64,000 nucleotides of DNA from the NCBI GenBank assembly GCA_963920705.1, contig OY987227.1, positions 8,163,602 to 8,227,601 on the forward strand, written 5' to 3'. Of this stretch, positions 1-64,000 are shown piece by piece. The notes below the pieces were generated by a model. It made no database searches, had not been told where the DNA came from, and saw only the letters and a list, made by a program, of their open reading frames with translations. Each line of letters begins with the position of its first letter. Position 1 is the first letter of the stretch. This DNA comes from Odiellus spinosus (taxonomy: Eukaryota > Arthropoda > Arachnida > Opiliones > Phalangiidae). The translations under genes and the position numbers were made by a program.

Positions 1-383
1 AACCTTTTTACAGGGGCTTATTGAAAATACCTCGGTAACTTTACCCCTAAGCGTAGATTTCTGTCGGAGCAACAAAGCTCGAAGGAGGGAACTTTTCAAC
101 AGGCGAAAATTAAAAATGCATAAAAATAAGGTTATGCAAGAAAGCTATTATTGTTGTATAAAATATTTAAAACTAAAGGGAAAGTCTAATAAAATTAATT
201 TTTTTGATGAAAGTGTCATATTCAACTTATTTTGAATCTAGTGGTGTTATTTTGAAATCTCACTCACTGAGTTCTGCGAGTAACTTTATGATATTAAAAA
301 TATATATATATATTTTTTTTTTAGTTTCCCAATTTTGAATATTCTCACATCCCGCTGGAAGCTACGCCTTGCCATTGGCAAAT

Positions 384-465
384 TTCTTTTAACGCGTGAA
401 CCCGGAGGTATAAAATTTTGAATATGGCGTTTTTATAGTAAGGTAATAAAACTAAAAATATAACC
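384..465 (+). repeat. Dispersed repeat DR-2, copy 1
   Basis: This segment carries the shared core GGAGGTATAAAATTTTGAAT followed by ATGG and then AACTAAAAATATAA. The same string, with substitutions, occurs near 6565-6645, 10985-11045, 24904-24960 (reverse) and 63365-63425. The upstream part with ACGCGT and AACCC is also shared with the 24.9-kb copy. It has no inverted arms and no ORF. The family type is unknown, and the ends are set by where similarity fades. Confidence 0.6.
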
Positions 466-1390
466 AATAGAATGACTTGAAAAGCACGCATTTTTCGTAG
501 ATCTAATATTTAATATCTTAAAAATAAAAATCTTCGAATTCGAGGAAGGAATTTCGAGTTCCTTTCCTCTATCAGTTATTTTTCCCTCGCCTATTATAAA
601 GAACTTGTTCCAAAGCCACAAAAGTTACTTAAATCTCTTGGAATAAAGGCGGATATAAATGGAATACGCGACTATATAGGGAAACTTCTCACACGCGCGA
701 GCAAAGTTAAGTAGCTTCATTTGTCCGAAAAATAAAGCGCTCGAAAATAGAAAGAGACAAGAGATATAGAGGCGGCCGGGATTGGAGGAAGAGGGACAGT
801 AGGGGGATAAAAGGGGGAGGGGCATCTTTCCCGTATTAAAAGATATAAATCATCTACGGACCTCCTCAGAGACAAAAGAATCTCGAAACTAGAATGGACA
901 AGAACTTATCTTTTCTCCAAAACGAAACTCTACCATTTTTTAAACAATAAAAAGGTTGGAAGGTTTTACGAATTATTGATCAGACCCTAACGCGGTAGGA
1001 ATATAATCCAATGCGTTTGATATTAAAGAGATAATGAAGTCCTAAATACAACGGGAATACGTAATCGTAGAGATTAAACAATGATTAGTGGCACTCGGAA
1101 TTTGTATAACTTATTAAGTAGATTTAAATTAAAATGTTATCTGCTTGTTTAAAAATAGACAATCACTCCAGTTAACGTATTTAAAAGATAAAATATATTC
1201 GTATCTGTTTTTATCTCAAAATGGAAATTTATCCTAGAATATTATCCGAGTTGTACGTTCGGATAAGAAAATTTTAAAATCTATTTTCCTAAAAATTAAT
1301 TAATTTTCTTCGAATTGTTAAATAAATTTCTTGTAAATTTCTTTCAATTTACACGAATTCTAAGAATGTAAATTTTCTTATCCAATGGTA
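466..1390. other. AT-rich non-coding stretch
   Basis: I see no gene, array or foldback here. The two short minus-strand open frames at 433-621 and 625-825 have no recognisable protein features and overlap purine-rich or AT-rich sequence. Confidence 0.5.
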
Positions 1391-1740
1391 TCCGTTTCAA
1401 TTCGAGTAACTTGTTATAAACTGGAGATAGATAATATTATTTATATTTAAAAGGAGATAGTTTCGATTTGGGCCCGCGGAGCCTTAGTTACTTAACAGAA
1501 AAAATAACAAGTTCTAATCTTTTCCGAGGTTTAATTAAAAATATATCCACGTTCCTAATCGATAAAACATTCGTTTTAATTCGAGTAACTTGTTATAAAC
1601 TGGAGATATATAATATTATTAAAATGGAGATAGGCTTAGCAGGTCCAAATCTAGACAAACTCTAAGCTTTTCCGAGTTTTAGTAAAGTTTCTACGAATAT
1701 ATCCACGTTCCTAATCAACAAAACATTGCAAGGTACACAT
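1391..1740 (+). repeat. Two-copy direct duplication of about 180 bp
   Basis: The string TTCGAGTAACTTGTTATAAA followed by CTGGAGATA appears at about 1400 and again at about 1580. Both copies are followed by a degraded block ending in ATATCCACGTTCCTAATC, at about 1543 and 1700. The spacing differs between the two shared blocks (about 179 versus 156 bp), so indels accumulated after duplication. A 65-codon open frame at 1468-1665 spans the junction and looks accidental. Confidence 0.65.
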
Positions 1741-2444
1741 TTCAGTATAACATTAAATTGTACGAAATTTTGATCTACGATTTCAATGGTCCCTTGTATA
1801 TCTTGTTTTTTCTTATACTATATAGGGGTGCTTCTAGTAGAAAACCCCTAAAACCGTGGGAGTAAGAAGGCCAAAGAAGGAAAGCCTGGGTGTTTTCGCC
1901 GAGTTAATGGCCTTATTTATTTCGTTTGACTTTTATTGCCCAGAAAGCGGGAAAAACTTTCCTCGGTCGTAATGGCGATTTCTAGATATATATGACCCCC
2001 AAGAAAATAGAACCAAAGAAAAATACACACGTATACATGTAAAAAAAAGTTATAAACTCTGGCGCGGTGGAAAGAAAAGTTTACACTCTCTTACGACTCT
2101 TAGAAGGGAGCATAATATCCATTTAAAAACCTATTTTATAGTGGAAATTTGTATCCTTTCTAATAGTGCAATCGACTCTATCTAGATCTTTGACGTATAT
2201 CTTGGGGCACCCGTTTTATTATTTTCATTTCGTAAATATTAAATGACCTTAAATGGACGAAAAAAGGCAATAATTCGAATCGCGTGTGGCATCTCGTCAA
2301 AAATGGAAGCGTACCCCCAACCACCTCCTTATACATGGAACCAAAACATTTTAAAGCTACTAGGGCAAATAACGCGTACCCTATACAAACACATTCAATT
2401 TGAACTATAGCTAGAGCGTGTTAAAGGACCAGTCTCGTCAAGAA
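1741..2444. other. Non-coding stretch, nothing recognised
   Basis: AT-rich sequence with no array, foldback, tRNA-like or coding signal that I can support. Confidence 0.45.
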
Positions 2445-2448
2445 TTAA

Positions 2449-2812
2449 AGGGAAACTTGGAGCTAAAAATGGAATTTATTTTCAGAATCACCATGGCAAA
2501 AGAATTTTTTTAGAATTTTTCCGTTTTTGCTCTTGAAAATAATTTTCTATAAAATTTCTATAAAAGTAAATTCGGACCAATGATATTATTTCAGCCTTTA
2601 AAAGCGCTTGAAATGTTCTAACATTAAAGAAGAGGCCGGCGATTGATGGTCAACGTCTTAGGCGTCAAACGCCGGCCTATTCTTTTATATTATGACATTA
2701 CAAGCATCAAAAACGTGTCTAAAAATTCTGAAACAATTCTCAAAATACGTTTTTTGGTACGATGATTCCGAAAATAAATTCAAAAGCTGTTACATTTTTA
2801 AGTTACGTTCCA
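2449..2812. mobile_element. TTAA foldback FB-2, copy 1
   Basis: The left end AGGGAAACTTGGAGC directly follows a TTAA at 2445-2448. The right arm, reading CGAAAATAAATTCAAAAGC near 2770, is its inverted counterpart, though its last bases are degraded. The centre holds a GC-rich hairpin (AGGCCGGCG at 2633-2641 against CGCCGGCCT at 2670-2678). There is no ORF, so this is a non-autonomous MITE-like element. TTAA flanks suggest piggyBac-type mobilisation, which is an inference. Confidence 0.7.
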
Positions 2813-2819
2813 AGTAGAA

Positions 2820-3577
2820 ATAAACGAGGCCTTGAAAATGAGACAAACCGCATCAAAATCGGTCAATAAATAAGAAAGTTATTAATTTTTCAACTAATTT
2901 ATATTTTTCAATATATATATTAGAAATATATGTTCAATTACAAGTTATATTTATTTTAAGGGCTTTCAACGAACTAAATTTCATTGAAGGTAATGAATCT
3001 TATATCAGACTTTCCCTTTGAATTTAGCGAGAGAACAAAGGCAACAGGTTAAAGGCCTTGGTGGCGAGAAATACGCAGTAAACACCACGAGCGACGCGCG
3101 ATTTAGTGGGAGTTTATACAGCGTTAGATTTTTAATTGCGTCGCCTTGACTGTTATAATATTTTAGGTATATAGTCGAATATATAGGTATATTATAACGC
3201 GGCCTTTATCGGAATATAGATTAGCCATTATGAGCACGCGATAAAAACCTAACCAACAAAACAAAATGCTGACGAGAAACGGTTTGTTCAGGAGAGGAAA
3301 CTGACTAAGGAGATTTAAGGCCAAGAAAAATGGAAACTTAATTCAAGATATTTTTTGTTAAAATTAAGAATCTTTTTTCTTTGGAATTAAATGTAATTAA
3401 CTTATAAATGAAAAATAAACCAAATACTTAAAGTATTAATACTACTCTGCAAGAGATATTTTCAAGATTTTCGGTCTTAATCCAGAGACTTTAACGAAAC
3501 AAAATACAGAATAAGTATTTTTTCTTATCTTTGTTTAAAATATTTTAAGATTTTTGAAGATGGCAATTATGAATTTT
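2820..3577. other. AT-rich non-coding stretch
   Basis: No coding or repeat feature recognised between the two foldback elements. Confidence 0.4.
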
Positions 3578-3581
3578 TTAA

Positions 3582-4001
3582 ATGGAGAATGCAACCTAAT
3601 AACAAGTGATTGATTTTATAGATTCATTGTTGTTTAAATAGGCCTAATCCACAAATAAAATGTTTACAATACAAATATTAAACTATAAATAAAATTAAAA
3701 CTTACCCGGAAAAAAGGCTTAGCGGGATTCATGCAGATCCAGAATTGCCTCCGTTTAAGGTCTAGCGACCAATGAGCGAAGACCTGTCGCTCGCTCGAGA
3801 TCTACACGAGACAATCGCGTTCGATTGGTCGCTAAACCTTATACGCGAGGAAATCAGGATCTCCATGAATCCCGCTAAGCCTATTTTCCGGGTCAGTTTT
3901 AAATTTATTTGTAGTTTAATATTTGTTCCTAAATTTTTTCACTAGTAGATTAGGCCTATGTAAACAATAAGGAATCGATAAAAATCACTTGTTAGGTTAG
4001 T
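3582..4001. mobile_element. TTAA foldback FB-1, copy 1
   Basis: A long imperfect inverted repeat. The left side begins ATGGAGAATG after TTAA (3578-3581) and passes through TAGGCCTAATCCAC and GGCTTAGCGGGATTCATG. The right side mirrors this with CATGAATCCCGCTAAGCC and GTAGATTAGGCCTA. The right terminus has lost the CATTCTCCCT end, but TTAA is present at 4002-4005. The loop contains CCAAT at 3769-3773 and ATTGG at 3824-3828. The element has no coding capacity. Other copies lie at 20509-20877 and 58351-58770. Confidence 0.8.
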
Positions 4002-4005
4002 TTAA

Positions 4006-5590
4006 GTTATTATTTTTTTAACGAAAATTCTACTGAAATTCCGTTTGGTTTATGTTATAAATCAGTGAATAAGTTTCTTTTAACTTCTACATTAGAGGAA
4101 CAAAACCTTCCACTCCATTCGCAGTACCTTCCTGGACATAAAATAATAGTATTCGGGGTCAAAAATATTTATAAATGGGGGTAAAAAGCGGTAAAGGAGT
4201 AAAATGATATTGGAAAGTATTATATCTATAGGGACTGCTTCCACGAAAGCGAATCATGCACTCTAAAAATGACCTTATATACAGCTCGACCAGCGAGAGA
4301 GAGAAATTTGACACTAGAGACGATGTTAATATTCTCATAGCGTATTCTCATTTTTCCGGGCTAGCAATATAGCCCCCAAATGATTCGTTCAACAATAATG
4401 AATAGAGTCAAAGCTACTTTCTTTGATCTCTCTTTCCTCTAACATCGCTTTGAATTCAAACTATAAAGTTTTCACGAACGAAATATATAATCAATGTATA
4501 CGCTAAGCGGTTGAACAAGGTTATGACGGTTTCAAAGGGGTTAAAACTTTTAAAGTCCAAATGAGAGGGGAAAATATTAACTATTTTCGAATTTAAAGGG
4601 CTACAAACTAATTATTATTGATAATTAGGATATTAAAATTGACATTAGGCGACGAAATTCTAATAACGTTAATATTAGAACTTCTAATAAGTATTTTAGA
4701 CGTCCGATCGTGACGTCATTAGTAGACTAGAAAAACTATTTCTTAATATAAAAATCAAAACGAAAGATTCTAATAAGTAAAAAATAATAATATTAATTTT
4801 TTCTAAAGTTCTGTTTAAATGAAGAAAACATATTTAAAATGCATTTACGTTAAATTGAGTAATCATCATTCCTACGAAAATAAACATTACCTATCAATAC
4901 GTCTCATTTTTGATCCCATCAACTTTTGTCAACAATTTATGAAAACTAATATTTAATATATATACATATGGTCTTTAAATATGATCAAAGCTTATTTTAA
5001 TCCGTTTCCGCCCCAACATCGTTCCATTACAGTTCTAATCCCGAACATATTATAAGTAGCCTCTTGTTGACATACCTAATTATGGCGGTCGGGGAGGCAT
5101 ATTACGTACGTAAAACTTAAGCCTAAACAATTCCACCGCGTATTATTATACTGTAGGTTCTTAAATATCACGTGATTCTTCGTCCACCAATGGTAGTGTT
5201 AGTTTGACGTATAATTGGAAAGACTATATCGCGTAGATAATTTGTCACCGGAACTGCGTAAACAACGTCCCCATTTATACACGTATTTTCTTTTTTTTTT
5301 TTTTTTTAATCTCCGTATTAAAACTTTTCACGTTTTCGTTTGTATTAAATGGCCACGAAATGGATACGCTCGGTTTAATAAGTAGCGGGACCTGACTTAC
5401 AAAGCAAACACAGAAAGGGAGAACCGTGACTTAATTTGAATAATTGATTATTTTATACTATTATTATTATATATAAGGTATATATTGATCTAATTAACAA
5501 GATTGTTAAGTTTTTACGGACTAGCTTCAAGTATATCGATTAAATTTATAAAATTTGGCACTGAATTATTTTTAATTCCACGAGATAAAT
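4006..5590. other. AT-rich non-coding stretch with a T17 tract
   Basis: No gene is recognised. A 17-base T run lies at 5291-5307. A CRE-like TGACGTCA occurs near 4711 and nothing around it supports a promoter. Bases near 4022-4055 weakly resemble the end of the roughly 310-bp DR-1 repeat. Confidence 0.45.
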
Positions 5591-5603
5591 GTATCTTTAG
5601 CGT

Positions 5604-6370
5604 TCTAGCGCGTGTTCAGGTCGCTTTCGCGCGTTCCAGCGCGTGATAAGGTCGCTTTCGCGCGTTCCAGCGCGTGATAAGGTCGCTTTCGCGCGTTCCA
5701 GCGCGTGATAAGGTCGCTTTCGCGCGTTCCAGCGCGTGATAAGGTCGCTTTCGCGCGTTCCAGCGCGTGATAAGGTCGCTTTCGCGCGTTCCAGCGCGTG
5801 ATAAGGTCGCTTTCGCGCGTTCCAGCGCGTGATAAGGTCGCTTTCGCGCGTTCCAGCGCGTGATAAGGTCGCTTTCGCGCGTTCCAGCGCGTGATAAGGT
5901 CGCTTTCGCGCGTTCCAGCGCGTGATAAGGTCGCTTTCGCGCGTTCCAGCGCGTGATAAGGTCGCTTTCGCGCGTTCCAGCGCGTGATAAGGTCGCTTTC
6001 GCGCGTTCCAGCGCGTGATAAGGTCGCTTTCGCGCGTTCCAGCGCGTGATAAGGTCGCTTTCGCGCGTTCCAGCGCGTGATAAGGTCGCTTTCGCGCGTT
6101 CCAGCGCGTGATAAGGTCGCTTTCGCGCGTTCCAGCGCGTGATAAGGTCGCTTTCGCGCGTTCCAGCGCGTGATAAGGTCGCTTTCGCGCGTTCCAGCGC
6201 GTGATAAGGTCGCTTTCGCGCGTTCCAGCGCGTGATAAGGTCGCTTTCGCGCGTTCCAGCGCGTGATAAGGTCGCTTTCGCGCGTTCCAGCGCGTGATAA
6301 GGTCGCTTTCGCGCGTTCCAGCGCGTGATAAAGTCGCTTTCGCGCGTTCCAGCGCGTATAAGGTCGTTCC
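5604..6370 (+). repeat. 31-bp satellite array (Sat-1), 25 units
   Basis: Head-to-tail repetition of a 31-bp unit containing GATAAGGTCGCTTTCGCG and CGTTCCAGCGCGT. The GATAA marker occurs every 31 bp from 5645 to 6327 without phase slips, and there is one diverged unit at each end. Interior units are nearly identical and the edges are variant, as unequal exchange predicts. The unit matches part of the dispersed DR-1 repeat. It has no spacers, so it is not a CRISPR array. Confidence 0.97.
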
Positions 6371-6401
6371 AGAAATAAACTATGATCTAATAATTTTTTA
6401 A

Positions 6402-6547
6402 AGGCCTAAGATTACTTCTGTCTGTCACCCTGGAAACAAACTCATCCTCCAGGCTTTCTCTTGCCTTTCTACCCAAAACGGAAGCTCAGAAGGTGAGCCC
6501 ACTTCCAGTGAAACAGGCAGGTTACAGGCAGAAGAAATCCTAGGCCT
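6402..6547. mobile_element. 146-bp TTAA foldback FB-3
   Basis: The left arm AGGCCTAAGATTACTTCTG and the right arm, which reads AGGCCTAGGATTTCTTCTGC on the opposite strand, form an imperfect palindrome. Both ends abut TTAA (6398-6401 and 6548-6551), which gives a TTAA target-site signature. It starts about 30 bp after the 31-bp satellite ends. No ORF. MITE-like; a piggyBac-type origin is inferred from TTAA only. Confidence 0.75.
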
Positions 6548-6564
6548 TTAACATTTTCATTTTT

Positions 6565-6645
6565 AAGTTCCTTTTTATCGCCTCAACTTAGGAGGTATAA
6601 AATTTTGAATATGGACTTTGAATATTACATGAAAACTAAAAATAT
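6565..6645 (+). repeat. Dispersed repeat DR-2, copy 2
   Basis: Contains GGAGGTATAAAATTTTGAAT, ATGG and AACTAAAAATATAA in the same order as the 384-465 copy, with a diverged middle. The upstream CGCCTCAACTTA replaces the CGCGTGAACCC of copy 1. Confidence 0.6.
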
Positions 6646-6989
6646 AATTCATGATAACAGCATCACTTTAAAACTATTCACGTAGATACAGGACGTCACG
6701 AGCTAATAAACTAATAAAGAATTTGGGCCAAACTGGGACCAAAGGAAAAAAATGCATTATTCAACGAGTTTAACCTAAAAGAATTAGACAAATAAGGCGA
6801 GATAAAACAGTCTATATTCGAGAGACACAAAGACTGATTAATGGCGGGGAATAAAATCTTTTTGGCGTTTCAGGCGCCATATAGCATATATAGTCGCGTA
6901 GTATAGCGTGGAAAAACAATGGGGCGCCACCCCTACACTTACAAGGGACGCTAAAAACGAAACTAGATAATATTTTTAGCTTTTTCATT

Positions 6990-7125
6990 ATTTAAAATCG
7001 ATTCAAACCCTTCAAATTTCTTATTTCTGATTAAAAAAAAAAACTCCTGGACAAACAAAAATTAAATGTTTTTCACGTTACGCTTGACCATTTGACTTCG
7101 CATTGATAGGACAAAATGACTAACA
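6990..7125 (+). repeat. Two-copy dispersed repeat, member 1
   Basis: Shares CTTATTTCTGATTAAA, TACGCTTGACCATTTGA and AAATGACT in order with 13775-13880. The spacing is similar and there are many substitutions. No inverted arms or ORF. The family is unrecognised. Confidence 0.5.
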
Positions 7126-7129
7126 TGTC

Positions 7130-7720
7130 CCTAACGTCGCCAAAATCGAATACATATTGAAAAGTACAGATCTTTAAACGATTCAAAACATTGATATTTT
7201 TAATCTAAAAAGTTAAATTATAAATTTAAAATTAGATCATTTCACAATCCAGTATTAAACCATTACCCTGGCAATTTACAGTAAAAATGGACAATTTAGA
7301 AGCCTTTACCTAAAACCCACCACCCACAACCACGGAATCTACTGATCCGTACAGAGCAAGCCCTATAATAACACAATATAACATGATTCAAAGTTGATAT
7401 ATAATTAGCATTGGAAAATTAATTTTTCATCAGGTACTCTTGTACCGGAAACAAGGTACCGGTTGACATCAATGAGAATGCCTTTAACTCAATTTCGGTC
7501 TTTGGTTTCAAAATTCCTCTACGATATTGGCTGGCTTAAATTCTTATAATTTTATTTCAATCGCGTTAAATATTTTAATTCTTAAATTCAATTGTATTTT
7601 TAATTATTTCGCCTACTGTATGTAATTTGTTTTGTCCTGGAAACCACTCTGTAAAGGCTAACCTCTGTGGTTGCATGCATTCAAATTGCGCGCGAAATAA
7701 AATATTATTATTAGTATTTA
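7130..7720. other. Non-coding stretch, nothing recognised
   Basis: AT-rich sequence. A short imperfect palindrome around GGTACCGG near 7440-7466 is the only local structure noted. Confidence 0.4.
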
Positions 7721-7729
7721 TTTTCATCT

Positions 7730-8385
7730 TCCCTTTGAGACAGGGGTGGATAGGGGGATGGAGACGAGTGGTAGTGTCGATCGGTGGTATAAGAGGCGAG
7801 CAAATAATACGTCGTCCCGCAAAATAAATATAGAAGAAAAAGAGGCATCAGAATGGAGTGAAAAGAATTAGAGAGAAAGAGCAGTTTCCATAAAAGGCCA
7901 AGCTCGGAGAGTTCGCGTCTATTCGCTGACCGAACGGTATACGCGCTATATATATATAGCGATAGTGGTCACTGACTAAGCCAAAACGCTTATCCGAAAT
8001 TAATTTTGGCCGTGGTCCGAGCTCGCGGATCGGTCCATCAAACTGGGGCTGCACGCTCACTTACAATTCTTTTTCTTCTTTTGTCTAGAGCGAACCGCTT
8101 GGCACACACACACAAGAGTACGTTCCATTCCCCGCGGCCTTCGTCTACATGTTCCTGGCTATATCTCCTTCAACAGACCAGCGCGGTTATTGACAGAAAT
8201 AACCTCGTCCCCTTTTACCACTATAGAGATCTCGTCTCTAGTTTTTCCCTCATCCTCAAATAATTCTCATCCTCCGCTAGCCGGTTCGAGAGAGAGAAAA
8301 AGAAAGAGAAAGAGGCTTAAAGACATCTCAGTCAGTAATCACGATAAGACAATGAGAAGTATGACCATTTACGCGCTATCTTAAT
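7730..8385. other. GC-richer island with purine tracts and a TA palindrome
   Basis: This segment is visibly richer in G+C and CpG than its surroundings. It holds a perfect 18-bp palindrome (CGCTATATATATATAGCG, 7944-7961) and a purine tract (GAGAGAGAAAAAGAAAGAG, near 8288). Overlapping short open frames on both strands have no protein features. It could be a regulatory element or the degraded end of a transposon. I cannot decide from sequence. Confidence 0.35.
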
Positions 8386-9800
8386 CCACCCAAAATAACT
8401 GATTTCACGCTCAAAAGATAGAGCAGAAAATATAAATAATAATATAACTGAAAGCTCCTTGAAAGTTTTTATATTTAAAATACACTAGGGATTTTGAAAT
8501 TTATTTCAAACCGATTTTAATCTTCAAATAAACTATTCAAGATAATCATTATATAGTTTGATAAATGACATTTACTCTTGACTTGAAAATTTTACAATTT
8601 GACCTTTCTCAAACGGTTAAAACGTTTACAAAGTCTCTATAGACTCCTACAAGTGGCGCAATCGCGTTGAAGGACCTATCGTTAAAATGAATGAAATGCC
8701 TTTTTCTCTAACTTAGCAGACGACCATAACACATTGTAAGTCAAAGCTAGGCTGCGTGTATAAGGGAAGAACATTTTAAAGGAGAAAATTACAGAGCAGA
8801 TACGTGGTTTGGGTTTGAGTGAAATCTTACTTGGAAAACTACGACAAGATATAGCCTCCTTAAAGAGTTTGGGTCACCAACAATTATAATTAGATAATTT
8901 TGGGATGGTTAAAGTTATAGATAACTTCACAAACCTTTCCTTCTGTAGAATAATTTGAAAGGCTATTGAAAAACCATTTTTCTATATTATTACGATCCTT
9001 CTAAGGCTGCAAAAACATAGAACAAAAACGTGTTGATCAAGAGAACCTACACCCTACGAAAGACGGGGCTCTATATTTCCCACAATGATAGTCATTCTGA
9101 TTGGCCAACGCAACAATAATTAACATTTGAATTTTATAATATTAATTTCAATTTTCAATAAAAAATTTCAAATTGAATATAAATTTATTAGATACGACAA
9201 TTTCGGTACATTTATTCACGATGGCATATCAGACCATTCCGAAATGATCACTGGTCCGCCTAGCCTAGGGGAGGGGGGTTAGGCTATAGGGTCTTATAGC
9301 AATTATGTTCCTCTATAGGAAAGAGAGCCCGCAGAGAGGATCTACGAAAAAGAAAGGAAAAGATTCCTTCTACGTCCTGTACGCTCCTGCCTCTATAGAT
9401 CTATATCTCTTGACCCCTCTCTACAACTCCCAGTAACCCCCCACCCCCACCTCTCTCAGACTTACTATAAAGAGTAGAGCTAAACCCACGGATAAACCTG
9501 CTTCGGCTAAATCTCGAGATATCTCGAGAAAAAAGTCAACTATAACGCAAAAATTGAGATATTTATTTTATCTTTCGACATGTAGAAAAAATAAATTTGA
9601 AAGAGCAGACGATATGGGTATTGATCTAGGGACTATTTCCTTCAATAAAGGAGAAAGTTACCAGCCAGTAAGCGTTATTTGAAAATATTTAAGCAATTTT
9701 TTAAATATATAAACAGTTAAATAGTGAGAATACAAAATGAAAATTTGATTTTCTATAATTTTCTTATTTCAGAAATTACAGTAATTCTGTAACTCCATTT
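8386..9800. other. AT-rich non-coding stretch
   Basis: No gene recognised. A perfect 18-bp palindrome TCTCGAGATATCTCGAGA lies at 9512-9529. A C-rich tract near 9430-9450 could form a weak minus-strand G-quadruplex. Confidence 0.45.
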
Positions 9801-9804
9801 AATC

Positions 9805-9960
9805 TAGAAGTTCTTTACAAAACAAATATTAAACTGTTTTAACTTCCCAGGAAAGTAGGCTTAGCGGGGATAAGTGGGTGTTTGATATATATTACCGTTA
9901 AGGAATCTTTGGCTAATGAGCGAATACGGGCAACTCTTAATCAAGCCTTTGGCAATGTTA
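9805..9960. mobile_element. FB-1 fragment (left half)
   Basis: Contains ACAAATATTAAACTG, AGGCTTAGCGGGGAT and GGCTAATGAGCG in the order seen in the left half of full FB-1 elements. The expected right arm is absent. Probably a truncated, decayed copy. Confidence 0.45.
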
Positions 9961-10117
9961 ATCACGTTTTAAGTTACGTAATAACTTTAATACAGTCAAA
10001 GCTACAGGCTTGTAGAGCCTATAACTTAGTGCGTACGGGCAAATCAAAGTGGAATTGACTTAAAAAAATAGATCTAAAAGAACAAGAGGTGTAACTTGTC
10101 TCTGCGTTCTTTATTCT

Positions 10118-10475
10118 TTGGATAGAAAAGGGGTTTTCTGTGGGTCTTTTTCGTCTTCTGTTCACGTGACTCTTTTGTCTATAGTATTATATATAAGAAT
10201 AGAAAAGGCAAAGGGGGAAAGAGGGAGGGATGGATTGAAGGAGGGGGAGAGGGAATGGGAAGATCTGGCCTATAAAGAAAGGGTCACGTTCGCATCATTA
10301 CTCGCCCCGCCACTGACACGCGCCCAAATCCAAATCGAGAGAAAGAGAGAGAACAGACTCCTAAGAAAGAGAGAGAAAAAGGAAAAGAAAACCAACGAAG
10401 CTCCACCAAATCCTAATTGGCGGATATTCGACCGATATCGCCCCCTATCTCCGGACGAAATACGTCTATGATATT
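10118..10475. other. Purine-rich, GC-richer island
   Basis: Long G/A-rich runs such as GGGGGAAAGAGGGAGGG near 10210 and GAGAAAGAGAGAGAACAG near 10338 keep a 117-codon plus-strand frame open. The translation is low-complexity, rich in R, K and E, and shows no domain, so I treat the frame as accidental. The purine tracts could form triplex DNA. Confidence 0.4.
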
Positions 10476-10584
10476 AATAAGGTCAGAATTACATTTATAT
10501 TTATATCTATAAATAAATGAACTAAATTGATATGCGAAAAAAATCACCACAGTAAATTATAGTCAACTTCTTCGTTGACTCCTA

Positions 10585-10800
10585 AAGGGAAACTTGGAGC
10601 TAAAAATGGAACAGCTTTTGAATCATTTTCGGAATCAAAAAACGTATATTTTCAGAATTTTTAGACGCGTTTTTGGTGTTTAAATTAATTTCTAAAGTTT
10701 GGTAAAATTTGAATATAAAAGTAAATATTAATTCGGGCCAATCATTATTTCAGCCTTCAACAGCGCTTGTAATGACCTAACATTAAAAGAATATGCCCAA
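10585..10800. mobile_element. FB-2 fragment (left half)
   Basis: Starts AGGGAAACTTGGAGC as in the 2449 copy, continues with ACAGCTTTTGAAT and ATTTTTAGACGCGTTTTTGG, and ends at the central AGCGCTTGTAATG block. The right arm is missing, and a DR-1 fragment follows about 25 bp later. Confidence 0.6.
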
Positions 10801-10824
10801 GTTTAACTTTAAGAGTTCTATCAC

Positions 10825-10885
10825 GTGATACGGTTGCTTTCGAGCTGTCTTTTTCTTCAAAGTACTTAATCTACAGATCCCTATC
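10825..10885 (-). repeat. DR-1 fragment
   Basis: CACGTGATACGGTTGCTTTC followed by TCTTTTTC and AAGTACTTAATC matches the end of DR-1 copies near 31925-31980 and 33355-33415. Only this end is preserved. Confidence 0.55.
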
Positions 10886-10984
10886 ATTCGATTTAAGCTT
10901 TAATCGCGTTTAACTACGACATCAAACGTTAAACATATAATTTATATATATATTTTTTTTTCGATTTTAATTTTGAAGTCACAT

Positions 10985-11045
10985 AACGCGTCATGAAATT
11001 TAGGATATAATTTTTTTAATAGTTTAAAAAAACTAAAAATATAAT
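10985..11045 (+). repeat. Dispersed repeat DR-2, diverged copy
   Basis: AACGCGTCATGAAATTTAGG followed by ATATAAT and AACTAAAAATATAATT resembles DR-2. The middle is degraded, so this is a weaker member. Confidence 0.35.
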
Positions 11046-11049
11046 TAAA

Positions 11050-12295
11050 AGATCCTCGAAAAAAAATAGTAACGAAACTTTTGAACCATTAAAAAAACTT
11101 TTTTTTTTCTAAATTCATTACCACGAGCGTTACAAATTTAAACTTTGTATGAATATGTATGTAAAATTAATTTTGGTAATTAGATCGGGGACGTGATATG
11201 GAGAATAATCCCTTTTCAAAATTAAAATTCGCAGAATTTAAAAACATTAATAATGAGAAAAGTTAAGATAAAGTTTACTCCAACTCCCATCACTGCCCAA
11301 AATTTCTTTTTTCCTACGAACCTTTTGTTTCTAAAGATTAGAGGAAAATTCTTGTATAAATATTCCAAAACAAAAGAGACTAAAAGTTTCAGCGGAAAAT
11401 AACATTGTAGGCATTTTCCGTATATAGAGAGTTCGAAATTAATCGGATATTTCAGCTTATCTCAAAATCTAAGCGCAGTTCTTTACCGTGATTAGATTCG
11501 TTCGATATAATATGCAGGGCAGCTTCGTAATCGTAGCAAACTTAACAGGATATAAACTGAGTAAACAGAATAAAGGGCGAAGACTTAAAATTGGTTCCTT
11601 AATCAATCAATGTTATACTAAACAAACTTAATGGAAGTGTATGCCTATTATTATGCAAATTAATATTTTTTTTATATCACGTTATATTCGAGAATTCCCA
11701 AAAGTGTTTCAGTATGAATTGTTGTAGGTTAGAAAATTGCTTTTCACCTTTTTTTCTTATTTCTCTGAGTCTATTTGAGTTAAAAGTTACTCTTTACCAA
11801 AGTAAACTTTTAAAAGCTATGATCGATGAATAAGAATATTTATGATATGAATAATTCAGTAAAATTTTAATTTTACCGAGAGTAGAAATAATAAAAAAAT
11901 AAGAATTATCGTCATTAAAATTTTATTTAGATTAGAAAGTTTTCTTGAATAAATTCGGAAAATTACCACTAAGTGGTTTAGCTCCTAAATAAATTAATTT
12001 TCATTTTATCAGCGGAATTATTCTAAATATGCATGTACTAAAAATTAATAAAGGGTAAACCTAACAGAATATTTAATGTGATCCTCTTACAGTAGAGTAA
12101 GATCATAGTTCCCAGTATCTCCCTACGACGGAGGAGTGTCAGTGTCTATTTGTTATTCTACTATACAAAAGAAAAATGTAATTGAAGAATCATTTTCCAA
12201 AGATGGTTGAAAAATGATTACAAATATTTATATCTGCCAATCACTTATCGTGAGAATCGGACGCTTTTTCTGGTTGGCTAGAGACTTAATTGCGT
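11050..12295. other. AT-rich non-coding stretch
   Basis: No ORF, array or foldback that I can support. Confidence 0.45.
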
Positions 12296-12304
12296 GATAT
12301 CAAA

Positions 12305-12467
12305 TTCCACGATAATCCATGTTAAGCCTACTTTCTAAGTTAAAAATTCCAACTTACTATTTGATTTGTAAAATATTTAATATAGTTAATTTAATTAAGC
12401 GTATTTTAACCATAAGGAATCTAAGTTATAATATTTTTAAGGCTTCATTCTCCCTTTAAAACGTACC
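12305..12467. mobile_element. FB-1 fragment (right half, decayed)
   Basis: GTTAAGCCTACTTTC, then ATTTGTAAAATATTTAATAT, ATAAGGAATC and the terminus CATTCTCCCT against TTAA at the end. The order matches the right half of FB-1. The left half is not recognisable. Confidence 0.45.
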
Positions 12468-12682
12468 TAGCAAACACTTATTGTAGCTTTTTGTATGTAA
12501 ATCAAGAGAATATAATCATGCATAGATTTAATAAAATTATTTGCTGAAATGATCACTTAATTTAAATATAAAAGTGTAAAAATAAGTTTCCCATTTGCGT
12601 ACTGATTAAATTATTTAACTAATACTATAGTAATCGTTCTAAAACTTAAATATACTATTTTTACTCAAATTTGGTAATATCA

Positions 12683-12745
12683 ACCCCTGTAAGTTCGCTG
12701 ACCAAAAAGTCGAAAAGTCGCGCAGGCAAAATATACACCAGGGGA
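12683..12745. mobile_element. Short CCCCTGTA inverted-repeat element (FB-10), copy 1
   Basis: ACCCCTGTA at the left and CACCAGGGG at the right enclose about 45 bp containing GCTGACCAAAAAGTC. The same left end and GCTGACCGAAAAGTC occur at 61352-61418. This is a very small element or solo remnant; the class is unknown. Confidence 0.45.
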
Positions 12746-13039
12746 AAATTAATTTTATCAATACCATATAAGTAAATATATAAAATACGTTTTATGCTTG
12801 TTCAACTTGTTTAATTTGGCGGAAAATTCACTGTAGTAAAATGCTGGTGACGTAAGCAGTGACGTCAACGAAACAAGTGGAGTGAACCAATTTATATATT
12901 TAAATTAATTATCTATTTAAAAGTATTTGCGTTTCTAGTTGGTAAAGCTTGTTTGCTAATTCCAATCGAAATATTTCTTACTACTAGGTATCAAAAGGAA
13001 ATTTCCTTCGGACTGAAAATCGTGACGGTCATTAGAAAA

Positions 13040-13380
13040 CGGTATTCGCGAATTTGAACAAGAACAATTCCCCCCCAAATAAATACCACGAAACCGAAAC
13101 TGGACCGGAATCTTGTTTGAGAGGGGGGGGGGGGGGGGGTAGTCCAAGTGGAGTCGAGTGGACTGAGGAATTGGGGGAGAAGAGAGGGGTATTCCCCGTT
13201 AGTCACGCGTCTACGATTGCGGGCGCGGCGGACATTATCGGAGCGAGGAGGTCAAACGAGAGGGAGATGGCCCACGCTTCAGTGACCCTTTGACACGAAA
13301 TGGCCATCGCCCATCGGTAACAGTAAAGACTATACCCTATAATTCGCTCCCCCCCCCACTTCCACAGAGGAACTTAACGT
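13040..13380. other. GC-richer island with a G17 run
   Basis: The segment contains a 17-base G run at 13123-13139, an interrupted C run near 13350 and several CpGs (GGGCGCGGCGG near 13221). Open frames across it, such as 12956-13147 and 13054-13293, translate to homopolymer P or G stretches and are not credible genes. Confidence 0.4.
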
Positions 13381-13581
13381 GGACGATATATATTCCGGTT
13401 TGACCCTTTCATATATCTGGTCATCTCACAAATCTTCGATCTGTACCTTCTACAAACATATAGGCTTAAAACTCGCTTAGTTATCAACGTTTGGTGTTGT
13501 TAAATTTTAAGGATGTGCTCATTTAATGGAATTTAACCCTCCAAGTAGGGCGAAGCTTAAAGTGACAGTGAAATGTTACAA

Positions 13582-13612
13582 CAGGTACATTTTACATTGA
13601 ATGTAGTACCTG
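13582..13612. repeat. Nested short palindrome
   Basis: CAGGTAC at 13582-13588 pairs with GTACCTG at 13606-13612, enclosing TACATTGAATGTA, which is itself palindromic. It could fold as a small hairpin. No function is inferred. Confidence 0.6.
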
Positions 13613-13774
13613 GAAACTACGCTTAAACGGTTGAAATTATCACCAAATGACTTTTTTCTTTTGGGGTTAAATTTGAGTTCAAACTCCCTCAAATCAATGC
13701 AATTCTGAAATTGGTAATATACCAGTATTCATAAAATGATTTGTATTTGCATAAATTTCTGTTATTTTAAACGC

Positions 13775-13880
13775 GAGATTCGCCTTTCAAAAGCTTCAAA
13801 ATTCTTATTTCAGACTAAACAATCCCTTTAGATACGCTTGACCATTTGAGTTGACCTATAATAGGCCAAAGTGACTCGGT
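13775..13880 (+). repeat. Two-copy dispersed repeat, member 2
   Basis: CTTATTTCAGACTAAA, then TACGCTTGACCATTTGAG and AAAGTGACT, corresponds to 6990-7125. Substitutions and a shorter middle suggest old copies. Confidence 0.5.
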
Positions 13881-14149
13881 CAGAGAATGTTTTATTAACA
13901 CGTGATTCGCTACGGTGTTTTCTCTCTTACAATTGTAACAATAATTATATAATTAACGAAGATACGTTCCCACACCCATAAAAACTTGTTCCTTATTTTA
14001 ACCCACTCTGAAATTAAAAGCCTCGTCTGATTCTCGATTTCTACACATTTTATTTCGTTACTTCGCCAAAGTACTTTATTATCGCGTAATTGGGCATTGT
14101 ATAGTCGCGTATCAGTACCTATATATGTCCCGAGCATCGTATTGGATTA

Positions 14150-14480
14150 GAATAACTGATGTATATCTCGACGAACGCTTAACGTTCCGTTCCGCTAACC
14201 GGAACGACGAGTAATAGGCGTTTATCGATGATAGCCGAAGTTAGGCTTAGCTCGCGTATAGTTAAGAAGACGTTTCGAAGAGAAATTCGGCCAACCTCGA
14301 GAACCGAAGAGTCGATGGTGCGTGCGTACCGATCGAGAGAAGGGTAGAGAGAGAAAAAGAGAAAGAATCCTTGATAAAATCACCCCGTTTTCTTAGAAGA
14401 CGCGGCTCAACTATAGTAAAGAAGCTATAGAATATATAGAAGCTCCTTCGCAGCGTGTCCTTCTTCAAATCCCTTCTCAT
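14150..14480. other. GC-richer island with purine tract
   Basis: CpG-containing sequence (TAACGTTCCGTTCCGCTAAC near 14180) followed by a G/A-rich tract at about 14335-14370. It contains one TTAGGCTTAGC motif near 14242. The 72-codon minus-strand frame shows no domain. It resembles the islands at 7.7-8.4 and 10.1-10.5 kb in composition. Confidence 0.35.
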
Positions 14481-14499
14481 TAATGATAGAAAAGTATAG

Positions 14500-15890
14500 C
14501 TAGATGGCTGAAAGAGACAATACGCCCATCACTATATCCCACCAGATGCCCTTTTCAGAGCATCATTCTCCTTCATCTATACGTATATATATCCCTAAGC
14601 CTTGGTCAAAGTCGCGTGCCTCTTTTGTTCCATGTCACGCTATTCCTCCAATAGTTTCGTTCAAGAGCAGTTGGAGATACGAAAAAAAAAAGATCAGGTG
14701 GATGGATACGTAATGTTCAACACAATAGATAATAAAATATTACTCCCTCTCAACGTGAGTATAAAGGTGATATAGCGAAAATTTGTTAGTCTTTTAATCT
14801 ACTATCATAAGCAAATTATTAATTAAAACCCAGTATCAAAAATACTGTAAATCAAACGAATCTTTGAGACTTTGTCAGAACGTGTTAATTTGTATTCGAG
14901 CAGAACACACTTATGTCAGAGTACCGTGAATTTTAGGCCTACCTTCTTTATATTAATGTATATTTAAATAAAATAATTGACTTACCCATTTGATGACGAT
15001 AATTTCTAACGCATTTCCTGTCCAGTTAAATGCATTCGTCAATTTAACCCTACAAATGAAATAAAAAAACATTTACTCAAAATTAATTTGTCTATTTAAA
15101 TTGTACAATAATTAAATTTTACTAAACACAAAATTACGCATAAAATAACCTTCTTAATTCCCATTTCAAATTATGTCAAAATTCCGCGAAAAAATGATAA
15201 GTGTCTGATCCCAAGAGTAAATAAATCACTAAGCCTAAAATAATTTAAAATTCGATCACGGGAGCTTTCGAGAACGAAAGGGAGAAAAGGAACAGAAAAT
15301 ATTTGATCTGAAAGTTTATATATTAGAGAATACTTAAGACAGAGTGATAAAGCAATTGAAAATCAAAAAGCGAAGTATCCGAGCAAAAACTGCGCTAGCC
15401 AAAAGTGGGTGTAATAAATAGCTAACGTCAATTTCAACACTCCCCCCCCCCGAAACCTCCGCAGTTCTTATTGAAAACACAACGACGGCGTACGTTCTAA
15501 AAGAGTGAAGAAAGAATAGAAGCGAAAAAATATAGTTTGTGAAATATAGTGTTTACGCGTTTCGCAGTAACGCGTGCCGAGTTACACGCTTGACTAAGGC
15601 TATGAACCGGAGAAGGGGGAAGGGGTGCAGGACTGGACGTGAGAGGGTGGTTACCCCCCACTGACGTAGCTAACCTTTAGATACTATTCTACAACTAGTA
15701 GTAGGAAGGAAGCCCAAGATTTCTCGTATTTTTTTTTATTTTAGTGTTTTTAATCCGGTTATATCTATCTTTAAGGTTTTCAGGTTTATTGCTCAGGTGA
15801 GTGGAATGTCGGAATTAGACTTTGTTGGTTACAATTATCATAGAGTTCATATTTTTGGAAGAATGTCAGATTATTTAAATTTACAGTTAG
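14500..15890. other. Non-coding stretch before the 28-bp array
   Basis: Mostly AT-rich. A C run lies near 15442. A GC-richer segment at about 15590-15670 includes GGAGAAGGGGGAAGGGG. No gene recognised. Confidence 0.4.
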
Positions 15891-15915
15891 GTTGAATAAC
15901 TACTAAAAATGGGAT

Positions 15916-17687
15916 GAATACTAAATTACCATAGAAACGGGATGAATACTAAATTACCATAGAAACGGGATGAATACTAAATTACCATAGAAACGGGATG
16001 AATACTAAATTACCATAGAAACGGGATGAATACTAAATTACCATAGAAACGGGATGAATACTAAATTACCATAGAAACGGGAGGAATACTAAATTACCAT
16101 AGAAACGGGAGGAATACTAAATTACCATAGAAACTGGAGGAATACTAAATTACCATAGAAACTGGAGGAATACTAAATTACCATAGAAACGCGAGGAATA
16201 CTAAATTACCATAGAAACGCGAGGAATACTAAATTACCATAGAAACGCGAGGAATACTAAATTACCATAGAAACGCGAGGAATACTAAATTACCATAGAA
16301 ACGCGAGGAATACTAAATTACCATAGAAACGGGAGGAATACTAAATTACCATAGAAACGGGAGGAATACTAAATTACCATAGAAACGGGAGGAATACTAA
16401 ATTACCATAGAAACGGGAGGAATACTAAATTACCATAGAAACGGGAGGAATACTAAATTACCATAGAAACGGGAGGAATACTAAATTACCATAGAAACGG
16501 GAGGAATACTAAATTACCATAGAAACGGGAGGAATACTAAATTACCATAGAAACGGGAGGAATACTAAATTACCATAGAAACGGGAGGAATACTAAATTA
16601 CCATAGAAACGGGAGGAATACTAAATTACCATAGAAACGGGAGGAATACTAAATTACCATAGAAACGGGAGGAATACTAAATTACCATAGAAACGGGAGG
16701 AATACTAAATTACCATAGAAACGGGAGGAATACTAAATTACCATAGAAACGGGAGGAATACTAAATTACCATAGAAACGGGAGGAATACTAAATTACCAT
16801 AGAAACGGGAGGAATACTAAATTACCATAGAAACGGGAGGAATACTAAATTACCATAGAAACGGGAGGAATACTAAATTACCATAGAAACGGGAGGAATA
16901 CTAAATTACCATAGAAACGGGAGGAATACTAAATTACCATAGAAACGGGAGGAATACTAAATTACCATAGAAACGGGAGGAATACTAAATTACCATAGAA
17001 ACGGGAGGAATACTAAATTACCATAGAAACGGGAGGAATACTAAATTACCATAGAAACGGGAGGAATACTAAATTACCATAGAAACGGGAGGAATACTAA
17101 ATTACCATAGAAACGGGAGGAATACTAAATTACCATAGAAACGGGAGGAATACTAAATTACCATAGAAACGGGAGGAATACTAAATTACCATAGAAACGG
17201 GAGGAATACTAAATTACCATAGAAACGGGAGGAATACTAAATTACCATAGAAACGGGAGGAATACTAAATTACCATAGAAACGGGAGGAATACTAAATTA
17301 CCATAGAAACGGGAGGAATACTAAATTACCATAGAAACGGGAGGAATACTAAATTACCATAGAAACGGGAGGAATACTAAATTACCATAGAAACGGGAGG
17401 AATACTAAATTACCATAGAAACGGGAGGAATACTAAATTACCATAGAAACGGGAGGAATACTAAATTACCATAGAAACGGGAGGAATACTAAATTACCAT
17501 AGAAACGGGAGGAATACTAAATTACCATAGAAACGGGAGGAATACTAAATTACCATAGAAACGGGAGGAATACTAAATTACCATAGAAACGGGAGAAATA
17601 CTAAATTACCATAGAAAAGGGAGGAATACTAAATTACCATAGAAAAGGGAGAAATACTAAATTACCATAGAAAAGGGAGAAATACAA
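15916..17687 (+). repeat. 28-bp satellite array (Sat-2), 63 units
   Basis: GAATACTAAATTACCATAG followed by AAACGGGAG repeats every 28 bp. The marker positions 15916 and 17680 are separated by exactly 63 x 28 bp, so I find no net indel in the array. Variants are blocked: GGGATG units first, then CTGGAGG and GCGAGG blocks, then a long uniform GGGAGG core, then GGGAGA and AAGGGAG variants at the far end. Confidence 0.98.
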
Positions 17688-17929
17688 AACTCCATTGACT
17701 ATGCATATAGAAATAAATTAATTCAAATTTCTTAAGTATAAGATAAATACCATATTTAAACTAACTCCCATATTTAAGAAAATCCTTAGGTACCAAAATA
17801 CGATTGAAAGCGTACCATACATAACATATCTTTACTCAACACGTTAATAAATCCAAAAATTTCAAGATTAAAGGTTCCTGAATAAACTTGTCGTTCTTGT
17901 TACATTGTTTTCCTTTTTTCCCCCTGTAG

Positions 17930-18260
17930 GTGGTGGGGTGGGGGTTATTCCTTTAGCGGGAGGCGGCGGCTGCAACGGAGTCTGTGAGCAAAACGTCGAA
18001 GTATGGCTGTCACCTTGTCAGCTACTTTGAAGAGGATTTATTTCGCCTTGTCAAAGCTAGCGTAGAGATCCGGAAATGACCGGCCCAGAACTATTCGGGC
18101 ATCGCGGCAAAAATAACCCAGAGAGGAAAGACGCAAAGGCGGAAGGGAGGGGGGGGGAGGAGCGACTCCTTCGGGTCAACACCGAAGAATGATAGATTTT
18201 TATTCCTCTCCAATACGGCAAAGAACGACTACCCCCCTTAACACTATACTAAAACGGTGG
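17930..18260. other. GC-richer island following the 28-bp array
   Basis: Contains GGTGGTGGGGTGGGGGTTA near 17931, GGCGGCGGCTGC near 17963 and a G-rich run near 18145-18158. CpGs are frequent. No ORF or splice pattern I trust. It might be regulatory; there is no direct support. Confidence 0.35.
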
Positions 18261-18264
18261 CCAA

Positions 18265-19215
18265 CGTAAAGCCCGTACAGGAAAAAATGACGAATAAAGA
18301 TATAAACTGAACGAGAAAGGTTTAGACTCTATTTATGAAAGTTAACTGCAATCGTCATTGATTCGTGGACGTACTTTCAATTCGGTATATTTCTACAAGA
18401 ATGAAAGAAGAATGAAATACTGTTATGGGAAAAGGGATAGAGATCTTTTTTAACGCCTTTGACTCTATTAATAATTGACCCATGAACAAAGTATATATCG
18501 AGTTCACCGAATAAATATATCTTAAGAGGAAAGGAACGAATATAGGTATTTTAAACTAAATATTACATATGATTATACCGTTTTCGCGCATTTTTACAAG
18601 CGTTTTAAGTTACATAAGTTTAGTTTCGTGTATTAAATTATCTTTAAGTGAAGGAAAATATAGTTTCGAACAGCTATAGTCGCTATGTAAATGAATCAAA
18701 GTAAGATGATTTATGTTGCACATAACTACTTATTATAAAAAATCCATTTTGACGGGTAATCTGAACAGTATTATTCTTACTAACTAGTATAAAAGCACCA
18801 AAGTTTTCATTAGAAAATCAGCTATTAAAATTACAGGCAGGAATATTTTGAGAAAATGAAATGAGAATAATGCTTTATCAAATCATTCGTCATTAAATAT
18901 TCTAGACTTTGCGCAGTCTATACTGCTTTTCTTAAAAACTTCAATTCATAGAAAACTTAAGCCTTGAAAGGTTTAGCATATTTGACAGCAAGACTGATAA
19001 GCAGAGCCTAATTAAACTTCACGACGTGAATTTAGTTGGCACATGTAAACCTTGCCTATAATTTTATATATTTATATCATGAGGCTAGAAGTTTAGTTTA
19101 AATATTAATAACAACATTAAAATAAAATAGTTCACGTTCCCTTTAAGGTAAAAAACAAAATATGGTATTCCTTTACGCAACATCTTGCGCAGTATTCGCT
19201 GGAATAAAGTGGACA
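18265..19215. other. AT-rich non-coding stretch
   Basis: Nothing recognised. Confidence 0.45.
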
Positions 19216-19220
19216 GACGT

Positions 19221-19249
19221 ATATATACACACACACACACACACACACA
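19221..19249 (+). repeat. (CA)n microsatellite with TA leader
   Basis: ATATATAC followed by an uninterrupted CA/AC run, then CTTTCTTTCT. A simple-sequence locus. Confidence 0.9.
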
Positions 19250-19770
19250 TCTTTCTTTCTATTCCTTCAATTTATTGTATTTCTCGTTTTTGGGGTGCCG
19301 GACCACGCGCCAGAAGGATCTATATAGATAGAAAAAGCTAACAATTGACACTTTCTCGCCTCCTACTTTACCCCAATGCCACCCTTTTTCCTTTTCCGAT
19401 ACTCTATTCGCCGTAATAGACGCTATAAAGAGAAAGGCGAGGTGAAGAGAAATTGATAGTACCATCATTCTTTGAACTCTTTATAATTCTCTATCGCGTC
19501 TAAGATGGTAGAACTTTCTTCAATCTTCTTTCGCCTTTCTATAAAGTCACGATCAGTATTAAATTTCAGTACGCGCTAAGCCTAGGATCCGTCTCATCTC
19601 TTCGACAAGATTGAAACGTAGCGGCATCGTTAGCGCTGATTTTTCAAAGTGGTAGTGGATGTACTGGATAAGAGTAGCAGACCGATTTCATTGACTTTTT
19701 TCATTAAAGGAAAATAATATGTGGGTCTCCGTTGAGTAAACAATATATCTTAGGGTTGGGTTGACAGAGT

Positions 19771-19794
19771 GGGTGGGCGGAAAAGGGGGCGGGG
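19771..19794 (+). other. Putative G-quadruplex, plus strand
   Basis: Four G-runs (GGG, GGG, GGGGG, GGGG) are separated by loops of 1, 7 and 1 bases and satisfy the G3+N1-7 pattern. It lies in a short G-rich patch (19750-19815) within AT-rich DNA. Confidence 0.6.
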
Positions 19795-20494
19795 AGAGGG
19801 TGCAAGATGGGCGTCATCTCGGGGCCCAATCATTAAAGAAATATTAAACCATATATCAAAAAGGACCTTGATATTTGACGGCGTTATCGAGGTGTCAGTG
19901 CATCGGTTAAGTGACGTGCCTATTGAAAATATCTACCCAGTTACATGAGCAAAAATAATCGAGGGTTTGATCCGAATTATATATTAAATATTGTATTGAT
20001 AATTTAAATAAATGCTTAATTTAATTTTAATACCGCAATTAAAACTTTATATTTTTATTGTAAAACCTAGAACTTAACAATGGAGTCTATCTTTACAAAA
20101 CCTAGCCTTCAGAAGCGTCCTCTAGCGGCAAATTACACGTGACAAAAACATAAACTAACAAAACCAAAATTTAGAGACCTTATTCAAATGGTAATTAAAT
20201 AATCTTATTTTTTAATAATAGAATCGTTAAAAAAAATCAAATTTTTCTCTTCATCTTCCCTTTAAGAGTATATTTCTGATGAAACCAGCTATATATTAGA
20301 GGTAATAAGATCAGCTGCTACCGGAATTAAATGGGTAATCATTCATGGATAATTTTAATAACTTTGTCTAGGAATATTTATGGGAACCGTAAGTACTGAA
20401 TGCCAACCGCGTAGTTATGGTTAAGGTAGAGGCATAATTTGCTTATTTTTAGAATAAGAAATGGATAAAAAAGGTCACTCTTGTGGTTAAATTA

Positions 20495-20518
20495 CATTCT
20501 CCCTTTAAAGGGAGAATG
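20495..20518. repeat. Perfect 24-bp palindrome at a TTAA junction
   Basis: CATTCTCCCT, TTAA and AGGGAGAATG form a perfect palindrome. The right half is the left terminus of the FB-1 element at 20509. The left half is what an FB-1 right terminus looks like. Two FB-1 ends therefore share a single TTAA. Confidence 0.85.
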
Positions 20519-20877
20519 AAACCTAAAACAAGTGATTTTTATGGGTTGCTTATCGTTTAAAAGGCCTAATCCAACTGTAAAACTAGAAATAAATTTAAAA
20601 CTTGACATCAAAATAGGCTTAGCTGGATTCATGGAGATATCCTGAACTCCCCGACCAATGACATTGATCATGGAGATCCTCTATTCACCATATGTCATTG
20701 GTCGCCATCCTTATATGCTGAGTTCAGGTGATCTCCACGAATCCAGCTAAGCCTATTTTCCGAGTAAGTTTTAAATTTATTTCTAGTTTAATATTTAATT
20801 TTTTTTACTGTTGGATTAGGCCTATTTAAACGATAAGGAATCGATAAAAAAAGCACTTGTTATGTTGCATTTTCCCT
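20509..20877. mobile_element. TTAA foldback FB-1, copy 2 (best preserved)
   Basis: A 369-bp imperfect palindrome. The left end AGGGAGAATGAAACC follows TTAA (20505-20508). The right end GCATTTTCCCT precedes TTAA (20878-20881). Inner arms AGGCTTAGCTGGATTCATGG and CGAATCCAGCTAAGCCTA pair. The loop holds CCAAT (20655-20659) and ATTGG (20697-20701). No coding capacity. The paired TTAA is the target duplication expected of piggyBac-like MITEs, an assignment inferred from the TTAA rule alone. Confidence 0.88.
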
Positions 20878-21199
20878 TTAAGGAATATACTTATAAGCAC
20901 GCAGAGATTAGTTGGGAGAATCATAGCTAAAAATAATGATAAATTATATTAAATCTGGCCGGAGCGCAATGAAGAAAAGCTACCTAGGAGTCATAGGAAC
21001 GTAAAAAAAAATGGGAAGGAACTGAAAATTCATTTAGGAACAAAAAAAATAAGGGTTGGATGAAGGGATCCATAAAAAATATCCCGAAGAACCGAGTTTA
21101 GCTCAACACGTAATTAGAAGCCATTATTTTTCTTATTACGTGTACATATAGTCGCGTTTCCCCCGGTCTTAATTAAAACCGGGACCGGGGTTTTGATCT

Positions 21200-21223
21200 C
21201 CCCGACCCCTTACCCCAACTCCC
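21200..21223 (-). other. Putative G-quadruplex, minus strand
   Basis: Four C-runs (CCCC, CCCC, CCCC, CCC) with loops of 2, 3 and 4 bases mean a canonical quadruplex on the minus strand. Just upstream, CCCCGGT and ACCGGG around 21163-21186 can form a hairpin. Confidence 0.55.
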
Positions 21224-21569
21224 TCACCTCAAAACGAGTCCCCTAATTTTCTAGTTGAGGAATCCTCTAGCGAATTCAATTTTACTAGGAAATATATGTA
21301 ATTATAACGGAAATAATCAAACGAACGGATCATTTTTTGACTAATCATTATTATTTTCTTTGAAATCGAGGGTGAAAATCAATGGCAATATGAGGAAACA
21401 CATATCGTACAATCAATTCTAAAACACAATTATTTGTTTTACAAAAAGATCCTACATATTTAATTCTAGTTTAATTTTTTCCAATTATATTAAATTTAAT
21501 TAAAAAAAATCAACTGGTTTTAATAAAAGGGAGACATGTAGAAAAATAATTCCAGTGACTTATTAGCCG

Positions 21570-21892
21570 CGTTCATACTAGGCCTTGGAATCGATTTAAA
21601 CCGTTTCAAAACGTTTCACTAAAGTCGTGTGAACGAGAAACAGTCTTTTCTCTAATAGATTTAATTCAATTTCTCGAAACTGCTTCGGGAACCAGTTTCA
21701 TACTGATTCAGTTTCAACAACCGATAGATGAAGCTACGATAAATCGATTTATAACGATAATGCGTGAAGGCGTCAGGCTTAAAACGATTCCTGGCGATTT
21801 GAATATCGGTTGGAATTTACCGTTTCAAATCGATTAAGAAATGACGTGTGACCGTAGCTTTTGAATGGATTGAAAGGCCTCTAGTATGAACG
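21570..21892 (+). mobile_element. Foldback FB-8 (CGTTCATACTAG ends), copy 1
   Basis: Ends CGTTCATACTAGGCCT and CTAGTATGAACG are inverted. Inner blocks with AATCGATTTAAACCG and CGTTTCAAATCGATT continue the palindrome. The left-hand sequence matches the reverse complement of the 51103-51347 copy. No ORF. Target duplication unclear. Confidence 0.75.
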
Positions 21893-21899
21893 AAGCTTT

Positions 21900-22575
21900 T
21901 TAGATTCGTCATCCACTTATGATACGTCAGATAAATATACAAATATAATTACGGCTTAGTAACGCTCGACCGCTTCCACTTATGCGAATTTATTGTAGAT
22001 GTAAAATAAAGCCCATAGCCCCATTACCGCTTAACGACTGCCTAGCTGTATAAATGCCTTGATATTTATGGTTAGTTTTGAAATGAATTTAGTATTAGAG
22101 TCTCCAAATTGGGTTTATCAATTATGCCTAATTATATACCGTTTCTGAAATTACAGTTTTAACATGCAGTCGAATATAAATTTTAGGAACTATAGAATAA
22201 CTTATTTATTCAAGAACCAACTTCGGTTTTCACTGAATACAAAGCTATAGATAATTAGAGCCAAAATCTTTGCATAAAATTAACGATTCCGAAGAAGTTA
22301 TCGAATAAATTGTGTGATTTAAAGGAAAACTTCACTATAAAATTAACTGCGATTTTATATGAAAATCTACGTTTCAAAACTTATAAAACTGATAAAGCAA
22401 TATTGTAACTGCATACCGAATAATTATTTAATGGAATTCTGAAATTTTTACAAGCTGTTTTGAATTTTTCCTATGTTTTTATGTAATTAAATATAAACCC
22501 ATAAATTTTTTAATGAGGAAAAAAATCGCCTAATCTGGTCAAAAATGATCGAAATTGGAAATTTACAATTCGACC
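21900..22575. other. AT-rich non-coding stretch
   Basis: Lies downstream of the small ORF on the minus strand. No clear polyadenylation context or exon was recognised. Confidence 0.4.
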
Positions 22576-22582
22576 AAATAGT

Positions 22583-22846
22583 TCAAGTAAAATAATGTGA
22601 ATTGAACAAAAGTGGATTAAAATTTGAAATGCCTTTTGTCCATTTTTGTTGAATTTCGTTTTTTTTTATTTCGTCTATTATTTGATCTAATTCCGTTGGA
22701 ATTTCAAAATTTGAACCGTTTTTGACCTTGGGAAGCAATAGATAAGTATATATTGCCATCATGGGAATAGACCCGGCTGCGGTTATGGATAAAAACCTTC
22801 TAGACCAGCCGTTACGGATATGAGACAGCAAAGTTACAAGAGTCAT
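22583..22846 (-). CDS. Candidate small single-pass membrane protein (unproven)
   Basis: An 87-codon minus-strand ORF that I do not recognise as a family. It looks less accidental than other frames here. A basic N-terminus (about residues 9-17, with R11, R16 and R17) leads into one hydrophobic segment at about residues 18-38. A charged, helix-favouring tail rich in D, E, I and K follows at about residues 45-70. That layout resembles small mitochondrial or ER membrane proteins. The start is the only usable one: a stop codon lies two codons upstream, and the context there (T at -3) is poor. I see no strong splice donor or poly-A signal, so it may be a single exon, a degraded exon or chance. It is not inside a recognised repeat. 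Confidence 0.25.
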   Translation of the reverse strand: MTLVTLLSHIRNGWSRRFLSITAAGSIPMMAIYTYLLLPKVKNGSNFEIPTELDQIIDEIKKNEIQQKWTKGISNFNPLLFNSHYFT

Positions 22847-22849
22847 ATA

Positions 22850-24575
22850 TTAATTTAACCAATGGAAACTTTTATATTAAGCAAAAGAGACCGCAAGAAC
22901 TTGGAGAGAAAAAAAAAAAAAAGGAACAAGATAGAAGACCTCCATCCATTTCATCTTAAGATTTCCCCACATTGAACGATTTGTATTAAGTAAAGATATA
23001 GCTAACGCGGTTGGATACGCAATGTTAAACTTCACTGATATGAAAGTAGTCAAGTAATTTACTATCGAGAATAAAATTTCTTATATGAAGTCGCGAGCTT
23101 ATAAAGAACACTTGCCATTTTGAAAAAAAGGTTATATAGTAGTAAATTTTGATGCCTTCCAAGGATGGAACCAAGTATATAATAGTGAGAGGAGTTATAA
23201 ATATAAGACCGCGTTTTCTCAAAAATATACGTTTCTTGAGAAGATTGCAATGTAATCAAAGTAAAGTCGGACTAATATATAATGTTGAAAAACAGAAAAC
23301 ATAGTTTTGGAAAACTGTTCGTTCGGAATAGAAACACTTTGAATGTGTAGCGTGGATAAAGCAAGGCTATCACGATATCACTATCATATGTTTCCTAATG
23401 TTTGCTTTGAATACGCTGCAAATTCGTGGTGAAAATAAAGCATATAAATTGTTTTTGGCCCTTTTGTCTCGGTCGCGTATTCGTCCCCTAGCATGAAGCG
23501 CCATATATATTTCGCAAATAGATTTTTTCCCTATTTCTTAGAACTTCTTTCATTTGACCAACATCATCTTCTTTCTTACATAAGTTTATACGGGACTTAT
23601 ACTGAAAAGTTAAAATTTTAAGACACTGGAAAAATCATAATACTGCCTAATTTATGATTGAAGAGAGTTAATTTTCGGGTGATTTGTTTCTAATTTAAAA
23701 CTTAAATTAATCAACGGAATGTCTAAATACTTTTATGGTATAATGTTATATACTTTTGCTAGTATTAAAACGAGTAACATTATTGGATAAGAAAATTAGA
23801 CATTAGGCGTGAACTTGTCTATATTCCTCGATATAAAAATATCGATTTCGTAGATTTTTACCTACTGTTTCTTTTCAACCGTGAAAACAGTTTGAATTAG
23901 GTCTACTCGTTTATACGTATCTCCTCTCCTGGAATAGAACGAATTTGTTTTTTCCAGAGTAAATAAGGAAAGCGAGCGACCTTAAAAATACTGCACTATA
24001 TTCCGCGCTTTGGGGTATAAAGTCTAAGGGTGGATACGGATAGGGAGAGTGATATATGCAAAATACTATAAGTTTTTTTTCTCCCGCACACTGCGCTGCG
24101 CTGCACTGCACCGAGTGTCACGCTTACAAACATGGTTTCGCTTTTTTTTTTGGGACAGTGTATACCCCTAGATATCAGAGGAACTGGCCTTATTTTAAAG
24201 TGGATGTGAAAAGAACACTTAAGTTTGATATTTCATTGCACTCGCATAATTTTCTATTCAAAAATATTTTGCATCCATCGAGGTTCAAACAAAATTTTGG
24301 AAGTTAATTTCACTGACTTTTCTAGGTTTGTACCCAACTATTTCTAAATAATTTCCCTGACGAATTTAAATAATTTTTTCTCGAAATTATTACGAACCAG
24401 ATCTTGGCAATTCCCACTTTTTATTTGACATAGTTTATCAATCAGGATCAGGATAGTCTACTCGGAATATGAGAAAAAATATTCTTTAGGCAAATATCTC
24501 ATTTTAAAATAATTACGTTACAATTAAAAGGTCAATCAGACAAACAGTTCCTTGACACGTATCAAATTATTTAAT
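22850..24575. other. Non-coding stretch
   Basis: AT-rich, with an A run near 22913. Short frames at 23025-23259 and 23911-24307 show no protein features. A small CTGCGCTGCGCTGCACTGC repeat lies near 24090. Confidence 0.4.
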
Positions 24576-24579
24576 TTTT

Positions 24580-24900
24580 CTGAGCATTTGGGCCAATTTT
24601 CAAATTCCCTGACTTTTCCCTTGACCTTTTTGGCCAACTATCAAATTGCCTGACTTTTCCCCTGACCTTTTGGGCCAACTATCAAATTACCTGAATTTTC
24701 CCTTAACCTTTTGGACCAATTGTCAAAATGCCTGTCTTTTCCTCTGACCTTTTGGGCCATTTATCAAATTGCCTGATTTTCCCTGACCTTTTGGGCCAAT
24801 TGTCAAATTCCCCGACTATTCCTTCACCTTTTGTGCCAATTGTCAAATTCCCTAACTTTTCCCAGACCATTTGACCAATTTTCAAATTCCCTGACTTTTT
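24580..24900 (-). repeat. Degenerate array of about 40 bp (TGACCTTTTGGGCCAAT type)
   Basis: Seven or eight imperfect units of CTGACTTTTCCC plus TGACCTTTTGGGCCAATT plus TCAAATT. The opposite strand holds a 60-codon frame whose repeated W, G and N residues simply follow the unit. Related units occur at 52390-52745, and a single one lies near 39290. Confidence 0.8.
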
Positions 24901-24903
24901 ATC

Positions 24904-24960
24904 ATACTATTAAAACGCCATATTCAAAATATACCTCTGGGTTGACGCGTTCTTAAGAAA
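24904..24960 (-). repeat. Dispersed repeat DR-2, reverse copy
   Basis: CGCCATATTCAAAATATACC followed by TCTGGGTTGACGCGTT is the reverse complement of the 384-465 copy. It abuts the end of the degenerate array. Confidence 0.6.
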
Positions 24961-24964
24961 CTAA

Positions 24965-25425
24965 TCAATATGTCAAAAGTGAAAATTTAAACAATTTTTT
25001 TTTTTTTGCATTCAAATATGTCTGTCAATATAAGGCATTGGTAACAATTTTTTTTTGGGGTTCAGCCCTTTTCAGTCACCCTTTCCGTACGCATATATGT
25101 CCGTCTCTCCAACCCCCAGGGGAATTCCCCCTCCCCCTTGATTTATAGAGTGTATCTCGGTTTTGTTTCTGCTAGATAAAGTTTGCAGGATTTAGATATT
25201 CCTCGATTTCTCTTTTCTCTCAAAAAGCCGGGTGCATTTTGTTTTTCAAAGTGGTCTAGCCGTTTCCCGAGGGTTTCACTTACTTTATGGGGAAGGAGTG
25301 GGGAAGGTTAATAGGACAAGAGATAGCTTTTCTAGATATTGTCTTTAATTAATTAGATACGGTTACTTTTTGCTCCCCAAAATTGCTTTGGTCCAAGTAA
25401 GAACTAGAGTATATTTGTACAGTAG
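24965..25425. other. Non-coding stretch
   Basis: T-rich runs near 24995-25060. A short palindrome GGGGAATTCCCC lies near 25119. No gene. Confidence 0.4.
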
Positions 25426-25430
25426 TAGCG

Positions 25431-25768
25431 CCAGAAGCCGATGAAACCCTCCTTTGAAGTCTACTACTCTAATGTTCCATATAGCGCTCCTCTCTGTATG
25501 GGTAAAATTCCCAATTTTACGAGATCGGAGGGGTCCTACTTCATACCCCTGGCTACGGAAAATTGGAAATTCTCTCTCTCCACAAACGACGACGTTTTTT
25601 TGACGAACTCCAAGGCTGCTAGAGATATTCGCTCGACGAACTCCCGCTCCGAAAATATCTACCGTTAGGAGGCGTACGAATCGCGCTTTTTGAAACTAAC
25701 CCATACAGAGAAGGGTAGACAAGACCCGGGAGTAATAGACTTCAAAGGAGGGTTTCATCGGCTTCTGG
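25431..25768 (+). mobile_element. Foldback FB-6 (AGAAGCCGATGAAACC ends), copy 1
   Basis: Terminal inverted repeats of roughly 30 bp: CCAGAAGCCGATGAAACC at the left and GGTTTCATCGGCTTCTGG at the right. The interior reappears inverted at 27951-28285. A 75-codon frame at 25441-25668 starts inside the terminal repeat. It is matched by a frame in copy 2 only because the DNA is shared, so I do not call it a gene. Confidence 0.88.
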
Positions 25769-25774
25769 TTGCGC

Positions 25775-26650
25775 CAATAGCCGAAATGCTAATAGGCGAA
25801 ATGCGTGGTTAAAGTTCTTAGTTCAAACTCACGGTCCAAGAAATAGGCCAATATATTCTTTAGTAAGAACAAGACATTGTTAATTTTCCTGCGTCATACC
25901 TTAGAACAAAGGAATGAATTTTTAGTTTAGTCTTTCTTTTTTGGACTTTTTTTTTTTGTTTTTTGGTTGATGTGGTCTATAGCTTATTTGAAGAGGTAGG
26001 CCTATATCTTCTTAGCTCGAGGGAATGGTTCTTTTAAGCCTCCGTAATTCCATTTCTCGTAATATCAGAAGTTCTTAAAACTATTTGTAGCTTCTCAAAC
26101 CACCCACGCTTGAAATAAAAGTACGCCCTCTATTTTTTTTTTTTTTTTTTGGGAAAATAAAATGAAAAGAGAACATTTATACAAAGTTTCAATTTTCGTA
26201 TGGTTCTAGATTCCATAGGAGAATCAGTTTTTTAATGTTAATTTAGGTCACATCCAATCTCGTAAATGATCGTAAAGGTATGTCGACTTCTCCCCAGTAC
26301 CCCCTTGAATCATTTTGGAGAACTTTACAAAGGCCCCTAGGGAACTTAAGAGCCTTGACCTAATTTTAGGAACTTCTCAGAGCAATTTTCTTGTTTTACT
26401 TTATTAAACGTAATCAAAATCTATCAACCATAGTTTGTCTTTATCTTCATTTGATTCTTATTGGAAATAGTACAGTGCAGACGTTGTGGTAGCTATTGAA
26501 TTAAAACTACTAAGAACTCTTTGCTTTTCAATTAATTGGGCTTTCGGTAGATCAAAACCTTGTCAAGAATTCCGCCGAGTTATTTAATTAGTCATTCAGT
26601 AGACCGAAAACCTTTCAAGAGCCACGCGGTATCTTAATTTTATTTTCTTA
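25775..26650. other. Non-coding stretch with a T18 run
   Basis: T18 at 26133-26150 plus other T-rich runs near 25945. No coding or foldback feature recognised. Confidence 0.45.
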
Positions 26651-26654
26651 AAGT

Positions 26655-26975
26655 GAGGATGTAAGAAACGATAATTTTCGTACGAAAGGTAAGATTTTCT
26701 GGATTAAGTACTTTTACGAAAAAGACCGCGCGAAAGCGACCTTATTACTGGTTCCAGAACGCGCGAGAATCAACAGTAGACTCTACAATAGCCACACTAC
26801 CATATTGATGATGTAGTATTTTTATTTTGAAAATTTGGAAAATGGTGATTTTGAAATATATTTACTGTCACATATTTTTATAAATTTTGAATAGTTTTTC
26901 AATGTTCTTGCCGAAAATTCTACTCAATTTCCATTTGGAATTCGTGAAAAATGAGTGTCATCCTCTCTATCGTAA
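26655..26975 (+). repeat. Dispersed repeat DR-1, copy 1
   Basis: Ordered blocks are TGGATTAAGTAC, CGAAAAAGACCGCGCGAAAG, CGACCTTAT, AGAATCAACAGTAGACTCT, GATGATGTAGTATT, ATGGTGATTTTGAAA and AATTTCCATTTGGAATTCG. They match three other copies (31687-31980 and 33120-33455 reversed, 49768-50110 same strand). There are no terminal inverted repeats, poly-A tail or ORF, so the class is unresolved. The CGCGCGAAAGCGACCTTAT block is the reverse complement of the Sat-1 unit core. Confidence 0.85.
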
Positions 26976-26979
26976 TGGT

Positions 26980-27920
26980 GATATTTGCTCAAGTATCGTC
27001 TGAGATGTAACAGTTACTTTGTCTCGAGTGTTTTATACTTAAGGCTTCCAATATTTGATCCGCAATTAAATCCTAAAACCAGAATGGCAAATTTTGATAT
27101 TCTTTGTTTTAGGCCTAAATTAATCCTTTAAACGATAATAAAATTAGCCAATCATTGTTCGCCTTACAATTACTTTGTATTTGGTGTAAACAATAGTGTA
27201 TTTCAATCAACAAATATTTTTTTTAAAAAGGATAAAAAACATATTTAGGAGAAATCTGAGTTTAAAAGTTGATTTATCTTGAAAATTGTAATCAGAGTGT
27301 GTTCTACAAGTCGAGTGATTTTAATATGAAAAACCAGCATAGTCGAGGTATTTTTTACGCGGGAAAAAGCAAGATTTTTGCAACATTTTCTAAATCAAGC
27401 TCATCGTTGCAAGTGTTAAAAACTTGCAACGGAAATGGCTGAATATAATTATTTCCAATAACTATTTAAGCAGACAGGGATTTTTTTTGTTTATTCTCTA
27501 ATTTCTTCTATCAAAATGAACTAGTTCTTAAGATTTTTATAAACTTTAAAGGTTACACGCTCGTTGGAAGATTTCCCAGCTCGCGTTTTGATAGAGTTAA
27601 ACGCGTAAGATGAGCTCCCGCGCGCCTAGTGCCGCTATTTTTAATGGGAAATTTTCTGGCCCGTTGAGTTTTTGCAAAAGCAGTGATTTATGCATTCAGT
27701 TTCAAAGTAACTTTTGAAAACGTCGCGTTAAGGTCGTTAGTGGCCTTAATTACGATTTGATGTACGACGCTATTTCGACTTTTACAACACTTATTCTCCG
27801 CACGCGTCGCTACAAAGGAAAAGTCTCGAAAACAAATAAAAAAACGGAAATTCAGTAGAACAAAAATCATAATGTCACAATTTTTTTATTTTATTTTTTT
27901 TTTTTTTTCAAAATGCCTAT
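26980..27920. other. Non-coding stretch
   Basis: AT-rich, ending in a T run near 27890-27909. One 60-codon minus-strand frame (27688-27870) lacks recognisable features. Confidence 0.4.
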
Positions 27921-27923
27921 GGA

Positions 27924-28616
27924 CAAAACTCTATCACTTTATTCCATAAAAGAAGCCGATGAAACTCTCCTTTGAAGTCTATTACTCCCGGGTCTTGTCT
28001 ACCCCTCTCTGTATGGGTTAGTCTCAAAAATCGCGATTCGTACGCCTACTAACGGTAGATATTTTCGGAGCGGGAGTTCGTCGAGCGAATATCTCTAGCA
28101 ACCTTGGAGTTCGTCAACCAAACGTTGTCGTATGTGGAGAGAGAGAATTTCCAATTTTCCGTAGACAGGGGGTATGAAGCAGGATCCCTCCGATCTCGTA
28201 AAATTGGGAATTTTACCCATAGAGAGTGGAGCGCTATATGGAAGCGCTATATAGTAGACTTCAAAGGAGGGTTTCATCGGCTTCTGATAAAAGTAATAAA
28301 CGCCCCGTATCTTAATACTATCAGCAAAGGGTCAGGTAAACGTACTAGTCCATCACTTAAAACTAGCCAAAAAAGTCATCACCCCTGTCTGACTCGAGTG
28401 ATTTGGACTCTTCCTCGATATTTTGAGTCGGGCGAGAGGTACGGAATTTAGGCGGGCCGCGCTTCGCTATATAGTCTTCCCGCTAACTTCGGAATTTCTC
28501 CAAAGAGAGGCGTTATAGAGTGTCTCGTTTGACGGTACATTTACCCGAACCTTTCCTGATAGTAATAAGCTACGGGGCGTTGTTTACTTTTATGTAATAA
28601 AGCGATAGATTTTTGG
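27924..28616 (+). mobile_element. Foldback FB-7 (ACGCCCCGTAGC arms), copy 1, interrupted
   Basis: The left arm CTATCACTTTATTCCATAAA is split from its continuation GTAATAAACGCCCCGTA by an inserted FB-6 element. The right arm, reading ACGGGGCGTTGTTTACTTTT then ATGTAATAAAGCGATAG, is contiguous and restores the expected order. The interior matches 56691-57080, including CACCCCTGTCTG and GATTTGGACTCTTCCTCG. No coding capacity. Confidence 0.85.
27951..28285 (-). mobile_element. Foldback FB-6, copy 2, nested in FB-7
   Basis: A 335-bp element in reverse orientation relative to copy 1. Ends are AGAAGCCGATGAAACTC and GGGTTTCATCGGCTTCT. It splits the left arm of FB-7. The flanks both carry ATAAA (CCATAAA at the left, GATAAAA at the right), consistent with a short target duplication whose exact length I cannot fix. 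Confidence 0.88.
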
Positions 28617-28619
28617 TAT

Positions 28620-29148
28620 TGCTTGAAAATAAAAAAGTTCAATAAAAAATCCCGTTACGCTTGCCCTTTAAGACACGTTAAGACTACGCTATGTCTCCTC
28701 TCTTATTTACCCCTTTTCGCTTTCTCATTGCGTTCTATCCAACTACTTATTCTCAGTCATTAACTAGGCGAGTTTTAAGCTTCATAAGTGGAAATACATA
28801 GTGTTCCGCTAAAAAAAAAAATTCTCCAGGCAAAAGAAATACAATGATAATTACGTTTTATTTAATTACTTTTGTTTAATTATATCTTGTAGAGTTTTGC
28901 GTTTTTGCTCGCTCGCTCTCCCCCTCTCTCCCTCCCTCGCCCGTCACCTCAAGTGTGGGCCTTTTTAAAGGATTTTGAACAGTAAAACTAGCTTGAAAAC
29001 TTAATTTTAAAGTGATTCTTTCACCGATTTCAAACGCAATCCAAATGCGAGTGTTATTTTCTTAAAAATCGTTGAAATAGTAAAATGCAGTGAGTACTCG
29101 GAAACGTACCTACATCTAGCTAATAATCGTCAAAAATTGGGCTTAATT
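28620..29148. other. Non-coding stretch with a pyrimidine tract
   Basis: A C/T-rich run near 28908-28945 (GCTCGCTCTCCCCCTCTCTC) is the only notable feature. Confidence 0.4.
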
Positions 29149-29149
29149 T

Positions 29150-29590
29150 GGGTTAAGCTTAAATGAAACAGTTTTTTGAATTTATTTTCAGAATCACCGT
29201 ACCAAAAAAGTATCCGAATTTTTTTTAACAATTATTAGAAAGTTTTAAGGTGTGTTAAATTAATTTCAAAAGTTTGACTAAGTTTTAATGAAGTATAGAT
29301 TCGGACCAATCATATTATTGACGCCTTCAATAGCGCTATCACGATAGAGTTTGTTAAAAACGTCGCCAGATGGCGAAAGCGAGGAGTTAAATTGATATCT
29401 GTATACCGTACGTTGTAGGCGGGAATCGTTGGGTTCATCTGATTGGTTCGATTTTAAACTTCATTTACATTCCAACTTAACCAAACTTTAGAAATTCATT
29501 TAACCACCTAAAACGTGTCTAATAACTGTTTGAAAAATTCTCAAATAATGTTTTTGCATGGCGATTGAGATATTTTAGATTTTAACAAAA
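29150..29590. mobile_element. Foldback FB-2, diverged copy
   Basis: TTTGAATTTATTTTCAGAAT and CACCGTACC at the left and AACGTGTCTAATAAC near 29513 at the right match FB-2 arms. The central TCGGACCAATCATATTATT and AGCGCT blocks are kept. Terminal AGGGAAACT is lost, so the boundaries are approximate. Confidence 0.55.
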
Positions 29591-30174
29591 ATATATTGTT
29601 TTTAAAAGTGCTAAATGTGGTAGAGGCGGGAATTGGTTTTCTAACGCTATAATTTAGGCACCTTTCAAGGCTGCGCGTGATTAAATATATATTAATAAGA
29701 AGTTAAACATACTTTGTTATATGAAACAAAAGTTTAATTCCTCAGAGATTACTTTTGTTTTGAAACTGAAAATGTTTAATGATGGAAAATTACACTTAAG
29801 TGCTTAAACTTAATTATACGAACTCAAAAATGTTATTCTGCATACATAAAAATATTCTTTGAACTATAAACACAGTAATATTTACACTAGGTTTTAATTT
29901 TTCTCGGAATTTCGTAATTTTTCCTTCACAGTGTATTTTATGGAAAGCTAATTTACACGCTCCATTGTTAGCTATCTGTCGAATTTGAAGTAAAGGCTTT
30001 AAACTAAAGGGGCTCAGAGTGTTATATTTCAATAAATGCCTTACGAGGCGCTGTAGTTATCAGATAAGGTTAGTTTTACTTGTTGAAACCTAGCATTAAA
30101 CCCTAAATAGAGAGCGCGGAACAATTACGCGCGTTAAAAAAAACATGGAGCCTTTGGGGCGTCAACTTTAGACG

Positions 30175-30625
30175 CTTAACATTTTGGCGCGTAAAACAAA
30201 AGCGTGGGAACATTTTGGCACGTAAAATAAAAGCGCAAGAACAATTGGCGCGTAAAATAAAAGCGCGGGAACATTTTGGCGCGTAAAATAAAAGCGCGGG
30301 AGCATTTTGGCGCGTAAAATAAAAGCGCGGGAACATTTTGGCGCGTAAAATAAAAGCGCGGGAACATTTTGGCGCGTAAAATAAAAGCGCGGGAGCATTT
30401 TGGCGCGTAAAATAAAAGCGCGGGCACATTTCGGCGCGTAAAATAAAAGCGCGGGAACATTTTGGCGCGTAAAATAAAAGCGCAGGAACATTTTGGCGCG
30501 TAAAATAAAAGCGCAGGAACATTTTGGCGCGTAAAATAAAAGCGCGGTAACTTCGGCACTAAAATGAAAGGGCGTGACCTTAAGAAGTCTAAAATAAAAG
30601 CGCGGGAAAATTTGGCGCATTGAAA
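30175..30625 (-). repeat. 31-bp satellite array (Sat-3), about 13 units
   Basis: GGCGCGTAAAATAAAAGCG followed by CGGGAACATTTT repeats every 31 bp, with variant edge units. In the minus orientation the unit lacks stop codons in any phase. Since 31 is not a multiple of 3, all three frames stay open and give overlapping ORFs of 127-216 codons translating to the same FYFTRQN / LLFYAPK / AFILRAK pattern. I regard these as by-products of the array. Each unit carries TTTTGGCGCG and GCGCGGGAA, both E2F-like. Confidence 0.95.
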
Positions 30626-30629
30626 ATAA

Positions 30630-31680
30630 AAGCGCGGGCTTTCTCGAGATAATAAAGGCAGCTAGCTTCAAAACAAAGAGAAAAGAGGATTTTAGGTAGA
30701 AACGAGAGAAGCTTCGAGGTTTCCATAGAGAATGAGATAAAGAAGGGGGAGCGGAGTTAAAGGCGAGGGGTCGGGGGTCAGAGGGGGTGAAAAAGAGGAG
30801 AAGACTTTGGACCCTCAAAATGCTTCTCGGCTTTAATTAAAATTCTGCCAGGGCCAGAACGCATTACAATACATCACGGAAACTAAGAGAAAAGACTTAA
30901 AATATACAGAGCTTGAGCCATTCTACGTAGAAAAGAGCCCAGCATTGAGAGCTATAAGGGTTAACAGGGAAATAAAACACCATTATTCAGGAGGACAACC
31001 TCATCTCTCCACCCCGACCACTATCCCTTCATGGAAGCCCGCTTCTATCACTAAAATGCAATCTTAGAAAGCAGCCGGTTAAAGAGAGGGTTAAATAGAT
31101 TATATTTAAAGATAATATCATATTTTATCTAAATTATTTTAAACTTCTGTTTTCGGTTATAGTTAGTTGAATAAATGATGTAGATCGAAGGTTCTTGTAA
31201 AGGAAACCAATATTGGTTAATTATATAAAGGGGTAAAGAGGATAATTAACAATACGTTAATTAGCTCGATATAAGTGGACATACGTAAAGGGAAAATGTA
31301 TCACGAAAAATAGGAAGGTTTATTATTTTACTACCGCTATAATGTTTAATGATGTGGTGACTTTAATCTCTAGTGTTCTACGCTCATAGGTGAAATAAAA
31401 TTTAGCCAATAGAAAATCGTAATTATTTTAGTATGGGAATAAATTGGGTAAAAACAGTTCATTGTGCTTTTCATCCTTCCTTAAGGCTATTTATAAATTA
31501 TCTATATTATAATTTGTCGTGATTGGGCTAAACTTGGGTTGATTTGGGTTTAATGTAAAAGTAAGTACTAGGTTAAACCTTGATTGATTCTACGCTGTAA
31601 TTGGCCGCCGATTTATTATTTTTGAATTGAAGTAAATTATGTTTGTAAATTTTCTTTTCAAGTGCTTTAAATAACTTAAA
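30630..31680. other. Non-coding stretch, G-rich at its start
   Basis: A G-rich patch at 30745-30787 has several G-runs but one loop is too long for a canonical quadruplex. The rest is AT-rich with no recognised gene. Confidence 0.4.
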
Positions 31681-31686
31681 AATAAG

Positions 31687-31980
31687 ATTTCACGGATTTT
31701 CCATCAACTACAAATGGAAATTGAGTAGAATTTCATAAAGATCGTTAAAAACGATTCAAAATATATTTACAAATGTCATAGAAAAAATTACCGCGACAGT
31801 AAAAATAAATATTTTATAATCGCCATTTTCGAAATTTTTAAAATAAAAATTCCCCGCAATGCTACGTTATCACTACGGTCGCCAGGCTACTGTAGAGCCA
31901 GCAGTTGACTCTCGGGTGTTCTGGCACCAGTGATATGGCTACTTTCGCGCGGTCTTTTTCGAAAAAGTACTTCAATCCAT
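31687..31980 (-). repeat. Dispersed repeat DR-1, copy 2 (reverse)
   Basis: CAAATGGAAATTGAGTAGAA, GATCGTTAAAAACGATTCAA, ATAATCGCCATTTTCGAAAT, TTCTGGCACCAGTGATA and CTTTCGCGCGGTCTTTTTCG occur in the order expected for the reversed family. Confidence 0.88.
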
Positions 31981-31984
31981 TTGA

Positions 31985-33115
31985 AAAAAATGGTGAATGC
32001 CTCACTTTAACAATTTTATATTTTTAATCAAAACTAAACCAAAAAAAAAAAATACTTCAACGTTAATAAGTTAACTCAAAACTATATAAAATAATATTAT
32101 TCAAAATAGACTATATATTAGATCAATTTCTAAAACGTAAAAAAATTTGAATTTAAATTCTTAATAAATTAAAATGAAACTTCAAGGAAATAAAAAGAGT
32201 AAAAAAATTCTAAAATTTCTGGATGAGTAAAATTGAAGTAAAGATTAAAAAAAATTACAAAATGATTTTCTCATTACCCGGCGCGGAAGCTACAGTTTTA
32301 TGTCAGTTATAAGTTGCACAGTGTACAATTAAACCTCCCCTTGTTACTCTTACGGTTTAATTCGTTATAAATAAAGAGTAACGTAGTTTCGTAGGTGCTA
32401 AAAACTTAAACTGAACGGACAAAATATTGTCGTATTACTAAATGGAAAAATTTGAGAATTTTGAAAGAAGATGAAGAGTGAGGAGGAGAAAAAAGCAATC
32501 GCATTAACTCCTAAAACGACGCCCAACAAAGTTCTTTACACGAAATATCATGTACGCATTAGGCGTTAGAGCCTTGAAAGGAGATTAAATTCCCGTATAA
32601 AACCGGTTTTTCTATCGGTATTAAGACCCTTTCTAAGATCGTAACTGATTATCGTACATAGAAAGCGTGTTTCGTATCACTTTTCACGAGAATATCCGAG
32701 TTAAACACTTTTGTTCCCCCTTCGTAACTTCGCTTCCTTACAAATTTTGGCGAAGGAAACTTCATCAAAAGCTCTTTTGGAGAAACCAGGGCAACGCCGT
32801 GATGCCTCGTATATCATTACTTGGAGGGAACTAACGTTAGGGAAGCTAGAGACGGAGAACCGAGCCCCTATAGGGAGTCACCCTCGTTTAAAACCAAACT
32901 TCAAAAAGTTTGAAAAATCTTCTCGTATAATGCGACTGAATTATCTTTCCCTCTCTTCAATGGTGTTCTCGTATATACATATATATATACATCAAATAGA
33001 CCATTTAGATCGAACGTTAGAGATATAATTCTTCCCGCCTTTCAGTGTGCTAAATGATTTTTATCAGTGGTAAGTATTGGTAAATTTAAAATGTGTAAAG
33101 TAGTACGTTAAATAA
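31985..33115. other. AT-rich non-coding stretch
   Basis: No gene recognised. The 105-codon plus-strand frame at 32711-33028 has no recognisable domain and ends in TA-repeat codons, so I do not call it. Confidence 0.4.
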
Positions 33116-33119
33116 TGTG

Positions 33120-33455
33120 ATATCACAGATTTTTTTCGAACTCCTTATGGAAATTGAGTAGAATTTTCGGAAAGATCGTTAAAAACGATTCAAAATATAT
33201 ATACATATGTCTTAGAACAAAATTACCGCCTCAGTAAAAAAAAAAAAAAAAAAAAAAAAAAACATTTTATAATCGCCATTTTGTAAATTATTACATCATC
33301 ACTAAGGTCGCCTGGTTATTTTAGAGCTTACAGTAGATTCTCGGGCGTTCTGATACAAGTGATAAGGTCGCTTTTGCGCGGTCTTTTTCGTAAAAGTACT
33401 TAATCCAGAAAGTCCTACAATTCGTATCAAAATTATCATTAATTACGTCATATAT
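33120..33455 (-). repeat. Dispersed repeat DR-1, copy 3 (reverse), with A27 insertion
   Basis: Same block order as 31687-31980, including GATAAGGTCGCTTTTGCGCG near 33360 and CTTAATCCAGAAAGTCCTAC. An uninterrupted run of 27 A at 33236-33262 sits where the other copies have only a short A-rich stretch before the ATTTTATAATCGCC block. Confidence 0.88.
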
Positions 33456-33819
33456 GGGGGAAAAATAACCAATACTTATATTTTCATTTTGAATATCACT
33501 ATAGAACATTAGAGCTATAGTTCTTCCCCGGCTTACATAGTGTATTTATATACTTATAGAAAAAAGGTAAACGTGTCATAGGAAAGCACAAATGAGTCTT
33601 TTATATACCAGACCATTTTGATTAAACATTGAAGCTGTGTAAGTGTAACAATTCCTACTAAAGATCATATTTGATTTCAATTTGATTTGATTCCGAGCGA
33701 TTTTTTGCCGAAATAAGGAAAATCTTATTGAAATAAAAATAGACGATTTGTTTTTAGATATCGAGTTAATTCTTTCCCGCCTTTCACCGCTAGGTTCCTA
33801 TCCTAAGGAGTAAATCCGG

Positions 33820-34090
33820 ACACTAGTTTGGTAGAGTTTCGAGTCAAAATGGTCTATATATAAGCCTTAGAAGAGGGAAATGTGGCCCTACAGAGCGCGG
33901 GGTCGACCGTGGTAACTCGAAGATAATTACGTTAGAAGGGAAGACGCGCGGAAAGACCCAGCAGGCGTTAAAGTCCACGCGAGAGATTCTTTTTTTCAGG
34001 GTCCCTTCCGGATTTGACCTTAGTGAACCCTAACTGCCGGAAAGAGCGCCCCATCGCTCTCCTCCGCGCCCTTATCTCGAAAGTTCTATA
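33820..34090. other. GC-richer island
   Basis: CpG-containing sequence (GAGCGCGGGGTCGACC near 33895, AGACGCGCGGAAAG near 33941) between AT-rich flanks. No ORF of interest. Function unknown. Confidence 0.3.
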
Positions 34091-34302
34091 TTAGTTTAAG
34101 AGAAGCGGCCCAAATGATATGTACGTTAAGCGTAGGGAAAACTAAAAGCAAAGAGAATATATACATATCAAATTATAAAATAAATATATTGATAATGTAC
34201 ATCTAAATAGATAATGACTAACAAAGCCTGTTGTTCATAAGCTTCCTCTAACGGCAAACAAGTGTGCGGACAAAATTATGAAATAACAAAATATTTATTT
34301 AA

Positions 34303-34620
34303 AGGGAAACTAAAAAAATGGAATAGCTTTTGAATTTATTTTCGGAATCACAATGCCAAATTTCGAGAATTTCAAACAACTTTTAGTCACGTTTTTGGTG
34401 TTTAAAGTAATTAAATTCGGGCCATTCGTATTATTGTAATGTCCTAGCATTGAAATAATATGATTGGCCCGAATTTATATTTAAAATTTAAAATTTTACC
34501 ATTAATTTAAACGTCAAAAACGTGTCTAACAATTCCGAAAATATCCTCGAATACGTTTTTGGCAAGGTGACTCCGAAAATAAATTCAAAAGCTGTACCAT
34601 TTTTAGCTTCAAGTTTCCCT
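34303..34620. mobile_element. TTAA foldback FB-2, complete copy
   Basis: A 318-bp foldback. AGGGAAACT follows TTAA (34299-34302) and AGTTTCCCT precedes TTAA (34621-34624). The arms pair through GCTTTTGAATTTATTTTCGG and CCGAAAATAAATTCAAAAGC. This is the clearest member for defining the family ends. No coding capacity. Confidence 0.9.
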
Positions 34621-34624
34621 TTAA

Positions 34625-35340
34625 ATCCTAGATATTCCGCTACTAATATATGTTCTCCTTGTTTTATAAATACGATTGTAAAAATATCCAACTGAGTTTA
34701 AATTTATACCGCGAAACTAGAGATGTAAATTGTGGATCTGGTTTCCCATAAATCTCCTCAAATAGCGTTCCCTTCCACCCCCCACACCCCCATCGCCTTG
34801 CCCCATTCCTTTTGTAAAACTCGGAAACAATCGCCAAGAAGTAGTTTTGAAAAGACTTCCTTAGGAACCAACAGATCTCGTATAGTCTAAACATTACTAA
34901 ATGAATAGGCCCATCAGTTATTACGATGGGAGGGCAATATACGTATATATGAGCCATATAGCGTCTTATAAGGAGTAAATAGAGTTATACTTCGCGAGAG
35001 AAACGGGAGCGGTGTTTATTCGAGGTCTAAAAGAAAAGTCCGCGTGGCTCTTATGATTTGTGGCCGGTTAGGAAATACAATTCATCACGGAGTATACGCC
35101 ATTGATATCCAGCAGTACGAATAACGTTTGGGGCGTTATGGGCGCCCAAAATTCGGGACGTGTACTTCTATCAAAGGAAGAGTAAAACGTATACGAAAAA
35201 TAAAGTGAATAAAATAATACATTCTCTAGAAATTTAATCTGAAAGTAGTTATTAAGACGAATTCACGAGAGGGTTTTTAAATCAGGTGAAAATTAGGCTT
35301 TTAAAACGATACTCAAAATTTTATATCTCGCTCTTAAGAA
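34625..35340. other. Non-coding stretch
   Basis: The 97-codon minus-strand frame at 34664-34957 shows no recognisable domain and overlaps a C-rich tract near 34777, so I leave it uncalled. Confidence 0.4.
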
Positions 35341-35341
35341 C

Positions 35342-35445
35342 TTCAAAATTTATTTCTAGTTTATTTGTTTGTAAATATTTTTACTGGTGAATTAGGCCTA
35401 TTTAAACGTTAATGAATTGATTCATTGTTAAGTTGCAATCTCCCT
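35342..35445. mobile_element. FB-1 fragment (right half with terminus)
   Basis: AAATTTATTTCTAGTTTA, GAATTAGGCCTATTTAAACG and the end AATCTCCCT against TTAA (35446-35449). The left half is absent or unrecognisable. Confidence 0.65.
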
Positions 35446-35821
35446 TTAAGGGTATTTAAATACAGATCATATTTTAAATCACTTTAAAAAAGCTTGTTCT
35501 AAAATTTTAACCTGAATTTCTATTTGACAAATTATTATAGAAAAATTATTATCCCTTTCACTATGCCTTTAAATTAAGTGGGAGGGGGTGGGCGGCACGT
35601 CAGATTCCATCTCCTCTCGGCGAACGTTCGTTGAAAAAGAAATTGTTTTGGTTTTCATTCCATTGCCGGGTTATCTCTAATCGTTTTGTAAACACTATAA
35701 ATATTTCCTTTTCATATCTAATCTTTTCATTCCTCCATTTTATTCGGATAACTCGAGAGGACCTTCCCAAATTGAATTCGAGACAAATTGCCGATCCTCG
35801 AAAGAAATTTGTTTTCATTAA

Positions 35822-35840
35822 AGGGAGAATGAAACGTATC
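35822..35840 (+). mobile_element. Isolated FB-1 terminus
   Basis: TTAA (35818-35821) followed by AGGGAGAATGAAACGTA matches the first bases of FB-1. Nothing after it matches the family, so this is a solo end or coincidence. Confidence 0.35.
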
Positions 35841-35844
35841 TAGT

Positions 35845-36080
35845 GTTTTTCTTTTTTTATAAAATAGTTTTCATGGTATCTAAATTATATAATTCTCGTC
35901 TGTCGGTATGCCTGTGAAGAACGCAAAAATAGATGCGTTATAATAAACTTCGTTGCAAACTCCGGCTGAATTTGAGTTTTATTTGCAAAACACGGGCCGA
36001 GTTTTGAATTTTATTTTTTTCGCGCGAATCAGCATGCTATCTCGAGACTCGAGTCACGCGCTTTTTAATTCAAATTATTT
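35845..36080. other. Non-coding stretch
   Basis: AT-rich apart from a small CpG cluster near 36010 (TTTTCGCGCGAATC). No gene. Confidence 0.35.
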
Positions 36081-36084
36081 CAAA

Positions 36085-36190
36085 AATTGATTAAGCCTAA
36101 CGCAAGACCTACCTAGGCCTAAGCCTAACGCAGGCGCTAGGTCTAATTTAATTAAGCCAAAGGCAAGGCCTAGGCCTAATTTAATTTTAT
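36085..36190. repeat. Degenerate AGGCCTA/TTAGGC-like repeat
   Basis: Repeated hexamer-like words (AAGCCTAACGCA twice, CTAGGCCTAA twice, TTTAATTAAG) form a loose tandem repeat. On the minus strand it reads as TTAGGC-like words. It is too degenerate to call telomeric. Confidence 0.5.
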
Positions 36191-36194
36191 GTTT

Positions 36195-38265
36195 CCCAAA
36201 TTTGAGAATTGTTTTTCCTTACTATATGTTTAACAAGGACTGGAAGAAAGTAAGAAATATCAGTAAAGTATTATGCAGCACATAATATAATAACTAATTA
36301 ATATTAAAAAGCCTCATTTGGTTTCCATGGTTACGACCCGCTTTTGACTACTTAAGGAGAATATATTAATCCCAGCCTCCTCTAACCTTCGCCGTTCCCT
36401 TCCATGGAAAGGGGTCTGACTAGGACGCGAACTTATTAAAGCCAGACAAATATTCCTTCTGGTGGTAAGCCATCGTTTCGACAAATACCTCAATATTTAA
36501 TCCCTGCAGGCATTGCGAAAGAACCTAGTTTTTGGACGTAAATAATTGGGGTCTAATTAGATCGTTTTATTAATAGTACTTCTTTTGAAGCGAGCTTGTT
36601 CGCTTTTTCACGAGGCTTCCATACGTGTATCGACTCCGGGCTTAATTAAAAGAGAGAAGTCTCGGTTTTTGGAGGCGGAGTCACATTTTTTTTAATTCGT
36701 CGGGATTTTCGTATTAACGATACCCTAGCAGATTTATTATCTCCGCCTTGTGGTTTTTCTTCCTTCAGTAAATTCTTATTTCGTTGCCCGCCCGAAAAGG
36801 TTTTTTTTTTTTTCCTATTAAATTCCCGGGAAAGATTACTTAGGAGGGAAATATATTTGCGAGGAATTCACGCTAGCGGAAGACGGAAATAATTATTAAG
36901 GGGAAAACGAAGAAAATATAATTTCGTAGCCTTTCAAGCCTATTCGGCATCTTATCTTGGGTAGACTAATATTTCATAATTCTTATTTTTCCTTCGAAGG
37001 ACGAGGCAGAAATTAAATTAGTTAACGCGTACCTTGAGTAGCGACTAGAAAAAATTAATAACAAGGGGTAGAAACATCTGTGGCGGATTTATGAAAAAAA
37101 AAAAAAAACTAAAAATATGTAATTGTAATCTACATCTAAAATAATTTCATGTCTCGAAAAATTAAGAAATAAACGCTTTAGTTATAAGGAAAGATAATAA
37201 AATGAAGATATATTTGTTCGAGTTTAACTAAAACTAGTTTCAAAACAATTCTGGCTGCTCTAGAGCGAGAGAAAGCAACTTTTTTAATTAAACTGGGGGA
37301 ATCAGAACAGACTTAAAGAAACTTTTTTGTATTCTATTGGGAAAATTAAGAGCTGACAAGGTAAGTTTTTTTACTTTGTATTTTTCGAGAGAGCGACTGA
37401 TTGAGAGCACTTTTTTAACTCATTTGATTGGAGGATGTTGAAAAGGAGCTTGTGGGTTAGAAAGCCCCCCCCCCCCCTCCAAAACAAAGTTTTCTGAACC
37501 TGAGGCCAAAAATTAAATCCATATATCAAATCATTGCAGTAGGAATACTCCAACCGACCAATTGAAGGAATAATTCTATGCCCCTATTTACGTAGGATTT
37601 TCATTTATTTTTTGAAAAGGGAGAAGCCTATAAAGCCCACAAGCGCTTGAAACATCTTCAACGTTAAAAAAAAGGCCCACATTTAGGCGTTTTCTTACTA
37701 ATGTTTTTTCAACGAGCCCCTGTAAAGTGTTACAACCGTATTGCTTCAAAGTTCAGGGTAAAGCATCTTTCCAGGATCTTATTATATTAGTACGATAAAC
37801 TCCCCAAAAAAACTATAAGAACGTTTCGTGTTTGTTTCGATATTATTGTGGAGTGAATTTCAAATATTTATTATATCGTAAGCTACGTTAGAAGGAGATC
37901 AAGTTTATTTATGGTGTTTTGACACGATTTTTTTGGCATCCTTTCTCTTCTGTCAGTTATGAAGTATTTTCTTTATGCCGAAAGAAAGTGGGAGGAGTTA
38001 GCCTCACTTATTCATACGCGTTTCACAATACAGATAAAATACATCACTTTTATTTCGCGTTGCTATATATTTTATTTCTTTCAATGTAAAGAAAACTGAA
38101 GAGTATTACTTCACAATATTGCGCCTCGTGCGAATATAATAGTTTGTAGCTAATATGTAATTATTTAAAACATTTAACCAATTAACTATACAGGTTTGGA
38201 AAGTAAATAACCAATGAATTATTTCTAAACAAATAAATTTCTAATTTATTTGATCATTTCACAAT
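36195..38265. other. Non-coding stretch with homopolymer runs
   Basis: T and A runs near 36800 and 37095, and a C run near 37468-37477. Bases 37630-37680 (AAGCGCTTGAAACATCTT, then AACGTTAAAA) resemble the centre of FB-2. No gene recognised. Confidence 0.4.
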
Positions 38266-38272
38266 CTTTTCC

Positions 38273-39175
38273 CGGGGCCATAATTATTATTCAATAATGT
38301 TCCCCACTGGGCCATAATTATTATTCAATAATGTTCCCCACTGGGCCATAATTATTATTCAATAATGTTCCCCATTTTGCCATAATTATTATTCAATAAT
38401 TTTCCCCATTGGGCCATAATTATTATTCAATAATTTTCCCCATTGGGCCATAATTATTATTCAATAATTTTCCCCATTGGGCCATAATTATTATTCAATA
38501 ATTTTCCCCATTGGGCCATAATTATTATTCAATAATTTTCCCCACTGGGCCATAATTATTATTCAATAATTTTCCCCACTGGGCCATAATTATTATTCAA
38601 TAATTTTCCCCACTGGGCCATAATTATTATTCAATAATTTTTCCCACTGGACCATAATTATTATTCAATAATTTTCCCCACTGGACCATAATTATTATTC
38701 AATAATTTTCCCCACTGGACCATAATTATTATTCAATAATTTTCCCCACTGGACCATAATTATTATTCAATAATTTTCCCCACTGGACCATAATTATTAT
38801 TCAATAATTTTCCCCACTGGACCATAATTATTATTCAATAATTTTCCCCCTGGACCATAATTATTATTCAATAATTTTCCCCACTGCACCATAATTATTA
38901 TTCAATAATTTTCCCCACTGCACCATAATTATTCAATAATTTTCCCCACTGCACCATAATTATTCAATAATTTTCCCCACTGCACCATAATTATTCAATA
39001 ATTTTCCCCACTGCACCATAATTATTCAATAATTTTCCCCACTGCACCATAATTATTCAATAATTTTCCCCACTGCACCATAATTATTCAATAATTTTCC
39101 CCACTGGACCATAATTATTGATCAATCATTTTCCCCCCTGGACCATAATTATTATTCGATAATTTTCCCTAGTAA
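38273..39175 (+). repeat. 34-bp satellite array with a 31-bp sub-block (Sat-4)
   Basis: CCATAATTATTATTCAATAA followed by TTTTCCCCACTGGA repeats at 34 bp. From about 38920 to 39110 the units lose one ATT and become 31 bp with CTGCA. Early units carry AATGTTCCCC and later ones AATTTTCCCC. Variants are arranged in contiguous blocks. About 27 units in all. Confidence 0.96.
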
Positions 39176-39179
39176 TTTT

Positions 39180-40945
39180 AATTTTTCAATACTTTTCCCT
39201 AATAATTTTAATTTTTCAGTAATTTTAATTTTTCAATAGATAATTACTGTTCCAAACCATAATAGTACTTTCCTCATTAATAATCTCCTTGACCTTTCTG
39301 ACCCAATATCAAATTCTGACTTTTGAAGCCTGCTCTAAACGCACCCTGTAATCTTAATCCTAGATTTTGGTACCAAGGCTTTAAAATTGCAATTAAACAA
39401 TATACTTTGTAGAAAATGACCTTATAAATGTTACAATGTATCTTGAAATGCAGTTGCCCAAAAAAGTCTTGACCGTAGAGAAATTGTAATAAAAAAATTT
39501 GGACCAGAAACTACGTCACGCGCAATAAATAACCAGTTTAAGAGGCAATGCTAGCGAAATAAAAAAGTTATTCTCGTTCTCGAGAGAGGAAAATATAGAT
39601 CGGGTTTGGATATTTTTATACTGGACACAAAAAAACAGACTTTTCCGGCTCCCTTTTGGCTTTGGCTTTAACACGCTAGTTTTATTTATTTTTGGGTATT
39701 TGGGCTCTTTTTTTCTCTCTCCGTTTTCATCTTTTCCCCGGCGGGAATTCGTTCTTTTCTTATCTAGGATTGATGTTTTATTATAGGAGGGCATGGAGGC
39801 CCGTCAAATGCCCTTCCAAAAACCCCTTCTATACACCGCGGCTTGTCCGAGCTCAACGCCAACATAAAACCTACAGCATCTTACACATTTTAAAAGATCT
39901 ATTTTTTAATCCCCTTCCTCAACCTCTGATCTATTCTTATTTTTAACTTTAAGTACTGTTTCGGGTACACTATAATTTTCTTATAATTATTAAATATTAA
40001 AGCGAGTGTCGGCGCGATCCTTGCCCCTTGAGTTTGCTCCACCGCACGACGCTTAAAAACTGACTGAATGTGCTGCCATCTATCATTTTCCAGTTTGCAG
40101 TAACGGTTTTTTTTCTAGCAGTCCTGGAAATAAGCTACTTTGTCTCCCCTCGTGTTTCACCCCCCCCCCCCCTTTTACTCCGCGAGTAGAGGAATATAGC
40201 TAGGGCCCGCTTTTTAGGCCAATGGCGGGACATTAAGGGTACTTTTTCGAGAACTAGTTTAGTTACGTAAAATAGATTTGGTTAGTTTGATAAAGCTTCT
40301 TTATTTCTTATATTATATTCCGAAATACAAAATAGTATATGATTTAAACAGCCTATAGTAAAGAAAAATCGTCTCTTTATGTCTGCCTTTGTCAATGGAT
40401 TTCACAAGCGCCCGAATGTGATGGTGAATAATAGAAATTAGTGGACTAAGTAATATTACGACGATATCGAATTTGCTTTTGATTACAATTACCGACCAAA
40501 ACAAATCGATAGTCCGGTAGCGTAATCAGATGTATTACTTTCTGCGAGGTACATTATACCTGCCGAGTCTTAAAATGGCTAAAGCCTTAGCGCTATCAGG
40601 CTTATACAAGGTAATAAGACGTAACAAGAGCGTTTCAATCGTTAACGAATAAATTGCAGCCCGCGGCTACATTGAAAAAAGTTACAATCCCTGTAATATA
40701 AGCGGATGGATTAGTCGAATTACGCGTTATGTTAAATAAAAACAAACTTGATTAATTTCCCTTCTTGAAAATAACGACGATTATATTCAAACCATTTTTT
40801 CATGGAAGATAATTATAATTTCTAGATATCTGTATAGGAAAACAAAGGGCACAAAGGGTTGTTGCGTATCGTTTTAAATTTTTTTAAGAGGGGGCACTAA
40901 AAACGATTTGGGTCGAAATGATCGAATTTCATATGATCGATTGAG
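39180..40945. other. Non-coding stretch
   Basis: Starts with decayed array units (AATTTTTCAATA). A lone unit like the 24.6-kb array occurs near 39290. A C run lies near 40161. The opposed frames at 39516-39946 overlap each other and lack domains. Confidence 0.4.
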
Positions 40946-40950
40946 TTAAA

Positions 40951-40977
40951 AAACTAACCTAACCTAACCTAACCTAA
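40951..40977 (-). repeat. Interstitial (TTAGG)n tract
   Basis: About five CTAAC/CCTAA pentamers in a row, equivalent to TTAGG on the minus strand, the arthropod-type telomere unit. The flanks carry several GATCG/CGATC words (40917-41040) that may belong to an unidentified repeat. Confidence 0.7.
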
Positions 40978-41049
40978 ATATTTCGATCATTTAATCCAAA
41001 AAACTGGTTTCGATCACTTAAAAGTCGATCAATTGGGACGATACCCTAA

Positions 41050-43175
41050 AAACTGTGTGCTAAATGTGTACCGCATAAAACATAAATAATGTTTTTAATC
41101 AAACACTAAAAATTTGCGAAATAATTATCAGTTCGTTGGAATTGCTTCCACAAGCTACTGACAGCCCTGGAATAAAGGAAAGTTGTGTTAGAGGGCTTTG
41201 GATTTTATTATTATCCTTTATTGAAAAATATGTACAGCTGGCACTTTATAGTGTTTTACAAAATACAACAATTTCACAATTGTGCCCCCCCCCCCCCAAT
41301 ATGGAAGGTGTTAAATGCGCATTTTTGGTGGGCAGTCAAGGTCAAGTGACGTCCTCACATCCCGCACTCGTCTGTATCAGGTCAAATTACAACAGGCTAA
41401 ATTCTAGCCGCCTTAGCTGCATTTCTATAATTTTGGATTTTCTTGGACAAGAGACGAAAGGAGGAAATTTGAAAAAGATTGGCGATTCAGTTTGTTTGGC
41501 CAAATAGGGGAAAGTAAAAACGAGGAATTGGAGGGAAAAGCACAGTTTCAGAGGCTATGAACGAAACGAGTTAAAACTTGTGGCCGCTCTTCGTGAGCTT
41601 ACCCTTACATTATAGAAAAATTGAGCCGGGAAACAACTTTAACTCCCCCCCCTCTAATGTGTAAGCAGGTGTTAAAAAGCGAGTAAGGTCTATTTTCGCC
41701 TACTGTTCTATTTTTCCCCCGCTATAGACATCTTGCGTTTATTTTGACCCCCTCGCCCCTACAAAGGAGCTAAGCAACCTACAGATAGTACAGAATCAGC
41801 CAAGCAAAGGGGGATGAAATATGGGCATGCGATCATCATTCACCTTTACAGGTCTGATTCAGTGGGTTCCCTACCCCCTTTTTGAAACTATTCCTACCCC
41901 CTTCTAAACTATTTACATCGCTCTTAGGAGTTTTATATTTTCCACTTTCTCATGGATATTTTCCCAGGCTACATTTCCGACTCGGTTTGGAAATGCGCCT
42001 GTCTGGGGGAGGGAGGATTGAAAGGGTTTTTGTTACAATATTATACGCAATTAGGGGTCTAATCCAAAAATAGTCTAAACGTTAATCCTTGATAAAATAT
42101 TTTAAAAACTAATTCTTAATGATATCGGTCACAATTGTTTACAGGTTTAGTACTTTTAATAATTCAGGGGAATATCTCAATAATGAAATTTTTCCTCTTT
42201 GGGCGGTTGAACCATTTTCGGTATTTTCAATGAAAATACCGAAAATTCTTCCCAGGAAAGAAATAATTCTTACAAGTTTCTGTAGGAAGTAATTTTTCAA
42301 GGAAAAATATTTTAAGGATTTTTACACATGATCTATTTCGAAAAATAGCGCCACGAAGTTCACGAACTAAAATAAATGGTAAAGATCTCATTTTGTCTTG
42401 AGGATGTCCAAATAATTTAAGGGTGCTGAGTACCTTGTTAACCCTCATATAAGGGCCGGGAGGAGAGGGGAAATTTAAGCTCTGTTATGACTTAAAAGAC
42501 AATTGAGGGAGGGGCTGTAATGTTTACAAATCCGCAAGCCACCTGTGCCTTTTCGCCCAGTGGGGGCGGTGAAAAAACAGAAAAGCTGTTACTACTATTG
42601 AGGTATAGCGCCCTTCCCCCCAACCGTTCTTGTTGGCTTACTTACTCTTTGCTTTATGCAAGGTTCCAACCATTATGTTCAATTTTAAACCCCATCCCTC
42701 TTTCCTACCCTAAAAAATTACAAAAGGACCATAAAAAGCGTGGCAGATCAGGCTATTGTCCTTATTATCCATGAGAAAATAATCCAAAAAGTAGCGCTCC
42801 AAAAAGACATTTGAGAAATCTTATTCTACAACGACAAGTTGGCGAAAAGAGACCTCCCCGATAAAACTCTCTCTATCATAACTTCATTAGTTGCTGCAAG
42901 GTCACATTCCGTTTATTAGAGAGATAGTTTTGTGAAAGGGCGCATGGTCTAAAAAATAGACAAGATATTACTTTCCCTCATGGGAAGGGAGAATGGGCAT
43001 TATATGGGTGAGAAAAGTAGGTGAAATTAGACCTTATACTGCTAAAATAACTCTTAAAAGAAACCATATTATTTTCAAGGTTCCCTCCCCCCAATTCTCA
43101 TTTTATACAAAAGAATAGAGAATATATAAAAATGGGATTTCACAGACTCAAATGCTTCCTTCAAGGTAAATCCCA
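41050..43175. other. Non-coding stretch
   Basis: A C run near 41286-41297. The 123-codon frame at 41136-41507 crosses that C run and has no domain. Other frames (41882-42073, 42227-42448, 42520-42774) are short and unrecognised. Confidence 0.4.
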
Positions 43176-43178
43176 AAT

Positions 43179-43335
43179 GATAAAATTAAACATTTAGTGG
43201 GATAAAATTAAACATTTAGTGGGATAAAATTAAACATTTAGTGGGATAAAATTAAACATTTAGTGGGATAAAATTAAACATTTAGTGGGATAAAATTAAA
43301 CATTTAGTGGGATAAAATTAAACATTTAGTGGGTT
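43179..43335 (+). repeat. 22-bp tandem array (Sat-5), about 7 units
   Basis: GATAAAATTAAACATTTAGT plus GG repeats perfectly every 22 bp. The last unit changes to GGTTAAAAT. Small and highly uniform. Confidence 0.95.
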
Positions 43336-43339
43336 AAAA

Positions 43340-44020
43340 TGGCTATTAAAATTCCATGATCTTTTCCCTGTTTTTCCTGACCTTCGGCAACCCTGATTCA
43401 AGATTTCTTCAAATAGCCTATTCTGATAGAAATGAGTCCCTTTCATTGGCAACCTGCGACGTTTATTGCCCCTGAAACAATACTACTCTATTTTACGATT
43501 TTAAAGGAGTAATTTCACAAAATAAGACTTTTTACCTAAAGGGGAGGGATAGGGTACTATATTGTATTTGCATGTAGTAGTTTTTCCGTGGAAAAGACAA
43601 AGCAAAAATTACGATATTTTCGTTTCCACGAATCATAAAAATAAATTCGTACTTTTTTGGCTTTGGTATTTAAAATTTTAGATTTGCCGTCAGTTGCAAT
43701 TACTTAATAATATAGTTAGAAAATTTAGACTACGTATACATATGAAAATATAATTATTTCCCGTATTAGCAACCTGTGTTCCCAAGAGTTACATTACCTG
43801 TAAATAAAACTGTAATATTGCTTTGTGGCTTGGCTCAAGGATACTCTGAAGTTTCAATGTACTTCCTCAATGTTTTTTTTAATAGACTGCTGTATTTACA
43901 GTATTGTGTTGATATGGAGAGCCAATTTGTTTTTGAGAAATAGACACCCTTCTGTGTGCTATGATAGGGGTCTAAATCAATCATCCAATAAACAGTATGA
44001 TTATATAATAATTATTTATC
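43340..44020. other. Non-coding stretch
   Basis: Nothing recognised. An 86-codon frame at 43825-44085 has no domain. Confidence 0.4.
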
Positions 44021-44024
44021 TATT

Positions 44025-44185
44025 CTCGGGCTCATTCCATAACTTAAATATGTTGAATTTCAAAATAAACCCGAGTCCGAGCTAAACTGAAACCTACCAT
44101 GTATATTTGCTTGAGCCCAATGTGAGCTGCAAGTAAAGTTTTGAGCCCGAAGGGAGCTCTATACCCGAGCTGAGCCAGATCTCCG
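44025..44185. repeat. Degenerate GAGCCCGA-type repeat
   Basis: CTCGGGCTCA, ACCCGAGTCCGAGC, TTGAGCCCAA, TTGAGCCCGAAGG and ACCCGAGCTGAGCC are scattered in both orientations over about 160 bp, an irregular short-word repeat. Confidence 0.45.
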
Positions 44186-44332
44186 GCACACAGCTATGAT
44201 AACAGCTTTATTTTGATTTACATTAACGACGAATAAATGAAGTTCTACTTCATTTACTGTTTTTGTTGACCCTTGACACATATGAATGCTCTCAATATAC
44301 AGTTTCCCAAGAGAGACAAAGCTGATGGTTCA

Positions 44333-44958
44333 CCCGAAATCGCGATGACTCACCCGAAATCGCGAAAGTTTTTCCCGAAATCGCGAAAGTTTTTCCCGAA
44401 ATCGCGAAAGTTTTTCCCGAAATCGCGAAAGTTTTTCCCGAAATCGCGAAAGTTTTTCCCGAAATCGCGAAAGTTTTTCCCGAAATCGCGAAAGTTTTTC
44501 CCGAAATCGCGAAAGTTTTTCCCGAAATCGCGAAAGTTTTTCCCGAAATCGCGAAAGTTTTTCCCGAAATCGCGAAAGTTTTTCCCGAAATCGCGAAAGT
44601 TTTTCCCGAAATCGCGAAAGTTTTTCCCGAAATCGCGAAAGTTTTTCCCGAAATCGCGAAAGTTTTTCCCGAAATCGCGAAAGTTTTTCCCGAAATCGCG
44701 AAAGTTTTTCCCGAAATCGCGAAAGTTTTTCCCGAAATCGCGAAAGTTTTTCCCGAAATCGCGAAAGTTTTTCCCGAAATCGCGAAAGTTTTTCCCGAAA
44801 TCGCGAAAGTTTTTCCCGAAATCGCGAAAGTTTTTCCCGAAATCGCGAAAGTTTTTCCCGAAATCGCGAAAGTTTTTCCCGAAATCGCGAAAGTTTTTCC
44901 CGAAATCGCGAAAGTTTTACCCGAAATCGCGAAAGTTTTACCCGAAATCGCGAAAGTT
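44333..44958 (+). repeat. 21-bp satellite array (Sat-6), 29 phased units
   Basis: CCCGAAATCGCGAAAG followed by TTTTT repeats every 21 bp from 44353 to 44941. One offset unit precedes it (44333) and TTTTA variants occur near the end. As 21 is a multiple of 3 and the unit has no in-frame stop, a 263-codon ORF (44273-45064) runs through, reading FFPKSRK repeats. Nothing outside the array supports a protein, so I treat the ORF as a by-product. Each unit contains TTTCGCGA on the minus strand. Confidence 0.96.
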
Positions 44959-45064
44959 CAGTTACAGTATCACTTTAATTTTAGAGTATAAAGGCCTGCT
45001 AATGAATCTTTCAGTTTTGAATTTTATAGCAATATTCCAGATTGATTTTCAAACCAATAATTAA

Positions 45065-46395
45065 GTTAATGACGAATAAACATTAAAAATAAGCAATTAA
45101 TTTGCTCTTTTGGTTAGTTAGTGGTTTTTGAACTTAGAGCTTTTACAGAATAGTTTGGTGGTAAACAGTTCTTTTTTACTCTCAAATTGGCAAAATAATT
45201 AAAACTTTATAAGAAAATACATAATAACTGTCGAGCCTTGAGGAGAAATTTGGCTTTTTATCGTTGTTGCTAATGCGGGAAATAATTTTCTACTTTAGTT
45301 AATTTTTTACGTACTCTTTTTAAAAACAACATTCTAAATCATTTGATTACGTAATTGGACCGTGTTAACAAAAAATATGAAGACACCTATTTTGTGAGAT
45401 TACTCCTTCAAAATCTTAAATGAACAGCAATAACTGTTCTTGTAATTCGAAATGAATTATTACCAATTTTATTGGCCAAATTTATTTTCGTGCACATGAC
45501 AATCTTTATTTATAAAGGCGAATTCTGTAATATTATAATTTGTTTATATCTTAAGATTACATACCTTTATTACTATGCCTAGCCACTTTTAATAAAATTC
45601 GGAGAAAGATAGTAGAGATTCAGGAACTCTATGGTCAAAATTTCAAAATTTTCCAAAACAATTTATAAGCCAAACAAATTTTTGAACTTTGAAGAAATCC
45701 TGGCACCCGCCAAAGACTCTATGGGAATAAATTAGCAGTATAATTAATTAAATTATATTTAAATAAACATTAAAATACTTAAAATTACTTGAAATAAGTA
45801 AAAACATTTTGATTTTCACGCTAATCAGCCTAGGCCTACGTAAACCAAACTCCGGCGAAATCTGCCGCGGCCGCGCGGAAACTCGGAGGCGGAAGCCGGC
45901 TAAGGCTCCTACCGTCCAAGTTTCAAGTTTTTAGAACATGGCCTACATTTTAATAATCCTGACCTGTGACAACCATTCATTCAAAAGATTCTGAAAAATG
46001 TTTTTGATTAGTATTTATATTGTTAATTTATAGTTTAAACATAACTTAGAAACTTACAAACAATTCGAATTTCATTCGTGGTATCGTAGCCGCGTAATAA
46101 GAGCGCCGCTGCCAGACCGATTTCAAAAGTAGAACTTAAAACGGAAAGAGAGAAACAGCCGGTACAGCTGAGCTACCAAGACAGACGCGAGAGAAAATGG
46201 ACTGTTTAGCGAGACGCGTTAGTAGGCTACCCTTTTCATTACGTTGTATGTCCAATTGAAGCCCCAGTCTAAGTTTTTGTACACACGTGACACATTTTAT
46301 CCAATCATGGGACTTAGATGAAAAGGTCCATTTTTCAAATTTACAAAAAAATTACTACATCTAGCGGTTGAAATCGTAACTAAATCGAGCAGACA
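45065..46395. other. AT-rich stretch with one CpG cluster
   Basis: CTGCCGCGGCCGCGCGGAAA near 45862 is a compact CpG-rich patch. No gene recognised around it. Confidence 0.4.
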
Positions 46396-46619
46396 CTCGC
46401 TTTAATTATAATTATCAATTATTTGTATAAATTATTAACTGTTAAAAATTTTTAATCATTACTTATTATTTAATATGGTATTAATTATTATTTGCTTTTA
46501 ATTATTTCTTACGGTAATATTTGATGATGTATTAATTATTATTTATTACAATTATTGGGTTGTGTATTAACTACTATTTATTTTTTATTTGTTGGTGTAT
46601 TAAATAATATTTATTATAA

Positions 46620-47640
46620 TTATTTGGTGGTGTACTAATTAAACATTATAATTAATTGATGGTGTATTAATTAACATTTATTATAATTAATTGATGGTGT
46701 ATTAATTAACATTTATTATAATTAATTGATGGTGTATTAATTAACATTTATTATAATTAATTGATGGTGTATTAATTAACATTTATTATAATTAATTGAT
46801 GGTTTATTAATTAACATTTATTATAATTAATTGATGGTTTATTAATTAATATTTATAAGAATTATTTGATGGTGTATTAATATTTATTATAATTAATTGA
46901 TGGTTTATTAATTAATATTTATAAGAATTATTTGATGGTGTATTAATATTTATTATAATTATTTGATGGTGTATTAATTAATATTTATTATAATTATTTG
47001 ATGGTGTATTAATTAATATTTATTATAATTATTTGATGGTGTATTAATTAATATTTATTATAATTATTTGATGGTGTATTAATTAATATTTATTATAATT
47101 ATTTGATGGTGTATTAATTAATATTTATTATAATTATTTGATGGTGTATTAATTAATATTTATTATAATTATTTGATGGTGTATTAATTAATATTTATTA
47201 TAATTATTTGATGGTGTATTAATTAATATTTATTATAATTATTTGATGGTGTATTAATTAGTATTTATTTTATTTGATGGTGTATTAATTTGTATTTATT
47301 TTATTTGATGGTGTATTAATTTTTAATTCATATTTATTAATATTTGTTGATGTATTTATTTTTAATTCATATTTATTAATATTTGTTGATGTATTTATTT
47401 TTAATTCATATTTATTAATATTTGTTGATGTATTTATTTTTAATTCATATTTATTAATATTTGTTGATGTATTTATTTTTAATTCATATTTATTAATATT
47501 TGTTGATGTATTTATTTTTAATTAATTTTTATTGTTAATATTTGTTGATGTATTTATTTTTAATTAATTTTTATTGTTAATATTTGTTGATGTATTTATT
47601 TTTAATTAATATTTATTATTATTTATTGGTTGGTGTAATA
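46620..47640 (+). repeat. AT-rich composite satellite (Sat-7; 35- and 39-bp units)
   Basis: Three successive sub-arrays: 35-bp units with TTAACATTTATTATAATTAA (about 46625-46855), 35-bp units with TTAATATTTATTATAATTAT (about 46930-47265), and 39-bp units with TTTTAATTCATATTTATTAA (about 47320-47520). Longer decayed units follow to about 47640. All share a GATGGTGTA or GTTGATGTA anchor. Looser units extend upstream to about 46420. Confidence 0.93.
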
Positions 47641-47644
47641 AGTA

Positions 47645-48488
47645 ATACTTGTTATTATTTGTTACGGTACGCTTAAAAATGGATTTTAAAAATTCGTTAT
47701 TATTGTTCGTCCATATTTGCTCTCTCTCTCTTTTGGGTTATTACTCTTTGGTTAGAAATAGGAAGCTCGGATAGAAATATTTCGAATCTAAAAATATCCA
47801 CGATTCTCTCTTTCCCCCTTCCACCATCCCACGCCCCTCTGTTCCGTCTCTTTCTGCCATCCGTTCATTTTAATAATAGGAAACGTTACTTTGGAAATAG
47901 GAGCCCATGAAGTCCCGAATTAATTAGTCCACCGACGAGAGAATCTAAATTTAATACTCGAGCAACCAGAGAACTGAGGGAAAGTTAGGCTTAGCGAGTG
48001 AACTCGAGAGTTAACGAGTTACTTTTTCTATACTTATAGAACAATCGGAAAACAGTTCGAGTTTGCAACGCGCGCGAAACTATTTTTAGCCCATTATTTA
48101 TTTAAATGATCTCATCACTTTTTATCGAGGGATTATACTGTTAAGAACGTATATTTTCAATTTTACAACACTGACTTAAAGCGATTAGCTACAAAAATTA
48201 AAAAAAACATTTTCCGCTTGATGACGTATATGTATCTGGAACGTTAATATCGAAAAGTTTCGAGAGAAAGGTATGCCTTTGTTAATTATTTTGAGGAAAG
48301 ATATTGCACGAAATCAATCGTATCACGTGACAGAATGAGCGGGAATTAAGTAGCCAATCAAAGTAAATATAGCTAAGGTATGGAAAATCTCAAGGCACCC
48401 TCGCTTTTTGCATACTGACTACCGGCAGTTTCTGATTGGCCGTTTTAAATGGAACACAACATAATATTATTGGTTTTAAATATTCATC
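47645..48488. other. Non-coding stretch
   Basis: Contains a pyrimidine-rich segment near 47806-47850 and one TTAGGCTTAGCG motif near 47987. No gene. Confidence 0.4.
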
Positions 48489-48490
48489 TC

Positions 48491-48674
48491 TAAAGGCCCG
48501 TTTACAAAAGAGCGGAAAGCTGAAGCGTAAGCCGATGAATGGAACAATAACAAGAGGAGGCATAGTTTCCAAAATCTCATTTTTAAACAATGTATGAACC
48601 TATGCCTCCTGTTGTTATTGCTCCATGCATCGGCTTACGCTTCAGCTTTCCGCTCTTTTGTAAACGGGCCTTTA
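48491..48674. mobile_element. Foldback FB-4 (AGGCCCGTTTACA ends)
   Basis: A 184-bp hairpin. TAAAGGCCCGTTTACAAAAG at the left pairs with CTTTTGTAAACGGGCCTTTA at the right, and pairing continues through GAAGCGTAAGCCGATG and CATCGGCTTACGCTTC for more than 70 bp with a short loop. Right flank TTAA; left flank CTAA, probably a mutated TTAA. Two opposed frames across the arms translate to similar peptides purely because the arms are palindromic. Confidence 0.88.
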
Positions 48675-48926
48675 AGCTGGGTTTTCAAAGGAGCGGGCAA
48701 AAATCCAGCGGGTGCGAGAAAAAACTGAAATATCTCGCTCCCGCTAAGCAAAAGACCGTTTTCATTAAAGCGAGTTTTTGCGCGAGAGAGTGTAAATCGC
48801 GGAAAAGAGGGTAAAAAATCGCTACCCGCTCCGATCTAACTCGATTGGATATTCTCGCTCCGCTTTCATTTTCTCGCACCCGCTGGATTTTTGCCCGCTA
48901 CCCGCTCCTTTGAAAACCCAGCTTTA
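48675..48926. mobile_element. Foldback FB-5 (GCTGGGTTTTCAAAG ends), abutting FB-4
   Basis: GCTGGGTTTTCAAAGGAGCG at the left pairs with CGCTCCTTTGAAAACCCAGC at the right. AATCCAGCGGGTGCGAGAAA pairs with TTTCTCGCACCCGCTGGATT inside. Its left end uses the same TTAA as the right end of FB-4; the right flank is TTTA. No coding capacity. Confidence 0.85.
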
Positions 48927-48929
48927 GTC

Positions 48930-49765
48930 TCTGGTTTAAAGCGGTTTTAGGGTTAATGTTGGTTGTTGTAATTCCATAAAAAAGGTTAGATTTTGATTAA
49001 ACCTGATAATTTTTGTCAATTTTTGAGCTTAACATTAACCAGCCATTGGCCAAATCCGTTTCTATTTTCGAATCATATCTTTATCACGTGATTTTCACCG
49101 GAAACTGTGAGCCAAAGTAAGCTTAAAGAGGGTTTTAGGCATAGTCACTCTTTTTCATTAACTATAATTTCTTTGAGCCAAGGGACAAATATATTGATGA
49201 CAAAATGAATATTTATGTTTTAAAAATTGCATCGACTCGTTATGAAACTTCAAACCCATTCTAACTAAATAATGTTTCAGTCTGAGAAGTGATCAATATC
49301 ACGGTTTAAAAGAGACTAAATTTCGTCTCTTTTAAGACCGCGACTGACTGCGAAACAGGACGAGGAAGAACTAAGACCCAAAATTGTGAAGAGATAAGGA
49401 ATTTAAAAGCTTAAATTTCTCGATGACTCGGCGATTTCTCCCAGAGTCAATCAGGATTACTCCCTTTTCAATGAAAAAAAAAGGAGGAAAATTGAGTTTG
49501 TATTCACGATAGAAAGCTGAATTAAGTGATGAAAAAGAGAGAGGAAATACTTCAAAGTTCACATACTATTAACCTATTTGTTTTATTCAATGACTTTCAA
49601 CGAACAAACAAATATATGGCTATAAATCTAGCTTCAATTTTGCTACAGAAGCAGCCTTCGTCATTTACTTTATTCCTCTGGAATGACGCGTTCTTAAGAA
49701 ACATCAAAATGAAAAGGTCAAACATATATTTTTAATTTTTTTTTAGGTATGACGTATAATTTATT
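48930..49765. other. Non-coding stretch
   Basis: No feature recognised. An isolated GACGCGTTCTTAAGAAAC near 49684 also occurs beside DR-2 at 24.94 kb. Confidence 0.4.
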
Positions 49766-49767
49766 TC

Positions 49768-50110
49768 TGGAACGTAATTAACTATAATTTTGATACGAAA
49801 GGTAGGACTTGATCTGGATTAAGTACGTTTACGAAAAAGACAGCGCGAAAGCGACCTTATCACGTGCCAGAACACGCGAGAATCAACGGTAGTCTCTCCA
49901 ATAACCACGCGACCATAGTGATGACGTAGTATTCCGTGGAAATTATTTTTAAAATTTCGAAAATGGCGATTATAAAATTTGAATTTTTACTGTCGTGGTA
50001 ATCCTTTCTATGACATATGTATATATATTTGAATCGTTTTTTAACAATCTTTACGAAAATGCTCCTCAATTTCCAATTGGAGTTCGTGAAAAATCCATGA
50101 CAGCCTCTCT
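49768..50110 (+). repeat. Dispersed repeat DR-1, copy 4
   Basis: GATACGAAAGGTAGGACTTG, TGGATTAAGTACGTTTACG, AGCGCGAAAGCGACCTTATC, CACGTGCCAGAACACGCGAG, GATGACGTAGTATT and AATTTCCAATTGGAGTTCG, in family order. Together with copy 3 it extends the family upstream to TAATTAAC/TATAATTTTGATACGA. Confidence 0.88.
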
Positions 50111-50457
50111 TTAAAGAATTTATAATATACGCGGAGTTGCAACTTTGAAAGGAACTTCAAGTCCAAGAATTCGGGGTCCCCTTTTAGGATTTAATTTAAT
50201 ATAGATATTGTTCTTCGTTTAGGTAGGTTATCCTTTAAGACGTTGGATAAAAAGAACTAGGCAAAAATAAAACTACATTGGAAATATAACTTTTCACATC
50301 CCAAAAGAGCTTATACCTCTTTTTCTTTCCAGGGATCTCCTCTTTTTTTATTACTGGGTATTTGGAGTTGTACTAGTTTTTTTTTATATTTTTTTACGGG
50401 GCGAAAGAGGTTTCTGGAAATCGAGGTTGAAGAGGACAGGGTGTATAAGAGAGGACC

Positions 50458-50495
50458 GGGGTTGGGGGATTAGGGGAGAAAGGGGGAGAAAGGGG
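50458..50495 (+). other. Putative G-quadruplex, plus strand (strong)
   Basis: Five G-runs of 4-5 bases are separated by loops of 2, 4, 5 and 5 bases, well inside the canonical pattern. It sits at the start of a GC-richer island (50440-50640). Confidence 0.7.
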
Positions 50496-50726
50496 TTTCG
50501 GAATGGCGTAGAGAAGAAATCTATAACCCTTTGAATAGCGGCCAACATCGAAAGTCACGCAGTACGCGTTGTAAACAATCGGAGAGGCGCTCTTTCCTCG
50601 AGCAACCAGAAGCGGCTAGCTAGCAGCGACAAAAAAGAAATACGCTGAACACAGAAGTATAGCTAGAGAAGAGAAAGCTACAGAGAAAGAATAGGGCCAC
50701 TATAAATAACCGTTCCTCTTACTCTT

Positions 50727-50727
<1 letters not shown>

Positions 50728-50757
<30 letters not shown>
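50728..50757 (+). repeat. A30 homopolymer
   Basis: Thirty uninterrupted A, preceded by ACTCTTC. No retroposed body was recognised upstream, so I call it a simple repeat. Confidence 0.9.
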
Positions 50758-50760
<3 letters not shown>

Positions 50761-51102
50761 AAAAGAAAGGTTAGGATGGTTGGATGCGCGGTTTTCTAAG
50801 CCTCTGGACATTCATTCCCTCGCTTGCCCGCTACATATATCGATACAGAAACAAGATAGGCAGTACAATTTACAATAAAAACGGTTAAAATAAATTAAAA
50901 CCCAATATGATTTGATTTTATAGGCTAAGGAGTGAGAGGAATTTAGAAAACAGTATTATCAAATTTTTGAATTGAAAATTGCGCTAAATCTCGCAAAAAT
51001 AACTTAGAATAATCTCGACCTACAACCACGACCTTTCCCTCTGTGACGCATAGATTTGAACAGATCTATATTGTACATCGATTTTAGTACTAAATAGCTA
51101 CG

Positions 51103-51347
51103 TTCACACTAGCCTATCCCAATCTATTTCGAATCGTAAAATCTAACCGATATTCAAATCGCCCTGAGTTGTTTTAATAGCTATATTCACATATAAACCG
51201 ATTTATTACCTTATTATCTATCTCTGCAGTTGAATCCGAATCGGTTTAATCTGGTTTCCAAATCAGTTTCGAGAAAAGACTGTTTCCAGTTAACATGACT
51301 TTGCAAACGTTTTAAATCGATTCGAAGGACTAGTGTGACAGCAGCTT
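51103..51347 (-). mobile_element. Foldback FB-8, copy 2 (reverse)
   Basis: ACGTTCACACTAGCCTAT at the left and GACTAGTGTGACAGC at the right are inverted. The right half (ACTGTTTCCAGTTAACATGA, then TTTTAAATCGATTCGAAGG) is the reverse complement of the left half of the 21570 element. Confidence 0.78.
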
Positions 51348-51349
51348 AT

Positions 51350-51890
51350 ATATCTAGCGTCAATCGAAACGTTCGAACTACAAGGCAGATTTTTAAAAAA
51401 CCAAGCGTAAATGAGGTCTTAAAATCGCGCTACTTATTGGCTACTTATATATTCACCATTACTAAAATGAAGTTAGGCTTAGCGGGGGATGAAATCACGC
51501 CTAAAGAAAAACATTTTTTTTTTCACAGGTACTTTGACCGGTTACTTTTCTTCATTATCCGTTTAAAAACTAAATTCCTAAGAGAGTTAAGTATTGATCA
51601 AATAACCCTGGAAAACTACCTCTTAGGAAGGGTTTAAATAAAGATCCCCCGTGAATAGAGGGAGATATAGAATTGTCAGAGTTCCGAGGTAGAAACAACA
51701 ACGGTACTACGGAGGAAACGACGCTATTCTTAGCGATAGTACTTCTAAGTAGGAGTAGTCGGAGTAGGAGGGCATTATCAAAGTACGAATAAAGAGAGAA
51801 AAGAGGTTTCGGGAGAGAAGGACGTCGTATAGGAATGGAATCTTGGTCCTAGCCGTATACCACATCCACTCTCGGACATAACAATGAAAC
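51350..51890. other. Non-coding stretch between two FB-8 copies
   Basis: Holds one TTAGGCTTAGCGGG motif near 51472. The 100-codon frame at 51335-51637 begins in the FB-8 end and has no domain. Confidence 0.4.
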
Positions 51891-51895
51891 TAAAG

Positions 51896-52043
51896 ATACG
51901 TTCACACTAGCCACTTTGAAAACATTTTCAATCTTGTTTTGAATGTTCCAAGTAACGTTTGAAGCGAATAATTCCATTTTATGGCTCATGATCTCTACAG
52001 CTATCTCAAACTTGTTTCAAAGCTTCTAGTGTGAACGCGACTT
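51896..52043. mobile_element. Foldback FB-8, short copy
   Basis: AGATACGTTCACACTAGCC at the left and TTCTAGTGTGAACGCGACT at the right are inverted ends around about 110 bp. Flanking TAA on both sides suggests a 3-bp duplication. The interior is shorter than in the other two copies. Confidence 0.72.
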
Positions 52044-52389
52044 AAGTACGCGGGTATGACTGAGCCGAAGGGTAGCGGCACTCTCAGTATCTAGGCGCGT
52101 GAAGATAGAGCCAAAATAAAGGGGATTTTGCTTCCTGAAGCGGCTAGGAGCATTCAGAAAGTCATTTATGACTTCGAGATAGCGCGAGAAATTACCTAGA
52201 CGTAATTACAGACGGAAAAGGTAGGTTCGCCTATAATACCCTGTACCCCATTTACATTCCACGCGAGGCAAAGAAGTGTACACGCCCGAATTACAATCAC
52301 CACGAGAAAAAAAGCTGCCCTAAAACTCATTCGAATCGTAAATTTTTATTATTATTGGTTAGAAAGACTTCAAGAATTTCCCGATTTCT

Positions 52390-52745
52390 TCCTACGACTT
52401 TTTCAACTATTTTTTTATTTTTCCCACTTCCCCAAGAAATTTTGAACGAATTTTCCAAATTTACCCGACTTTCAATGACCTTTCAAAGTATTTTTAAAAT
52501 TAACCTGACTTCCCATGACCTTTTGAACCAATTTTAAAATTTACTCAGCGTTCCATGACCTTTTGAACCCATTTTCCAAATTTATCGGACTTTCAAAGAG
52601 CTTTCAAACCATTTTTTTAAATTTACCCGACTTCCCATGACCTTTTGAACCAATTTTTAAATTTACTCCACGGTTCAAAACCTTTTGAACCAATAATCAA
52701 AATTTGCCGGACCATCAGAGACCTTTCAAACCTATTTTTCAATTG
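52390..52745 (+). repeat. Degenerate array of about 40 bp (TGACCTTTTGAACCAAT type)
   Basis: Imperfect units of CCATGACCTTTTGAACCAAT plus AAATTTACCCGACTT. Clearly related to the 24580-24900 array (TGACCTTTTGGGCCAAT) but with a different homogenised variant. Confidence 0.75.
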
Positions 52746-52749
52746 TCAA

Positions 52750-54370
52750 CAAATTTCCAAAATAAATAGATTTAAAATATCCCAAACTATACGCTCTCAC
52801 TGACATTTCACTGATCATCTTTTGAGATTTATAATTATTAATTTATTAAGGAATAAAATTTGTATGAATTAATAAACATGATTCATATCACTTTTGGAGG
52901 TTTAGTGTGACAAGCCTATATACTTAATATAACGTATATAATCCAAGATAAGAAGAAATATAATTTTACCCTTATTTACAAAGAGGTTCGATGAACTTAA
53001 TTTTTCGTTTCATTCATGATAAGAAAGCTTCATAGGCCATTGTACCAATAACCACGTAACACGTACAACTTAGGCACGAGTTCCAAATTAATAATATATC
53101 CCATATTATAATCGCGTGACAGCCATATTTAGGGAATTAAAGGGTTAGGAACTTAAAAACAATTACTAAGTACTGACAGATAAAACAAATTGTACTGATT
53201 TGATTAATAACCTTATAATCAATTTCTAAATGGTAAAATCTTTCAGTTTCTTAAGTAACTGTCGCAGATGACGTCGCGAACCCGATGGCGCGCACCACTA
53301 AATGTTTTTAAATTGTATTTAGGCTTAGCGCGATACTACTTAGAAGTTAACTCAAATTAGGCCAGTAGAATCTCATTGTCAAAATAGATCACGCGCTGAT
53401 GACATCATTAGAGTTAATGGTACATCAAAATGTCAATTTTGTTAGCACGAAATATTTTTTTTTTTCATAATGTATATTTAATACCCAAATTGGAGACATT
53501 TTAGAAAAAAAAAAAAGGCTGTAACACTTAAGTTTAAGCTCGCGTTAACTATTCAGATTAGGTATAAGATAACTACACCTCATCTTCCTTCTCCTCCAAC
53601 CAGCGTCGCCATAAAATATTAACCCCGATATCAAAAACGACAAAACGTAGGCTCTATCGAGTAAAGGTTTGAGAAAGCCATAGACTTTTTTTTTACGAGC
53701 TATCCGAGATTATTGGAAACGGTATATATACTTTGGTGAAAGCCAATATCAGCCGGAGAAGTATCGAATTATATCAAAATGTTACGTTCCTTACAGCTTA
53801 ACTTAAAGGGAAACTGCCACAACTTATGTGTTTTAGAAGGAAAATATTTTAAATAAAAAAAGGAAACATTAACTTTAAAATACTATAACGTAGGGTCCTA
53901 AATAATTATAAGATCTCGGGAAATTAGATTATAGTTAAAATTAAAGCACGCACATTCCTCACTAAGGCGACATTGCTGGAGTTAATTATTAATATAATTA
54001 ATTATTTTTCAGTTCTAATTCATTTGTTGATTTAATTTGGTTTAATTGTTCTCGTATTGAAACAAACTTTGATGTACTTCTGGAATATTTTCGTTTCAAC
54101 TAATAAACGTAATAAATATAGTGACACTTCCCCTTTTAAGATAAAAAAGAGGAAGGGAGAGTTAAAGTAAAGAGAAAAAATTTAATCGTGACATGTTTTA
54201 TGGATAATCCACGTCGCGAAGTCTTCGCGAAGAAACGAAGCACCGAGATACCTCGGGAAAGTCAATTTGAAATTACGGCTTGTTTGAAGCTTAGTCCTGG
54301 AGAAATAAAATGGTAGGGATAAATGGAATGGAGCGTTTTTAAAGAATTGAAACCTCCGAGTGATATTCCG
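52750..54370. other. AT-rich non-coding stretch
   Basis: One AGGCTTAGCGCGA motif near 53322 and a TTAA|AGGGAAACT FB-2-like terminus near 53805 without a second arm. No gene. Confidence 0.4.
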
Positions 54371-54375
54371 AGTGT

Positions 54376-54700
54376 ATATATATAAAGTGAGGGAGAAAGA
54401 GTCAGATAGAAGATAGAATGAAGATGGGGTCTGTATCGGGTGGGGGGAGGTTGAGACGGAAGCCTTGGTCGTTGGACGTCGGAGTAAATTGCCTCGGTAC
54501 ACGGACAATGGCGCCAAGTTACTGGCAAAGACAACTTCTTCCACGCTAAGCCCGATCATTTGTCAAAGGGTCCAGAAAAGAAATAAAGCGAATAAAAGGA
54601 GATCTCTCTCTAGCCTCTCGTCTCTCTCTTCTCTTCCGACGACCAGAGATTCGAGAGCTCGCTCAGTCTACAGAAAGCACCATCTTTGCTCCACTCTGAC
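54376..54700. other. GC-richer island with TATA-like start
   Basis: TATATATATAAAGTGAGGG is followed by G/A-rich and then CpG- and CT-rich sequence. Overlapping frames on both strands (up to 125 codons) lack domains. The TATA-like element might be a core promoter, but no transcript evidence exists in sequence. Confidence 0.3.
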
Positions 54701-54704
54701 AAAT

Positions 54705-55735
54705 AAAATCGCGGTGGAGCTAAAACGTTGTAAAATAGTTTTTACGCGAAAAATCCATCAAATAAATTACAGATTTTAAACCGAGGAGTTATACTGCTTA
54801 AAAATGAAATTAAATTAAAAAAAAAATATTTTGTATTGAAAACTAATACATAAATGGTGCTGGCAGGGTTTTTTTTTTATTATTATTAACTCCAAATGGA
54901 AATAGATAATTTAAAAAAGTTATAACTTATTAAAAGCTTAACTCAAATTTCATTAAGGTTTTCACGAGAAATCTTTGAAAACGTCACTATGATATTTAAC
55001 CATGATTGGTCTCACGCGTGTTTTAATTATTATAAATGCATCATTATCTCCTGTCAAAAATACTAAATTAAAAAAATACTAAAATAAATAGAATTTCTTG
55101 AAAAATTAAATTTTTCCGAGATAGTACATTTTGCTCCGTGAAATTTTCTATTTCTCCAAATTCTCCGCGCGAGGTCTAAGAGTTTTCTAGAAAATAAGTA
55201 TATACGTAAGGAACTATAGGTTTCTTGGAAGACGGAAAAGTTTCCCCGCGACGCGAGTTCCTCTATAAAACCAAGAATAAATAGATCCAACGTCGGGACC
55301 ACTATTTTTGGGGGTTAGACCGCGAGGATATCTTATATATATGGACGGACGAGCTCGTACCGACGGGAGGGTGGTTAGAATCGTGGCCTTTAATAATGCA
55401 TTTCGCTGATTTAGATTAATGACTCAATTTGTTTGTAGCGATGTATAATGGATTCATGTTGAATACTAAACTAAAACTATCAATTACAGAGAAAGAGAAA
55501 CGAACCCCGGCCTGCAAGGACATCCCACCAAGAGAGAGTGCGAGAGAGATCAGTACAAAATGAGCTTAAAGTGAGGTTGTCATAGAGTTTTTCGGTTTCA
55601 AACAGTTTTAAAAATCGGGTTTTGAACATGATATTTCTGATTATTTTATTTTTATTCTTAATTTGAAATTATCCATGGGAAGTCTATGATAAATTCAATG
55701 TAATCTGATTATCTCGACTGATAATCCAAATATTT
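54705..55735. other. Non-coding stretch
   Basis: AT-rich. Nothing recognised. Confidence 0.4.
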
Positions 55736-55737
55736 GT

Positions 55738-56330
55738 GGATTTTCTTGTCTAAAATAAGAGTTTTAGAAATTTTCCTGATTTTCTTGATTAAAATTTTAC
55801 CAGATATTTCCCTGATTTTCTTAATTAAATTTTTTTCAGATATTTCGCTGATTTTCTTAAATCATATTTCCTCAGATGTTTTCCTGATTTTCTTAATCAT
55901 ATTTCCTCAGATGTTTACCCGATTTTCTTAATTATTTTCCCAGATCTTTTCCTGATTTTCTTAATTATTTTCCCAAATACTTCCTTGATATTCTTAATTA
56001 TAATTTTCCCAGATATTTCCCTAATTTCTAAATTATAATTTTCCTAGATATTTCCCCAATTTATTAATTATAATTTCTGATATTTCCATGATTTTCTTAA
56101 TTGTAATTTTCCCAGATATTTCCCTAACTTCCTTAAATAATTATAATTTTCCCACATATTTCATTGATTTTCTTAAATAATTATAATTTTCCCACATATT
56201 TCATTGATTTTCTTAAATAATTATAATTTTCCCACATATTTCATTGATTTTCTTAAATAATTATAATTTTCCCACATATTTCATTGATTTTCTTAAATAA
56301 TTATAATTTTCCCTAATATTTAAGAGTTTT
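55738..56330 (+). repeat. Degenerate-to-perfect 40-bp array (Sat-8)
   Basis: The region opens with loose CCTGATTTTCTTAATTA plus TTTTCCCAGATATTT units. It ends with four near-identical 40-bp units (TTCATTGATTTTCTTAAATA, then ATTATAATTTTCCCACATAT) at 56160-56310. The 65-codon frame at 55734-55931 (LIFLI-type repeats) is a by-product. Confidence 0.88.
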
Positions 56331-56334
56331 TAAT

Positions 56335-56690
56335 TTACATTTCGGGTGTTGTAATATCATTTCTCCATCTTGTTATTTTCTCCCGCATAGCCCAATTTTT
56401 CTTTAGAATCCCTCTTCTTAGGGGTTTCTCGTAAGATGGCTCTACTATCGCGAGATTTTTTCCAGTAAAAAGAAATCGGCCGATTTTTCTTTTCTTTGAA
56501 CAAAAGTAAAAAGAAAACCCATCCCTCCTCCCATAAGACGGCTATAGCGTATACTCTATCGCGAGACGGATGGACTTTCTAATTTCGTCTTTTCCCCAAG
56601 TTTCACTGTTCAATTCTAGAGAGAGAGAGAAAAGTGGAAACTCCCCCGGCTCAATATACCTCAGCATTTTATTTATATACAACACTAATA
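56335..56690. other. Non-coding stretch
   Basis: Two CGGCTATAGCGTATA/GCGAGA-type words near 56440-56570 look locally duplicated (TATCGCGAGA twice). No gene. Confidence 0.35.
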
Positions 56691-57080
56691 TCAAAAGTCC
56701 ATCACATTATTCAATAAAAGTAAACAACGCCCCGTAGCTTAATAATATCAGCAAAGGGCCGGGTAAACGTACTAGAACATTACTTGAAACTAGCGAAAAA
56801 AGTCATCACCCCTGTCTGTCTTGAGTGATTTGGACTCTTCCTCGATATTTCAAGTCGGGAGAAGGGGACGGAATTTGGGCGGGCCGCGCTTGGCTATATT
56901 GCCCCTTAACTCCATAATTTCTCCGGAGAGTGGCGCTTCCTCCGTTCACTATTTACACCGTCTGCGGCCGCTAGAGTGTCTCGAATCAGAATGTGCCGGT
57001 ATATTTACACGGACTTTTGCTGATAGTGTTAAGCTACGGGGCGTTGCTTACTTTTAAGGAATGAAGTGATAAACTTTTGA
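56691..57080 (+). mobile_element. Foldback FB-7, copy 2 (uninterrupted)
   Basis: TCAAAAGTCCATCAC at the left and GTGATAAACTTTTGA at the right are inverted, followed inward by AACAACGCCCCGTAGCTTAA and AGCTACGGGGCGTTGCTTA. Both flanks begin CACTA (56683 and 57081), suggesting a short, partly decayed target duplication. This intact copy defines what FB-7 looked like before the 27951 insertion. Confidence 0.88.
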
Positions 57081-57084
57081 CACT

Positions 57085-58250
57085 ATATTTATTCAACTTT
57101 GAGATACACGCCTAGGAGAAATAAAGGGAATCGGGTGCCAAGATGGCAGTCATAAACCAATTCAAACTAGTTTTTCCTAGTTCTATCTTTTCTAGGTTAT
57201 TTGGTCTGTTGATCGAGAAATTCCCCCAGAGACAAAATAGAGAACTTATTCAACAGAAATATTAAAAAAAAAAATGGGACCGTTAAAAATAAATATCTTT
57301 GGAATTTTTGAAATTTAATGAAAATCAAAATTAAAATAAATTTTAAAAATTCTTATTGGTAGATATACGTATAAAGGTATAGTATCACACTTGATTGAGC
57401 AATTTTTACACGCAATTAGAGCCTGAAAATGTCCTGTATTTTCGCCCGAAAATCATCATTTGATGACGTCAAATATAGCAATGTTATGTAAGGATTCTGT
57501 TACCAATATTTCATGAAAATCAAACCGATTTTAATAATCATTTTCGGATAGTAAAATACTATAAAAAATATGACATAAAACTAGTCATAAAAATAACTTT
57601 TTCAGACTAAACTTTAATGGTTTAATATAATTGCGTGAGAAAGCTAAAAATAACATAATATTCTTTTCGTTAGAAGTGGCTTAATTCAGCCTCGACTTTG
57701 ACTGACAATATTGTAATCGTCTCGAACTAATCTTTTAGAAAGACAGAGCAGTATGAAAAAACGGAAATGATGGTTCAACAGGGCGAAACTTAAATTTACA
57801 ACTAAAGAAATATAAATTAAGGCTAAACAACTCAATTAAAATAATGAATATCTCCTTAAATAAAATATTTAAAAGCTTCTTTGTTCAGAATCAACATTTG
57901 TTTACTTATACGAGAAGTATAAATAATGAAATGTAATTTTAAGATATTTGAAAGCTTTGTTGTATTTTAAATTAGAAAACTTCCTAGACTAATTACCGAA
58001 TTAGTATTATATATACCTTTAATTGGTAGCGCGATCAAAACAGATACTTTCGTTAAGACACGAACTAGACATTCAAACTTCAATTAATTCAAACAAACTG
58101 CATTTTAATTCTAAAACTTCTTAAGTCTATAACACCAAAATAAACTATTCTCACGGTTATGACCTTCAATGAAAACCTGATTCTTCAAAATAACCAATAA
58201 GACTTGGCATACATTTTTGCATATTGATCATCCTGTTAAAATGTTCGCCT
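57085..58250. other. AT-rich non-coding stretch
   Basis: Nothing recognised. Confidence 0.45.
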
Positions 58251-58253
58251 TAG

Positions 58254-58280
58254 TTTTTTTTTTTTTTTTTTTTTTTTTTT
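58254..58280 (+). repeat. T27 homopolymer
   Basis: Twenty-seven uninterrupted T, about 70 bp before an FB-1 element. Confidence 0.9.
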
Positions 58281-58350
58281 GAATTCTTCGTTACGAAGAG
58301 GAATATTTATAATTTCTTTATTTTCGGCGTATTATTTTTAAACTCGTTAA

Positions 58351-58770
58351 ATGGAGAATGTAACCTAATAACAAATGATTTTTATCGATTCCTTATCGTT
58401 AAAATAGGCCTAATCCACCAATAAAAGTTTAAAAAACAAATATTAAACTAGAAATAAATTTAAAACTTACCCTGAAAATAGGCTTAGCGGGATTCATGGA
58501 GATCCTGATTTCTTCGCGTATAAGGTCTAGTAACCAATCGAGCGCGATTGTAAGTCTCGTGGAGATCTGGCGTGAACTACTGGCCTTGCTCATTGGTCGC
58601 TAGAACTTACACGGAGGCTATTCGGGATCTCCATGAATCTTGCTGAGCCTATTTTCCGGCTAAGTTTTAAATTTATTTCTAGTTTAATATTTGTTTTGTA
58701 AACTTTTTATCGGTGGATTAGGAAATTTTAAAACGATAAGGAATCGATTAAAGGTGTGTAATCTCGATAT
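58351..58770. mobile_element. TTAA foldback FB-1, copy 3
   Basis: ATGGAGAATGTAACCTAATA after TTAA (58347-58350). Arms GGCTTAGCGGGATTCATGG and CCATGAATCTTGCTGAGCC pair. The loop has CCAAT (58534-58538) and ATTGG (58592-58596). The right terminus is decayed, so the end is approximate. Confidence 0.82.
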
Positions 58771-58774
58771 ATAT

Positions 58775-60300
58775 TTTTAAAACAGTATCAAAAAGCTTAT
58801 TTATGTGTCCTTCGAAAGAAAATTAGTGACAGTCTCACTTAAAATTAAATACGGGTCCCTTTAAAAAATTCGCCAAATAAGGAGTTACGTGCGTTTATTA
58901 AGAAATTTGGAATGTTTTGTTTGTATCGTGTCGAAAAATAAGTGGAAAATTTTTAAATATTGATTATGCTATCGTTTGCATAATTAAAAGCCCTCTGGAG
59001 TTTTAAGAATACTAGATCAGCTTTTTATACGATCAACAAAAATTGACAGACTCTTTCGTATAAAACGAGGCCAAATTTTAAATATTCATCACAACTTTTA
59101 GCTGAAACTTTTCAAGAGTCTGTAGAAAGTATAATGTTATATAAGATCCTTCAATGGTTAGGGACATCCAAAAGAAAAATGTTTTGATATAAAATTTAAA
59201 TTATTTCGCTTAACGGTCAAAATTAACCTTCACTTGGTTTCGAAAATATCATTTTTAGTTTTTAGGTCCAGTTATATCTTATGTTTTTGTAGCTATCTAT
59301 TTTTCGTTGTCTTTTTTCGCGAGGGCAATCGATTGAAAGAACTTTAGTTTCACTGATTTGATTGGAAGATGCAATCTTAGAGCTCGATGCTCTATTTAGA
59401 GCTCGATGATATATTTTAGTCTTAGAGGGCGTCAGTGTTTTTATTTTTAACTCCTATTAGATCGAATTTTTAATTCTCAGTATCAATCCCGCGTTCCTAG
59501 ACTTCTAATTAATGACGTCATTGTAATTGATGGCGTGTCAGAATGGAGATTGATTTCCCTAATTACAGATAAAAAAAAAATCGAGTCGTTTTTAAAAAAG
59601 ATTTTAAACCAAAAAACGGTCGCTTTTCAAAATACGAGTCGTTATTTCTTTAACTTTTATAGAAGATATTTTAAAAACTAAGAAACGCGACACAAACTGT
59701 TACTGTATAAAAAGACCTTTTATGTTTAAGTAATGGCTAAGTTAAAATCCTTTAGAGAATCCTAGACAAGCAAAAAAATATACGAAACGGATCGAAAAAG
59801 CAAGAAAATATTTTTGGTCATGAGAAAAAAAAATATATATAGTGTAAAATATGAACATTACAGTTAGAAGTGTTGTAATATAGCGAAAACTGTGGTGGAG
59901 GAATACAAAATTATGTTCTTGCCCTTCTGGGGGGATAAAAACAGTTCATGAACCTGTAACTTGTATACCCAATGCGTATTTAAAGGTAGAGGAATGAGAT
60001 CAGAATTAGCGGAATAAGATATGGAACCTGAAGATTTCAGTTCTCACTAAGATCCGCCTACGCCTGTACCAAATGTCAAACTTTCAAGGTTATAGCCAAT
60101 TAGGCCAATTAACACTTATCTTAATATATAGATGAATAAAAAACCAGGCGTTCATAGGACTTTACATTTTAAAAATAGGGTACTCTTGAGTAGTGCATTT
60201 AACTAGAGACTATAACCCCTCAGGCCCATGGCGCTACCTAGACATTTAAAATCGAGATTCATCCAAAAAACATGGAAAATAGGTTAATATAGCGACCAAC
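58775..60300. other. AT-rich non-coding stretch
   Basis: Contains a TGACGTCATTGTAATTGATG block near 59514 resembling 53398-53440. No gene. Confidence 0.4.
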
Positions 60301-60304
60301 TTCT

Positions 60305-60365
60305 CATTTTAGGGTAATTTAGGGAACTTTAGGAACAAATTGGAACTTTAGGGATGTTCTAGGGA
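60305..60365 (+). repeat. Irregular TTTAGGG-like words
   Basis: TTTAGGGTAATTTAGGGAAC followed by TTTAGGAAC and CTTTAGGGATG. Short and irregular. Confidence 0.4.
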
Positions 60366-60369
60366 CAAA

Positions 60370-61345
60370 ATTGAAGCCCTGTAAAATTTATTTATGGTTA
60401 ACCGCATTTCATAAAAAGAGGCTTGCTAATTTCTCTAGCGTTATCGAAGCTCGATATTTAAACTATGCATGGGGACCGGCACATATCTGGACAAAGAGTC
60501 ACCTATAGGTTTAAGTTATACTGTACAGCCAAGTTAAACCAAAATACTCAAAACAGTCAGTGCTTCCTCTGCCTCATACATCCAGGTCCAAAGTAAAACA
60601 TTTTTAAAAAGCTTGCAAATATTTGATGTTTTCATTGAAAATATTCCGCATAGTGCATCAGACGAGTGTCACGTTACCGCGGAGTTACCACTTAATGGTG
60701 AAAAGATATACGCGAAAAAAAAGCTATCATCCCATTTTATTTCCTACGAGTACTAGTTTTTCCCACGAAGGAGTTTTTCCCTACATCATAAACACGCTAG
60801 TATCAATGGGAAAGTTCCACAAACTTTAAAGGCAATGGTTTTATATTCTCGTGTTAGTTCCTAGCGAGATAGAGGTGGTTCTTTAGCATCTTACGAATTG
60901 CAATTTTAATTCGATTGAGAAAGCGGCTCTCAACTAGTATAAAAAACGGGGACGAAACTCGTTCGCTTACGACAGCAAAATAAACCTAATACGTTAGCGT
61001 GTTTATAGGGCTTTTAAAATATTGCTGAATTTACACTTTCGATATAGAGTATTAGAAAAATAATATTCTCATCTCAATTCCAAAAGAGCTTTTTTTATCA
61101 ATATTTATTAGCAATATTGATATTTCAATGTATGGAATCACGTAAGGCTTCGATAGAAACATTTCAAATCTATTTTTAATTTAAATATAATTTATCGCGT
61201 GATCAAAAGTGTGGGTTAAATCGAGGGGCTAATCACTCAAGCACGCAGTTTTGATTGTATTAAAATCATTACGTAACTGGGTACGTATTTAAGCATTACC
61301 AAATTCTTCTGACGAGTGTAAATTACTCGATTAAATGAAATAAAT
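60370..61345. other. Non-coding stretch
   Basis: A 68-codon frame at 60623-60829 has no domain. Nothing else recognised. Confidence 0.4.
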
Positions 61346-61351
61346 TAGTTA

Positions 61352-61418
61352 CCCCTGTATGTGGGCTGACCGAAAAGTCCGTCTGTAAACGGTAAAAACA
61401 ACCGATATAATACAGGGG
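61352..61418. mobile_element. Short CCCCTGTA inverted-repeat element (FB-10), copy 2
   Basis: ACCCCTGTAT and ATACAGGGGCT are inverted and enclose GGCTGACCGAAAAGTCC. Related to 12683-12745. Confidence 0.5.
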
Positions 61419-61814
61419 CTAAATTAAAAATAAATTATATAAATTATCTTTAACTGAATTATTATCAGTATTTAACAATGTCGTAAGTACTTTCTTTATA
61501 ACATTATTAAAGTGACGATGTCCCCATATTTTTCCCGAAAGATACAAATCACATTTTTACCATTTTTTAAATAAATTTAAAATTATATTAATTTTATTTA
61601 ATTAAGATATTACTTGATAGTTGCGAAAAATAGTTAAATGTTTCAGGGTTAGTGTGACGTAAAATGTATTTCGCGTAACTTTCCCGAAAATTTATTATAG
61701 TTTAGAAACAAGTTTAAGGAACAAGTACGTCCGAAAGCTCTCCAGAAACGTTTATTTAATAAATTGTTTTTTCACAACCACGAATAGTCTCTTAAATTAA
61801 TTTATTATTATTAC

Positions 61815-62418
61815 CAAGAATCCATTCAGGTTCCATAAGAATATGGGAGGGCCGCGATTCAATAACCATCCTCCCAAACTTTGTAGCAAAAGTTCGTCTG
61901 CTTCGAATCGATTTTTCAAGTAAATCGCTCCTGACATTATATTATTAACCCGCGCCACTAACGACCTTGACATAATATTTTGGGTAATAAAAATGGCGCC
62001 GACCGAAAAAAGATCTAAGCGTACCAGGCTGGGAAATAAGGATAATTTTTAAACTGGACTTGTGGCCAGTAGAGCCCAAGCAGTTTAATTAAAAACCTGG
62101 ACATTGGCCAGTTACAATTCTCACGAGCTTCACAATCTGTCATGACGTAGGACTATGACGTAGGCTAAGAAACAAAACTAAATTTTGGAATTAATTAACT
62201 GGCCTTGTGGCCAGTAGACCCCCAAGCATTTAATTTTTAAACTGGCCCTGCTAATTTTTAAACTGGACTTTTTTCCAGTAAAACCGCCTTATTTCCCAGC
62301 CTGAAGCGTACAAATGTTGCGAAAATTGCAGACGAACTTTTGTAACAAAGTTTGGGAGGATGGTACCAGAGGCTAAAGCTATGCTCCCATATTCTTATGG
62401 AACCTGAATGGATTCTTG
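61815..62418. mobile_element. Foldback FB-9 (CAAGAATCCATTCAGG ends), interrupted
   Basis: CAAGAATCCATTCAGGTTCC and GGAACCTGAATGGATTCTTG are perfectly inverted. Inner blocks CATCCTCCCAAACTTTGT and ACAAAGTTTGGGAGGATGG, then AAAAGTTCGTCTGC and GCAGACGAACTTTT, continue the palindrome. A hAT-like element (62025-62303) lies inside. TATTAC occurs next to both ends. No ORF. Confidence 0.88.
62025..62303. mobile_element. hAT-like MITE with perfect 8-bp target duplication
   Basis: Terminal inverted repeats CAGGCTGGGAAATAAGG and CCTTATTTCCCAGCCTG are perfect over 17 bp. AAGCGTAC is present exactly once on each side (62017-62024 and 62304-62311). An 8-bp duplication with CA...TG ends is characteristic of the hAT superfamily. 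Subterminal repeats (TTTTTAAACTGG, GGCCAGTAGA) occur near both ends, also typical. At 279 bp with no ORF it is non-autonomous. Confidence 0.9.
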
Positions 62419-62424
62419 ATATTA

Positions 62425-63360
62425 CAAGTTATTCACAATGGTCAATAAATTTGTGTAAAGGAATAAGTTTAAAATATTACACCTCTTCAAAATAAAAATA
62501 CTAAAAACAATATATTTTTTCCCCTTGACGACTATTTCTCGAGAGTGTGGAAGCATTTCTCGCGTAACACGTGCCTGAATGGCATAGGACTATAATAGTT
62601 AAAGAAGCTTTTTTTGTTTCCAAAATATAGGAAGATTTCATAATTGCGTTTGTTTTTTCTGTTACGGTCATTATGAAAAATGTATCGCTTTTTTAAAAGT
62701 TATTTCTACTACTTAAATTCTATTTGAATTGGGTGACATTGCCACTTTAAACAAATGAAATTGAAATATATTATTTACACTACATCAGAAATCTTTATAG
62801 TTTTGACGTTAAGGGCAAGGCGAGGTGTCGCGGTAAAAAACGTGAACCAAGAAAAACCGAAGAAAGAAAAAAAAAAAAAAAAATCAGATTCTTTTTAATC
62901 TCGAGAACGCTTTCAACGAAATCAAACGTTGAATATAAGATTTTTTTCTTTCAATCGACTTTTAAGCGGTCCATTTTAGGGTGGAAATGCTTTAGTGCCG
63001 AGAGTCGAGCCCAGACTCCTTAAAATAAACTCAATAGAGCAGTATATGGAGCTATAGGGCGCGCGATGCAAAATTCAAAGGCTGAACAATACGTGACGAG
63101 CAAATACGTGAACCGATTGGCAAAATGAAAGCCAAAGTTCCTCCTTGGACAGCGAAGTAGTTTTAGAAAGCGGATTCAAAGTCAGAAGAGAAGTATTCTA
63201 AGCCTTTGTCCAGAATGCCTGGCCATAGGTCAGTGTGTAGTATAAGGCTTTTAAAAGTTAAGTCTTAGGAAGAAAGTTATGGTTAATTACAGTTCCATAA
63301 AAAAAACCAAATAAATTAACTAGGTCACATCGCGAAAAAATTCTTAATATTTTCATTTTG
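62425..63360. other. Non-coding stretch
   Basis: AT-rich, with an A run near 62867-62882. No gene. Confidence 0.4.
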
Positions 63361-63364
63361 AAGT

Positions 63365-63425
63365 TTCTTAAGATATTATTAACCCAGAGATATAAAATTT
63401 CTAATCATTATAAAACTAAAAATTA
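63365..63425 (+). repeat. Dispersed repeat DR-2, copy near the right end
   Basis: TTTCTTAAG, then AACCCAGAGATATAAAATTT and AACTAAAAATTAA, resembles DR-2 with more substitutions than the 384 copy. Confidence 0.4.
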
Positions 63426-63429
63426 ATCC

Positions 63430-64000
63430 CAACTCGAAGGCATCTTCCACTAACAGTATTTCATTTAAAAGTTATTTTACATCTTGGCGATATTTTTTGA
63501 ACTATAAAAAATTAGTAAACGTCGCGTAAAAGTGATTCATATTCTTAATTACTTTAAAGAGCCTTAAAATTTCGGTAGACTATCCCTTTACAAAGATTCG
63601 TGCCGTAAGCCGGGTTGAAAATGGAAAAAAAAAGCTTGCCTTATAGCACGGCGCGTTGCGGCCACGCGATTCTAAAAATTGCCAAACTCTCACTCTGATT
63701 TCCCAAATGACCACGTTGTACCCGCGTCAAGTGACTACCAAAAATGTAAGAGGCTCGCTTAGAACCAATTTTCAAAAACTACTTTAATCCTGACGAGGTG
63801 TAACATTAAATATAAATCCGCCACACCATTCGCTACATTGCAAAGTAATCTTGATTAAAAGTTTCGGACGAAGATTTCAAGACTACGGATCATATTCACT
63901 CCCATGTCGTATTGGATAATAAAACAGACTACTTCTCGGGATATAGCTTCAACTGAAATGAAATTGGAGCCTGTTTTTTTTTAAAGCCACGCACGCTAGC
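63430..64000. other. Non-coding stretch to the end of the window
   Basis: No feature recognised. Confidence 0.4.

Follow-up and report, generated by a model that had tools for sequence, protein, structure and literature searches.

Sat-1, the 31-bp tandem array near the start of the analysed stretch of DNA (the window; 64,000 nucleotides, C3:8163602-8227601 in an assembly of 443 Mb and 286 contigs), very probably arose as a minisatellite within a single copy of DR-1, a MITE with many copies and TTAA-flanked ends. By size it is a minisatellite (767 bp, 31-bp unit), and the 24.8 copies of period 31 reported by TRF, with 99% matches among units, agree with the 25-fold amplification described in an earlier sequence-only reading. 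Between positions 5631 and 6312 there are 22 consecutive units with no differences, and the units at both edges of the array diverge, which fits homogenisation proceeding outwards from an array's middle. The unit corresponds to about 245-287 of the DR-1 consensus, with 86% similarity over 43 bp by BLAST against that consensus. Allowing up to 3 mismatches, the core GATAAGGTCGCTTTCGCG matched the window 28 times, against 0.05 expected by chance from shuffles, with 24 matches in the array, 3 in DR-1 copies (26729, 33361 and 49844) and 1 at 10827. Genome-wide, at up to 2 mismatches, the core matched 4,087 times, with units of arrays counted in and diverged copies missed, where the reversed control pattern matched once; the resemblance proposed from the sequence alone is thus beyond chance at this scale. 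Not every detail of that proposal stood. The block had been placed in all four dispersed DR-1 copies of the window, of which three match closely and the fourth (31668-31979) has 4 mismatches by eye; each of the copies starting at 26661, 31668, 33128 and 49669 does carry it singly, as described. The leading part CGTTCCAGCGCGT had also been assigned to the DR-1 block, where the consensus instead reads CGTTCTGGCAC(CA)GTG, and among the arrays listed it is present solely in the window array. Scans of the window for tRNA and Rfam families returned nothing, and there was no match in a plasmid collection.

DR-1 is a MITE, being short, dispersed and high in copy number, with inverted ends and no encoded transposase; the assignment follows from the inverted ends, the TTAA and the absence of a long open reading frame. 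The consensus of 543 bp, built from the 4 window copies and from 29 genome copies that form a biased sample as the best matches to the 49.8-kb copy, has the inverted repeat TTAAAGTGAGGCTGTCAC and its complement at its ends, and its longest Met-started and stop-to-stop frames are 48 and 76 codons, respectively. Both ends (up to 3 mismatches, 250-900 bp apart) were found in 15 of 30 sampled loci, 10 of which have TTAA at both ends. DR-1-like sites number in the thousands, judging by the 4,087 core matches and by 6,178 first-look candidates, of which the best 40 were scored. Among the DR-1 matches listed, 31 of 42 lay on contig C11, the query being on C3; with the best 40 of 6,178 scored, this excess may be a ranking effect. 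At C1:1.60-1.63 Mb, three DR-1-bearing stretches, 93-98% alike where aligned, recur at a spacing of ~13.5 kb.

The ends of the element read TTAA-AGTGAGGCTGTC, with AG (RR) termini and AGTG as the terminal motif. Judged by these termini, DR-1 is likely a member of the Kolobok superfamily, for which the available text of PMC6004289 gives a TTAA target and AG (RR) termini. Membership of piggyBac was rejected, the ends being AGTG rather than the CC[C/T]T terminal motif stated in the corresponding text of PMC2872659. A search of the sequences analysed for an empty site, with joined DR-1 flanks, gave one weak partial match, which was unusable. The genome contains 74 match rows for PF20700 (Mutator-like), which we take to cover Kolobok, and no DR-1-like end pair was found within 1.5 kb on each side in 10 of 10 such loci. 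There was one partial match for the piggyBac transposase PF13843, on C89, and no DR-1 ends were found within 1.5 kb on each side of it. An autonomous partner of DR-1 was accordingly not recognised through either family, as none of these 11 loci had a DR-1 end pair within 1.5 kb on each side.

The window array sits inside a broken DR-1 of which only the 3' arm survives (Table 1). On its right the array runs into DR-1 3' sequence and the 3' inverted end, which upholds the earlier view that it was seeded from a dispersed element; the arm scores 118, against a maximum of 34 in 200 shuffles, and consensus positions 288-349 are missing at the array. To the left, no DR-1 5' arm was found, the best score being reached by 137 of 200 shuffles, and the left flank matched only itself. 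The 3' arm is interrupted by a second, 146-bp MITE, whose ends match at 17 of 19 positions and which has TTAA on each side. When this insertion is removed, one TTAA remains in register with DR-1, and the DR-1 consensus represents its empty site by comparison.

Table 1. Positions of Sat-1 and of DR-1 copies and parts in the window, and of tandemised DR-1 segments across the genome; loci outside the window are named by contig and kb.
Feature	Position	Strand	Remarks
Sat-1 array	5600-6366	+	31-bp unit, 24.8 copies (TRF, consensus BLAST, unit list)
Host DR-1 remnant, 3' arm	6365..6671	+	Consensus 350-367, 402-506 and 3' end; interrupted by nested MITE
DR-1 3' terminal inverted repeat	6656..6671	+	AACAGCATCACTTTAA, 2 mismatches
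Nested MITE including flanking TTAA	6398..6551	.	146 bp at 6402-6547, inside DR-1 remnant
Diverged DR-1-like part	10815..11073	+	Consensus 251-530, 67%
DR-1 copy	26661..26968	-	Consensus 5-350, block once
DR-1 copy	31668..31979	+	Consensus 15-311, block once but diverged; 3' end 31984-32010
DR-1 copy	33128..33449	+	Consensus 15-352, block once
Diverged DR-1-like part	48210..48349	-	Consensus 238-384, 71%
DR-1 copy	49669..50114	-	Consensus 1-455, block once (CACGTG variant, 31-bp spacing)
31-bp arrays (1)	window, C16:11309, C11:10231, C3:9449, C16:13012, C1:32370		
31-bp arrays (2)	C13:2183, C3:27316, C11:22590, C3:23424, C12:10645, C13:1210		C3:27316 with 60-bp higher-order form
30-bp arrays	C14:17412, C1:27692		
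33-bp arrays	C7:9019, C14:10527		C14:10527 with 2.3 copies, CACAAGTG variant
23-bp array	C7:16434		
81-bp array	C15:6175		
181-bp array	C1:21501		
20-bp dimer	C11:7747		Pattern match and arms; no TRF report

Across the genome, 20 loci including the window have a tandemised DR-1 segment (consensus about 245-287), a number that is a lower bound; the searches used the core, the array, junction patterns and a paired-core pattern, and the array search had the 31-bp unit as its query. Unit lengths span 20 to 181 bp, with 31 bp at 12 of the 20 loci, and the 81- and 181-bp units include DR-1 sequence beyond the 31-bp unit. DR-1 arms were found on both sides of the array at 10 loci, on one side at 8 and on neither side at 2, an arm being counted at a local score over 60 (failing scores were 27 to 49, and the shuffle control was made at a scoring other than that of the arm test). 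The arms do not always adjoin the array: at two of the ten two-armed loci one arm stands apart, the 5' arm at C3:9449 by ~300 bp and the downstream DR-1 part at C1:21501 by ~560 bp, and at C16:13012 the array lies between both inverted ends together with ~118 bp of other sequence, a locus counted as one-armed because its short 3' arm scores 45. These arrays are MITE-derived tandem repeats, i.e. an internal segment of the element repeated between its arms, with the window itself retaining one arm only. Several lie between 5' and 3' arms, so that the kind of locus for which the sequence-only reading had proposed a search, an array set in a DR-1 copy that is otherwise intact, does exist. Junction units carry locus-private variants, and set against some 4,000 core sites the 20 array loci amount to roughly half a percent. 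The recorded arrays measure from under 0.1 to 1.65 kb and fall short, in length, of the long heterochromatic arrays of classical satellites. Candidates at C2:2540829 (no TRF array), C4:21169177 (reads like ordinary DR-1) and C1:28350237 (no DR-1 match) were excluded, and paired-core arrays on C5, C6, C9, C14:346747 and C18 were judged by eye to be unrelated. Within C1:21500800-21504200, the 181-bp DR-1 array is preceded by a 178-bp array, whose end lies ~270 bp upstream.

Two further observations concern mitochondrial sequence in the assembly. Contig C286 is mitochondrial, with a COX1 in which TGA is read as tryptophan and whose neighbours we take to be ND2, COX2 and ATP6; its proteins resemble those of an arthropod. 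On C17, at ~1.1-4.4 Mb, several stretches resembling COX1 contain TGA codons in frame, and are apparently nuclear copies of mitochondrial DNA.

Within DR-1, the tandemised segment is bounded by a direct repeat, TCGCGCG, found at consensus 245 and 278 and 31 or 33 bp apart, the spacing in the shorter CACGTG allele being 31, which equals the unit length at 12 of the 20 loci. This seed stretch is 61% G+C, against 33% for the whole of DR-1, and in the shorter allele its predicted hairpin is the most stable in the element (-8.3 kcal/mol, where 50-base windows along the consensus average -3.1). At C1:32370 the edges of the unit fall at the seed repeat, GATTC being followed by TCGCGCGTT at one edge and TCGCGCG by GTCTTT at the other, and the 33-bp array at C14:10527 (2.3 copies) starts at the same seed in a different allele, CACAAGTG. 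By eye, TTC offers a possible join for the 33-bp unit at C7:9019 and CGC one for the 23-bp unit, so other short matches may also serve. Direct repeats as long or longer occur elsewhere in the consensus (four 8-bp and three other 7-bp pairs), all of them A+T-richer, and the 20-, 23-, 81- and 181-bp units do without TCGCGCG. GGTCTGG at the C13:1210 junctions was rejected as a second crossover point, since the first unit carries it too, and a link between the CACGTG allele and the arrays was not used, both samples having been drawn by searches that favour CACGTG and the by-eye counts (15 of 17 and 8 of 31) having failed a recount, in which 29 singles were usable.

We infer from these features a duplication by slippage or microhomology followed by local expansion. 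The TCGCGCG repeat and the hairpin it brackets may lead strands to misalign while DNA is replicated or a break is repaired, which could yield a first tandem duplication, either by slippage or through a microhomology-mediated event. Unequal exchange or slippage would then expand and homogenise each array locally, giving rise to private variants, and subsequent deletions and insertions would strip the arms of the MITE, as may have happened in the window, where the 5' arm was not found and a second MITE has landed. The paired-core pattern matched 60 times, against 7 for its reversed control, with five DR-1 loci among the matches. Pairs of one control segment, GTACTTAATC, gave 12 matches with one DR-1 case, C3:8286 (38 bp apart), and for pairs of the other, GGAAATTGAG, no DR-1 case was recognised by eye in the 100 matches listed out of 149. 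The comparison points to the core as the preferred place for arrays within DR-1, a statement about position within the element that draws on two control segments and a search started from the core. The window holds eleven tandem arrays, from 5600 to 56321, which cover 11% of it, so minisatellites are readily born in this genome, and DR-1 may be nothing out of the ordinary. A second window array (21-bp unit, 44353-44958) is bracketed by a 33-bp inverted repeat, 43492-43524/45388-45420 (30/33), and by an inner inverted pair, 43753-43773/45266-45286, for which 0 of 100 shuffles were as good; it may lie inside an inverted-repeat element.

The arrays require no fewer than four first duplications, namely those of the 81-bp unit, the 181-bp unit, the 20-bp dimer and the seed-based arrays, because the 81- and 181-bp units hold DR-1 sequence that lies beyond the 31-bp unit and the junction of the 20-bp dimer is unlike the others. 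A fifth is probably represented by the 33-bp CACAAGTG array, and small deletions or insertions in 31-bp arrays could account for the 23-bp unit and for that of 33 bp at C7:9019. The chances are slightly less than even that DR-1 is a dispersed nursery for minisatellites, each insertion being preloaded with a GC-rich hairpin between copies of a 7-bp direct repeat, and with arrays arising at this one spot repeatedly and independently. A single birth of the 31-bp arrays, in which a DR-1 already carrying a dimer or short array transposed and its descendants expanded or shrank separately, is unlikely but retains some weight. The 31-bp arrays have a common phase, the 23-bp unit and the C7:9019 unit are derivable from such an array, and the variants GTCGTTTT and GGCTCG are common to C1:27692 and C3:27316, which together with the poorly resolved host tree means that some 31-bp arrays may share a birth. 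One clade of hosts was not rejected by the AU test (p 0.379 for 12 rows and p 0.425 for six 31-bp hosts), and the array label is somewhat clustered in the tree, with 8 changes against a shuffled mean of 10.8 and 14 of 500 shuffles as low. However, the arms of hosts are no closer to one another (mean 0.77, 78 pairs) than to those of single-copy DR-1s (0.81, 511 pairs), and 13 of 14 hosts have a single as their closest row, a proportion to be read with singles outnumbering hosts 37 to 14. The near-dimers found are of 33 and 20 bp, none being a 31-bp two-unit copy with the exact core, and the 20-, 81- and 181-bp units require first duplications of their own. The arm tree (a sample of 49) is star-like with one starred branch and bootstrap values that had not settled; taken with the AU test, this makes the number of births not decidable from the tree. 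Its rows exclude S_L050 (low score), the window, C13:2183, C3:23424, C12:10645, C11:10231 and C1:21501 (<150 columns), as well as C13:1210 and C1:27692.

It is improbable that selection acting on the element promoted the amplification, for instance through extra binding sites for transposase or host factors, as the available text of Dias et al. (PMC4079207) suggests for the Tetris and Galileo repeats. All recorded unit types include at least part of the core, although the core was itself the query of the searches; its conservation (0.911) is no higher than that of the rest of the 5' two thirds (0.87-0.91), and array copies of DR-1 are rare. Less probable still, to a degree that leaves it very little room, is the reverse order of events, in which a young MITE captured a unit of an older satellite. 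Capture was proposed for miDNA4 by Scalvenzi and Pollet (available text of PMC12628747), and the 38-copy array at C11:10231 shows no DR-1 arms, but arrays are few and mostly DR-1-flanked where one-block DR-1 sites run to thousands, array edges continue into DR-1 arms, and the 81- and 181-bp units hold further DR-1 sequence. The order given in the sequence-only reading, with DR-1 first, is thus well supported by arrays lying between DR-1 arms and by 20 arrays against thousands of DR-1-like sites. A chance resemblance of unit and element can be dismissed on the core counts given above, in the window and genome-wide.

How a new satellite comes by its first tandem duplication can rarely be observed, since arrays that have matured tend to lose the traces of their birth. 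DR-1 provides thousands of one-unit sites as controls and about twenty loci that form a graded series, whose breakpoints can be compared with the intact element, so that rate, choice of breakpoint and homogenisation become measurable within one genome. If DR-1 is indeed a nursery of independently born arrays, one unit, near-dimer, embedded array and free array coexist in a single genome.

That tandem repeats inside MITEs can expand into satellites is described in the available parts of two reviews (PMC12628747, PMC9659126), where short direct repeats are suggested to be the cause. As far as the accessible accounts of each system go, there is a close likeness to Xmix, a T2-MITE of the Kolobok superfamily in Xenopus, and its repeat Xstir; like DR-1, Xmix is TTAA-flanked, has AG ends and has had an internal segment amplified (PMC6004289, PMC12628747); Xstir is called a large repeat family, whereas DR-1 arrays are short, locus-private and of several periods, and the two are likened by description. 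In Xenopus tropicalis, miDNA4 has a variable-copy array within a MITE, with short direct repeats as the proposed cause (PMC12628747), but it is of the Tc1/mariner type, unlike DR-1, whose array unit is the element's own sequence; the miDNA4 repeat is captured according to the text available from PMC12628747 and born within the MITE according to that from PMC9659126. Tetris/TIR-220 of Drosophila virilis, as its available description has it, resembles DR-1 in that transposon-internal repeats feed satellite-like arrays (PMC4079207), and differs in being a foldback element with a 220-bp unit in its inverted repeats, to whose normal make-up tandem repeats belong. For the LTR-retrotransposon satellites of Lathyrus sativus, the corresponding text likewise describes short element-internal arrays that occasionally expand (PMC7004042), although those elements are retrotransposons that already contain short arrays, which DR-1 does not share. 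The conversion of MITE to satellite is therefore already known from Xmix/Xstir and miDNA4, and it is for being unusually graded that the arrays of DR-1 stand out.
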